Shown here piece after piece: positions 1-64,000 of a stretch of DNA of 64,000 nucleotides (position 1 is its first letter; every line of letters starts with the position of its first letter). This stretch comes from Gracilaria domingensis. Its lineage: Eukaryota > Rhodophyta > Florideophyceae > Gracilariales > Gracilariaceae. The notes beneath the pieces are model-generated. The model did no database searches, was not told where the DNA came from, and saw nothing but the letters and a program-made list of their open reading frames with translations. Location: assembly GCA_022539475.1 (NCBI GenBank), contig VCMS01000097.1:1-64000 (forward strand), in the 5' to 3' direction. Both the position numbers and the translations under genes were made by a program.

Positions 1-1699
1 AAAGCTCGCATTGGTTCTTGGATTTGAAATCCATCGAGACAGAACCAAGCGAGAGCTGTACTTGACTCAGTCAGCGTACACGAACAAGGTCCTGGAGCGA
101 TTTGGCATGCAGCTGTCGAAACCCGTTGACACTCCTATGGAGTGCGGTGTGGACTTGTCTGTTGAGGAGGAAGTGCTCACGCATGTACCGTATCGTCAGG
201 CGATTGGCTGCCTCATGTATCTGTCTGTGGGAACTCGTCCAGACATCTCATATGCTGTGGCTAAGCTGGCCAAGTATGTTGAGAAGCCGGGAAACACTCA
301 CTGGAAGGCGGTCAAGCGTGTTCTTCGCTACCTCAATGGCACTACCACGTTCGGGTTGACGTATGGCTCCAGCACCGATTTGCAACTGCACGGCTATGTG
401 GACTCTGACTGGGCTGGCGATGTTGCCAACCGCAAGTCCACTAGTGGATACTTGTTCATGATGTGCGGTGGTGCTGTGTCGTGGTCGTCTCGTCAACAGG
501 AGGTAGTTGCTCTGTCGAGTGCAGAGGCTGAGTACGTGAGCTTGTGCTCTGGCACCAAGGAGGCGATCTGGCTTAGGCGACTTTGGAACGGCATTGGCAG
601 TGTGATTGGCATGGAAGCAGACGGGTCTGTAAAGCTGCTGGTTGAACCAACTCCCATGTATGTTGACAACCAGGGCAGCATTGACCTTGCTCGAAATGGA
701 GTGGTGAACAGGCGAACCAAGCATATTGAAATTCGGTTCCACTTCACTCGAGAAGCTCTGCAGGCCAAGTCGATTGTGCTGTTCTACTGCCCGACGGATT
801 CCATGGTTGCCGACATGCTGAATAAGCCGCTTGCGCGAGTGAAGCACGAGAGGTTCCGCGAAGCCGGTGGTGTGATTCACATAGAAGTTTGAAGTCAGTG
901 ACAGAGGGGGGGGTGTTGGATGTTGACCCTGTGCTGTCACTGAAAACCAAAAGTGCTGGGGAGCATGGGCTGTTTTGGAGGGTGCCGTTGGAAAAGCGCA
1001 TATGCGCCTCTGCGCAAACTCAACGTGAAACGGGCTTCTGATTGGCTACTGCAAATGGTCATATGCATTGTGGTTCGTACAAGTGTTGTGGCGCTAATGG
1101 GTTGTTTCCGGGGTACACGTGTGTAGCTAGTACACTGGGCATACTGTACATGATGCACAGGGTACACACGTATGTACGTGGACATGTAGGACAGCTTCAT
1201 GTGACTTTGGCACTATGGTGAAGAGTAGATGCGCTGTCAAGAGGTTTACACTGTGGTATTGTTGGTGACGTAGGACTTGGAGTGAGTTTGTGGTGACGTG
1301 TTAGTTGGTGAGCTTGTACGTAACTGTTATGGTGGCGTGTACGGATTACAGTGTGTTGGCACTATGTGAATCTGTGCATGGTCATGGTTATGTGTAGGCA
1401 CGTAACTTGATGTGCACGGTTGTGCACTGTTGTGCGTTGTTGTGCTTTGTTGTTGTAAGCTGTCATGATAGTGTGGCAGTGTTACCATGTTATGTTAGAA
1501 GATGATTGGTAGTATTGAGTGTCTCTAGCTAGTGGTTTAGGTATTGCTTGGAGTTGGAGTTGTGCGATGGTTGCGCAAAGTAGTTCTATATAAGCGGTGA
1601 CTCGAGCACCTCCAAGTAAATTCCGAGCCAGAGCTGGCGAACTTCCCTTCATTCCCCTATCCTTTCTTCAACCTTCCCTTTCAGCTTCAACCTCTATCA
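1..1699 (+). mobile_element. Copia family A, copy A1, cut by the window edge
   Basis: The 3' part of a Ty1/Copia-type LTR retrotransposon. Positions 1-892 encode the end of reverse transcriptase and RNase H; a family-typical string such as KHIEIRFHF is visible. A G-rich polypurine tract (about 903-913) and an LTR (914-1699) follow. The LTR also serves as the 5' LTR of copy A2, so A1 and A2 form a tandem. The visible part is almost identical to A2, so it is recent. It carries about one break in the visible part. Confidence 0.9.
914..1699 (+). repeat. LTR of family A, shared by A1 and A2
   Basis: A 786-bp LTR beginning TGTTGG and ending ATCA. It contains a palindrome GCGCATATGCGC (996-1007), an inverted CCAAT box inside TGATTGGCTACTGCAAATG (1039-1057), TTGTGCACTG-like repeats (about 1417-1455) and a TATA box TATATAAG (1587-1594). 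The TATA box places the likely transcription start near 1620. It differs from the copy at 7000-7785 at about six sites by eye. Confidence 0.92.
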
Positions 1700-1713
1700 G
1701 GTTATGGGCCCAG
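1700..1713 (+). other. Primer-binding site, half initiator tRNA-Met type
   Basis: GGTTATGGGCCCAG directly follows the LTR end. It is complementary to the conserved anticodon arm of eukaryotic initiator tRNA-Met (CTGGGCCCATAACC), not to a tRNA 3' end. Drosophila copia is known to use this half-tRNA priming. The same site follows the LTRs of B2 (19211-19224) and C1 (14165-14178, minus). Confidence 0.85.
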
Positions 1714-2589
1714 CCCCGCTGACCTCTGCCGTTATCGTTCCCTCTCGCCGCTGATTCTCGCCGCTCTCCCTCACCGCCGTTCATCCGCTTCGCTGTTTTC
1801 CCTTTCGTTCCCTTCTCCGTTGCGTCGGGTGTGTTGACCGTATCGTTGGTCGGTGTTGACTTTCTTCTTTCGGTCGTTCGTTCCTCCCTGAGGGCGTTTT
1901 GTTGGTGGTGGTTCGACGTTGACTTTCTATCGTGATTGTGTTTGGGCGCTCGTTGTTGCCCGTGTTGTCGATCGCTATCCGCTTCGTTTGGTCTCCCTCT
2001 GTTATTATTGTTGGGATCCCCACGTCGTCTTTGTGGGTTCTGATCCGAGAGGTTGAGGACCTTGTGTTGTTGAAGTCTGTGCACTTGTGTGTTGTGCTCA
2101 GCATTCGTTTCTGTTGAAGTCCGTGCACTGCGTGTGTGCTCGGCAGGTGTGGTGATCACTTGAGTTTCGGTGCGACGAGCGGTTGATCCGAGCAATCGGG
2201 GACGTTAGTCTGGCGGCTTGAACCAAAGCATTTGTTCCGTCTTGCGAGTTTCCCACCGGTCCTTAGGGGCAGATAACGGTGTCGGTCGAAAGACCTGGTA
2301 TTCTTCGCGGGGGCATTTGTGGACGGGGTGCCGTGACGTACTGCACTGGACAGGAGGTGGTCCACCTTTATTGTTGCTGACCTGACTTTGTGTTGGGTTC
2401 TTGATCTGTGGCGAAGGCAAACTGAAACGAGCTTTTGATCCGTACTGCTTCGGTGGTGCGGGGAGGCGACGTGTCGTAGGCTGACCTCCTTTTTAGGATC
2501 AGGCCGCTTGTGAACTTCATTGTTTGCTTGCTAGAAGCGTACCTCGGTTTGTCATAGTACCTGCAGTTTCAGGGTCGCGCAAGTTCTTG

Positions 2590-2790
2590 CAAGAGACCAG
2601 AGAGGGTTTTACTTGGTGAAGGCATATCTTCGGTCATTAACCATCCTCTGGAAGTCTCGTAGAGAGCGACGCACCTTCTCCTAGAACGCAGGAGGAGGTA
2701 GACTGCAGAAGTCGTTTCTTACCCGGAGAGTCTCCGGGGGTCAGGGGTCCGACTCCCTAGGGTACCAGGAATCTTAGTTCCTTTTGCACC
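2590..2790 (+). other. Structured leader RNA segment, four hairpins (family A copy)
   Basis: The last part of the A2 leader folds by eye into four successive hairpins. Hp1 is 2674-2682 with 2690-2698; hp2 is 2722-2728 with 2732-2738; hp3 is AGGGG 2743-2747 with TCCCT 2754-2758 around a TCCGAC loop; hp4 is 2767-2771 with 2778-2782. The corresponding part of family B (19379-19560) keeps every hairpin with different stem bases. Other copies lie near 10590-10780 and 33130-33310 (plus) and 13090-13270 and 27300-27490 (minus). Function unknown; packaging, dimerisation and translation control are all possible. Confidence 0.7.
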
Positions 2791-2810
2791 CGACTATTCA
2801 TCTTTATTGT

Positions 2811-2880
2811 TGTTGTTGTTTGTTGTTATTGTTGTTTGTTGTTGTTTGTTGTTGTTTGCTGTTGTTGTTTACCGCTGTCG
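2811..2880 (+). repeat. TTG-rich simple repeat before gag
   Basis: Impure TTG/TTGTT repeats separate the structured leader from the gag start in every family A copy (also about 14910-15030, 33327-33450 and, on the minus strand, about 27220-27290). It is an unstructured U-rich spacer in the RNA. The hydrophobic reading frame it creates upstream of the gag methionine is probably not translated. Confidence 0.7.
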
Positions 2881-2942
2881 TTTGCTATTGCCGCCTGTCT
2901 GCCACCGCATTATCTGGTTCGCTGCAGTTCCTCTCTTACATC

Positions 2943-5900
2943 ATGGACTCGTTTAGTGGGCTCAAGATCGAGAAGTTGGGTGAGGATAACTTCCATACTT
3001 GGAAGCAGAAGATTCAGTATGTACTTGCACTGAAAGACCTCAAGAACCATCTCACCACTTCTGCACCCACGGATGAAGAGGAACTGGTAAAGTGGCAAAT
3101 CCGCGACGAAAGGGCTAGAGCTATCATTGGACTCACGCTTGCCGACGAGCACTTGGATCACATTCGAGACATCGAGACTGCTGCTGACGCATGGAAGGCC
3201 ATTTGCAATGTGTTTCAACGTAAGACTCTTCTTAACCGAATCAACGCCAGACGTGCTTTCTACTCTGTCAAAATGCGCGAGGACGAGAAGATGTTGCAAT
3301 TCATCAATCGTGTTCGGCACTTGGCCTCCGACCTCAAGAGTATGGACGTCAACGTTGAAGAAGAGGACATTGCTATGGCTGCTCTATGTGGACTTCCGGA
3401 TCGTTTTGAGCACCTCATTGTTGCAATTGACACCACGATCGGAGATCGCCAACTCACTATGGAGTTTGTGAAGAGCCGTCTATTGCAAGAAGAGCAACGT
3501 ATGAGTGATCGTGCCAAGGAGGAGTCCGGTGTTGATGCTGCACTCTTGGGACGCCAGTTTCGTAGGAAGTCATTGAAGTCGGTTGTGTGTTACTATTGTG
3601 GCATAAAGGGTCATATCCAGAAGAACTGTTTCAAAAGCAACGTGATGGGGCTAACAAGGATCAGATCGATGCTGCTCACCCAAGTGTACATACCGCGCTC
3701 AACGATGAGCAAGGTACGGGCGGCAGCGATTCTGACTTTGTATGCCTCATTGCGAATGGTGCCGACAAGGCCACTAACAGTGACTGGATTGTTGACTCTG
3801 GAGCTACTGCGCACATGACTTATGATGACTCAATGTTCCAAACGTACGAGACAAAGGTGTCGTCGGGTGTGAGTATCGGCAATGATTCCAAGTTGCAGTC
3901 TGTTGGTCACGGAAGTGTGGAGCTCGATCTGACAGTTGAAGGGTCCAAGCGTAAGTGCAAGCTAAAGCAGGTGGTACACGTGCCAACTTACGGTACCACT
4001 TGTTGTCTGTGTCACAGATTTGTGATCTGGGCTGCACGGTAGTGTTTGACAAAGAAAAGGTATGTGTGTACAAGGGGTCAAAAGTGGTTGCCGTTGGGCG
4101 CCGCGTCAAAGACCTGTACTACCTTTGCACTGCTGCAGATCAGTTCACGGACACGGACAGTGCGCTTGTGTCAGACTTGTCTCTCTGGCATGCTCGAATG
4201 GCTCATGTGAATGTGGAAGGCATCAAGCAGATGGCTCGAAACGGTGTTGTGTCAGGTCTGGATGTGGATGTGGCTCAGAAGCTGGATGTGTGTGGCTCTT
4301 GTGTAGTGGGCAAAGCAACCCGTGCTCCGACTCCCAAGCAAGGGGGGGAACGAGCTGAACACGTACTGGACCTGGTACACTCTGATATATCGGGTCCAGT
4401 GAACGTGAAGTCCTTGGGAGGCTCGCACTACTTTGTCACATTCATCGATGACCACAGCCGCTACTGCTTCTTGTACATGCTCAAGACGAAGGATGAGGTG
4501 TTCCGGATGTTCATCAAGTGGCTCAGGTTTGTGGAGAACCAGATGGGCAGGAAAGTGTTAACCATCACCGCTTCCAAGAGTGTGTTGCGTGCATTACGCA
4601 CTGACAATGGTGGTGAGTACTTGTCCAATCGGTTCTCCGAAAAGCTTGAGCAGTACGGTATTGAGAATCGGCGAACTGTGCCTTACCATCCACAGCAGAA
4701 CGGGCTTGCCGAGAGGTTCAACCGCACACTCATGGACTTGGTCAGGTCAATATTGCATCACAAGAATGTGCCAAAAAGCTTTTGGTCTGAGGCTCTGAAT
4801 GTTTCTGTCTATGTGCGCAACAGAGTGACCTGCAAAGCGCTTCCGAGTGACGTGACGCCGTTTGAGCCGTGGCATGGACAGAAGCCTGATCTCAGCAATC
4901 TGCGTGTGTTTGGTAGCCGTTGCTTGTACAAGGTGGTTGATCACAAGTTGAAGAAGCTGGAAGAGCGGGCAGTGGAGTGCATCTTCATTGGGTACACTTC
5001 AGGCTCCCACGGGTACAAGTTATGGGACAGCCAGAAGAAGAAGGTGATTGTGTCACGAGATGTGAGGTTTGACGAGTGCTCTGGAACTGAAAGTGACGAG
5101 CACTCTGAAGACGAGGACTATGCGGATATCGACTTGGTTGACAAGTCGGGATCTGCTGAAGCCTCAACCTCCGACACATCCACCGATCATTCTGAAGATG
5201 ACCCTTCTGCACCAGCTTCTCATGAGAGTACCACGAATGCCAGTACGGATGAAAACACCACACCAGTTCCACAAGATGAGCGGGAAGTGACAGAGATGCA
5301 GCCCCTTCGTAGATCCACGCGTCAGAGAAAGACGCCATCCTCGTGGTGACGTGGTGCCAGTGCTTTGCTTACAGCCAGTGATGATACTCCTTCGTCGTAC
5401 GGTGACGCAGTGTCACGTCCTGATTCCGAAGCTTGGAAGAAGGCGATGAAGAGTGAGTATCAATCGTTGATGGAGCACGACACGTGGGATCTAGTGCCAA
5501 GGCCAGCAGACAGCAACGTGATTTCGTCCAAGTGGGTATATGTGCAGAAGTATGAGGCATCGTCATCTGGTGAACCGACCGTGCGTTACAAGGCTCTTGT
5601 GGTTGCAAGAGGCTTCCTGCAGATCGAGGGTGTGGACTTCTCAGAGACATATGCACCTGTGGTGAAGTTCACATCCATCAGAATGATCCTGTCAGTGACT
5701 GCCGTACGAGACTTCCACTTGCACCAGATGGACGTGAAGACTGCCTTTCTGAACGGTGACCTTGACGAGACAGTGTACATGGAGCAGCCAATGGGGTTCA
5801 CACAGGAAGGAAAGGAGGACTTGGTGTGCCGACTGAAGAAAGCGATCTATGGGCTTAGAAAAGCACCAAGACAGTGGCACGCCAAGATATACGCCTTCCT

Positions 5901-6975
5901 TGTTGGTAAAATGCACCTCAAGCCGAATGACGCAGACGAGTGTGTCTACACCGGGATCATACTGGGTTTCTTGGTTATCATTGCTCTGTGTGTTGACGAC
6001 TTGCTGATTGCGAGTCCGAGCATGAAAACCGTGGAACGTGTGAAGGCAGAGCTGTCAAGTCGTTTCCGCATGAAGGACCTCAAAGAAGCTCGCATGGTTC
6101 TTGGATTTGAAATCCATCGAGACAGAACCAAGCGAGAGCTGTACTTGACTCAGTCAGCGTACACGAACAAGGTCCTTGAGCGATTTGGCATGCAGCTGTC
6201 GAAACCCGTTGACACTCCTATGGAGTGCGGTGTGGACTTGTCTGTTGACGAGGAAGTGCTCACGCATGTACCGTATCGTCAGGCGATTGGCTGCCTCATG
6301 TATCTGTCTGTGGGAACTCGTCCAGACATCTCATATGCGGTGGCCAAGCTGGCCAAGTATGTTGAGAAGCCGGGAAACACTCACTGGAAGGCGGTCAAGC
6401 GTGTTCTTCGCTACCTCAATGGCACTACCACGTTCGGGTTGACGTATGGCTCCAGCACCGATTTGCAACTGCACGGCTATGTGGGCTCTGACTGGGCTGG
6501 CGATGTTGCCAACCGCAAGTCCACTAGTGGATACTTGTTTATGATGTGCGGTGGTGCTGTGTCGTGGTCGTCTCGTCAACAGGAGGTAGTTGCTCTGTCG
6601 AGTACAGAGGCTGAGTACGTGAGCTTGTGCTCTGGCACCAAGGAGGCGATCTGGCTTAGGCGACTTTGGAACGGCATTGGCATTGTGATTGGCATGGAAG
6701 CAGACGGGTCTGTAAAGCTGCTGGTTGAATCAACTCCCATGTATGTTGACAACCAGGGCAGCATTGACCTTGCTCGAAATGGAGTGGTGAACAGGCGAAC
6801 CAAGCATATTGAAATTCGGTTCCACTTCACTCGAGAAGCTCTGCAGGCCAAGTCGATTGTGCTGTTCTACTGCCCAACGGATTCCATGGTTGCCGACATG
6901 CTGAATAAGCCGCTTGCGCGAGTGAAGCACGAGAGGTTCCGCGAAGCCGGTGGTGTGATTCACATAGAAGTTTGA
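2943..6975 (+). other. A2 gag-pol coding region (fossil)
   Basis: Gag begins MDSFSGLKIEKLGEDNFHTW. A Copia-type capsid follows, then a CCHC zinc knuckle (C-x2-C-x4-H-x4-C, around 3593-3635), an aspartic protease with DSGATAHMT, an integrase with zinc-binding and catalytic core, reverse transcriptase with a CVDDLLIA catalytic motif, and RNase H. The domain order protease-integrase-RT-RNase H is diagnostic of Ty1/Copia. The region is broken, with about three breaks, but close in sequence to the nearly whole copy A4. Confidence 0.92.
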
Positions 6976-6999
6976 AGTCAGTGACAGAGGGGGGGGGGG

Positions 7000-7785
7000 T
7001 GTTAGATGTTGACCATGTGCTGTCACTGAAAACCAAAAGTGCTGGGGAGCATGGGCTGTTTTGGAGGGTGCCGTTGGAAAAGCGCATATGCGCCTCTGCG
7101 CAAACTCAACGTGAAACGGGCTTCTGATTGGCTACTGCAAATGGTCATATGCATTGTGCTTCGTACAAGTGTTGTGGCGCTAATGGGTTGTTTCCGGGGT
7201 ACACGTGTGTAGCTAGTACACTGGGCATACTGTACATGATGCACAGGGTACACACGTATGTACGTGGACATGTAGGACAGCTTCATGTGACTTTGGCACT
7301 ATGGTGAAGAGTAAATGCGCTGTCAAGAGGTTTACACTGTGGTATTGTTGGTGACGTAGGACTTGGAGTGAGTTTGTGGTGACGTGTTAGTTGGTGAGCT
7401 TGTACGTAAGTGTTATGGTGGCGTGTACGGATTACAGTGTGTTGGCACTATGTGAATCTGTGCATGGTCATGGTTATGTGTAGGCACGTAACTTGATGTG
7501 CACGGTTGTGCACTGTTGTGCGTTGTTGTGCTTTGTTGTTGTAAGCTGTCATGATAGTGTGGCAGTGTTACCATGTTATGTTAGAAGATGATTGGTAGTA
7601 TTGAGTGTCTCTAGCTAGTGGTTTAGGTATTGCTTGGAGTTGGAGTTGTGCGATGGTTGCGCAAAGTAGTTCTATATAAGCGGTGACTCGAGCGCCTCCA
7701 AGTAAATTCCGAGCCAGAGCTGGCGAACTTCCCTTCATTCCCCTATCCTTTCTTCAACCTTCCCTTTCAGCTTCAACCTCTATCA
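7000..7785 (+). repeat. 3' LTR of A2
   Basis: A 786-bp LTR matching 914-1699 with about six differences. It has the same internal marks: palindrome, inverted CCAAT and TATATAAG at 7673-7680. It follows an extended G-tract at about 6989-6999, which is the polypurine primer for plus-strand synthesis. Confidence 0.92.
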
Positions 7786-8207
7786 ATGTCAGTCCCTTAG
7801 CTGCAACATGTTCCAATCATCCATACACACACATGTGCATGTAGCACAACCCAAATATGGTGTGAACTTCACAACACTGACAGTGCTGTAACCTGTACCT
7901 TGTGTGCACATACATAGCCTTGCAACCTGTATTCCATGACCACTGTACAACCTGTCATCGTTGTACCTTTTGGTCATCCCAGCTGAACGACAGCATTCCA
8001 ATGTACACATAAACGTTCAACGCATACTGAGTATACCACACAGCAACATAGTATACCAAACAGAACAACATCAATCTCGGTTTCACATACCAAGGTACCA
8101 TTCTAGACTTCACACATCTCAACTGCTTGATGTCAGTGACAGCATGACTTCCAACAGACTCCTTAAATCTCAACTGCTTGAGGTCAGTGACAGCATGACT
8201 TCCAACA
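7786..8207 (-). repeat. Family C LTR fragment
   Basis: Part of a family C LTR read from the minus strand, closely matching 11411-11780. Its U3 start is duplicated: the block ending CCAACA occurs at 8117-8156 and again at 8168-8207, a 51-bp period. The left side is cut by the A2 insertion. The right side abuts family B pol sequence at 8208, so the C LTR appears to have inserted into a B copy. Confidence 0.8.
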
Positions 8208-9335
8208 TCTGCAGTGGTATTCTTTGGTGCCAAGAAGCAGGCTTCGGTTGCTCTGTCTACTGCTGAGGCCGAGTACGACGCCCTAACCATGGCTGCTCAG
8301 GAGGTTGTGTAAATGAGTCGTGCACTCTCTGAGATTGGTCTGGATAGTCCTCGGGCTGTTCCTATGCACTCTGAAAATCAGATTGCCATAGACTGGAGTG
8401 CAGGCGAGCGTTGTCCATCTGGTCGTGCCAAACATATTGATGTCAAGCTGCACTTCATTAGGGAACCGGTCAAGGAGTCTGTTATTGTGGTGCTGTATGT
8501 CCCAAGTAAATTGAACGACTCGGACATCCTGGCAAAGCCTCTAGGTCCCCTGGACGGCCAGGCCATTATGGAAAGAATTGGTCTTGGTCAGGAACTCGAG
8601 GAGGAGTGTTGATGTTTGGATAGGGTCGAGTGCCTCGCAGTCCTTCAATGTGTCTCCAATTACCTGGAACACAAAGTTGCAGGGGAGCATGGGCACTTTT
8701 GGGCACCCTTGCGCGAAAAGCGCATATGCGCCTCTCCGAAGACCCAACGTGATACTGCAATATGATTGGCTACTGCAAATGCGTGTATACAACGTAGTAT
8801 GGACAAGTGTGCCTGGCTTTATGGGGAAGGAGTGGCGGATGCTACAAGTGGTGCTCTGTGATTGGCTGAAGTGTGCTAGTGCTGGCCAGTTATGCAGTAG
8901 CTGAGAATGTGCGAATACAGGCTGTTCTAGACGGGTTTTGCTTTATGTCCGATTCTATGCTAGTACGAAGGGTTTTGGAGCGAATGTGCGATTCTGAGCT
9001 GCGCGAGGGGGTTTGTTTCGCCAGATGGAAATTGTTGATTTTTTAGAGCGATTTATGGATCATGGAGTTGGCATTGGATTTGGCGCGGTTTGATTTAGTT
9101 GTTTTGAATTCGTATTATGATTTGCGCGCGCTTTCGTTGTCAAGGTGTACACTTTGACAGCGTGTGCTGTTATGTCGCATGCAGCGACGGCGGCGGTGCG
9201 CGGTTGGTACTAGTAGGTTGCGATCGTCCCCGATCACTAAACTCGGTCGAAGGTGGCCTACCCCCTTTACTTATTCTACTCTTCTTGCTTGTCTCTCTCT
9301 TACCTCCTTCTCTCTAACCGCCGCGCGTTGCGTTA
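8208..9335 (+). mobile_element. Copia family B, copy B1, 3' fragment
   Basis: The last part of family B pol (RNase H, matching B2 near 30723-31126) followed by a complete 3' LTR (8607-9335). The fragment is broken (about one break in the visible coding part). Just to its right, about 22 bases (9337-9358) resemble the RNase H part of family A pol, suggesting that B1 had inserted into an older A copy since mostly lost. Confidence 0.85.
8607..9335 (+). repeat. LTR of family B (B1 3' LTR)
   Basis: A 729-bp LTR starting TGTTGATG and ending TTGCGTTA. It shares with family A the U3 module GCGCATATGCGC (8720-8731) and TGATTGGCTACTGCAAAT (8763-8780); the rest of the LTR is different. The pol stop codon lies inside the first six bases of the LTR. 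Confidence 0.85.
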
Positions 9336-9358
9336 GTACTGTTCTACTGCTCGACGGA

Positions 9359-10135
9359 TGTTGGATGTCGACCCTGTCCTTTCACTGAAAACCAAAAGAG
9401 CTGGGGAGGATGGGCTGTTTTGGAGGGTGCCGTTGGAAACGCGCATATGCGCCTCTGCGCAAACTCAACGTGAAACGGGCTTCTGATCGGCTACTGCAAA
9501 TGGTCATATGCATTGTGGTTCGTGCAAGTGTCGTGGCACTACTGGGTTGTTTCCGGGATACACGTGTGTATCTAGTACACTGGGCATACTGTACATGATG
9601 CACAGGGTACACACGTATGTACGTGGACATGTAGGACAGCTTGGTGTATCTTGGGCACTATGGTGAAGAGTTGATGCGGTGTCAAGAGGATTACAGTATT
9701 ACAGTGTGGTGTTGTATGTGACGTAGGACTTGGCGTGAGTTTTTGGTGAAGTGTTGTTGGTGAGCTTGTACGTAACTGTTATGGTGTCGTGTAGGGATTG
9801 CAGTGTGTTGGCAATATGTGAATCTGTGCATGGTCATGGTTATGTGTAGGCACGTAAGTTGTTGTGCACTGTTGTGCACTGTTGTGCTTTGTTGTGCTTT
9901 GTTGTTGTAAGCAGCCATGATAGTTTGGGAGTGTTACCATGTTATGTTAGAAGATGATTGGTAGTATTGACTATCTCTAGCTGGTGGTTTGGGTATGGCT
10001 TGGAGTTGGTGTTGTGCAATGGTTGCGCAAAGTAGTTCTATATAAGCGGTGACTCGAGCGCCTCCAAGTAAATTCCGAACTAGAGCTGGCGAACTTCCTT
10101 TCATTCCCCCCCCGTCCTTTCTCTCAACCTTCCCT
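9359..10135 (+). repeat. 5' LTR of A3
   Basis: Family A LTR beginning TGTTGGATGTCG, with the palindrome, the CCAAT region (here TGATCGGCTACTGCAAATG) and TATATAAG near 10039. The usual LTR end and the primer-binding site are absent; the sequence passes directly into leader at 10136. Confidence 0.85.
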
Positions 10136-10783
10136 GTGTGCTCAGCGTTTGGGGTTGTCATCTGAGGTCCAGCGACGAGCGGTTGATCCGAGCAATCGGG
10201 GACGTTAGTCTGGCGGCTTGAACCAAAGCGGACGTGCTGTCGAGCGGGCTCCCACCGGTCCTCCGGGGCGGATAACGGTGTCGGTCGGAAGACCTGGTAG
10301 TACCGCGAGTGCTAAAGTGGACGGGGTGCCGTGACGCACTGTTGGACTTGGGTGGCTCACCTTTGTTGTGGTTGACCTGACTATGTGTCGAGTTCTTGAT
10401 CTGTGGTGAAGGCAAACCGAAACTAGCTTTTGATCCGTGCAACCTCGGTTGAGCGAGGAGGCGACGTACCGAAGGCGGACCTCTTTTTCAGGATCAGGCC
10501 GCGTGTGGGCATTATTGTCTGCTCGTTAGGAGCGTACCTCGGTTTGTGAAGTAGCCGCAGTTTCGAGGTCGCGCAAGTTCTTGCAAGAGGCCAGATTGGG
10601 TTAAGTGGTGAAGACATATCTTTGGTCATTAACCATCCTTTGGACGCCTCGTAGAGAGCAACGCGCCTTCTCCTGGAACGTAGGAGGAGGTAGACTGCAG
10701 AATTCGTTTCCTACCCGGAGGGTCCCCGGGGGTCATGGGTCCGATCCCCTAGGGTACTGGGAATTTAGTTCCTGCCAGTGGTC

Positions 10784-10788
10784 CCGAC
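10784..10788. repeat. Target-site duplication of C1 (left)
   Basis: CCGAC directly left of C1. The matching CCGAC is at 14897-14901, and the A3 leader continues across it, as in the uninterrupted leader near 33325. Confidence 0.88.
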
Positions 10789-11780
10789 TGTTAGAGGTTA
10801 TAGCTGGGATCGGAAAGTTGACATGAGAAAGGATGGAGGGATGCAAGGGAAGTTCGCCAGCTCTGGCTCAGATTTACTTGGAGGTGCTTGAGTCACAACC
10901 TATATAGCACTTCTTCGCTACTCCATCATGGGACTCCAACTCTGACCAACATGCAACTCACTAACCAGAGACACTCAATACTACCAATCATCTACAGACA
11001 TAACATGGTAACAGTGCCAAACTGTTTACAACAGCAGTGCACAACAACGCACAACAGTGTACAACAGTGCACAACAATTCCGTACACTACTGCACAGCAG
11101 TGCACAACAATGCACAACAATGCACACCAATGTAGTAGCCATGCACGTCCCTGACAGTCTACCGACACATTTCTACAGCACACCACGAGCACCACACATC
11201 AATGCAGTCAACAATATGACAGCTCACCATAGTAACACGAACATGCATACACACAATGCAACACCTCACCATCATGACCAGCCATGCTTACGGAACATCA
11301 CATCACACTTCACGTGTTGCTGGCACGCTGTAATCTGTACACCACACCGTAGTTTGTACGTGCCAGATACCCAAGTCCCACATCATCAACAAGTACCAGT
11401 AAACCACATGACGTCAGTCACTTAGCTGCAACATGTTCCATTCATCCATACACACACATTTGCATGTAGCACAACTCAAACATGGTGTAAACTTCGCAAC
11501 ACTGACAGTGCTGCCACCTGTACTTTGTGTGCACATACATAGCCTTCAACCCTGTACTTCATGACCACTGTACAACCTGTCATCGTTTACCTTGTGGTCA
11601 TCCCTGCTGAACGATAGTGTTCCAGTGTAGCCATAAACGTTCAACCCATACTGAGTATACCACACAGCAACGTAGTATACCAAACAGAACAACATCAATC
11701 TCGGTTTCACGTAGCAAGGTACCATTCTAGACTCCACACATCTCAACTGCTTGATGTCAGTGACAGCATGACTTCCAACA
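10789..11780 (-). repeat. 3' LTR of C1 (992 bp form)
   Basis: In the minus orientation it runs from TGTTGGAAGTC (11780) to CTCTAACA (10789). Its end resembles the family A LTR, while its start (U3) is unrelated. It contains repeated GTGCACAACA-like decamers at about 11028-11140, the C version of the TTGTGCACTG repeats of family A. Sequence to the right contains two further polypurine/LTR-start-like steps at 12011 and 12140. Confidence 0.82.
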
Positions 11781-12211
11781 CCCTCCCTCTGTTACTGACT
11801 TCAAGCAACCAGCGCTTCTGGTCAATTACATGCTAAGTAACAAGTCGGGCAGTCAAGAAACCAATGTTACTGCAAATAAACCTTACGATGGCCAACGGTG
11901 ACAACCAAACATCAAATGCAGTTAGTGTGTGTCCAAGCCTACGGCTGTACCGTTCTACCAGTATACCAAGATCATAGTTCTGTTCTGTACGATTCGGATG
12001 TTCTGGAAACACCCTCCTTTTGTCACACACTCTGAACTTCTTACTCATCCTTCGTATGGCAACGAAGACAACAGCTTCCGGTTCAAACAGATATCAACAA
12101 CAGACAGTGAGAGCCTAAGTCTGAGGATGTTACTCTGACACCCTCCCTCTCTCACTGGCTTTGAACTTCTCTCGGAACCAAAATGCACCTCAGAGTCCTT
12201 CACAAAAGGGA

Positions 12212-12818
12212 TCTAGACGTCCACAAGTGACCACATTCTAGACACCGAAAAACGAATGTTGCTCCGAGCATGTAACACATAACAACTTCTCGGAGCATCA
12301 TTAATCACAGTAATGTAACCAGACATGCAAACACACGCAATCTTCTGATTCAAGACCGATTTTCTGAACACCGGACATGAAACAAGTAGCAACCTTCCGG
12401 TTCAATATCACTTTCTTAACAGCTGGACATGCAAAACAGAGCAACCTTCCAGCTCAACAACTCTCTTCAAACAGCGGACATGCAAAATCACAGCAACCTT
12501 CCGCGAATAACACACAAAGAGAATTGCAACACAAGCATCCTGGACTTGCAAAATGACAACCTTCTAGGCCCCGTCCATACAAAGTGATGTCCTACACACT
12601 CAGGCATGAAACACTTAAACTCCTGAGTCAAACAGCTCTTTCATTCACACCGGACATGCAGACACATAGCAAACTTCCAGTGACAACAAACTGAAACAAA
12701 GAGCAAAACAAAAATCACAAGCAATGAAACAAACACTCAGGCGTGAAACACTCAACCTCCTGAGTCAATTAGCTCTTCCATACACACCGGACATGCAAAC
12801 AAATAGCAACCTTCCGGT
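12212..12818 (-). repeat. Array of about ten short hairpins with co-varying stems
   Basis: Successive inverted repeats of 4-9 bp enclose similar 17-26-base loops; on the plus strand the loops start CATG or similar, most are A-rich, and many end near CAACCTT. Clear stems: 12212-12217/12237-12242 (TCTAGA), 12260-12268/12289-12297 (9 bp), 12370-12375/12396-12401 (ACCGGA/TCCGGT), 12421-12427/12448-12454 (AGCTGGA/TCCAGCT), 12474-12478/12500-12504 (GCGGA/TCCGC), 12598-12604/12622-12628 and 12735-12741/12759-12765 (both ACTCAGG/CCTGAGT), 12786-12791/12813-12818. Weaker ones lie at 12320-12347, 12539-12568 and 12648-12682. Stem bases change while pairing is kept, which points to selection for structure or to copying of palindromes. 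Confidence 0.7.
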
Positions 12819-13089
12819 ACAACATAAGTAAAGCGAAGAGCACAGCACATATCCCGGGCATACATAACGACAACCTTCTGAGCCTGCGTAAGGAAGTAAC
12901 GATAACAACGGACAAGTAACATCGCAACTTTCCAAAGTTGATACAAAGAAGAGCTCAGACATGTTCAACAACAAACACACATGAAGTGCCATAAATGAAT
13001 CTCACACACAGTCTTAGGCAGGAAACACTCCATCTCTTGAACTGTAGCGAGCATAACAGAAACAAATTGCAAGCAATCGGGTGCATAAG

Positions 13090-14164
13090 GAACTAAGATT
13101 CCTGGTACCCTAGGGAGTCGGACCCCTGACCCCCGGAGACCCTCCGGGTAGGAAACGACTTTCTTCTGTCTACCTCCTCCTGCGTTGCAGGAAAAGGCGC
13201 GTCGCTCTCTACGAGACGTCCAGAGGATGGTTAATGACCAAAGATATGCCTTCACCAAGTTAAACCCTCTCTGGTCTCTTGCAAGAACTTGCGCGACCCT
13301 GATACTGCAGGTACTATGACAAACCGAGGTACGCTTCCAGCAAGCAAACAACCAAGTTCACTAGCGGCCTGATCCTGAAAAGGAGGTCAGCCTACGATAC
13401 GTTGCCTCCCCGCACCACCGCAGCAGTACGGATCAAAAGCTCGTTTCAGTTTGTCTTCCCAACAGATCAAGAACCCAACACACAGTCAGGTCACACACAA
13501 CAAAGGTGAACCACCCCTGTTCGAAGCAGTACGTCACGGCACCCCGTCAACTTCAGCACTCGCCGTACTACCAGGTCTTCCGACCCACACCGTTATCTGC
13601 CCCGAAGGACCGGTGGGAGGCCGCTCGACAGCGCGTCCGAATTGGTTCAAGCCGCCAGACTAACGTCCCCGATTGCTCGGATCAACCGCTCGTCGCACCG
13701 AAACTCAAGTGATCACCACAAATGCCGAGCAAACAGGCAGTGCCCGGACTTCAACGAAAAAACGAATGCTGAGCACAACACACAAGTGCACAGACTTCAA
13801 CGACAACGGTACTCAACCCCTCGGATCAGAACCCGCAAACACGACACGGGGATCCCAACAACGAAAACAGAGGCGAGAAACCAACAAGAGCGGATAGCGA
13901 TCGACGAAAACGAAAATGAACAAGAAACAAAACCGAATCACGAAAGTAGAACAACGTCGAACCACTACCACCACAACGCCCTCAAGGAAGAACGCAAACC
14001 AAAAGAGAAAAACAACACCACCAAACCGGTCAACGACAAGAAACACGACGGCAAGCAAACATCGAAAACATCAACAACGGCGCTGAACAACACGGCCGGC
14101 GGTGAGGGAGAGCGGCGGAAAGGGAAACCTCATGACGAACGACAAACGGCAGAGGTCAGCGGGG
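13090..14164 (-). other. C1 leader, including the structured segment
   Basis: Minus-orientation leader closely related to the family A leader (compare 1714-2790). It includes the four-hairpin segment at about 13090-13270 and the upstream conserved blocks. Open frames here are unlikely to be coding, because the same sequence is the untranslated leader in A copies. Confidence 0.75.
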
Positions 14165-14178
14165 CTGGGCCCATAACC
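14165..14178 (-). other. C1 primer-binding site
   Basis: On the minus strand GGTTATGGGCCCAG follows the 5' LTR. It is identical to the half initiator tRNA-Met site of families A and B. Confidence 0.85.
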
Positions 14179-14896
14179 TGTTAGAGGTTATAGCTGGGAT
14201 CGGAAAGTTGACATGAGGAAGGATGGAGGGATGCGAGGGAAGTTCGCCAGCTCTGGCTCAGATTTACTTGGAGGTGCTTGAGTCACAACCTATATAGCAC
14301 TTCTTCGCTACTCCATCATGGGACTCCAACTCTGACCAACATGCAACTCACCACAAACTCACTCCAAGTCCTACGTCACTAACAACACCACACTGTAATC
14401 CTCTTGACACCGCATCAACTCTTCACCATAGTGCCCAAGTTACACCAAGCTGTCCTACATGTCCACGCACATACGTGTGTACCCTGTGCATCATGTACAG
14501 TATACCCAGTGTACTAGCTCCACACGTGTACCCCGGACACAACCCATTAGCGCCACAACACTTGTACGAACCACAATGCATATGACCATTTGCAGTAGCC
14601 AATCAGAAGCCCGTTTCACGTTCACTTTGCGCAGAGGCGCATATGCGCTTTTCCAACGGCCCCCTCCAAAACAGCCCATGCTCCCCAGCACTTTTGGTTT
14701 TCAGCGACAGCACAGGGTCAACATCCAACACAGCATTCCAATGTAGCCGTAAACGTTCAACACATACTGAGTATACCACACAGCAACGTAGTATACCAAA
14801 CAGAACAACATCAATCTCGGTTTCACGTATCAAGGTACCATTCTAGACTCCACACATCTCAACTGCTTGATGTCACTGACAGCATGACTTCCAACA
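14179..14896 (-). repeat. 5' LTR of C1, an A/C mosaic
   Basis: Both ends match family C, but roughly 14352-14731 is family A U3 sequence, including the GCGCATATGCGC palindrome and the complete A-type LTR start. The mosaic part replaces the C sequence present in the other LTR, so the two LTRs differ in length (718 and 992 bp). Template switching between co-packaged RNAs, or later gene conversion, would explain it. Confidence 0.78.
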
Positions 14897-15092
14897 CCGA
14901 CTATTGAAGTTTTTGTTGTTGTTGTTGTTGTTTGCCGTTGTTGTTGTTTGCAGTTGTTGTTGTTTGCTTATGTTGTTTGCTACTGTTGTTTACTGCTGTT
15001 GTTTGCTGTGGTTTTTTTGCTGTCGTTGTTTGCCGTTGCTGCCTATCTGCCACCGCCGTATTTGATTTGCTCCCGTGTTCCCTTCTTACAAC

Positions 15093-15897
15093 ATGGATTC
15101 GTTCAGTGGACTCAAGATCGAGAAGTTAGGTGAGGATAACTTCCACACCTGGAAGCAGAAGATTCAGTACGTACTTGCACTGAAAGACCTCAAGAACCAT
15201 CTCACCACTTCTGCACCCACCGATGAAGAGGAACCGGCGAAATGGCAAATACGAGACGAAAGGGCTAGAGCGATCTTTGGACTCACGCTTGCCGACGAGC
15301 ACTTGGATCACATTCGTGACATCGACACTGCCGCTGACGCATGGAAAGCCATCTGCAATGTGTTCCAACGCAAGTCTCTTCTGAACCGAATCAACGACAA
15401 ACGTGCTTTTTACTCTGTCAAGATGCGCGAGGACGAGAAGATGTTACAATTCATCAATCTTGTTCGGTACTTGGCCTCCGACCTCAAGAGTATGGACGTC
15501 AACGTTGAAGAAGAGGACATTGCCATGGCCGCTCTGTGTGGACTTCCGGAACGTTTTGAGCACCTCATTGTTGCAATTGACACCACGATCGGAGATCGCC
15601 AACTCACCATGGAGTTTGTGAAGAGCCGTCTGTTACAAGAAGAGCAACGTATGAGTGATCGTGCGAAGGAGGAGTCTGGTGGTGATGCAGATCAGATCGA
15701 TGCTGCTCACCCAAGTGTGCATACCGAGCTCAACGATGAGCAGGGTACGGGCGGCACCGATTCCGACTTTGTATGCCTCATTGCAAATGGTGCCGACAAG
15801 GCCACTAACAGTGACTGGATTGTTGCCTCTGGAGCTACTGCGCTCATGACTTATGATGACTCAATGTTCCAAACGTACGAGACAAAGGTGTCGTCGG
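15093..15897 (+). other. A3 gag and early pol (fossil)
   Basis: Gag beginning MDSFSGLKIEKLGEDNFHTW, continuing into the protease region. It ends at the C2 insertion with target duplication GTCGG (15893-15897). Relative to A2 and A4 the zinc-knuckle region is missing. Broken. Confidence 0.85.
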
Positions 15898-17352
15898 TGT
15901 TAGAGGTTATAGCTGGGATCGGAAAGTTGACATGAGGAAGGATGGGGGGATGCAAGGGAAGTTCGCCAGCTCTGGCTCGGAATTTACTTGGAGGTGCTCG
16001 AGTCACCGCTTATATAGAAATACTTTGCGCAACCATCGCAAACCTCCAACTCCAAGCAATACCTAAACCACTAGCTAGAGACACTCAATACTACCAATCA
16101 TCTCCTAACATAACATGGTAACACTCCCACACTATCATGGCAGCTTACAGCAACAAAGCGCAACAGTGCACAACAGTGCACAACAACTTACGTGCCTACA
16201 CATAACCATGACCATGCACAGATTCACATAGTGCCAACACACTGTAATCCCTACACCACACCATAACAGTTACGTACAGGCTCACCAACAACACTTCAGC
16301 ACAAACTCACTCCAAGTCCTACGTTACCAACAACACCACACTGTAATCCTCTTGACGCCGCATCAACTCTTCACCATAGTGCCCAAGTTACACCAAGCTG
16401 TCCTACATGTCCACGTACATACGTGTGTACCCTGTGCATCATGTACAGTATGCCCAGTGTACTAGCTACACGCGTGTACCCCGGAAACAACCCATTAGCG
16501 CCACAACACTTGTACCAACCACAATGCATATGACCATTTGCAGTAGCCAATAAGAAGCCCGTTTCAAGTTGAGTTTGCGCAGAGGCGCATATGCGCTTTT
16601 CCGACGGCACCCTCCAAAACAGCCCATGCTCCCCAGCACTTTTGGTTTACAGTGACAGCACAGGGTCAACATACAACATAGCACAACTCAAACATGGTGT
16701 AAACTTCACAACACTGACAGTTCTGCCACCTGTACTTTGTGTGCACATACATAGCCTTCAACCCTGTACTTCATGACCACTGTACAACCTGTCATCGTTT
16801 ACCTTGTGGTCATCCCAGCTGAACGATAGCGTTCCAGTGTAGCCATAAACGTTCAACCCATACTGAGTATACCACACAGCAACGTAGTATACCAAACAGA
16901 ACAACATCAATCTCGGTTTCACGTAGCAAGGTACCATTCTAGACTCCACACATCTCAACTGCTTGATGTCAGTGACAGCATGACTTCCAACACCCTCCCT
17001 CTGTTACTGACTTCAAGCAACCAGCGCTCCTGGTCAATTACATGCTAAGTAACAAGTCGGGCAGTCAAGAAACCAATGTTACTGCAAATAAACCTTACGA
17101 TGGCCAACGGTGACAACCAAACATCAAGTGCAGTTAGTGTGTGTCCAAGTCCACGGCTGTACCGTTCTACCAGTATACCAAGATCATAGTTCTGTTCTGT
17201 ACGATTCGGATGTTCTGGAAACACCCTCCTTTTGTCACACACTCTGAACTTCTTACTCATCCTTCGTATGGCAACGAAGACAACAGCTTCCGGTTCAAAC
17301 AGACATCAACAACAGACAGTGAGAGCCTAAGTCTGAGGATGTTACTCTGACA
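15898..17352 (-). mobile_element. C2, solo LTR of family C (long form)
   Basis: Flanked by GTCGG at 15893-15897 and 17353-17357, with A3 pol continuing across. No internal region is present, so it is a solo LTR of 1455 bp. Its start in the minus orientation is TGTCAGAG at 17352, which corresponds to position 12140 in C1, well outside the shorter C1 LTR. Inner LTR-start-like steps lie at 16992 and 17223, with the same spacing (231 and 129 bp) as in C1. The middle (about 15985-16674) is family A-like U3, so this LTR is also a mosaic. Confidence 0.8.
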
Positions 17353-17357
17353 GTCGG

Positions 17358-18483
17358 GTGTGAGTATCGGCAATGATTCCAAGTTGCAGTCTGTTGGTCA
17401 TGGAAGTGTGGAGCTCGATCTGACAGTTGAAGCGTCCAAGTGTAAGTGCAACCTAAAGCAGGTGGTAAACGTGCCCAACTTACGGTACCACTTGTTGTCT
17501 GTGTCACAGATTTGTGATCTGGGCTGCACGGTAGTGTTTGACAAAGAAAAGGTATATGTGTACAAGGGGTCAAAAGTGGTTGCCGTCGGGCGACGCGTCA
17601 AAGACATGTACTACGTTTGCACTGCTGCAGAACAGCTCACGGACACGGACAGTGCGCTTGTGTCAGACTTGTCGCTTTGGCATGCTCGAATGGCTCATGT
17701 GAATGTGGAAGGCATCAAGCAGATGGCTTGAAATGGCGTCGTGTCAGGTCTGAATGTGGATGTGGCTCAGAAGGTGGATGTGTGTGGCTCATGTGTAGTA
17801 GGCAAAGCAACCCGTGCTCCGACTCCCAAGCAAGGGGGGGAACGAGCTGAACACGTACTGGACCTGGTAGACTCTGATATTTCGGGTCCATTTAACGTGA
17901 AGTCCTTGGGAGGCTCGCACTACTTTGTCACATTCATCGATGACCACAGCCGCTACTGCTTTCTGTACATGCTCAAGACGAAGGATGAGGTATTTCGGAT
18001 GTTCATCAAGTGGCTCAGGTTTGTGGAGAACCAGATGGGCAAGAAGGTTCTTTCCATCACCGCTCGTAAAAGTGCGCTGCGTGCTTTGCGCACAGACAAC
18101 GGTGGTGAGTACCTGTGCAATCGGTTCTTCGAGAAACTGGAGCAGTACGGTATTGATAGTCAGCGAACTGTGCCTTACAATCCACAGCAGAACGGGCTTG
18201 CCGAGAGGTTCAATCGCACACTCATGGACTTGGTCAGGTCAATGTTGCATCACAAGATTGTGCCAAACAGCTTTTGGGCTGAAGCTCTGAATGTTTCCGT
18301 GAATGTGCGCAACAGAGTGACCTGCAAAGCGCTTCCGAGTGACGTGACTCCGTTTGAGCTGTGGCATGGACAGAAGCCTGATCTGAGCAATCTGCGTGTG
18401 TTTGGTAGCGGTTGCTGGTACAAGGTGGTTGATCACAAGTTGAAGAAGCTGGAAGAGCGTGCAGTGGAAGCGATCTTCAGTGA
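17358..18483 (+). other. A3 integrase region (fossil)
   Basis: Continuation of A3 pol with the integrase zinc-binding part and catalytic core (strings such as HSRYCFLYMLKTKDE). It ends where the B2 LTR begins. Broken. Confidence 0.85.
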
Positions 18484-19210
18484 TGTTGAAGTTTGGATGG
18501 TTTCGGGTGCCTGGCAGTCCTTCAATGTGTGTCCAAGTACCTGGAACACAAAGTTGCAAGGAAGCATGAGCACTTTTGGGCACCCTCGTGCGAAAAGCGC
18601 ATATGCTCCTCTCCACAAACCCAACGTGATACTGCAATATGATTGGCTACTGCAAATGCGTGTATGCAACGTAATTTGGACAAGTAGAGTTGGCTGTATG
18701 GAGCAGGAGTGGCAGATGCCACAAGTGGTGCACAGTGATTGGCTGGATTCCGCTGGTACTGGCCAGTTATGCAGTAGCTAGGAATGTGCGAATACAGGCT
18801 ATACTGTGCGAGTTTTGCAAGATGTGCGATCTTAGGCTATTGCCAAGGGGTTTGGAGCGAATGTGCGATTCTGAGCTGCGTGAGGGGGTTTGATGCGCCG
18901 GATTGAAATGTTGATTCTTTGGGGCTACTAATGGATCATGGAGTTGGCATTGGATTTGGCGCGGATTGATTTAGTTGTTTTGAATTCGTATTGTGATTTG
19001 CTCGCGCTTTCGTTGTCAAGGTGTACACTTTGACAGCGTGTGCTGTTATGTCGCATGCAGCGACGGCGGCGGTGCGCGGTTAGTACTAGTAGGTTGCGAT
19101 CGTCCCCGTTCACTAAACTCGGTCGAAGGCGGCCTACCCCTTTTATTATTCTACTCTTCTTGTTTGTGTGCTTGTCACTTCCCCTTCTCAAACCTGCGCG
19201 CCTTGCGTTA
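18484..19210 (+). repeat. 5' LTR of B2
   Basis: A 727-bp LTR starting TGTTGAAG and ending TTGCGTTA, matching 8607-9335. It carries a variant of the shared A/B U3 module near 18595-18660. Confidence 0.87.
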
Positions 19211-19224
19211 GGTTATGGGCCCAG
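19211..19224 (+). other. B2 primer-binding site
   Basis: GGTTATGGGCCCAG immediately after the LTR: the half initiator tRNA-Met type, as in family A. Confidence 0.85.
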
Positions 19225-19378
19225 AGCGTCGACTCTTCGCAGACGTCACGCTCTTCTACTGATCTCTCTTGTGGATTCTACGACGTTTTCCTATCTGCGA
19301 CAGGTACGCGTTGCGAGCGAGCGAGCAAGCGAGCGGAAGGACCGCGCTGATTTCCCGCAAGCGACTAGCGGAGGCTAA

Positions 19379-19560
19379 CTGATGAACGCATATCTTTGGC
19401 TACTAACCTCCCTGGGACGTCTCGTAGGGATTATAAAGCCCCTCGCTCTGAAGTACGCAGAGCAAGGTAGGTCAAGAAGAACTCGTGCCTCACCTGGAGA
19501 GAGTAACCAGGGACCAGAGGTTCGGACCTCTAGGGTAGCCGGATATTAGATCCTGCCAGT
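19379..19560 (+). other. Structured leader RNA segment, family B version
   Basis: It has the same order of hairpins as family A with different stem bases. Hp1 pairs 19441-19449 with 19459-19467 (core GCTCT/AGAGC against CTCCT/AGGAG in A). Hp2 is CCTGG 19493-19497 with CCAGG 19507-19511 (CCCGG/CCGGG in A). Hp3 is AGAGG 19516-19520 with CCTCT 19527-19531 (AGGGG/TCCCT in A). Hp4 is GGAT 19541-19544 with ATCC 19550-19553 (GGAA/TTCC in A). The linker TAGGGTA after hp3 is conserved. Confidence 0.72.
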
Positions 19561-19915
19561 GGACTCGCTGCTTCTTCTTCTTCTTCTTGTTTCCAAGTTG
19601 AGTTCTGTCTCACCCGTGAGTATACTCTAGGCGTCGAGTACCTGAACTCCGCCTGTGATCGCGTACGGGACGCGTCCCGACGAGCGTTGTAGACTTGGCT
19701 ACACGGTCTCGGCTGGCGCCCTCGCTGTTGAGTGTTGAGGTTACTCCACTCCAGTCTTTACCCTCTTGTGTAACTGAAGCGTTGATTCCCTCTCTCCGCT
19801 TCTTTGTTTGTGTTTTTGAGAATTATTCTTCACTTCCGAGCTGGTTCTCTACTTTTCTTGGCTTGGTTACTACCTGGTTTCCCGATTTTGACTGTGTTTC
19901 TCGGGGTCTTTTGTC

Positions 19916-22298
19916 ATGTCTGACTCCGAAAAGGAAGCGAATACCAATTCTGGTGTGAAGATTCCTCGCTTCCATTTTAAGCATTGTGAGGACTACGCAC
20001 TCTGGAGGCACCGACTTCGTGCCGCCTGTCACATCAAAGGTGTCTGGAATGTGGTTAAGACTGATGCTGAGCAGTCTATTTTAACTGAGACGAACGCTAC
20101 TGATGGTCAGGGATCATCGGTTGATGCCATTCGAACGTTATTCAAACGCGAGAAGGCTTCCGGAATCGGAATCATCATCTGTGCACTTGGTGATGCTCCT
20201 TTACGTGTGGTTATGGATGTGGATGGCGATCCGGCAAAGATGTTCAAGTTGCTGGATGCACGCTATGCTTCGAATCGCACGGTTCCTAGGATTGCCGTTC
20301 AGACCCAACTATTCCGTATGACATACAATGCGCAGAACATGTCCGAATACGTTGATAAATTCACGGCTCTGTTCTCGCAGTTGGATCGTATCGGCAAGGA
20401 TGCTGCCATTCCTGAGTCTCACAAAGCTCCAACGTTGTTGGCTTCTATTGATCCGCAGAGCTCACTGGAGTCCACGGCTGCTGCATTACGTACCAAGGAG
20501 ATCTCTGAGTTGACGTGGGACTATGTGGCCACCACCCTCATTGATGAATATAATGCACGTCACATGACTACTGGTCGCAGTCGCAGCCGCAAGAAAGGAA
20601 AAGGAAGAGGTTCCAACAAATCTCATGGTACCTCCTCTATCACACATCATCGAGATGGTAATGATTCGGATGATTTTTCTGGCACACATTCCCTTGCAGC
20701 AGCAACCGGTAACGGGTAGCACTGTGACTTTTGTGGTCCAGATGGACATACCAAAGATCGTTGCTTTGTAAACCCGGACAATCCTGACAACCATCTGCCT
20801 CAGAGCATACTAAACAAGTTGGCTTTGAAGGCGAAGGACAAGTCTGGAGGATCTAAAGCGTCAACAAAGTCGTCTGGTAAGTTCTCCAAGATAGAGATTG
20901 CAGGCATGTCATTTGAGAAGGCAACAGTCCTGCCACCTGCACAACGAATAATGGACACCTATGCAGACAGTGGAGCAACTTCTCATTACTTCCACTCTGC
21001 AGCTGCCTTCGTTCCAAGCTCATTGCACGATGTGGAGGAGCGACACATACGGTTGGCGGACAAGAGTACTGTGTCTGAGACGAAGTGTGGAGACGTTATT
21101 CTGCCTTTTGAAAATGTGAATCTAAGGTTGACTGACGCACTACTCGTGCCTGACATGGAGTACAACCTAGTTTCTGTTGGGAGCCTTGCCGACTAGTCTA
21201 TTGAGTCTCGGTTCCGTGCACGTGAAGTTCGCCTGATTCATGAAAATGGCTTGGTGGTCGGGTGCAGACAGCCCGATAAACGTTCTGGCCTGTATACTTT
21301 GCCCGAACCGGTCATGCATTTCAGCGCGGGGCACGCATTACTCGGTGGCAAAGCCGACTTGCACTGCGTGTTGAAGGCATCATTACCGGAGTTGACTCAC
21401 CTATGGCACCGCCGACTGGCGCACATCATCCCGAGAGATCTCCAAATGGTGCACAAGCATGCAGGTGGTGTGCCACAGCTCACAGAAATGAAGGAGGTAT
21501 GTCACCCTTGTCGTCTCGAGAAAGCACACAAACTTCCATTTCCTGGAGTATTTACGCGTGAATCCGAGGTTGGTGACACTCTGCACTCCGACATAATAGG
21601 TCCACTCACCTTGTCCTTCCGTGACCGATTCAAGTATGCGTCAGCATTTGTGGATGATCACTGGCGTTATGTCATGGTAGGGTTCATGAAACACCGCAGT
21701 GAGATTAATGATGTATATGACGCTGTGGCGCAGAAGCTCAAGCAGCTTGGAGAAGCTGTGGTGAAGAAGGTACATTCTGACGATGCAAAGGAGTACATCG
21801 CTCTGCAGGATAATCAGGAGAACTCCTTCGACGATACATCGTTCTCTGCCCCGTACACCACGGAACATAACGCCATTGCCGAGCGCATCAACCGTACCAT
21901 GGAAGAAGCTATTCGAGCTTTGCTCATTCAAGCAAATCTACCAGAGTGCTTGTGGCCGTTCGCACTCAGACATGTTCTGTATGTGCGTAACCGTGTACCC
22001 CATTCCACAACTGGGAGTACGCCGTTCTTGTTATTGACTGGGAACAAACCAACGTTAGAGCACACTCGCGTGTTTGGTTGTTCTGCATTTGTGCTGAAGA
22101 GGACTGGTGGAACCAAATTCGAGTCTCGTGCACTTGGAGACTCTTGAGCATGGTATCTGCGACATTCTTGTTGCTGGCGATGATGGACTGCCGCGCATCA
22201 TGCGTTCGCATCATGTCACATTTGACGAAGATTCATTCCCCGGTGCAAAGTACTTGGAGGAGTACATGGAGAATGAAAGCGCATCTGATACCGACTTC
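19916..22298 (+). other. B2 gag and first half of pol (fossil)
   Basis: Gag starts MSDSEKEANTNSGVKIPRFH; a CCHC knuckle (CDFCGPDGHTKDRC) lies near 20726-20767. The protease region has ADSGATSHYF, and the integrase follows to about 22147. The domain order is Ty1/Copia. Sequence identity with family A proteins is low, so B is a separate lineage. Broken; A4 interrupts it at 22298. Confidence 0.87.
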
Positions 22299-23087
22299 TG
22301 ATGGAGGTTATAGCTGGAAAGGGAAGGTTGAGAGAAAGGATGGGGGGAATGAAGGGAAGTTCGCCAGCTCTGGCTCGGAATTTACTTGGAGGCGCTCGAG
22401 TCACCGCTTATATAGAATTACTTTGCGCAACCATCGCACAACTCCAACTCCAAGCAATACCTAAACCACTAGCTAGAGACACTCAATACTACCAATCATC
22501 TTCTAACATAACATGGTAACACTGCCACACTATCATGACAGCTTACAACAACAAAGCACAACAGTGCACAACAGTGCACAACCGTGCACATCAAGTTACG
22601 TGCCTACACATAACCATGACCATGCACAGATTCACATAGTGCCAACACACTGTAATCCGTACACGCCACCATAACAGTTACGTACAAGCTCACCAACTAA
22701 CACGTCACCACAAACTCACTCCAAGTCCTACGTCACCAACAATACCACAGTGTAAACCTCTTGACAGCGCATCTACTCTTCACCATAGTGCCAAAGTCAC
22801 ATGAAGCTGTCCTACATGTCCACGTACATACGTGTGTACGCTGTGCATCATGTACAGCATGCCCAGTGTATTAGCTACACACGTGTACCCTGGAAACAAC
22901 CCATTAGCGCCACAACACTTGTACCAACCACAATGCATATGACCATTTGCAGTAGCCAATCAGAAGCCCGTTTCACGTTGAGTTTGCTCAGAGGCGCATA
23001 TGCGCTTTTCCAACGGCACCCTCCAAAACAGCCCATGCTCCCCAGCACTTTTGGTTTTCAGTGACAGCACAGGGTCAACATCCAACA
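22299..23087 (-). repeat. 3' LTR of A4
   Basis: A 789-bp family A LTR in minus orientation. It is preceded in element sense by the C/G-rich polypurine tract visible on the plus strand at about 23088-23098. Confidence 0.92.
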
Positions 23088-23107
23088 CCCCCCCTCTGTC
23101 ACTGACT

Positions 23108-26100
23108 TCAAACTTCTATGTAAATCACACCACCGGCTTCGCGGAACCTCTCGTGCTTCACTCGCGCAAGCGGCTTATTCAGCACGTCGGCAACCATGGA
23201 ATCCGTCGGGCAGTAGAACAGCACAATCGACTTGGCCTGCAGAGCTTCTCGAGTGAAGTGGAACCGAATTTCAATATGCTTGGTTCGCCTGTTCACCACT
23301 CCATTTCGAGCAAGGTCAATGCTGCCCTGGTTGTCAACATACATGGGAGTTGATTCAACCAGCAGCTTCACAGACCCGTCTGCTTCCATGCCAATCACGC
23401 TGCCAATGCCGTTCCAAAGTCGCCTAAGCCAGGTCGCCTCCTTGGTGCCAGAGCACAAGCTCACGTACTCAGCCTCTGCACTCGACAGAGCAACTACCTC
23501 CTGTTGACGAGACGACCACGACACAGCACCACCGCACATCATGAACAAGTATCCACTAGTGGACTTGCGGTTGGCAACATCGCCAGCCCAGTCAGAGTCC
23601 ACATAGCCGTGCAGTTGCAAATCGGTGCTGGAGCCATACGTCAACCCGAACGTGGTAGTGCCATTGAGGTAGCGAAGAACACGCTTGACCGCCTTCCAGT
23701 GAGTGTTTCCCGGCTTCTCAACATACTTGGCCAGCTTAGCCACAGCATATGAGATGTCTGGACGAGTTCCCACAGAGAGATACATGAGGCAGCCAATCGC
23801 CTGACGATACGGTACATGCGTGAGCACTTCCTCCTCAACAGACAAGTCCACACCGCACTCCATAGGAGTGTCAACGGGTTTCGACAGCTGCATGCCAAAT
23901 CGCTCCAGGACCTTGTTCGGGAACGCTGACTGAGTCAAGTACAGCTCTCGCTTGGTTCTGTCTCGATGGATTTCAAATCCAAGAACCATGCGAGCTTCTT
24001 TGAGGTCCTTCATGCGGAAACGACTTGACAGCTCTGCCTTCACACGTTCCACGGTTTTCATGCTCGGACTCGCAATCAGCAAGTCGTCAACACACAGAGC
24101 AATGATAACCAAGAAACCCAGTATGATCCCGGTGTAGACACACTCGTCTGCGTCATTCGGCTTGAGGTGCTTTTCACGAACAAGGAAGGCGTATATCTTG
24201 GCGTGCCACTGTCTTGGTGCTTGTCTAAGCCCATAGATTGCTTTCTTCAGTCGGCACACCAAGTCCTCCTTTCCCTGCTGTGTGAATCCCATTGGCTGCT
24301 CCATGTACACTGTCTCGTCAAGGTCACCGTTCAGAAAGGCAGTCTTCACATCCATCTGGTGCAAGTGGAAGTCTCGTACGGCAGTCACTGACAGGATCAT
24401 TCTGATGGATGTGAACTTCACCACAGGTGCATAAGTCTCTGAGAAGTCCACACCCTCGATCTGCAGGAAGCCTCTTGCAACCACACGAGCCTTGTAACGC
24501 ACTGTCGGTTCACCAGATGACGAAGCCTCATACTTCTGCACATACACCCACTTGGACGAAATCACGTTGCTGTCTGCTGGCCTTGGCACTAGATCCCATG
24601 TGTCATGCTCCATCAACGATTGATACTCACTCTTCATCGCCTTCTTCCAAGCTTCGGAATCAGGACGTGACACTGCGTCACCGTACGACGAAGGAGTATC
24701 ATCACTGGCTGTAAGGAAAGCACTGGCACCACGCCACCACGAGGATGGCGTCTTTCTCTGACGTTTGGATCTACGAAGGGGCTGCATCTCTGTCACTTCC
24801 GGCTCATCTTGTGGGACTGGTGTGGTGCGTTCATCCGTACTGGCATTCGTGGTACTCTCATGAGAAGCTGGTGCAGAAGGGTCATCTTCAGAATGATCGG
24901 CGGATGTGTCGGAGGTTGAGGCTTCAGCAGATCCCGACTTGTCAACCAAGTCGATATCCGCATAGTCCTCGTCTTCAGAGTGCTCATCACTTTCAGTTGC
25001 AGAGCACTCGTCAAACCTCACATCTCGTGACACAATCACCTTCTTCTTCTGGCTGTCCCATAACTTGTACCCGTGGGAGCCTGAAGTGTACCCAATGAAG
25101 ATGCACTCCACTGCACGCTCTTCCAGCTTCTTCAACTTGTGATCAACCACCTTGTACCAGCAACGGGTACCAAACACACGCAGATTGCTCAGATCAGGCT
25201 TCTGTCCATGCCACAGCTCAAACGGAGTCACGTCACTCGGAAGCGCTTTGCAGGTCACTCTGTTGCGCACATACACAGAAACATTCAGAGCCTCAGCCCA
25301 AAAGCTTTTTGGCACATTCTTGTGATGCAACATTGACCTGACCAAGTCCATGAGTGTGCGGTTGAACCTCTCGGCAAGCCCGTTCTGCTGTGGATTGTAA
25401 GGCACAGTTCGCTGATGCTCAATACCGTACTCCTCAAGCTTTTCGGAGAACCGATTGGACAAGTACTCACCACCATTGTCAGGCGTATGCCGCCACTTTG
25501 AGCTTAACACTTGCAGCGTGATGGTTAACACTTTCCTGCCCATCTGGTTCTCCACAAACCTGAGCCACTTGATGAACATCCAGAACACCTCATCCTTCGT
25601 CTTGAGCATGTACAAGAAGCAATAGCGGCTGTGGTCATCGATGAATGTGACAAAGTAGTGCGAGCCTCCCAAGGACTTCACGTTCACTGGACCCGATATA
25701 TCAGAGTGTACCAGGTCCAGTACGTGTTCAGCTCGTTCCCCCCCTTGCTTGGGAGTCGGAGCACGGGTTGCTTTGCCCACTACACAAGAGCCACACACAT
25801 CCAGCTTCTGAGCCACATCCACATTCAGACCTGACACAACACCGTTTCGAGCCATCTGCTTGATGCCTTCCACATTCACATGAGCCATTCGAGCATGCCA
25901 AAGAGACAAGTCTGATACAAGGGCACTGTCCGTGTTCGTGAACTGATCTGCAGCAGTGCAAAGGTAGTACAGGTCTTTGACACGGCGCCCAACGGCAACC
26001 ACTTTTGACCCCTTGTACACACATACCTTTTCTTTGTCAAACACTACCGTGCAGCCCAGATCACATATCTGCGACAGAGACAACAAGTGGTACCGTAAGT

Positions 26101-27145
26101 TGGGCACGTGTACCACCTGCTTTAGCTTGCATTTACGCTTGGACCCTTCAACTGTCAGATCGAGCTCCACACTTCCGTGACCAACAGACTGCAACTTGGA
26201 ATCATTGCCGATGCTCACACCCGACGACACCTTTGTCTCGTACGTTTGGAACATTGAGTCATCATAAGTCATGTGTGCAGTAGCTCCAGAGTCAACAATC
26301 CAGTCATTGTTAGTGGCCTTGTCGGCACCATTCGCAATGAGGCATACAAAGTCAGAATCGCTGCCGCCCGTACCTTGCTCATCGTTGAGCGCGGTATGTA
26401 CACTTGGGTGAGCAGCATCGATCTGATCCTTGTTAGCCCCATCACGTTGCTTTTTGAAACAGTTCTTCTGGATATGACCCTTTATGCCACAATAGTAACA
26501 CACAACCGACTTCAATGACTTCCTACGAAACTGGCGTCCCACGAGTGCAGCATCACTACCGGACTCCTCCTTGGCACGATCACTCATACGTTGCTCTTCT
26601 TGCAATAGACGGCTCTTCACAAACTCCATAGTGAGTTGGCGATCTCCGATCGTGGTGTCAATTGCAACAATGAGGTGCTCAAAACGATCCGGAAGTCCAC
26701 ATAGAGCAGCCATAGCAACGTCCTCTTCTTCAACGTTGACGTCCATACTCTTGAGGTCGGAGGCCAAGTGCCGAACACGATTGATGAATTGCAACATCTT
26801 CTCGTCCTCGCGCATTTTGACAGAGTAGAAAGCACGTCTAGCGTTGATTCGGTTAAGAAGAGTCTTGCGTTGGAACACATTGCAGATGGCCTTCCATGCG
26901 TCAGCAGCAGTCTCGATGTCTCGAATGTGATCCAAGTGCTCGTCGGCAAGCGTGAGTCCAATGATAGCTCTAGCCCTTTCGTCGCGGATTTGCCACTTTA
27001 CCAGTTCCTATTCATCCGTGGGTGCAGAAGTGGTGAGATGGTTCTTGAGGTCTTTCAGTGCAAGTACATACTGAATCTTCTGCTTCCAAGTATGGAAGTT
27101 ATCCTCACCCAACTTCTCGATCTTGAGCCCACTAAACGAGTCCAT
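23108..27145 (-). other. A4 gag-pol coding region
   Basis: Same architecture as A2: Gag with CCHC knuckle (YCGIKGHIQKNC), protease DSGATAHMT, integrase, reverse transcriptase (ALCVDDLLIA), and RNase H with LSSAEAEY. One open frame of about 1275 codons covers most of it. This is the best-preserved family A coding region in the window; about one break. Confidence 0.92.
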
Positions 27146-28376
27146 GATGTAAGAGGGGAACTGCAGCGAACCAGATAATGCGGTGGCAGACAGGCGGCAA
27201 TAGCAAACGACAGCGGTAAACAAAAACAGCAAACAACAACAACAAACAACAACAAACAACAATAACAACAAACAACAACAACAATAAAGATGAATAGTCG
27301 GGTGCAAAAGGAACTAAGATTCCTGGTACCCTAGGAAGTCGGACCCCTGACCCCCGGAGACTCTCCGGGTAAGAAACGACTTTTGCAGTCTACCTCCTCC
27401 TGCGTTCTAGGAGAAGGTGCGTCGCTCTCTACGAGACTTCCAGAGGATGGTTAATGACCGAAGATATGCCTTCACCAAGTAAAACCCTCTCTGGTCTCTT
27501 GCAAGAACTTGCCGACCCTGAAACTGCAGGTACTATGACAAACCGAGGTACGCTTCTAGCAAGCAAACAATGAAGTTCACAAGCGGCCTGATCCTAAAAA
27601 GGAGGTCAGCCTACGACACGTCGCCTCCCCGCACCACCGAAGCAGTACGGATCAAAAGCTCGTTTCAGTTTGCCTTCGCCACAGATGAAGAACCCAACCC
27701 AAAGTCAGGTCAGCAACAATAAAGGTGGACCACCTCCTGTCCAGTGCAGTACGTCACGGCACCCCGTCCACAAATGCCCCCGCGAAGAATACCAGGTCTT
27801 TCGACCGACACCGTTATCTGCCCCTAAGGACCGGTGGGAAACTCGCAAGACGGAACAAATGCTTTAGTTCAAGCCGCCAGACTAACGTCCCCGATTGCTC
27901 GGATCAACCGCTCGTCGCACCGAAACTCAAGTGATCACCACACCTGCCGAGCACACACGCAGTGCACGGACTTCAACAGAAACGAATGCTGAGCACAACA
28001 CACAAGTGCACAGACTTCAACAACACAAGGTCCTCAACCTCTCGGATCAGAACCCACAAAGACGACGTGGGGATCCCAACAATAATAACAGAGGGAGACC
28101 AAACGAAGCGGATAGCGATCGACAACACGGGCAACAACGAGCGCCCAAACACAATCACGATAGAAAGTCAACGTCGAACCACCACCAACAAAACGCCCTC
28201 AGGGAGGAACGAAGGACCGAAAGAAGAAAGTCAACACCGACCAACGATACGGTCAACACACCCGACGCAACGGAGAAGGGAACGAAAGGGAAAACAGCGA
28301 AGCGGATGAACGGCGGTGAGGGAGAGCGGCGAGAATCAGCGGCGAGAGGGAACGATAACGTCAGAGGTCAGCGGGG

Positions 28377-28390
28377 CTGGGCCCATACCC
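28377..28390 (-). other. A4 primer-binding site
   Basis: On the minus strand GGGTATGGGCCCAG follows the 5' LTR, differing at one base from the half initiator tRNA-Met site of A2. Confidence 0.75.
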
Positions 28391-29179
28391 TGATGGAGGT
28401 TATAGCTGGAAAGGGAAGGTTGAGAGAAAGGATGGGGGGAATGAAGGGAAGTTCGCCAGCTCTGGCTCGGAATTTACTTGGAGGCGCTCGAGTCACCGCT
28501 TATATAGAACTACTTTGCGCAACCATCGCACAACTCCAACTCCAAGCAATACCTAAACCACTAGCTAGAGACACTCAATACTACCAATCATCTTCTAACA
28601 TAACATGGTAACACTGCCACACTATCATGACAGCTTACAACAACAAAGCACAACAACGCACAACAGTGCACAACCGTGCACATCAAGTTACGTGCCTACA
28701 CATAACCATGACCATGCACAGATTCACATAGTGCCAACACACTGTAATCCGTACACGCCACCATAACACTTACGTACAAGCTCACCAACTAACACGTCAC
28801 CACAAACTCACTCCAAGTCCTACGTCACCAACAATACCACAGTGTAAACCTCTTGACAGCGCATCTACTCTTCATCATAGTGCCGAAATCACATGGAGCT
28901 GTCCTACATGTCCACGTACATACGTGTGTACGCTGTGCATCATGTACAGCATGCCCAGTGTATTAGCTACACACGTGTACCCTGGAAACAACCCATTAGC
29001 GCCACAACACTTGTACCAACCACAATGCATATGACCATTTGCAGTAGCCAATCAGAAGCCCGTTTCACGTTGAGTTTGCTCAGAGGCGCATATGCGCTTT
29101 TCCAACGGCACCCTCCGAAACAGCCCATGCTCCCCAGCACTTTTGGTTTTCAGTGACAGCACAGGGTCAACATCCAACA
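28391..29179 (-). repeat. 5' LTR of A4
   Basis: A 789-bp LTR paired with 22299-23087. The inverted TATATAAG and palindrome elements are as in the other A LTRs. Confidence 0.92.
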
Positions 29180-29184
29180 ACTTC

Positions 29185-31126
29185 ACCGATTCAGAGTCTC
29201 ACAGCACCGACGAGGACTCTAGCACATGTTTTGATGTCCATGGTGAGCTCTGTGTTGATGATATCACCAGTGCTGTCGATCCCACGCCAGAAGAATCTGA
29301 ACCTGGTGCTGAAGTCGTTGAAGTTGCACCAAGTGTCCAGTCAAGTGATAGTGACTCTGGTGGTGATGAGAGTGAAGATGATGGCTCCAGCGACTCAGAT
29401 GTGCACGATGACACCGATCAAATCACTACTGTGCAACAAGATGAGCCTGTATAGGAAGAGTCAGGCTACCCACAGCGCACTCGTCGTGCACCACGCAGAT
29501 GGTTCATGGCTGGTTCCGCAACCTTAGCTGGAGTCGAGGTCACTACAAGTGATGAACCAACACTCAAGGAAGCAATGTCCGCAACGCCTACGGAACAAAG
29601 CTTGTGGCCCGCTGCTATTGAGGAAGAGCTGGCATCTCTTCAGTCGAAGAACACCTGGAAGGTTGAACATTCTCCCGCGCAGCAACCACTTCCTAAACAC
29701 ATTGTACTGAAAGTAAAACGTAATGCCGATGGGTCTGTGGATCGTTTCAAGGCTCGAGTTGTCGCTGGTGATACTCACCAAACCTTCGGGGAGAACTACA
29801 TGGACATATATGCTCCAGTGGTTTCGTTTAGTTTGGTGCGGTTTTTTCTCTTCCTGACGCTGTGCTTGCAGATGTTTGTGGCTCAAGTCGATGTGAAGAC
29901 TGCCTTCCTCAATGGTGACCTCGAGGAAGACGTGTGGGTCATGTCACCGCGTAGCTTTCCGCGTCTTGGTTCACGGTGCTACAAGCTTCGAAAAGCAATG
30001 TATGGATTGAAGAAAGCCCATCTAGCATGGCATACCAAGTTCACACGAGATCTACAGTTCATTGGTTTCCAGGAACTACCGAGTGCCCCATGCGTCTTTC
30101 GGAGGACTAGCGAGCATAATGGATACTGCTACATCCTTGTGTACGTCGATGACTTGCTCATCTTCACGCACTCTGCCAAGGAACGATCTGGGATCTTGGA
30201 GGAGCTCAAGCGGTTGTACGAGATTAGTTGAGGACAAAGTGACCCTCTACCTCGGTGTAGCGTTGACATGGAGCAATGATGACGATGGTCGTGTCAATGG
30301 AGTGCACCTAGGTCAGACACTCTACATCGAAGGAATTCTGCAACGTTTCGGTCTGGAAAACTCTAAGCCGGCTCGTAGTCCAATGGTGGAGTCCTTCTTC
30401 TCGGGTCTCGCTGCCGAGGAAGACAAGACGCCCCAGGATGTGCAGCTGTACCAGCAGATGATCTGGTCTCTGCTGTACTTGGCACTGCGCACGCGCGTGG
30501 ACATTCTTGCTCCGGTGCTCATCCTCGCTCGTTTCCAGAGCAACCCCATGGCATACTGTCACAGGGCGTCGAAGCGAGTGTTGCGTTATCTGCAAGGAAC
30601 TCGCAGACATGGCTTGAACTACAAGGCTGGATCGCTGGACATGCAAGCGTATGTGGAATCGGACTACGCGGGTGATACCTGCGCTCGCAAGTCCATGTCT
30701 GGGTACATGATCAAGTTCGGATCTGCAGTGGTATTCTTTGGTGCCAAGAAGCAGTCGTCTGTTGCTTTGTCTACTGCTGAGGCCGAGTACTACGCGTTAA
30801 CCATGGCTGCTCAAGAGGTTGTGTGGATGAGGCGTGTACTCTCTGAGATTGGTCTGGATAGTTCCGGGGCTGTTCCTATGCACTCTGACAATCAGATAGC
30901 CATAGGCTGGAGTGTAGGTGAGCGTTGTCCATCAGGTCGTGCCAAGCATATTGATGTCAAGTTGAACTTCATTAGGGAACTGATAAAGAAGTCTGTGATT
31001 GTCGTGCTGTACGTCCCAAGTAAGCTGAACGACTCGGACATACTCACAAAGCCTCTAGGTCCTCTGCACGCCCAGGCTATTATGGAAAGAATTGGTCTTG
31101 GACAGGAACTCGAGGAGGAGTGTTGA
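29185..31126 (+). other. B2 second half of pol (fossil)
   Basis: Continuation of B2 after A4: an acidic linker, reverse transcriptase with VDVKTAFLNGDLEEDV and YVDDLLIF, then RNase H (SYAGDT-like and LSTAEAEYYALT strings). The coding frame runs through the purine-rich GAGGAGGAG into the LTR, where it stops at 31124-31126. Broken. Confidence 0.87.
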
Positions 31127-31479
31127 TGTTTGGATGGTGTCGAGTGTCTGGCAGTCCTTGAATGTGTCTACAAGTACCTGGAACACAAAGTTGCAGGGGA
31201 GCATGGGCACTTTTGGGCAACCTCGTGCGAAAAGCGCTTATGCCCTTCTCCGCAAACCCAACGTGATACTGCAATATGATTGGCTACTGCAAATGCGTGT
31301 ATGCAACGTAGTTTGGACAAGTGGAATCGGCTGTATGGGGCAGAAGTGGCAGATGCCACAAGTGGTCCACTGTGATTGGCTGGAGTCCGCTGGTGCTGGC
31401 CAGTTATGCAGTAGCTGAGAATGTGCGAATACATGTTATACTGAGCGGTTTTTGCAATATGTGCGATTCTAGGCTATTG
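31121..31479 (+). repeat. 3' LTR of B2, cut by A5
   Basis: The first 359 bp of a family B LTR, matching 18484-18850 with about 10 percent difference. It stops where the A5 LTR begins at 31480. The remainder was not found to the right of A5. Confidence 0.87.
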
Positions 31480-32257
31480 TGTTGGATGCTGATCCTGTGC
31501 TGTCACTGAAAACCAAAAGTGATGGGGAGCATGGGCTGTTTTGAAGGGTGCCGTTGGAAAAGCGCATATGCGCCTCTGCGCAAAGTGAACGTGAAACGGG
31601 CTTCTGATTGGCTACTGCAAATGGTCATATGCATTGTGGTTCGTACAAGTGTCGTGGCGCTAATGGGTTGTTTCCGGCGTACACGTGTGTAGCTAGTACA
31701 CTGGGCATACTGTAGATGGTGCACAGAGTACACAGGTATGTACGTGGACATTTAGAACAGCTTGGTGTATCTTGGGCACTATGGTGAAGAGTTGATGCGG
31801 TGTCAAGAGGATTACAGTGTGGTGTTGTTGGTGACGTAGGACTTGGAGTGAGTTTGTGGTGAAGTGTTGTTGGTGAGCTTGTACGTAACTGTTATGGTGT
31901 GGTGTAGGGATTACAGTGTGTTGGCACTATGTGAATCTGTGCATGGTGATGGTTATGTGTAGGCACGTAAGTTGTTGTGCACTGTTGTGCAGTGTTGTGC
32001 TTTGTGGTTGTAAGCTGCCATGATAGTGTGGGAGTGTTACCATGTTATGTTAGGAGATGATTGGTAGTATTGAGTGTCTCTAGCTAGTGCTTTAGATATT
32101 GCTTGGAGTTGGAGGTTTGCGATGGTTGCGCCAAGTAGTTCTATATAAGCGGTGACTCGAGCAGCTCCAAGTAAATTCTGAGCCAGAGCTGGCGAACTTC
32201 CTTTCATTTCCCCCATCCCTTCTCCCAACCTTCCGTTTCCAGCTAAAACCTCCATCA
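31480..32257 (+). repeat. 5' LTR of A5
   Basis: A 778-bp family A LTR starting TGTTGGATGCTG and ending CTCCATCA-type. It inserted into, or recombined within, the B2 3' LTR. Confidence 0.85.
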
Positions 32258-33788
32258 GGTTATGGAAAGGCCCCGTTGACCTCTGTCGTTATCGTTCGTC
32301 TATCGCCGCCCTCCCTCACCGCCGTTCACCCGCTTCGCTGTTTTCCCTTCTCTCTCCTTTCGTCGTTGCGTCGGGTGTGTTGACCGTGTTGTTGGTCGGT
32401 GTTGATCTTATCCTTTCGGTCTTGCGTTCCTCGCTGAGGGCGTTGTGGTAGTAGTGGTTCGACGTTGATTCTCTATCGTGATTGTGTTTGGGCGCTCGTT
32501 GTTGCCCGTGTTGTCGGTCGCTATCCGTTTCGTTTGTTCTCCCTCTGTCGTTATTGTTGGGATCCCCGCGTCGTGTTGCGGATTCTGATCCGAGAGGTTG
32601 AGAACCGTTTGTTGTCGAAGTCTGTGCACTGCATGTGTGCTCAGCAGTTGTTGAAGTCTGTGCACTGTGTGTGCTCAGCGTTTGGGTTTGTCATCTGAGG
32701 TCCAGCGACGAGCGGTTGATCCGAGCAATCGGGGACGTTAGTCTGGCGGCTTGAACCAAAGCGGACGTGCTGTCGAGCGGGCTCCCACCGGTCCTCCGGG
32801 GCGGATAAAGGTGTCGGTCGGAAGACCTGGTAGTACCGCGAGTGCTGAAGTGGACGGGGTGCCGTGACGCACTGTTGGACTTGGGTGGCTCACCTTTGTC
32901 GTGGTTGACCTGACTTTGTGTCGAGTTCTTGATCTGTGGTTAAAGCAAACCAAAACGAGCTTTTGATCCGTGCAACCTCGGTTGAGCGGGGAGGAGACGT
33001 ACCGAAGGCTGACCTTCTTTTCAGGATCAGGCCGCGTGTGGGCATTATTGTCTGCTCGTTAGGGGCGTACCTTGGTTTGTGATAGTAGCCGCAGTTTCGA
33101 GGTCGCGCAAGTTCTTGCAAGAGGCCAGATTGGGTTAAGTGGTGAAGAAATATCTTTGGTCATTAACCATTCTTTGGACGCCTCGTAGAGAGCAACGCGC
33201 CTTCTCCTGGAACGCAGGAGGAGGTAGACTGCAGAAGTCGTTTCCTACCCGGAGGGTCCCCGGGGGTCATGGGTCCGATCCCCTAGGGTACTGAGAATTT
33301 AGTTCCTGCCAGTGGTCCGGACTATTGAAGTTTTTGTTGTTGTTGTTGTTGTTTGCCGTTGTTGTTGTTTGCTGCTGTTGTTTGCTGCTGTTGTTTGCTG
33401 CCGTTGTTTGCTGTCGTTGTTTGCCGTCGTTGTTTGCTGTCGTTGTTTGTCGTTGCTGTCTACCTGCCACCGCCGTGTTTGATTTGCTCCGCTGTTTCCT
33501 TCTTACAACATGGATTCGTTCAGTGCGCTCAAGATCGAGAAGTTGGGTGAGGATAACTTCCACACATGGAAGCAGAAGATTCAGTACGTACTTGCACTGA
33601 AAGACCTCAAGACCCATCTCACCACTTCTGCACCCACCGATGAAGAGGAACTAGCGAAATGGCAAATACGAGACGAAAGGGCTAGAGCGATCATTGGACT
33701 CACGCTTGCCGACGAGCACTTGGATCACGTTCGGGACATTGATACTGCCGCTGACGCATGGAAGGCCATCTGCAATGTGTTCCAACGC

Positions 33789-35916
33789 AAGCACTGGCAC
33801 CCCGCCACGATGAGGATGTCGTCTTTCTCTGACCTGTGGATCTACGAAGGGGCTGCATCTCTGTCACTTCCGGCTCATCTTGTGGAACTGGTGTGGTGTT
33901 TTCATCCGTACTGGCATTCGTGGTACTCCCATGAGAAGCTGGTGCAGAAGGGTCATCTTCAGAATGATCGGCGGATGTGTCGGAGGTTGAGGCTTCAGCA
34001 GCTCCCGACTTGTCGACCAAGCCCATATCCGCGTAGTCCTCGTGTTCAGAGTGCTCGTCACTTTCAGTTCCAGAGCACTCGTCAAACCTCACATCTCGTG
34101 ACACAATCACCTTCTTCTTCTGGCTGTCCCACAACTTGTATGCGTGGGAGCCTGAAGTGTACCCAATGAAGATTGCTGATCAACCACCTTGTACAAGCAA
34201 CGGCTACCAAACACACGCAGATTGCTCAGATCAGGCTTCTGTCCATGCCACGGCTCAAACGGCGTCACGTCACTCGGAAGCGCTTTGCAGGTCACTCTGT
34301 TGCGCACATTCACAGAAACATTCAGAGCCTCAGCCCAAAAGCTTTTTGGCACATTCTTGTGATGCAACATTGACCTGACCAAGTCCATGAGTGTGCGATT
34401 GAACCTCTCGGCAAGCCCGTTCTGCTGTGGATTGTAAGGCACAGTTCGCTGATTATCAATACCGTACTGCTCCAGTTTCTCGGAGAATCGATTGGACTGG
34501 TACTCACCACCGCTCTCTGTGCGCAAAGCACGCAGCACACTTTTACGAGCGGTGATGGTAAGCACCTTCCTGCCCATCTGGTTCTCCACAAACCTCAGCC
34601 ACTTGATGAACATCCGGAATACCTCATCCTTCGTCTTGAGCATGTACAGAAAGCAGTAGCGGCTGTGGTCATCGATGAATGTGACAAAGTAGTGCGAGCC
34701 TCCCAAGGACTTCACGTTAAATGGACCCGAAATATCAGAGTCTACCAGGTCCAGTACGTGTTCAGCTCGTTCCCCCCCTCGCTTGGGAGTCGGAGCACGG
34801 GTTGCTTTGCCCACTACACAAGAGCCGCACACATCCAGCTTCTGAGCCACATCCACATTCAGACCTGACACAACACCATTTCGAGCCATCTGCTTGATGC
34901 CTTCCACATTCACATGAGCCATTCGAGCATGCCAAAGAGACAAGTCTGACACCAGCGCACTGTCCGTGTCCGTGAACTGATCTGCAGCAGTGCAAAGGTA
35001 GTACAGGTCTTTGACGCGGCGCCCGACGGCAACCACTTTTGACCCCTTGTACACACATACCTTTTCTTTTTCAAACACTACCGTGCATACCAGATCACAT
35101 ATCTGTGACACAGACAACAAGTGGTACCGTAAGTTGGGCACGTGTACCACCTGCTTCAGGTTGCACTTACGCTTGGACCCTTCAACTGTCAGATCGAGCT
35201 CCACACTTCCATGACCAACAGACTGCAACTTGGAATCATTGCCGATACTCACACCCGACGACACCTTTGTCTCGTACGTTTGGAACATTGAGTCATCATA
35301 AGTCATGAGCGCAGTAGCTCCAGAGGCAACAATCCAGTCACTGTTAGTGGCCTTGTCGGCACCATTTGCAATGAGGCATACAAAGTCGGAATCGGTGCCG
35401 CCCGTACCCTGCTCATCGTTGAGCGCGGTATGTACACTTGGGTGAGCAGCATCGATCTGATCCTTGCTAGCCCCATCACGTTGCTTCTTGAAACAGTTCT
35501 TCTGGATATGACCCTTTATTGCCATAATAGTAACACACAACCGACTTCAATGACTTCCTAAGAAACTGGCGTCCCACGAGTGCTGAATCACCACCAGATT
35601 CCTCCTTGGCACGATCACTCATACGTTGCTCTTCTTGTAACAGACGGCTCTTCACAAACTCCATGGTGAGTTCGCGATCTCCGATCGTGGTGTCGATTGC
35701 AACAATGAGGTGCTCAAAACGATCCGGAAGTCCACATAGAGCGGCTATGGCAATGTCCTTTTCTTCAACGTTGACGTCCATACTCTTGAGGTCGGAGGCC
35801 AAGTGCCGAACACGATTGATGAATTGCAACATCTTCTCGTTCTCGCGCATCTTGACAGAGTAGAAAGCACGTCTAGCGTTGATTCGGTTCAGAAGAGTCT
35901 CGCGTTGGAACACATT
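33789..35916 (-). other. Inverted gag-pol segment of A5 (fossil)
   Basis: Minus-strand family A sequence from mid-gag (35916) through zinc knuckle, protease and integrase to the acidic linker before reverse transcriptase (33789). Reverse transcriptase, RNase H and the 3' LTR are absent. Confidence 0.82.
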
Positions 35917-36384
35917 CGTCTGTGTTCTGCAGAGTGGAATATAGTCTGTTCGCTTTGGAAACTAAGCTAGTTTCGGGGCTATTTGGGGCCCTCGGGGGGG
36001 TGGCAGAGGCTGGCACTCAAAAAATTAAAAAATTTTGGAATATTAAATCCCATCTCGCGCAGTTTAATTCTTGGGTCTCCTAGTTTTTGTAGAGGTTCTA
36101 CTTCACCGCACCACCCCATTCACTCTTTTCCGCGACCCTCTCTCAAAACTGCGCTCGTGCTAGTTTGCGTTTTCATTTTCTCCCATGTTGCAATGCCAAT
36201 CGCAACTCATCCCACCTCAATCATCCCATCACTTCTTTCTGGTCCACACCACCCCCGCTCTTTACCCATTTCTCGCCCATCACGCGTTCGCATCCTCCCT
36301 CTCTGTCTCCGCAAACGTCATTTTGTAGAAGTCAGGTCGGCAACTCTCCCCATTTTCGTATACCCGCCTCGCCCCAAAACGGCT
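35917..36384. other. Start of the non-repetitive region, no gene seen
   Basis: No similarity to the Copia families and no supported coding region. A long plus-strand frame across 35983-36858 is Pro/Ser/Leu-rich and antisense to the gene at 36385-37313, so it is probably not a gene. Confidence 0.5.
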
Positions 36385-37313
36385 TCAAATCCCTCCCATC
36401 CTTCTCTCCTGCTGTCCTCTCAGAATCCCCTTCGCAGTCCGCGCTACCTCCGCCGCACTCCTAAACCCAATCAGCACCAGAGCTCCGACTCCCTCCCGCG
36501 GCACCTCCTCCACCACCTTCTTCATCTCCTTACGCCTCTTCTTCAGACGGCTCTTCCCATCCTCAACCCCACCACCCTTTGTCTTCGGTGTCACATGGGA
36601 CCCCTTCTGCACTGCCATCCTTCTCGCACTTCCCTTCTCCGTCTTTCCCTCCACACCTTCTTTCACCGTCTCCTCTTCCACCAATCTTTGCCTCTTGTCC
36701 AGCTCTTTCACCTCCTTCTCCAGCACGTCCAACCTCTCGTTCAAAACCCTGTTCTCCTTCTGCAACTCTCCAACCTCCCTTCCCCCACACTCCACTATCC
36801 CATACACATGATTCCTAATCTTCACTCCCAATACCGACAACGAATTCTGCAGGCTTGAAATCGCCTCAACAGAAACACCACTACAACCCCCACTCAGCAC
36901 CACAACGCCTATTTCCGCTACAATCTCCGCAATTCCATCGTCCAGTCGCTTCTTCATCACCAACCCCAACATCCTCACCCTCGCCTTCATCTCCCCCACA
37001 AACCGCATCTCCCTGTCACCCTCTCCGCCCCCACTCTCTATCTGGTCTCCAACCTCTAACTGACTCAGATGCACAGCGCCCTTCTCTCCATTGCGACCTC
37101 CTCTACCTTAAATTCTACAGCCTTCTCCACCTCATCACCATCCCCTATCCTCGCCTCACACTTCTTTCCTTCATCGGCCACTTCCTTCTTCTGCGACATC
37201 CGACCAGCCGTCGTAATCACGTCCTCTTCCCGCTTTGGTGACGGCGTCGGCGGTACCTCCTTCCCCTCCAACAGCGCCAACAGCTCCTCATCCTTCACGT
37301 ATCCGTTCGACAT
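36385..37313 (-). CDS. Coiled-coil protein of unknown function, probable short intron
   Basis: Starts at ATG 37313 (MSNGYVKDEELLALLEGKEV). The first frame is open to 37065 and a second frame from about 37074 to 36385. A GT-AG segment at 37106-37060 (47 nt) joins the two in phase and would give about 293 residues. The middle has heptad-like Leu/Glu/Lys repeats (ELQKENRVLNERLDVLEKEV), predicting a coiled coil. A Lys/Arg-rich stretch (KSRLKKRRKEMKK) is a possible nuclear signal. I do not recognise the family. The alternatives are a frameshift, or two separate frames. Unlike its neighbours it has no in-frame stop within the proposed exons. It lies next to the end of A5 and on the same strand as the epimerase gene. 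Confidence 0.5.
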
Positions 37314-37555
37314 CTTCAGAAGAAGAAGTAGTAGTTGGATCGAAGTTTTCGCTGCGATACAGTGCAATCGAGTTATGCTCTGCTGTCCACCCCCACTGTC
37401 CAACCACAAGGGCTATATCCAGCACCATGATTGTCCCTGTTTCCCTCATCCCATTTCCCGCCAAAACATCTATTGTACACCTCCGCACCTTCCACTATTT
37501 AAGCGCCACCCCTCAGTATCCTCTTTTGCGCTCACATATTCACCACCCACCTCGC

Positions 37556-37920
37556 CTCGACCGGCGATATTTCTCTCTTCCACCATAAGCTCAGTCGATG
37601 GTTATAGCAAAACAGGAATATATCGCCAGTGGAGGCAAGCTGGGGACTAGTGATTGTACTTAGAGTAGCTCACTCTCCGTCTCGACTGGGGGCATCTTCT
37701 TCTTCTGTCAAATCCTGTGTGGGTTGTGACAAAAAAAGAATATGTCACCACTCGACACCGGATGGGTAACAATAATAGCACGTAGAATTGTTCATCCTCC
37801 CTCTCAGCGTCCACTGGGGATATATTGATGTTGTCTCACATCCTTTCCCGGTTGTGACACAAGAGAAAGACATCTCCAATGGAGACGGAGAATATAGTCG
37901 TGATAACACGTAAAGGTAAC
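37556..37920. repeat. Three diverged tandem repeats of about 110-130 bp
   Basis: Three units begin near 37556, 37681 and 37813 with CGACCGGCGATAT, CGACTGGGGGCAT and CCACTGGGGATAT. Each has a T/C-rich stretch, then GTTATAGCAAAACAGGAATAT, GTTGTGACAAAAAAAGAATAT or GTTGTGACACAAGAGAAAGA, then a GCCAGTGGAG/TCACCACTCG/CTCCAATGGAG-type segment. Within a unit, the GGGGAT..ATCTCC-type ends are partly inverted. It sits between the coiled-coil gene and the end of the epimerase gene. Possibly a degenerate minisatellite. Confidence 0.5.
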
Positions 37921-37953
37921 AATGTAATAAACAATAATTTTATGCTACTATCT

Positions 37954-38652
37954 CTAACCAACCTTTCGAAAACCAGCTATGACATGAGCTGGGTTACTCG
38001 AGCCAAAGATTGCATATCTTGCAACTAAAATGTTTGCACCGGCCTTCACTACTCCTTTCACAGTACTCAGTCCAATACCCCCATCCACCTGTATTCCTAT
38101 TCTTGGGTACAACTCCCTTGCATGTCACACCTTATCAAGAACACCGTCCATAAACGCCTGTCCTCCAAACCCTGGCTCCACCGTCATCAACAATAACATG
38201 TCTACAACTCCTTCCTTCATAAGTGCTTCTACGACCTTTATAGACGTGTTCGGGCGCAACGCAACTCCAACCTGCACTCCCATCCTTTTAATTCGGTTAC
38301 ATAATTCCTTCAACACCACGTTCTGCTCCTCAGGTGGTACCTCGCACTTTTTTAGTCCCTTGGCCACACTCTCGATATGAAATGTGACTCCGTCTGCGCC
38401 TGCTTCTGCAAGGTCTTTTATCCATCGCCCAGGGTCTGATACCATCAGATGACAGTCCAAAAACAATTTGGTATGCCTCTGCAACGCTTTCACAACAGGC
38501 GGTCCAACAGTAAGGTTCGCCACAAAATGACCATCCAATACATCTATATGCAGCCACTCCGCTCCAGCCTCTTCCATTGCACTCGCTTTATCTGAAAGGC
38601 GAGCAAAGTCTGAAGCCAAAATTGATGGCGCTATAATTAAACGAGAATCCAT
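37954..38652 (-). pseudogene. RPE: Ribulose-phosphate 3-epimerase, with one in-frame stop
   Basis: Interconverts ribulose 5-phosphate and xylulose 5-phosphate in the pentose phosphate/Calvin pathways (TIM-barrel enzyme). The frame from ATG 38652 gives MDSRLIIAPSILASDFARL, then the signatures HIDVLDGHFVAN, CHLMV, EPGFGGQAF and, after a stop, QVDGGIG. The total of about 232 codons matches the family. An in-frame TGA at 38125-38127 (codon 176) stands where homologues usually have an ordinary residue; CGA to TGA is the simplest change. The frame continues normally for another 57 codons to TAG 37954-37956. An alternative start lies three codons upstream (38661). No transit peptide is evident, so it resembles a cytosolic form. 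Either a recent pseudogene or a sequence error. Confidence 0.85.
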
Positions 38653-39114
38653 ACTGAACATCGCTAACTTCAGTAACGCCAAACCCGTCCCTCCCAGACA
38701 TACTCCCCTTTTATACCTCAATAAAAAATAAGATTATGGCAATCCGAGTGAAGCTATAGAACCCGTTCACGTCATTTATGAAGCCAAAATGGCTCCTCTC
38801 ATCCTGTATTCAAGCTCCCCGTAACTCGTACTTTACAACTCAGGTTCGAATTCTGTTTCATTCATTGTACACTTTCTACTCTTCCACCTCCTTTTCACAA
38901 ACCTTACCACACTTTGTTGCATGTCGTCTCATACAAGCTTTATCATTCATTCAGTACAATCACATATCATACCTGTCGCTCACTTTCACAAAGTGAACCA
39001 TGTTCCCGTTCTGCGCTTCCCAACCGTTTGTACTTAAGTATCACTCTTTACCCCAGCAGTTCTCCGCCCCATCTTCTATTTCTATCGTCACACAAAAGCA
39101 ATCGAACACTTGCA
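38653..39114. promoter_or_regulatory. Intergenic region between two divergent genes
   Basis: About 460 bp separate the epimerase start (minus) and the start of the ketopantoate-reductase-like gene (plus), so it should hold both promoters. It is pyrimidine-rich on the plus strand toward the right gene (39030-39110). I see no clear TATA box. Confidence 0.4.
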
Positions 39115-40017
39115 ATGAACTCCCAGTCCGACATGCCTCCGACTCCACCTCCGAGTCCCGGATACTCTGACGTCCCTCAGGCCTCATCTCCCACCCGAAG
39201 GACTCGGGCCGTTATTGTTGGAAGGTGGCGTATAGGTACCATGCTTGCGAACGAAGAAGATATGGTCATTTCCGCACACGAATTCTGCAGCATGGCTGCT
39301 AGCTCACATCTTTCTGATGTACTGATACTAGTTTGTGGAAGAACGAACACCCTGGAGACCGTAATTCAGGCTTGCCCTTATTCGCTCAGAGAGAATCTCG
39401 TTTTCTTCCAGAATGGAGACATCATACCATTGCTTTTGAAGCTCCGTGTGGACAAGTGTTCAAATTTTGTCCTATACGTTGGTGTCCTCTCAAGAAACGC
39501 AGCTCCGTAGGATGGTGTCACTCCTCAAAGTCCGGATGGTCTCACTGTCGCAACAGAAAAGTGGGCCTCCAACGTTGCAGACAGGTTTAGATCTATGGGT
39601 CTCACTTGCGGGGTTGTCGACGAAGACACATTTATCGTAAGCCATTATGAGAAGCTCGTGTGGCTATCAGCGTTCAACATCGTCGGGGCCTCAAGAGGTT
39701 TCATTCCCATGGACGTAGTCGCTACGGAGTGCAGTACGGTTGTGCTCACAATAATGAAAGAGCTCTTGAAGATAGTTTCGCTTCAGACAGGTACTACTTT
39801 CAACCTGGAAGAGACGGTTGGGCGATTTCTTGCATATGGGAAAACTCTCGTTGGCTTCCCTACTTCTTTCTCCGACTTTCAGTTTAGGAACGCGTACTTC
39901 TACGACTTTTCCCGCCAAGAAAGAAATATCGTAGGCAGTGACCCCGCTCCTTTTCATACAAACTACGTCAACGTTGTTAAGGAAAAGTTATCCCCCTCCG
40001 CATTCCCCCAGCTTTGA
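39115..40017 (+). pseudogene. Ketopantoate reductase-like (ApbA/PanE-type) protein, one in-frame stop
   Basis: Starts MNSQSDMPPTPPPSPGYSD; 301 codons to the stop at 40017. The N-terminal half is a degenerate Rossmann region (AVIVGRWRIGTML, where the family has a Gly-rich VGxGxVG), followed by ENLVFFQNGDI. The C-terminal half has DGVTPQSPDGLT, YEKLVWLSAFNIVGASRG and a FPTSFSDFQFRNAYFYD segment. These strings match, from memory, an uncharacterised plant/algal family related to 2-dehydropantoate 2-reductase. An in-frame TAG at 39508-39510 (codon 132) interrupts it; the frame is otherwise kept. Substrate unknown. Divergent from the epimerase gene. Confidence 0.65.
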
Positions 40018-40568
40018 GGTTAAAACACATGACTTTCCGGTGTCCTAAACTTTTTAGAGATAGTTAAACATAAAATTTACTTGGTCGAAATGACCTGTTC
40101 CTATTACATTACTTATATTGTTCGTCCTTCTGTGGTTCAAATATGCCCTTTTAAATCCTACATCCCTTATCACTAATACCTGGCTAAGGTTTTGCTAGAT
40201 GGAAAAGGGTCATTCCACATCATTAAAGTGCACGATACTGGTAACGAAACAAGTACAAAGTTGTGATATTTCTGAAGAACTAAGCCTTTACAATACTTGG
40301 GGCACCCGTATGAAGTAAGGTAAACCTTTTATGGGTTTCAACCCCTAATGGAGGTTGTTTTACTGATCTTGATTTCTAAGCTCATATTGAAGATATTCAT
40401 AGTTTTCTTTACCCACTTGAACCCGTACATATAATTTATGACTAAATCATCCTTTCTTTACTGCAAATCGATGCAAAAGCTTCTCGTCCTAGTAACTTCA
40501 ATCACATCCTTCTCATTCGTATACCCACACTCATTTGCAAAACGAACCCTTTCGAAAGCTTTCAAAAG
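40018..40568. other. Intergenic, no gene seen
   Basis: About 550 bp, AT-richer than its surroundings. It should contain the 3' end of the reductase-like gene and the promoter of the next gene. No repeat or RNA gene recognised. Confidence 0.4.
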
Positions 40569-41360
40569 ATGTATAATTCAGAAGTTAGAGCCCGAGAAGT
40601 AACTCCTCAGCAGCTGGCTAACTAAATATTCGAAAATGGCTACGCCGTGATTAGTGATATTGACGGTACTCTGAAAAGAGCTGGGGGGAATATTCCTGCC
40701 GAAACAGTCAAATGTATGAAGTACATCAATGCTCGCGTTGGTTTCGGAATTGCTACTGGGCGAGATATAGAGGATGCCGAGAGTTTCATGGAGCACCTGG
40801 GTGGCTACACTTTTGGCATCTCTGGAAACCAAGGCGCACGGGTGAGATTATCCAGTGGTACCGAAATTTAACAGGACCTTGACAGGGAAGGCTACGAAAG
40901 ATGTGCAGCCGAACTTGAGAGACTTGCACTCTCCTTAAATGAATCGCACGGACTTCACGAAGAGCGTCAACATGCAGTTGTGAGCACTAGAAAAGACAGT
41001 GGACTCCCTAACTTCACGTACAATGGACTGTCGAAGTGGAAGACAGAAGTGAACTCCGGTATTTCAAAAGTGTTGACATCCTTTCCGGACCTGGTTGCGT
41101 ACCCTCAAGATGAAAACTGTGACATAGGGGACATTCGTTTCACGAAGAACAGTGTGGCGCTAGCCTTGGTTGAAAACGAACCTCAGTTCGACACACATTT
41201 AATCCTTGCTTTCGGGAATGCTTCCAATGATGGTCCTCTATTTGAAATGGCAACCCTGGCAGTTCATGTGAAGGGAGACGACCCTCCAGCAGCGGTAACA
41301 TATCTTGTTGATGGGTTGGAGGACGTGCATGAGACCATCCGAAGGGTGGCAGAACTGTAG
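40569..41360 (+). pseudogene. HAD-superfamily phosphatase paralogue 1, two in-frame stops
   Basis: From ATG 40569 the frame runs 264 codons. HAD motif I is AVISDIDGTL, motif II lies in GFGIATGRD, and the cap region has GNQGARV. The C-terminal loop is AFGNASNDGPLFEMA with the acidic metal-binding position, as in type IIB phosphatases such as sucrose- or trehalose-phosphate phosphatases. Substrate not determinable. In-frame TAA codons at 40623-40625 (codon 19) and 40869-40871 (codon 101) interrupt it. The second stands where paralogue 2 has Lys, suggesting AAA to TAA. There is no frameshift. It converges on a related copy at 41494-42334. Confidence 0.7.
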
Positions 41361-41493
41361 GGGTACAGAAAATGCAATTGTTAATGGTTTAGAAATGCTC
41401 TTGGAATTTGTTTCAAGTGCTACGATGCCTGTAATACTTAGCTAGGATATGAGATCTCAGTAATAAAAGGATCGTATATATCTCAATACCGTT

Positions 41494-42334
41494 TTATGAT
41501 TCATGGTGGTTTTTATCGTGCTGCTTTTCCTCGTAGCCGTACAACAGAGCCACCAGCATAATTGTCGAATGTACATCCTCCACGCTTTCGAACAGGTTGT
41601 GTACTCCACCCGGGATACAATCTTCTTTGACGTGAACGCTGTACAAGCCTACCTCATGCAAAGGACCGTCGCTCAAAGCACTTCCGAACGTCATGACGTC
41701 ATCTGTATCAATAAATCTCGGTTCATTATCCACAAGATTTGCTCCTCCGCTTCCTTTTGTGTATCGCCTGTGCACAATTTCGCAACTTTTATCGCCGGGA
41801 TAGATAACAAACTCATCCATCTTCTGCATCAGGTCCCCAATAGCAGAATCCACTTCTTCTCTCCACTGCCAAAGTTTGATGTACACGAAATTGGGAAGGC
41901 CACTATCACTTCCGGTCTCCACGAACCCCTTCTCATCATCATTGACAATACCATACCTCCTGTTCAAATCCCTTGCCAAAAACAGTAGTCCGTCAACAGT
42001 GTGGTCAAGGGTGTGATCATTGAATGCACCCTTAATTTCCCTCTCGTCAGAGAAACGCAGGAAAGCTCCATGATTCGCCGAGACACCAAACTTATATTCT
42101 CCGAGTCCTTCCATTTTCCCCTCCACGTCGCCCACATCACCCCCTTGTAACAAGTCCGAAAACAACACGTTCGCCAATGAACTACATACACTTCACAACT
42201 TCTTCTGGAATTGACTCTCCTTCTCTTCTCAACGTTCAATCAACGGAACTTAATATAGCGTAACTATTGGCATATATGAACTTAGACAAGGTATTGGGTG
42301 AAATTTTCGCCAAGTCTCTCTGTTCCTCTGCCAT
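41494..42334 (-). pseudogene. HAD-superfamily phosphatase paralogue 2, two stops and one frameshift
   Basis: Paralogue of 40569-41360 on the opposite strand. The start at ATG 42334 (MAEEQRDLAKISP) aligns with MYNSEVRAREVTP. Motif I has become SSVD followed by TGA (42236-42238) where paralogue 1 has the motif glycine. TAG at 42182-42184 replaces a Lys. A one-base shift near 42150 precedes a long intact frame (42177-41494) with GLPNF, VENEPRF-like and TFGSALSDGPLHEVG strings. Loss of both motif I Asp context and the Gly argues for a dead gene. The pair looks like an old inverted duplication. Confidence 0.72.
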
Positions 42335-42670
42335 TTTTCCTGATACAGTCAATATACTGCCACAAGTACCACATAGACAGGAACGGCATAGACTTCTCAG
42401 TTTCATACTTCTCTTCAAAGCAACCTTAAGTGCAGTTTCAGAAGTGGTAGGACGCTTCATGTTCAATTGCGAATTGAATGGTGCCACCAATGATTTTAAC
42501 GATACCGAGCATGTGGCATGTTGCAATTAGACGAAACTGGACCAAAGACGTATGACATTTGTTCAATTACCAGCCTGCCGCACCTTTTCCATGTTCATAT
42601 GTATAGCCTTGCAATAGTATACTACTCTTAATACTCGCAAGACACTCATAATTTACTAATCATCTCATTC

Positions 42671-44183
42671 TCATCCACTTCGAGGCACTCGTAGCCTCAT
42701 TATTGGCAAATCGACATCAATACTGCTCTCGAGCACTTCGGTTCTACCGGCCTTCGCTTCCACACCAATCTCTACGACCACTTGGTCTTCTTCCATGTCA
42801 ACCGCCCCACCCTCCTTATCGGACAACAGTTCATCCTCCGCCTCCTCCTCCTCGTCACCATTGTCAAACGTGGGTCGGAAATCCCCTACCCGATGAACAG
42901 CATCACGTAGTGCCTAGCCCTCGGGTACCATGTACATATGGTATCTAACCAGCAAATCCATAGACTCGGGCCTATCCAACTTGTCCTTCCCACTTGTTCC
43001 TGCATGGGTCACATCACCACGGCCCACGAATACAGAGTACGGTGGGGCGATTATCTTCCTCGCTGGATACACCTCCGACATCACTCGCAACTGTTGGTTG
43101 TTCATCCCCACCAGTTGATGGATTTTAGCGCTCACCCAGAGAGGAAAGCCCGCTTTCCCAGAGGCCATTACAAAGTATCCGGGGTTACCAGTATTCATTT
43201 TTTCCTTCGTAACCAGACCAGTGAAGTCGGTGTGCAGCGTCTGGCGCTTGCACTTTCTCGTCGTCCCCAGAAATCGACCACCAGTTTCGGAGTGTACATC
43301 TTCACAGCTTCCCTTTCATTGTCCCATAGCCCCAAAGCCGCTGCAATTGTACCCATTCGAACATCAAGTAAAGCACGCGACCTTACAACCCACCTGAGCT
43401 CCTCATTATCCTCCGGCTTCTCCACCGTACCCCAACGTGTCGACATCACTCTCCCCTCAAATGGTCCATCGCTACCGTCCTTCCATCCTTCATAATCGTT
43501 GATTATTTGAACAAACGACTTCTGTTCCTCCCCTTTGCGTATATCCGGCATCGCTCCATACTCATTCTTGAAGAAGTCCACCAACTTCCTCGACACATCT
43601 CCGAACTCCCGAACTTCTTCCAACTCCTCCCATTTAGGGACACCATTATCCGTCGCAAAGCCATCAAGCACGCAATAACCATTCTGCCTTAGCTCAGCTT
43701 GCATTCGGGCGAAGACCATTTGCCCAAATTCGTCATGCTCCTTCGCAGCAACCCAAAGCACCTCTTCATCATCCATACCTGTCGGCCGAGTACGAGGATA
43801 CTGCATACCAAATGTCTCCGCCCGTAGGCGATGTTCAGCCCTTGCAGCGTGCCAAAAGACAAGATGGTGTACATCTCTGAGATTCGAGACACTTAGCAGC
43901 TCCGACCTATGTCCCTTCGGCAAGTGAATGACTCTGAGCCAGGGGTCCTTGTGCTCAATTACGTTCTTCCCTTGCCATTCCTGCGGTCTCAGCCTGACAT
44001 ACCCGCACCATGATGGGTTCTGTGGGCCATCATATGGGTCTCCTTGAACAAGTCCGTGCTTCTCAGATTCCGGAAGAGCTGTAAGTAACTCGTCATCAAA
44101 TTACCCCCCCCTGTCTCTTGCTGATCGTCTGGCGCAGCATCTTTCTCGACGGTGACAACCCGTGGAACTGTCACAGAAAGAAG
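42671..44183 (-). other. Locus G part: 2OG-Fe(II) dioxygenase-like domain and acidic tail
   Basis: Double-stranded beta-helix signatures: LHTDFTGL (HxD, 43222-43236) and, later, GDVTHAG (distal His, 42999-43018) followed by VRYHMYM with the Arg expected to bind 2-oxoglutarate. The upstream frame 43923-43195 holds a helical N-terminal part (RQNGYCVLDGFA). An acidic stretch (GDEEEEAEDELLSDKEGG) follows the in-frame TAG at 42914. The HxD...H...R pattern supports a dioxygenase fold; no particular subfamily can be assigned. Confidence 0.55.
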
Positions 44184-45316
44184 CTATTCGTCATCCACAA
44201 ATGCAGAACTGCCCGCGTTCTCTGCATTCGCTCCCTCTTCCAATGCCACGAACCGAACCTTCATCGACCTTCCTCTCAGCACATGTTCATTTAGTTGAGA
44301 CATCAGGTCATCCGGTGTCATGCTGTTCAGAGTAGATCTCATCTGTTGTTTGAAAGTCTTTCTCTGTTTCTTCCTCGGCGGAGCCCGCTGTTCTTCTTCA
44401 GAGCTGTCCAGAACTTCTATGGCACCTCGACTTCGGCCGTGCTCAATTTCCCTATAACTCACCTGCGCCCGTTCTCGTGCACTTCTTCGCGGCTCCCCTT
44501 CTTCACTGGCAACTGTTGCAGCAGCGGCAGCGGGAGTCCTCCCCTTCCTGACGGACTGCTTCACTGGTGCGGGGGCCGGAATTACCTTGAGCATCATCCG
44601 CAATCGATTCTGAACGGAAGTCGTGGCAGTTCTAATTGAGTTCGTCCTGCTCCGAACACGCGGCCATGTGTTGAAGTTCACAACTTGTCGCAAAAGGGAC
44701 TGATACACAGCTGGGTTGTTGTCTGGGTCTTCAACTTCATCTTCATTCGATGGAGCAGAAAGACTGACTTCGCGTTTCAGGAACACTTCCATCGACTCTT
44801 CCTCGTTCAGTTCATCCCCACTGCTCGAGCCGCGCGGAACAGAGACACTGCTCTATCATAAAAGAAACCCCGAACCTCCTCAAAGCTTTTCCATTGCTTT
44901 GTCTTTGTTGACTTGCACTTCAATAGAAACATCTGAAGACAATCAAGAATGAAGGAAAACTCCTCGACATCCAAAACATATAGCGGAGTATGGGACAGAT
45001 GTGTGAGACCTATGTCACTCACACTCTCACATATATCCTCGAAATGGGCCAGCATTCCCTCACGAGACATGAGTTGCAGGGCGACATTGGCATATCTCAG
45101 ATACTGACGCTCTTGTACAGTCCCAATCAGTTGGCTCTCCTTCAACACTTCTGTCACTTCTGCAGGATCCACGTCTGCCAGCGTCACCTCCTCAACATCT
45201 TCAATTAGAATGGCGACCGCACTAACTATAGAGTGTATCTTGTCTGCAAACATCATCTTTCGCACGGTACTCGTCAACTCATTGAGGTACGAAGCAACAC
45301 ATAACAATTCCTTCAT
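44184..45316 (-). other. Locus G part: helical middle and basic region
   Basis: Two frames (45316-44807 and 44792-44184). The first is rich in helix-forming residues without a recognised motif. The second has Arg/Lys-rich strings (RRSARERAQ, PPRKKQRKTFKQQMR) that look like nuclear or DNA-binding linkers. A frameshift separates them. Confidence 0.45.
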
Positions 45317-45318
45317 CC

Positions 45319-45834
45319 CAATGGGCCTCCCATCTCTTCGTATCAGCAGATTGCAACGCCAAAACTTGGCTTATCACTTCCACTTCGGTGCACTAGTCGC
45401 TGCCAAATATTGTATAGCTTTCAGACGATGCAAACCATCTACAATCAAGCACTTCTTCGTTAGGCGTCCCTTGTCAGTATCCCTCTCTCCCGTAGTAGCC
45501 TCATGTAAGGCCACAACTGGAGAACCCATCGACTGCAATATCCCCCGCTCCTCCATATTCTTGGCAAGGGCTTCAACGTGGCGTTTACTTACTGCAAGTA
45601 GTAAACTGGGCGGAGTGTTCACGAGAGTGATGTCAACAGTAACAACAACCATCCGGTAGTGATTGAGGTTCACCTTTGGGACCTTCTGACGAATTCGTCT
45701 GTACGTCTTGCACCGAGTAGGTGTCCTTTGTGTTCCAGACCGCTCCCCAGAAACACTTGAACGTGCCATTCTTGCGGACAGAAGCACAACTTCATCGTCC
45801 TGCTGCTCCGCAGTTTGTGATGCAGTTTGGGGTA
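45319..45834 (-). other. Locus G part: ParB/sulfiredoxin-like domain
   Basis: The sequence around KRHVEALAKNMEERGILQ, then SPVVALHEA and KCLIVDGLHRLKAIQYLA, matches the ParB N-terminal pattern (DI..N..., a helix with SI..HG..QP, then VI.GHRR..A). In ParB-type proteins this fold binds nucleotides or DNA, or has nuclease activity; the activity here is unknown. The frame stops at 45374 and resumes in another frame. Confidence 0.6.
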
Positions 45835-45839
45835 CAGAT

Positions 45840-46050
45840 TATTGGAAGCGGCGGTGTGCGGCGAGCGGGGCGGATCGATAAGGTGCACGCGTTGACCGCC
45901 GGCGATTCAGGCACTCGCCGGAACGGTCGTGCATTTTATTTGGTTCCAAGCGCCGCAACGGGCGGCGCGACTAAGCGCGCCCGCAACGCCGTCACAAACG
46001 TGGCGCGCGTTCTCTGCGCTCGCCTCGCAAGAGGTCTTCGGCGCGTAACA
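45840..46050 (-). repeat. 3' LTR of D
   Basis: 211 bp, GC-rich, in minus sense from TGTTACGCG to CTTCCAATA. About 440 bp separate it from the end of pol. Confidence 0.8.
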
Positions 46051-46486
46051 GCGTCCCTCGAAGCGAAGCGCGACTCTTCCTACACCACTTTGCATATCTC
46101 ATATAGAGTTGCCAAATACATAATCACATAACCATAAACAGCCGAAGAGCAAGGCCCGTAGATTGCTAACCATAAAGCTCATCTCTTCTACATGAACGAC
46201 TTTCAGAACTTGCAGGCGTGGTGCAAACTTCAATATCTAAGTCAATAAACGCAGACACTTGGCTACCAAAACATCTCACACCAGTAAACTCCTAAAACCT
46301 GAGCAGCATACCAAAAACCCTGTGGGAAAAAAGATTATGCTACCTTGTAGGAAAATGGAGAACGATTGTGAGACACAACAAGCATTAACATTAAACAGAT
46401 TCTCCTATAAGATACCACGCAAATTCAAAAGAAGAAAAACACATATGAAGCACAGTTAGAGTAGTTAGTAGTCCCAACAATTCTTC
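46051..46486 (-). other. D element 3' untranslated part
   Basis: AT-rich sequence between the end of pol and the 3' LTR; no coding frame supported. A TGTTGGGACTAC string after a purine run lies at its right end. Confidence 0.5.
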
Positions 46487-49400
46487 CTAGAACGAGTCAA
46501 GATGCATCAAGCTGACCATCCTCCTTATATCAGCGAGGGACGCACATTTTGTCAATATGTCAACGATCTGTAGACTCTTTGGGATGTGCAGCAATTTGAT
46601 GATGTTTTCCACAAACATATCTCTCACATGGTGCATCTGCAAGTCAATGTGCTTGTTGCAACCAGAGATCTGAGGGTTCGTAGTGAGCGAAAGTGCAGCC
46701 GAGCTGTCTAGTAGAGTCTATGTGGCCTCATACCAGAACTCCTCGCACCAAGTCTGTTCGTGTGCGAATTCCCAAAACATCTTTCGGACCAATGTGATGT
46801 CCTTTGCGCATGTAGAAAGAGCCACGTACTCTGCTTCTGCAGACGAGAGAGCAATGACGGTCTGACGCTTCGATTTCCACATGATTGGTGCGTCGTTGAC
46901 GACGATTATATACCCAGTAGTAGACTTTCGAGTCTCTATACATCCCCCCCAATCGGCGTCAGCGTACGCACGAAGTGAGGCGGGAGTAATCGGAATGTTC
47001 GATCGGCAGTGGAGTCCGTAGTCCAATGTACCAGCCACATACCTGAAGAGACGCTTGAGCAAGGAAAAGTGGCGCTCGCAAGGATTGTGAAGATGCTTCG
47101 AAAGAGCCGAAACCGGGAAGAGAGATCCGGCCTTGTAGATACAGCCATGTAAAGAAATCCGCCAATTTCTCCCCTATAGTTAGCGTGACCAACTGTAGAG
47201 AGAGCTTGCTCGTCCTCACTCGTCGGGAGTAAGTTGGCTACGGATTGGAAGGGAGACTGCACGGTGTGGCATCGTTCCATCCCAAATTTCTTGAGCAGTT
47301 GAATCGCGTAGCCATATTGCGTGACCTTTATGCCAAGCACAGAACGTTGGATAATCCAACCAATAAATGACTTAAGCTCACCATACAGCTTCACGTCAAA
47401 GGTTGCCGATAGTCTTTCCTTGAAGTATGTCAAGAGGTTTACGCTGTTGGCAGCGAAGGCGCAGTCGTCAACGATTACTGCGACAATAATGAACCGGTCT
47501 TCCTCACGGTACATGAAGACTCGTGAGTCGAGAGCCGATGTCACGAATCCCCAGGATAGAAGTGTGTCCGAAAAGAGGGAGCCCCAGATAATCCCAGCTT
47601 GGACAGCACCATAGAGGGAGTTGAGTAGTTTGCAGACGTGACCGGGTTTGGCTTGGATGCCTGTGGAGTCGGTTGGCTGTTCCATGATGATTGGAACATC
47701 CAGTTTGCCGTAGAGTTACGCGTTCGAAATGTCAGCTCCTCCCATTTTAAGGTTCTCCGCAGCCGAGACGGCAGGAGAATACGAAGAGCTTCGTGGCAGG
47801 CAACAGGAGCGTAAGTGTTGTGTGGATCGAAGTCGATGAACGGCTTCTGCTTGTCTCCCCGTGGACAGAAGCGTGCCTTCTTCAAGAACTTCTTTCCAAT
47901 ACCAACGACCATTCTCTCCTTGAAGACCCAAGTATATGGCACGGGTTTCATCCAATCTTCCCGAGGGATGAGTTCCCATGTCTTTCGCCGGACCAAGGCG
48001 TTCATTTCGCGGTCAATAGCTTCACACCATCCTGAGCCCCTGCACGCTTCCTTGAAGGAATGAGGTACAGATGGGTCATCGAGTGTCTTCTTTGAGACCC
48101 AGACCCGCGGGAAGTTGTGCGTAATGGTCGTGAAAGCTTTCACAAGATGCTCCTCCAAGTCCGTTCTCTCTGTATCCGGCTGTTCTGTTCGCTCCACCTC
48201 CACTTCCTCAGCCTCTTGTTGTCTCGTGATACCTTCAAGGAGGCTTGATATGTTGGGAAGTGGAGAGGAGTTGACCGGCTTGAAGTCCAAGTTCCTGCAC
48301 GTCACGACAGAGTTCTTCTCTGGTACGAAGACGCGGAAAAGTGTGTTGTCACTCTGCATGCCAACGAAGTGCGAGAGCACGGAACGTGGAAGAAACTTCT
48401 TATTTGGGACCGTCTTCGAGCGGTAGACGAAAGCATAGCCAGACTGTCCGAAGTTTAGAACGTGAGAGAAGTCGATCTTCGTCGATGGGTCTTACTCTAA
48501 CATTGGAGTCCGTCCCTTGATGCGTGAGGACGGTGCCCGGTTTCGAAGCCAGTTCGCGTGGTTCATGGCCTCGGCCCAAAAGGAAATGGGGAGTTTGCTC
48601 CCAAAAAGAAGAACGCGAGTCCGGGTCCAATGCTCTTGGATGAGCCTCTCGGCAGCCCCGTTTGATTCGGAGGCGTATGACGGAGAGAAGTCCAGTTTGA
48701 TGCCATTATCGCGGCAGAACACATCCAACTCGTTGCTATTGTGTTCACCTGCCCCGTCGAGGCGAACATTCTTGAGTCGGAACGAGTGGTTGAGCTCGAG
48801 TTCCGAGCGGCGCTTATACCAATCAATGTTCTTCAGGACAGATGCACCTGTCTTGTCCATGAGAAAGAACACGTCCGACTTTGAAGTGTAGTCGTCCAGA
48901 ACGGCCATAGCGTAGATAGTGCCAGAGAGAGAAGGCGAGATCTTGCCACACAGGTCCATATGAATGAGCTCAAATGGGCTTGAGGTGGAGACAGACCGTG
49001 GCCTAGCGATGAGCGGATTGCGCTTCATCTTGCCAGTGAGACAAGTTACGCACGTCAGAGATTCGAGAATGGAACGTTGGAAATAAGGAACAGAATCCAT
49101 AACTTTTGCCAAGTCCTGGTACCTGCTTGGATGCAGATGACCAGTGCGCCCGTGCCAATCAAGAGCTAACTCGTGTTTAGTATTGCTTGCGTTCAGGACC
49201 ATGACTTGCTTGTTGTCGTCGGCCAATTCCATAATGAATAGGCCCTGCTTGATCTCCGTTTCCCAAATGACTTCGGAGTTTTGCTTAGGGTCCATTATGA
49301 AGCAACCATTGAATGGGCGCAGTGTCGACGTGAACGTGACTACGAAGTCCACGCTCAGAACTCCTACTGAGAGAGAGAATGTTGGATTCAAAAGCCGGAG

Positions 49401-50673
49401 CATGGTACGCTTCCACGACTGTGCCATTATTGAGTGGGATCCAGAAATGGCCTTTACCTACTAGACGAGCGGTGCCAGACGCAGCTTGCACAAGCTCGAT
49501 TTCGATGCGCTCGTAGCGATTGAACGACTTGCGCGAGTGGAAAAAATGGTGAGTAGCACCTGAGTCGATGTACGCAGAGTCCACCTTCTCCTGGGAGAGT
49601 AGCGCGATATTGCTCCGATACCTAGCCATGTTGCAGTTGAAATCAGGTGATGGAGGTGGATCATCACGCCTTTGCACCACATACGATCTAGGGTTAGAGG
49701 GACGATTACCATCTCCATCCCCCCTTGGTGCGAAGCGTGAGTTCCAGTTTGACTGCTGCCCCCCTTGATGGTTGTGAGAGGAGCGATTGTAACCACCATT
49801 GTACCCATTGCTGGAGCGCGTGCGTTGTGGTTGTTGGGTGGAAGGCTGGTTCCGCGAGTTGTTGTTACCAGATTCCTCTCGTTTCCGTTTGTAGCAGTCC
49901 CGGGCGTAGTGACCGCGACGACCGCAGTAGTAGTAGTTATTGTCGTCGCGATCCTTTGTGATGGAGGATTTGTCACGCCGGTTGCGTCACTTCCGTCCGT
50001 TGCGCCGAGCTGTGTTGGCCTGCGGCTTCGAGGATGTGGACGGAGCGGAAGGAGCAGTAGTGCTTTGAGGATTATTCGGGTTCTTCCGGCGTGCCACTTC
50101 AGCTTCGACGGCGTTGATGATGGAGCCGAAGCCGGCGTCCGTGAGGTTGGACATCACAGCCAGAGGTGCGAAGGAGTTCGGGAGACTTCGTATTAACTTG
50201 GACACCTTTTCTTTCTCCGATAATTCTTCGTCAAAGCTGGCCAGTTCACCAACAATGGCCAAGAATTTAGACACGTGCTGGTTTCAGTCTTCGTTGTCCT
50301 TGTAGACCAGAGTGTCTAGTCGGTGACGTATATTTTGGACGGCTTGAGCGTTTGAGGTAGTGTAGACGCGCTGCAGTTCATCCCAGAGATCCTTGGCGGT
50401 CCTCTCATCGTCATCAACAAAGGTTCGGACGAGAGCAAGAGCCGAGTCACCAAGACACAGGGTGATAGTGCTCTTGGCTTTAACTGACTTCTCGAACCAG
50501 GATCTCATATTGCGGTTAGTGGGAGTGAACCCTTCGGGGCGAGGCTCCAAACCAGAGGGGAATGCGTCCTCTCGTCGTAGGTAGGCCAAGAGACGACGAC
50601 GCCACAAGATATAGTCGTTAGGAACCTTGAGCTTTAGCAGCTTGCCAAGGAACCCATCTTGTGCGCCCGACAT
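46487..50673 (-). other. D gag-pol region (fossil)
   Basis: Gag starts MSGAQDGFLGKLLKLKVPND. A knuckle (YYYCGRRGHYARDC) and an Asn/Arg-rich linker follow, then a protease with IDSGATHHFF, an integrase with GNPLIAR-type and HANWLRNR strings, reverse transcriptase and RNase H with LSSAEAEYVALS. Ty1/Copia order. Broken. Confidence 0.82.
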
Positions 50674-52084
50674 GTTGGTGGTACGAGCAAGCGGGGTACA
50701 TAGTAAAGATTAACCTTCTTGAGCGGGAAAGGAATCGGCTTGATCAACCTGCTTAAGCTGGAAAGGGATCCGCAAACTTCGTAATCTTCGCCCGTCTCCT
50801 ACGGGTAGAGGGATCCTTCTTCTTCTTCTTCAGTAAAACTTCAAACCAGTCCCCTACTGGCAGAGGGAGTTTGTCACTTAAGGTGATCCTAGCCCAACCC
50901 AGAGAGCTAGGCGAACGATGTAGTACAGGTCCCCGCAATAAAGCAGCTAACCTCGCACCACACTGATCGACCTTCGGAGGATCTTCCCACACCCGCCAAG
51001 CGGAGGGTACTTCACTCCTAGATAATAAGAGTTACGATAGAGTTTTATAAGCCAACACCGAGTGCCAAGAGACAAGAGGTTAACAGAAGTGTCGACGAGC
51101 GCGAGCGAAGAGCGCGAACGATGCGCGAATTTGTTGGGGGTGCCGAGCGTAGTGCCAAGACGAAGCGATGAGCCTCAAGCGAGAAGACCGCCGAGTAAAA
51201 ATAATGGAGAGAACGAGACCGAAATCGGTGTGTGTAGTTAAAGCGAAGAGCCAAGAGTTGCGTGTGTGGTGGGCCAAGAACGGAGAAAAGTTGCGAGATT
51301 GGTAGAAAGTTGTCACTACTCCAGGTGAATTGATGTGCCCGCCTTCATAGGAAATCACTGTATGTATGCCGAACCAAAACGCTGAGTCGCCCAGAAAACC
51401 CTGCCAAGTCTCATGTAAAATGCCGCTCATAAGCGATGACGCAAGAGAAAAATTAGGCGTTGCGCGGTGCTTGTCAAACGATAGCACAAACGGTAATAGA
51501 AGATGATCCATGGTAGAATAAATGCACCAGTGAACCAAGAGAAATGTCCATGTTCCGCTGTTTCCCAAGCGTGGCGCCGTGTCCCAGAAACACTTGACGT
51601 ATGTGTGTGGGCGGGCTGGAGCAAGAGCTGAACCCAAGTCCGCCCGCCACTGCTGGAAGGCGCCCGCGCACGCGCACGCAGATGGCGTAAGCACCACGAC
51701 TCTCAGCCACAACTAACCAATAGGTCAGCTGACCGGACAAGAACGCAGCGCTATAGCGTTGATCCGCGTTAGCCACCACCAGCCAATAGGTTGGCAGGCC
51801 ATTTCTTAGTGGCGCGCGATAGTGAGGGAAGTCCAGTAGTGAGCGATAGAAGACCCGGCGATAGGGCTGCGGTGAAGTGCAATCGGTTCTTCGGGCGTGC
51901 GAGAGCCAAACTCGCGACGGTGCGCGAAATGACAAGCGTTGAAATCGGCGGCGAGTTTCAAATGCGGTAGATCGAGAAGCAAAGGACGATAGCGGTTGCG
52001 GCGCGCGTTGGCGGCCGCGGCGTGCAATGCGAAAGTAGGCGGGAGAGGCGCTGGGCGCTGCGCTGAACTCAGCAAATGCTACCA
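50674..52084 (-). other. D leader and primer-binding site
   Basis: A 1.4-kb leader. On the minus strand TGGTAGCATTTGCTG follows the 5' LTR; its first eight bases match the complement of a metazoan-type initiator tRNA-Met 3' end (TGCTACCA). This is the conventional priming mode, unlike families A-C. Open frames in the leader lack recognisable domains. Confidence 0.55.
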
Positions 52085-52295
52085 TACTGGAAGCGGCGGT
52101 GTGCGGCGAGCGAAGCGGATCGATAAGGTGCACGCGTTGACCGCCGGCGAGTCAGGCACTCGCCGGAACGGTCGTGCATTTTTTTTGGTGCCAAGCGCCG
52201 CAACGAGCGGCGCGACTATGCACCGCTGCAACGCCGTCACAAATGTGGCGCGCGCTCTCTGCGCTCGCCTCGCAAGAGGTCTCCGGCGCGTAACA
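52085..52295 (-). repeat. 5' LTR of D
   Basis: A 211-bp LTR, same orientation and about 93 percent identical to 45840-46050. Confidence 0.8.
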
Positions 52296-52300
52296 CAGAT

Positions 52301-53184
52301 GGACCAGCGCCTTATGTGGATTGCGCATCCGCGTCTGGAAGGGGACCTTTTATGATCTCATCTTCCTCTTCTTGCACAGCCGTTTCGTGCTGAACCGTCT
52401 GTTTCGGCGCAGAAGTTCCCCTTGTGTCGACGGTCTAATTCATCGCAGGAGATGCCCTTTTCGACGCAGTGGGCTTCGTAGCGGAGGTAGACTTTGTTTG
52501 GCCTGTCCGCTTCGTAGCTGGGGATGATCTTGTCTCCATAGTCCGCTTCGTAAGAGACGACGGACTGGCCTGCGGAGGTGCTACTGGTGTGCTACCTCTC
52601 GGTGTTGATGAACTTCGAATTGGCTCCGTGCGGCTTGTCGGCGTCATCATCTCACTCATATCGCTCACCGTTCGTCGCTTGGACGCTGGAATGCTAGCTG
52701 CCACCAGTTCCATCATTTTCTCATCTTAAAGAGCGGCCGTCCGGAGATCCTGGATGTATTGTGGAAGATCCAGGCCCTCCGCCCGGTAAGGGTAGAATGT
52801 CTGACCGCTTCGACTGATGAAAACATTATGAACCACCACAAGACCTGGGTCCAATTGCTTCCCGTTCAACTCGCGGCGTAGAACACTTCCAATTCCATGC
52901 AACAACGCTTCCCCGACTATCGCCTTTCCTTCATTCTCAATATCCATCTGGAGAGAAACCCGCATTCCACCTTGCAATGATCGAGTGCTCCGCCCAGTGC
53001 GAGGAGTCACGCTTTGCGTACGCTTTCGAACACGAGTTGGCTTCATGTTGAACAGCTATTGCAGTGAAAGGTGTACATCAACAATACGCTCGCTCTGGAC
53101 GATACAAGAACGGAGGCGAGCCTTCAAATGGCGACTTACGCTGGGCACTCCCGGTTTCGGCAGCTCCTCCCAGCGCACTGCCAT
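52301..53184 (-). other. Locus G part: N-terminal region with intron
   Basis: Exon 1 53140-53184, intron 53056-53139, exon 2 onward. After a basic start (MKPTRVRKRTQ), a possible small domain (VVVHNVFISRSGQTFYPYR) is followed by a long Ser/Thr/Pro/Lys-rich tail. In-frame stops include TAA 52726-52728 and TAG 52435-52437. Domain identity unknown. Confidence 0.5.
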
Positions 53185-53311
53185 TCTCGTCCGTGTCCTG
53201 TCCGTGGCCGCTCGCACGCTGATTGTACGCTTTAGAGTCGTGGAGTTCGCGCAATGATGACTCACGCGAGCAATGGTCGCCCCTAGAAGAATTTAATAAC
53301 TACGATATTGA

Positions 53312-53467
53312 CACTATTGGCGTACTAATGGTATTTACAAGTGGCGTACAAAATATGCTTCGAAATTAATACGAAAGTGCTACCCATGGTTACAACTGGC
53401 GTACAAGTGGCGTACTGGACTAGATTTGTGCGCCAGTTGTTCGCCAATAGCGTCAGTCGGGTACGCC
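53312..53467. repeat. Cluster of direct and inverted GGCGTAC repeats, candidate left end of a CACTA transposon
   Basis: Begins CACTATTGGCGTAC. GGCGTAC occurs at 53319, 53343, 53398 and 53409; inverted or near-inverted GTNCGCC occurs at 53428 (GTGCGCC), 53439 (GTTCGCC) and 53461 (GTACGCC). CTATTGGCG at 53314 is repeated inverted as CGCCAATAG at 53442. A CACTA end followed by short repeats in both orientations is typical of the subterminal protein-binding sites of CACTA transposons. The transposase lies 3 kb to the right. Confidence 0.5.
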
Positions 53468-54415
53468 ACATGTCAAAAAATCAAGGAGCTCACAGGGACA
53501 ATATGCCTACCGTTAATGAACAATATTTGCACTAGATGCATACCAAAGTTACATGAAGACTAAACTTAAGTACGACATTTCTTAAAACGGAGTAGCACAA
53601 AAGGAAGTCCGGTGTACGACAGATGTAGCTCAAGATCGTCACTTTACTTTTTCTAAATTTACATGATGTTCAAAATCGTGCTGCCTATTCTAGTCCTGGA
53701 ACTATACCTTCCAAGCCATCTTTCTTGTTTCAAGGAGAGCAGGAAATCAAGTCCGGGTTTCACCCAATCCTTTTCTCCTAATGAGTTCGATATTACAATT
53801 GACATCATCGGGAAGAACCGTCCTTGGTGACCTGCTGCGGTTGAACCTCCTCCTCAGTTGAGACCAGAGCATTGTATGAACTGCAGTATCTTCGATGAAG
53901 ATGACCTTGACTGAGCGATGATGTTTTGGTTACCCGCATCGAGCACTTTGTCTGCTCACAATTCAAAAGTGATTGTTATACCAGTATCCACAGTGTGAAT
54001 AACCGATAGAAACGAACCATGAATTGTAGGGAAAGCTGTGACCAAGACGAGGGCGAAAGTCATGTGTCGAACGAGCATTGGCGATCAAGAACGAAATAGG
54101 GCGGCATGTGCGCACACCCAAAACCAATACACAAAAGCTTAAAAGCAAGAATCATTTGGTAGCCGGCTTGGAAGGCAGTATGCACTTCTTGCTGCGTCTG
54201 GAAAAGCAGGAGAAGGAAGAGAATCCGACGCCCCCAGCAGGCTGCCAGCGATGAAGTATCGCTAGCTACCATTTGCAAAGTACAAAGAGCATGCGCACTG
54301 TGGCCCGTGTTGTACAGAAATCAACGAAAACTCCATCGTCGATGAGAGATGATTGACACCATCGAGCACAAATTTTCACTGTGAAAGTGTACGAAAGAAC
54401 AGCGGAAGTGGCGCT
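53468..54415. other. No gene seen
   Basis: Short frames only, without recognisable domains. If the repeats at 53312-53467 are a transposon end, this is its left interior. Confidence 0.35.
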
Positions 54416-55084
54416 TCACTTGCGTCTCGGAGCGTCGTTGTTCAGAGATCTCGAGGTGATCGGGGGTATGTACCATCCCACTCCTTCGCCAGCAATGGGC
54501 CTCCGCGCCCAAGCCGGTTGTAAGCCACATGCAAAGAGCACTGGAGAGCCACTCAGCGATCGTGATACATCTTCTTTCAACGGAAGTTCCGTCTTCTTTC
54601 CATTCATCTCAGCTAACCTCATTCGCATGACCTGTGCTAGCCTGTTACAGCGCACCGCCAAAACTCTTCATGGATACACGAGCCCTGTCTGTTCGCAAGT
54701 CCCGCTTGCCCTTCTTGTTGCGAAGAGACAAGCCCCTCCATCGTCGGTAAGCTCAGCCATATTTTCAACGAGTTCTCGCCGAGTTCTTACCTTGACAGTA
54801 TACGTCACGTACCCCGTAACCGCTACCTCGTTCCTGAAACGCGCAGGTGTGGTACGCTGCTGTCGCCTTCCTTTCGCTACCTGGACACTGTCGTACAGCC
54901 ATATCTTCGCTTGCCAATCGATGCTAATATTTTGTTGAAACATTGTTTCCTCCAGATGGAGTTCTTCTAAGTCCTCCATATATACATCTTGCCCCAGTTG
55001 AGCACGAAAATAGCTGGAGCAACGATGGGAGTTCAAGACCTTTCCATTCGTGCAGGCGATGGGAATGATTTGAAAAGAGTGCAA
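54416..55084 (-). pseudogene. Unknown open frame with one in-frame stop
   Basis: A minus-strand frame of about 222 codons from ATG 55084 (MHSFQIIPIACTNGKVLNS) to 54416, interrupted only by TGA at 54668-54670. It has a mixed alpha/beta appearance (VAVTGYVTYTVKVRTRREL) and no motif I recognise. Same strand as the transposase, downstream of it. Could be an accessory transposon gene, a host remnant or chance. Confidence 0.3.
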
Positions 55085-55248
55085 CGTGAAGCGCTTCTGC
55101 GTGCGGCGTACCCCTTCTTAGAACGTAACCATCTTTCTCTGCGTTAGCAGCTTGTTTAGGTGCGTCGCTTCATGCTCCAACCAGCACAAGGACATAACCA
55201 CGGCCATGCTGTCTCTGAAATGCACCTCCTGTTGTCTATAGATACAGT

Positions 55249-55737
55249 TCAAACATGCGCGACTCTGACAACGAGTGGGTGCTGCTCAAGCGTCGAGAGT
55301 ACAAGCAAGCGATCAACACCAATGAAGCCATGACACGCCCTTCTTGTAGCAATCAATCTCAGCCTAGCTCTACAAGCAGTGGGATAACAAAGGTATTGTG
55401 ACCTTATTGCATGGACACGATACACTTGGAACACCCGATAACTGCTGGTGTAAACTCTCTAAGAGTTTATTACTGCAATGTTGCGTACCCAGTAATAGTC
55501 GTTAGCAAGGCAGATGGCAAGGTCGCGGTCGCAAAGGGACGCCTGGCTCGAAATCACGCTCGTTGGGCTACTGGTTATCCAGAGAGTCTTACGTAGTCCC
55601 GTTGCAAAGCCACTTTCCCCGTCCATAAGTTGTTCGTTCGGTAGCCATCTCATTCTCTGCACGGGCGCAAACAAACGCGCAGTAGCATGCACGACGTAGG
55701 TCGAAGTCACGCTCTGAAGACGCTTCTGGCTTAACAT
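55249..55737 (-). pseudogene. Unknown open frame with one in-frame stop
   Basis: A minus-strand frame of about 162 codons (MLSQKRLQSVTSTYVVHATA onward), interrupted once at 55459-55461 and then open to 55249. No recognised domain. May belong with the frame at 54416-55084, although the reading frames differ. Confidence 0.25.
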
Positions 55738-56117
55738 CGTCAGCCTTGATTCAAATTATGATCCATACCTCTCATAAGCAGCAGTGCGAAACCAATGGCT
55801 TCTCTCATTATGCAAAATTGCCCCAAGTTGATGCCTCAGTGAACGAATGAGTGCGTGTAGCGAGAAGAAGAGCTGCAGCTGGGAAGACCTTGGTGCCTTG
55901 CAACGTCAATCACTGTGTGAATTAGAACCGAGGCCGCGTTCATAATCCATAAACCATGTTCGTGCCGTCCGCGTTGGCTGTAAGATGATCCCTCCGAGTC
56001 GTAGGGAAAGGCTCGCAGCGAGACGTGCTCCGCTCCAGGCATAAACTGCTATACAAGACGGAGCCTAGTGGTCTAGAGGGTGAGATGAAATGTTGAACAG
56101 GGAAGCGGTAGATAGTA

Positions 56118-56429
56118 TCAGGAGAGGAGAGCGCCGGCGAGCGGCACACAACGGCTTTTCGTCCAATGTGAACGGAAATTGTTGCTTGTGGTAGGTTTCT
56201 TTTCAACCACGTTCGGACTCTGAACTTCGGAGTGAAAAAGGTTCTTCCCTTTTCCAAAACTTTTTGATCTTTCGAGTAAACCTGAACTACCAGAACTTTT
56301 CGAAAACTTTTCCTTCTTTCCAGACACCATTAGTGAGGCCATCATGTCAGCATCTACGACAACGAACGTCTTCAAAAGACCAGTAACATACACAGGCACA
56401 AACTCAGACGAACTCCCTGCCACAACCAT
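56118..56429 (-). CDS. Small unknown ORF just downstream of the transposase
   Basis: 103 codons, starting 17 bp after the transposase stop on the same strand. Ser/Lys-rich middle (SKSSGSSGLLERSKSFGKGK). It could be read from the same transcript or by an alternative 3' exon of the transposase gene; a GTAAAAG string lies just before it. No family recognised. Confidence 0.3.
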   Translation of the reverse strand: MVVAGSSSEFVPVYVTGLLKTFVVVDADMMASLMVSGKKEKFSKSSGSSGLLERSKSFGKGKNLFHSEVQSPNVVEKKPTTSNNFRSHWTKSRCVPLAGALLS

Positions 56430-56446
56430 CTTTTACCTAACAAACT

Positions 56447-59400
56447 TCAGATTTCCCTGTGCAGCCTCTTTCGTGAGGATTTTGACAAGCCTCCGAGTTG
56501 AAGAGACAAATCTTCTGGAAACCACTTGGTTCCCGTCAACAAACCCTGAGAATGCCGAAGATCGTCAATGATGTAAGTCCTTTGGCTTGTGGAGGTTGCA
56601 GATCTAGGATACTGGATCTGGACGACTCCAACAGGATGGCTCATAGAGCAGACACTTTCTATAGTGCGACAAGGAAACAAGGTCTCATCGTCAACAGATG
56701 ATCGACAATACACCTGTCCCTGCCTCCCAGTCTGTAAAGAACGAGTTGCCCAGTCAGCAAGTACAAGCTTGTGGGTAGTCCCATTTAGAGTGTGCTTGAA
56801 AAATGCCAACACCCTACCGTAGTAAACAGTAGCGTGAGTGTCATTCCCATCACGAAACACTCCAGAAAAGTAGCAAGACTTCCGTTCGTTTCTCGATACA
56901 GTATGATAGGTCCACGGCATAAGCAACCTTGTTTTCTCGTCCTTAGCACGAGAGAAAACCGATATTGTTTCTTCACTTGCCAAAAAATTGGCGGCTTCAC
57001 TTGTGGAAACGCCAAGAACAGTAGCATAGTACCGGGCCAGCAGCGACATTAGATTGGGAAATGAATCCTGTCCCACAGTAACTGATGAAATGCGAGAAGG
57101 CGGTAGGAAATAAAATCGACTCATGTCAGCATCATAGTAGACCTCTGGGTTACCTTCTGCGTTCGAAAGGTCGGAGTCTTCATCTTCTTCTGGAGCAAGA
57201 TGAGGGATGACAGTTCCGTATTGCAGACTGTACAACGAGGCTGCCGCGTGGTACTTGATCTTCTCATTCACAGATTGAGCAAACAAATACTTAGCATTTG
57301 TAACCCGATTCAGCTGGCCAATATAATTCTCTATGGTCCATTGACCCAACAAAGAGACTGGCCCACAATCTCGGATACATTGACTTAGATGTAGAAGCAA
57401 GTGATAGACGTATCTGCACATATGGACCCGCTCTCTCTTGTTCTGGTAGTAATGATTGACAAAATGATGATAGAACTCGCGAGAAAGTCGCTCAATATCA
57501 CAAACAAGATCCTCCGTGAGGCTCCATTGACACACTCTTTGGACCAGTTGCACAAATAAGTACCACCCGTCTAATGTTTTCTCTGGTATCCATCCGTCCA
57601 AAACGACCACGCTGGTTGAAGTCACAAAGAATTTCCACTCCGCTGCCTTCCAAAGTCCCTTTTTGTCGAGTCCACGTGGTGCTCTGCAATAGTCGGAGCC
57701 AAAACCTCTTCTGCAAGAGCGAATATTCTCATTGACGGCCTTGAGCACCCTAGGACTGGTAAGGCATCCTAGTTCCGGATGGCGGCCAGAGTCGTTCATC
57801 CATATTGAGATCATATCGCGAGCCACATTTTCGAAGAGAAGATGCATTATGTCAATTGGGAATGAGCTGAATGCCCGTACAGTTGGTATGCTTAAGAAGG
57901 GTGTCATAGTGATGCTCGAAAATCCATGATGTTTTAGCTGACGCTGTAGTTCCTGGTTGGTCATTGTGCTACTTTGCATCTGTAACTCTTCGTACGCACT
58001 AAGAACTTCACTGTGCGATCGCATGGGAAGATTGTCCACTTCCCAAAGTACTTTCAAGTTCGGAACATTGGTTCTCGCTCTTGTTGTTCGAGATATTGCT
58101 CCTTCCTCAACCAAAGTGGGAGGAAAATATGTGTGGTTTTGGTAGATCCCGCGAATGGAGCAGAAGCGACACGGCACAAGTCCGTTTGCTCCCTTCAGAT
58201 GGGTGAGCTTCTTCATGGCAGGTAGATCAGCAAGAACGAAAATTAGATGAACTCGTACTCGCGTTACCTCTCCGTTCCACAGTCTTACTCTTCGCCCGAC
58301 ACTATGCAGGTCTTGAAGCTCTGAAAGAAACGGATGAAGAAAGGACGTAAGATCCTTTGGCTCATTCGGACCGGGAATGATAAACAAAGGCAGGAGGCGT
58401 TTGATCTTGAACCTTTCAGACGGCGGAAGGTTAAGAACTGTACAAACGAATGGCCAGTACGTGTAGTCGTCGGATCGAAAAGGTTGAACTCCATCTGCAG
58501 AAATGGAAAGAAAGATGTCGTTCTGAACGCTTTCCGGTCCACCTAAGTCACTTACAATATCCCTGAAGATCTTTCCGGAGAAGAAGTCTCTGTAGCCTCC
58601 AGTCGTCTCACCAAACAAACCCTTCCTAAAGTAGTCAAAGAGTCTTGGACCTTCAATTGGGCTTGCCAAAAGTCGTTGCAACCTACACCATATTGAAATG
58701 TATTCATATGTGGCAAACGTTGCACCATCAGGCTGAGAACAGTAGCTACAATTGGTTACAAAATGATCCGCTCTCACGCGAAGTGCCTTATGAAATCTAC
58801 CACAGCACGGATGCTCACTCGATTCAACACCAGAATTTCGCAGCAATGCCTCTCTTACGCCTTTGAATGAAGAGTAACGAAGATGTGGCTCATCTTGAAC
58901 TGTTGTATCTCGGATATAATCCTCCATGAAACTGTCGGAAACAGCATGCTTAATCCCCAGTCCTAGTACCTTGGAGTGCTTCTGCATGAAGATTCTGAAC
59001 TTGAAATCTCTGCAAACTGGATAACCACTTGATATAAGAGCATTGGGGTCACTATTGGAAGTTTCAATGGGGTTGTTTGCGGTAGAGCTGGTTGTGCTGC
59101 CAGAATAAAGGGAACTCTCTGAGCTCAAAGACATCTCATTTGTTTTTGTTGTGCTCTCATCGTCGGCATCGGTTGAACAATCGATACTGCTATTACGATG
59201 GTGGGAAACGCTTTGGGTTGGACTTTTCAAGCTGGATTGAGAAAGCTCTAGTGATACCGAATCATGACTGTTGAGAACACTTATCTCGGCATCTGACAAG
59301 CCGAGATGATTTGATTCTCCAACGTGTTCAAGAGCATCCCATACTGCCTGTAACTGTGAGAGATCATGAATAGCTTCTGGAAGTGGTAGAAAGATTGTCT

Positions 59401-59527
59401 TTCCGGATTCCAATGCCTCATTTTGCGATTGAGATCTGTGCTTCATTGCGGTCTGCCTCGACACCATCTTCCCAGGATAACAACGACAATGGTAGCTGGC
59501 ATGACAAATATAACCGAGGGAAACCAT
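56447..59527 (-). CDS. TNP2-type transposase of a CACTA transposon, intact
   Basis: An uninterrupted frame of 1026 residues from ATG 59527. The N-terminus has a Cys/His cluster (CHASYHCRC) followed by VSRQTAMKHR, typical of TNP2 proteins. A Ser-rich linker (about 75-160) precedes the catalytic region: SADGVQPF (Asp about 345), LADLPAMKK (Asp about 434) followed by a CRFC zinc ligand pair, FPIDIMHLLFENV (Asp about 559) and WTIENYIGQLNR (Glu about 733), which could supply the acidic residues of an RNase H-fold transposase. The C-terminal third resembles the conserved TNP2 C-terminal region. The transposase cuts and pastes the element by binding its terminal repeats. Unlike the nearby host genes it has no stops, suggesting recent or current function. 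It is divergent from 59920-61251. Confidence 0.85.
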   Translation of the reverse strand: MVSLGYICHASYHCRCYPGKMVSRQTAMKHRSQSQNEALESGKTIFLPLPEAIHDLSQLQAVWDALEHVGESNHLGLSDAEISVLNSHDSVSLELSQSSLKSPTQSVSHHRNSSIDCSTDADDESTTKTNEMSLSSESSLYSGSTTSSTANNPIETSNSDPNALISSGYPVCRDFKFRIFMQKHSKVLGLGIKHAVSDSFMEDYIRDTTVQDEPHLRYSSFKGVREALLRNSGVESSEHPCCGRFHKALRVRADHFVTNCSYCSQPDGATFATYEYISIWCRLQRLLASPIEGPRLFDYFRKGLFGETTGGYRDFFSGKIFRDIVSDLGGPESVQNDIFLSISADGVQPFRSDDYTYWPFVCTVLNLPPSERFKIKRLLPLFIIPGPNEPKDLTSFLHPFLSELQDLHSVGRRVRLWNGEVTRVRVHLIFVLADLPAMKKLTHLKGANGLVPCRFCSIRGIYQNHTYFPPTLVEEGAISRTTRARTNVPNLKVLWEVDNLPMRSHSEVLSAYEELQMQSSTMTNQELQRQLKHHGFSSITMTPFLSIPTVRAFSSFPIDIMHLLFENVARDMISIWMNDSGRHPELGCLTSPRVLKAVNENIRSCRRGFGSDYCRAPRGLDKKGLWKAAEWKFFVTSTSVVVLDGWIPEKTLDGWYLFVQLVQRVCQWSLTEDLVCDIERLSREFYHHFVNHYYQNKRERVHMCRYVYHLLLHLSQCIRDCGPVSLLGQWTIENYIGQLNRVTNAKYLFAQSVNEKIKYHAAASLYSLQYGTVIPHLAPEEDEDSDLSNAEGNPEVYYDADMSRFYFLPPSRISSVTVGQDSFPNLMSLLARYYATVLGVSTSEAANFLASEETISVFSRAKDEKTRLLMPWTYHTVSRNERKSCYFSGVFRDGNDTHATVYYGRVLAFFKHTLNGTTHKLVLADWATRSLQTGRQGQVYCRSSVDDETLFPCRTIESVCSMSHPVGVVQIQYPRSATSTSQRTYIIDDLRHSQGLLTGTKWFPEDLSLQLGGLSKSSRKRLHREI

Positions 59528-59919
59528 AGTTGTAAGATGAGGGGCTAAACGGTATACTGAGACGTATCGATACGTGTCGGAACCACCTAAGAATGTGAGG
59601 CACCTTAGGAACGCAGATAAGACAACAGAAAAGATGGAGATTCGATTGAGAGTAATGCGGTCTCCTTAAACGCTGGTGACCTGAATCGAAGAGATGATCC
59701 AAATTAAATTGATGCTGCAGTTTCGTTTCGAAGAGGAAGACCCAAGCGCAAAGACAAAACGCAGGGAATCGATATTAAACTTATCAGGACTGGACGGCTA
59801 CCATATGTGTCATCCAGGATCCAAACTTCGGCGAGTGCTCAGCGCACCTGGCGCCATTTCAACATCAATTATTAGTTCTTGTCCCATTCGAACCCTTCCA
59901 TCGACGCATATCGACCGTT
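59528..59919. promoter_or_regulatory. Bidirectional intergenic region of the transposon
   Basis: About 390 bp between two divergent starts, probably carrying both promoters. Upstream of the ATG at 59920 the same frame stays open back to 59779 without a Met, so an upstream exon is possible. A separate 81-codon frame at 59694-59939 is not supported. Confidence 0.4.
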
Positions 59920-61251
59920 ATGGTGCTCCTGGGTGGTAACATAGTTCTGCTTGATCCACAGAGAGACCGTACTGCTAAGGAAACCAGCAGTTTTAGCATC
60001 GGTCAAATGATGGAGCTCGCGACAAAGGCTCACAACGACGGTCTTGATGAAGCCCATGAAAGTCGTCTTGAGTTCTCCTCAACTCCGAGAAAGTATTCCG
60101 TAAATGTCTTGGCCACCGTTGGGCGGAAGTTGCAGACCTGTCGCGTATTCGCGAAGCATATTGGCAAAAGAAGCTACCGTTCCATCCAGAAGTGCACGCC
60201 ACCCTATCTATTCAACGAAGCCGTTGAACAGGTGGTAACGCACGTGAACCAAAAGCACAGGCTCTTGGCGTATACAGAGGGTGACTGGGGTGCTGTAAAG
60301 TCAATTATCCAGAAGCTGAGAAATGCTGTTGCGCATAGCAACGCAGACAAGAAGGCGGCATCGGGTAAGGGAAAGAAGGATCACGAAGAACCAGGGCCGA
60401 CAAAGAAGAACGTTTCAGCCATGTCCAAGAAGAAGAGTGTTAAGAAATCCCATAAGGAGAGGAGAGATCGAGTGCGATCTCTCGGAAGAGAACGTTCATG
60501 TGATGTAGGAAAGTCTGGTGTTCGAAGAGGAAAGAATCGCAGGAGTAGTCGTGAAGATGATACGAGTGGGAGAGAGTTGACTGGAGAAAGAAACGATCGT
60601 AAGAGAACCCGAGACTCTGATGGCGAGAGTTCTTCCGCTCATCACGCGCTTGTATCCAGAACGAAGATAAGACGTCTCAACCCAATTGTTAAAGCAAACA
60701 GAAGAGTGTCTCCCATAGCGGAAAGTTCATCAGATGATGACACAGAGCTGAATATTCGGGGAACAGGTCGCCGTTTAGAACCCGTTCAACCACCACAATT
60801 GTGCGAGGATGATAACTATTCCACAGATAAGACCTCTGTGAGCCGTACTTCTCAAGAGGTATCGGCAAAGCGCAATGATGAGAACAGCAATGTAGAGGTA
60901 GTTACGCAAGCAAAGGGTGACAAAGAGGGAAGGAAGAACAGACGCACTGGATCACTGACCAAAGCACGAAGAATTATAGTCGAGGACAATGATGAAATAA
61001 CTCCCATTCATAACCAGCCGAAGAAGAGAAGTATAAACCCTTTTGCTCTCGATGATGATACAGCCAGCAAAACGTGCTGTGTTGAGGGTTGCAATATGAC
61101 TGGCGCGACAGCTCATATCTGTCAGATGTGCAAAAATCCGATGCACAACTTGTGCGGTATGCGAGTCCTTCGCGAAGCATATGTGGAAGGACAGTTCATT
61201 TGTTCTCTCAAATGTTTAGGATCTTATTTGCGTCAGATTTCTCCGAACTGA
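59920..61251 (+). CDS. Basic protein with C-terminal Cys/His cluster, candidate second CACTA protein
   Basis: 443 residues (MVLLGGNIVLLDPQRDRTAK). Residues 1-130 are a possibly folded helical part. About 130-380 are highly charged and low complexity (repeated Lys/Arg, Ser/Asp), likely disordered. The C-terminus has a metal-binding pattern: CCVEGC (from 386), HICQMC, MHNLC, then FICSLKC near 428-432. Many CACTA elements carry a second, DNA-binding protein beside TNP2; that this is it is inferred from the divergent pairing and the zinc-finger-like tail. No stops or frameshifts. An unrelated chromatin protein is the main alternative. Confidence 0.6.
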   Translation: MVLLGGNIVLLDPQRDRTAKETSSFSIGQMMELATKAHNDGLDEAHESRLEFSSTPRKYSVNVLATVGRKLQTCRVFAKHIGKRSYRSIQKCTPPYLFNEAVEQVVTHVNQKHRLLAYTEGDWGAVKSIIQKLRNAVAHSNADKKAASGKGKKDHEEPGPTKKNVSAMSKKKSVKKSHKERRDRVRSLGRERSCDVGKSGVRRGKNRRSSREDDTSGRELTGERNDRKRTRDSDGESSSAHHALVSRTKIRRLNPIVKANRRVSPIAESSSDDDTELNIRGTGRRLEPVQPPQLCEDDNYSTDKTSVSRTSQEVSAKRNDENSNVEVVTQAKGDKEGRKNRRTGSLTKARRIIVEDNDEITPIHNQPKKRSINPFALDDDTASKTCCVEGCNMTGATAHICQMCKNPMHNLCGMRVLREAYVEGQFICSLKCLGSYLRQISPN

Positions 61252-62024
61252 ATATCAAGTGATGCCAAGGAGAGTTGGGTCATTTCGTGTAGCAGATCTT
61301 GTATATGAATCTAGTCATCTCAAAGTGATAAAGAATTTTCTTCATTCTATTATAAAATTCTTCTCTTACAGAGCACAACCAGGTAGTCATTGAGGATGCA
61401 ACATACGCAACCAAAAACGGAAGGGAATAGATGCGAATCTCTTAGCTGCAGTCGTTGCATAACAACATAGGTGGTACTCCCAGAGATGCGGTTTCGTAAT
61501 GCGCCGCGCAGCAGCTTGACGCCGGAGTTGCAGCTGAGTTGGCGATGACATAAGTGTTGTTCAGCGCGAGTACAACTGGTGTGCCGACTTGGGCCAGATC
61601 CAGAATTGTGGAGACGGTGGGGTGGCAATGACTTGGATGTGACTTCGATCGATAAGCACGTCTCGCTATTTGTAGCGGCAGCGTCGAGTGATCGCGAGAT
61701 ACCGTGAACGACACAAGATCTTCCCACAGTCGTTCCCATCGCCGCTGACCTCCTCAGATTTTGTACCTCAGCCACGGTAATCCAAATCAATCATGTTCTG
61801 GCTGTCTAAAAATACAACCATGTGCCAAAAAAAGCTGCCTTATTTTCAGTAATATTTGTACGTAAAAATTCAAACGTGTGCTTTGTTGAGTGGGCAATAA
61901 TCACCGGACGCGAAACCAAGTAGGGCGTATTCTTTGGCTGCGTGCGCAAGACCGAATTATCCAAGTACTCAGCAGAGATGATGGCCACATCGATTCCGAC
62001 TCGTGAGACTGACGTAGAACAGCC
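61252..62024. other. No well-supported gene
   Basis: A minus-strand frame of 146 codons at 61350-61790 and one of 60 at 61806-61988 show no recognised motif. No copy of the GGCGTAC repeats is visible. Confidence 0.35.
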
Positions 62025-62763
62025 ATGTCTCTAAATCACTCTTCCTCTTCCGCTCTTATGTTATCAAATAATGAAACCCAGAATGGAAAAGCAGCCCTTG
62101 TCTCTTACTCATCTTCTTCATCGGAAACCAAATCCAGTTCACAATGCAGTTTGCAGAGTGCATCGTTCGGGGAAAGCGGAGCTGTTCTCGTTCCTAGGCA
62201 AATTATGCCGTCTGACGTGCAGACGTTTTCAATTAACATAAGGAGAGCTACAGATCTGGATTCGTTCACACGTCTTAGCAGACACACTACTGAAAATGTG
62301 TCAGGAGTTTGCAGAGCTGTTTTCAGAGCACACACACTGCTGCTAGTGAACCAATGCGCACAAAGGTAAACAAGGGTTCATCCAGAGAAGCCATTAGGAA
62401 GAGAAGGTATAGAAGGGATCCAGAAACCGTGAAATGGAAAACAAGAAACGGAGAGAACGTTACAAAAAAAAACAACTCCAATGTACCTCGAGCCTGGTAC
62501 AGAAATTCGACCCTGCTCCCAGTCCACAAGCGAGTGGAGGTTTTATTCCTTACGAACGAAACATCTGCATTCCGAGTCGCGTGAGCCGTACGTATTGCGA
62601 GGGAGAGTTGCAAATTGTGCAGATTCTCAAACGGTATGAGATTGAGACATGGCATTATAAGTGGAATCCCAACATACAAGGGGAAGATTGCGAGGGAAAG
62701 ATGTACGCTTTGGAAAACATATTGGGAGAACAGTCCGTTGTGAATGTTCAGGAAGAGGGGTGA
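62025..62763 (+). CDS. Possible two-exon gene of unknown function
   Basis: Frame 1 (62025-62369) is Ser-rich at its start (MSLNHSSSSALML) and ends just past a donor-like AAG|GTAAAC at 62366-62371. Frame 2 (62434-62763) opens with a very basic run (KKRRERYKKKQ) and a more ordered C-terminus (EIETWHYKWNPNIQGEDCEG). Joining by a short intron is plausible (acceptor-like TATAG near 62411-62415) but not proven. Possibly a third transposon gene or a host gene. Confidence 0.3.
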
Positions 62764-62810
62764 GGATACCAGTGTTTGTCAAACTGTTGAGTCGTGCGCT
62801 GTTTGGGAGT

Positions 62811-62861
62811 TTTTTTTTTTTTTTTTTTTTTGTTTTTTTTTTTTTTTTTTCTTTTTTTTTT

Positions 62862-62903
<42 letters not shown>
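62811..62903. repeat. Poly-T run next to the assembly gap
   Basis: About 90 bases of almost pure T with a few interruptions. The gap starts a few bases later. Probably a homopolymer at which assembly failed; length unreliable. Confidence 0.8.
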
Positions 62904-62904
<1 letters not shown>

Positions 62905-62909
62905 TGTCG

Positions 62910-63045
62910 NNNNNNNNNNNNNNNNNNNNNNNNNNNNNNNNNNNNNNNNNNNNNNNNNNNNNNNNNNNNNNNNNNNNNNNNNNNNNNNNNNNNNNNNNNN
63001 NNNNNNNNNNNNNNNNNNNNNNNNNNNNNNNNNNNNNNNNNNNNN
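62910..63045. other. Assembly gap
   Basis: 136 N characters. Frames crossing it are meaningless. Confidence 0.99.
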
Positions 63046-63690
63046 CAGCACAAATCTGTCCAAATCAGTTCAAATCGTTTACGTTTTTGGAGCTCCAAGG
63101 CCTCTGAAAATGGTTCGTGATGTGGTAGCTATATGAATTTCAGAGTCGACAATTAAGAGGTGCCTAGAAAGGACAAAGATAGCCATTGAGGAATGCATAT
63201 TGGTAAGAACATAATCCTGTCCTTCTTGGGAGCGGAAACTGTCAAACTAGGACATTATCAAGAGTACTAACCTGCTCTCTTGATGTCTCTGTTGATGTCA
63301 TAGTAATGTACCATAGTTGGACTCAGATTTGTCCGAAGAGGTCACCATGTACGCAACAAATTTTTGTCAAAATGTCTACGAAGACAAGTGAGGTATAGAA
63401 AACTTTTGTCGTATTGGAAGGATGCGAAATGCATCTGAGCTCAGACCAAGACCTAGATACATTCCGTACTAGGACTTGTGTTGGTCCAATCAATACTTAT
63501 AGATGGTAGGAAAGCTGCGCGAGAGAATTGTAGAATGAAGTCATCGTGTCGGCAGGGCAACTACGGCTCCTTGTCGACATTATATGATTGATGATAAAAG
63601 TTAGTCATAAAGAAGTAGAGAAGAAATGAGTGAGATAGTTTACCTCAGATTTGTTGGGGTCAGTCATCGGTGAATATAATGGTGCGAACT
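63046..63690. other. No gene seen
   Basis: Short frames only. If the minus-strand exon at 63697-63992 is real, this is probably its intron. Confidence 0.35.
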
Positions 63691-63696
63691 ACTTAC

Positions 63697-63992
63697 GTTG
63701 CGTTGAATGGTCTATCTGACATGTGCGTGCGGGAGCCCGCACGAGAACGTCCGGTGAGCCATGGCGAGCATAATGAAGATGGTCTTTGTTGATTGTCTTG
63801 GTTGCTGGATGTGATTGAAGTGGATCGACGCGTGTCTTTGAGCTTCTTGCGCAGACGCTTCTGAGGTTTGGATTCATCCTGGTCGCGATTCGATGGCTTC
63901 ACTTCAGTCTGTTTGCGGTCGAAGTGGACCTTTATTGAGTACGATTCCGCAGTCCGAGAATCCTGCGTTCGCACAACCGCAGGGGTATACAT
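63697..63992 (-). CDS. Possible first exon of an unknown gene, cut by the window edge
   Basis: A minus-strand frame from ATG 63992 (MYTPAVVRTQDSRTAESYSI), rich in Lys/Arg/Ser/Gln. It ends exactly at a strong donor GTAAGTAG (63696 downward) that also creates the in-frame stop. This coincidence suggests an exon. Family unknown. Confidence 0.3.
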
Positions 63993-64000
63993 TTTTTTCA

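Follow-up and report, generated by a model that had tools for sequence, protein, structure and literature searches.

The window analysed here, a stretch of 64,000 nucleotides of the red alga Gracilaria domingensis, contains a non-autonomous copia-type LTR element, C1, together with a copy of an autonomous relative, A. The genome carries phycobilisome genes, most of them on contig C680, and gave no match to the chitin synthase family PF03142, in keeping with a red algal host. The features of C1 are as follows:

10789..14896, minus strand: C1, non-autonomous copia-type LTR element, delimited by sequence and LTR comparison
10784-10788 and 14897-14901: target duplication CCGAC flanking C1, read from the sequence
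10789..11780, minus strand: 3' LTR, 992 bp; this LTR stands twice per element in other copies
11781..11790, minus strand: polypurine tract PPT1, beside the 3' LTR and within the loop of a hairpin
12141..12149, minus strand: second polypurine tract PPT2, directly downstream (in sense) of the array region
13077..14178, minus strand: leader common to C1 and A, about 83% identity by sequence comparison
14164..14178, minus strand: primer binding site with the sequence GGTTATGGGCCCAGC, complementary to the host tRNA-Met in its anticodon arm
14179..14896, minus strand: 5' LTR, 718 bp, by LTR comparison

The primer binding site adjoins the LTR at 14179, and 15 of its 15 letters are complementary to the tRNA-Met anticodon arm, as checked in two tRNA-Met genes taken from the four genomic places with the pattern. 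Priming from an internal tRNA site is also used by copia of Drosophila. The polypurine tract beside the 3' LTR has the minus-strand sequence AGAGGGAGGG. Since the primer binding site and the polypurine tract are so placed on the minus strand, this strand is the sense of C1, and the earlier note had thus read the antisense of the element. The 5' LTR resembles the 3' LTR of C1 at its ends and the autonomous LTR in its middle. The longest sense open reading frame of the internal region measures 128 aa, and a scan of four of the five sense frames of at least 60 aa returned no Pfam family at E≤0.1. Elsewhere in the window, a 1026-aa open frame that by eye looks like a transposase was seen on the minus strand (56447-59527), as were a run of 94 T (62810-62903) and, away from the copia nest, a 211-bp direct repeat of 93% identity (45840-46050 and 52085-52295).

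Between the leader and the polypurine tract, where the autonomous element has gag-pol, C1 carries an array of hairpins with the following units:

12212..12242, minus strand: u0, with a TCTAGA stem and a loop unlike that of the other units (11.2 bits, E 1.1)
12260..12297, minus strand: hairpin u1
12317..12350, minus strand: hairpin u2
12370..12401, minus strand: hairpin u3
12421..12454, minus strand: hairpin u4
12474..12504, minus strand: hairpin u5
12539..12568, minus strand: hairpin u6, with an A-C mismatch in C1 but fully paired in most copies
12598..12628, minus strand: hairpin u7, short loop
12648..12682, minus strand: hairpin u8
12735..12765, minus strand: hairpin u9, short loop
12786..12818, minus strand: hairpin u10
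12852..12883, minus strand: degenerate unit u11 (12.1 bits, E 0.59)
12906..12937, minus strand: degenerate unit u12 (15.3 bits, E 0.069)
13010..13043, minus strand: u13, decayed in C1 and paired in other copies

The inverted-repeat array at 12212-12818 is real. The earlier note had described about ten inverted repeats there, and these are present with the stems and the loop ends that it gave (CATG...CAACCT on the plus strand); the degenerate units carry the array past 12818, to about 13043. That note had also asked whether shuffled sequence of equal composition would give as many. Non-overlapping stems with loops of 14-24 bases were counted in 12212-12818 and in 1000 dinucleotide shuffles per setting. 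Watson-Crick stems 6 bp or longer numbered 8 in the real sequence; the shuffles gave 0.93 on average and never more than 4, so that 0 of 1000 were as high. The same held for Watson-Crick stems of at least 5 bp (9 against a mean of 3.32, 0 of 1000) and, once G-T pairs were allowed, for those of 6 bp or longer (7 against 2.64, 0 of 1000). With G-T pairs, stems of at least 7 bp numbered 4 against a mean of 0.92 (6 of 1000 as high), and those of at least 5 bp showed no significant excess (8 against 6.13, 180 of 1000). When the whole window was scanned in steps of 100, the most stem-rich 607-base stretch began at 12201, with 7 stems against a mean of 1.28.

The structure of the unit was derived from 34 units with RNAalifold, to which no structure was supplied. 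An outer stem of length 7 is followed by an internal loop of the 4-by-2 type and then by an inner stem of 3 bp; in sense the order is 5'-stem, AGGU, UGX, apical loop, X'CA, UG, stem-3', where AGGU/UG forms the internal loop and the apical loop is variable. On this structure 95.6% of the cells pair. Covariation reached 0.677 against 0.275 in shuffles, none of 500 being as high, and at most 0.144 in slid versions of the structure. For the inner stem alone it was 0.376 against 0.098 (0 of 500 as high), with UGC/GCA, UGA/UCA and UGU/ACA used interchangeably and GGA/UCC in one unit. The count of outer-stem pairs changed on both sides did not exceed that of the shuffles (184 of 500 as high), and neither did the count of further pair types (69 of 500). 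Folded singly, six of eight units adopted the shared shape, and two short-loop units folded differently.

The 34 units had been picked for diversity out of 72 listed ones, and pairing had been a requirement for entry in that list. Because they were thus selected partly for pairing, the pairing test was redone with units chosen by their loop letters alone in 4 of the 34 aligned arrays described below, namely C1 (13 units), L009 (14), L018 (16) and L041 (16). In this order, the inner six positions were paired in 89.7, 91.7, 86.5 and 78.1% of cases, against 72.3, 73.9, 72.3 and 65.9% when arms were exchanged between units, and 0, 0, 0 and 7 of 5000 permutations were as high. The letters of the inner pair had played no part in picking; this pair was standard in 11 of 13, 13 of 14 and 14 of 16 units in 3 of the 34 arrays, where 107, 9 and 8 of 10000 permutations, respectively, were as high. 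The test inside arrays replaced an earlier one based on the motif alone, which covered entire loci and took up many matches outside the arrays; there, 59.7% of 141 distinct flank pairs were paired, compared with 45.8% on permutation (maximum 51.6% in 2000).

In order to follow the array through the genome (77.9 Mb searched), the unit sequence and the loop-letter pattern were used, a search that may miss arrays whose loop letters differ. When up to three mismatches were allowed, one unit sequence was found at 50 places and its reversed control at none, and the looser pattern AGGTTGN{5,13}GCATGTC at 281 places (100 of them listed) against 23 for the control. Thirty-six loci (L009-L044) were fetched as copies, and 33 of them hold the array between both anchors (all except L013, L039 and L044). 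In the 34 aligned arrays, C1 included, 2722 of 3048 ungapped pair cells are Watson-Crick, the remainder being 163 sense G-U, 104 antisense G-U and 59 mismatched cells. Four more diverged copies (L045-L048; array identity 87-92%) retain most units as well, and in L048 the stem AGCTGGA/TCCAGCT has become AGTTGGA/TCCGGCT with its pairing in sense intact. The earlier note had proposed, at the place of gag-pol in a non-coding LTR element, a structured module present in many copies whose stems covary, and this description holds. It had named loss of pairing in other copies as a refutation; across the 33 further and the four diverged copies pairing is kept in most units, and units are broken in single old copies, for example four or more in L041.

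Tandem repeats of 52 bp and 137 bp occur in varying number, the 137-bp count differing among copies. The 13 elements with two full LTRs of the same type show an LTR divergence of 0-0.51% (median 0.1%), and a 5-bp target duplication was found in five of them. Judged by this low divergence, the carriers of the array are recently mobile. On the genome contigs C161, C422, C553 and C316, same-strand C arrays are spaced 3.1-3.6 kb apart, which is about the length of one LTR plus internal region, as if C stood in tandem. A run of about 28-29 A was seen inside the array of L034. L048 had been considered as an array behind a pol gene and was rejected, as the window comparison points to a second copia family adjoining a cut C array; a pol and LTR-like stretch of that family (L048:161-2485) directly abuts it.

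Within the units, 73 variants were confined to a single copy and 26 were common to at least two copies, compared with 115 and 90 elsewhere (p = 0.0037). Shared variants are thus fewer in the units relative to singletons. At a threshold of three copies p was 0.073, and without the extra-repeat columns 0.24; since significance is lost at this threshold, we take the depletion as no more than suggestive of selection. The evidence on the acting strand is mixed. Where copies share a non-Watson-Crick pair within an outer stem that is otherwise intact, three kinds are sense G-U and none is of the reverse type, and the inner pair is U-G in two to three units and C-A in one. Single-copy changes showed no strand bias (13 sense, 11 antisense), antisense-type G-U occurred in more pair columns across the copies (22 against 13 in sense), and the degenerate unit u11 has two A-C pairs. 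A choice of strand by folding failed, the antisense being as good or better: the mean outer-pair probability was 0.875 in antisense against 0.706 in sense for C1, 0.872 against 0.812 for L009 and 0.901 against 0.853 for L018, and the folding z-score was -4.5 against -1.8. On the orientation of the element, the sense (minus-strand) RNA is the likely acting strand. Overall, we conclude that the array is a real, structured module, probably selected at the RNA level and with a putative function.

The products of A carry copia gag and reverse transcriptase domains and a CX2CX4HX4C zinc knuckle. C and A share the leader, the primer binding site and a PPT hairpin, which is compatible with C being moved in trans by A. 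At the pol/LTR junction A has no array: with 40 of 168 candidates scored, all 41 of 41 matches to its 3' end pass directly from pol to the LTR, and the copy of A in the window gave only one weak unit match (E 1.9).

PPT1 sits in the loop of a hairpin in which 10 of 11 positions pair, and PPT2 in one with 11 of 12; the autonomous PPT is placed likewise. The polypurine tracts of C and A were seen in the loops of 10-11-bp hairpins at 11759-11801, 12102-12160, 890-950 and 6975-7030, the PPT2 hairpin differing from that of A by a compensatory pair (GACAG/CTGTC against GAGAG/CTCTC). None of the 22 matches of the unit model at E≤5 falls on a PPT hairpin, and a descent of the array units from such a hairpin found no support in this search. 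A 1455-bp insertion with the target duplication GTCGG (15898-17352) looks like a solo LTR, and in sense it begins at PPT2 of the C family (the position equivalent to 12140); the C LTR in turn begins 165 bp farther upstream than the autonomous LTR. From such sequence comparisons, the LTRs seem to lengthen through upstream polypurine tracts.

According to our analysis, C1 is LARD-like. LARDs are described as non-coding, presumably trans-complemented elements with a well-conserved RNA structure (PMC7215508), and C1 has two LTRs, a target duplication, a primer binding site and a polypurine tract, an internal region of about 2.4 kb with no recognisable coding content, and a conserved RNA secondary structure in its core, likely acting in sense. 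LARDs such as Sukkula share with C1 the LTRs, the core domain and the lack of coding capacity, and they are presumed to move in trans (PMC7215508), as C may. Unlike in LARDs, a single hairpin type repeats regularly in tandem to form the structure of C1, and the host is a red alga. Classical LARDs are also larger than the internal region of about 2.4 kb found here. A row of one hairpin type in such an element was not reported among the literature matches listed. Retrozymes, too, are described as non-autonomous LTR elements with a structured RNA, a PBS and a PPT, but the structured part is in their case a hammerhead ribozyme located in the LTR (PMC4918200). No such ribozyme was found in C1, which was rejected as a retrozyme because the window has no Rfam match at gathering scores. 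A search of 10700-15100 at E≤1 returned only mir-3747 in an LTR (E 0.064), dismissed with 25.4 bits against a gathering score of 63. C1 was likewise rejected as a TRIM, a type with short LTRs and almost no internal domain, as its LTRs measure 718 and 992 bp and its internal region about 2.4 kb.

We posit, at about even odds (roughly 0.5), that the array of this LARD-like element is a multi-site docking domain selected at the RNA level, which the Gag of A perhaps uses in packaging. The sense RNA of C1 would carry the tandem hairpins upstream of the polypurine tracts, selection on the RNA would keep the pairing and the internal-loop letters, and each hairpin would be a putative docking site, a dozen or more per RNA providing avidity. 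Fixed internal-loop letters, stems kept only by their pairing and many repeats are the trace expected of multivalent docking. With less confidence, we suggest the zinc-knuckle Gag of A as the ligand, since C codes for no proteins and shares the leader, the primer binding site and the PPT hairpin with A; the array would then allow the gene-less C RNA to be gathered and packaged in trans. Because the window copy of A holds a single weak unit match, an encounter of its Gag with the motif in its own RNA is putative. Stem loops are also the form of retroviral packaging signals, and in RSV the Gag zinc fingers are described as reading the packaging stem loop O3 of Psi (PMC5035971). Such retroviral signals lie at the 5' end. 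The packaging sequences of Ty1, Ty3 and HIV-1 are likewise placed in the structured 5' end, and Ty3 packaging is stated to need both UTRs and POL (PMC11381356), whereas the hairpins of C1 are many and lie near the 3' LTR.

The absence of the array from A fits an advantage of C over A as well as a role that A does not need, for example the export of untranslated RNA. Read in the latter way, the array would be a nuclear-export or RNA-stability element recognized by a host factor, would resemble the export elements of simple retroviruses and mouse retroelements in what it does and in lying close to the 3' LTR, and would supply an untranslated RNA with what a gag-pol mRNA obtains otherwise. The export elements CTE and RTE are located at the 3' end. 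The musD MTE, the MLV PTE and CTE/RTE are, like the array, described as multi-hairpin non-coding modules of retroelement RNA (PMC5767303), but the known elements are folded domains with long-range contacts and not rows of equivalent units, and C1 showed no match to them in sequence and none to Rfam in the array. We regard an export or stability function as possible but doubtful.

That a palindrome-generating process alone produced the array, as the earlier note had allowed, is disfavoured, given that internal-loop letters are conserved and that an inner stem covaries inside what that note had taken as the loop. Template switching during reverse transcription, by which one arm is copied onto the other, together with functionless duplication of units would agree with the variable 52-bp and 137-bp repeats, the many units with perfect arms and the mixed strand evidence. 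It leaves unexplained, however, the fixed loop letters at both ends beside drifting stems, the covarying 3-bp inner stem beyond an unpaired 4-by-2 loop and the units that hold one wobble across many copies, and we consider it improbable. We give still less credence to the idea that the hairpins, being related to the PPT hairpins or assisting them, act in reverse transcription, for instance by guarding or spacing the plus-strand primer: all three polypurine tracts lie in hairpin loops and the array ends just upstream of PPT2, but the unit model finds no PPT hairpin and the units contain no purine tract.

To our knowledge, it is largely open how non-autonomous LTR elements have their RNA chosen by the machinery of another element. 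Under the docking reading, C may carry a multivalent RNA address, made of a dozen or more hairpins with a fixed internal loop and drifting stems and adjustable by gain and loss of 137-bp repeats, with which it would compete with A for the moving proteins; this further step is tentative. The array is in itself a ready-made mutational series that shows which letters matter, and its unit provides a test ligand of about 35 nt. Laboratories use hairpin tags to tether proteins to RNA, and if docking is what the array does, it would be their counterpart in nature.
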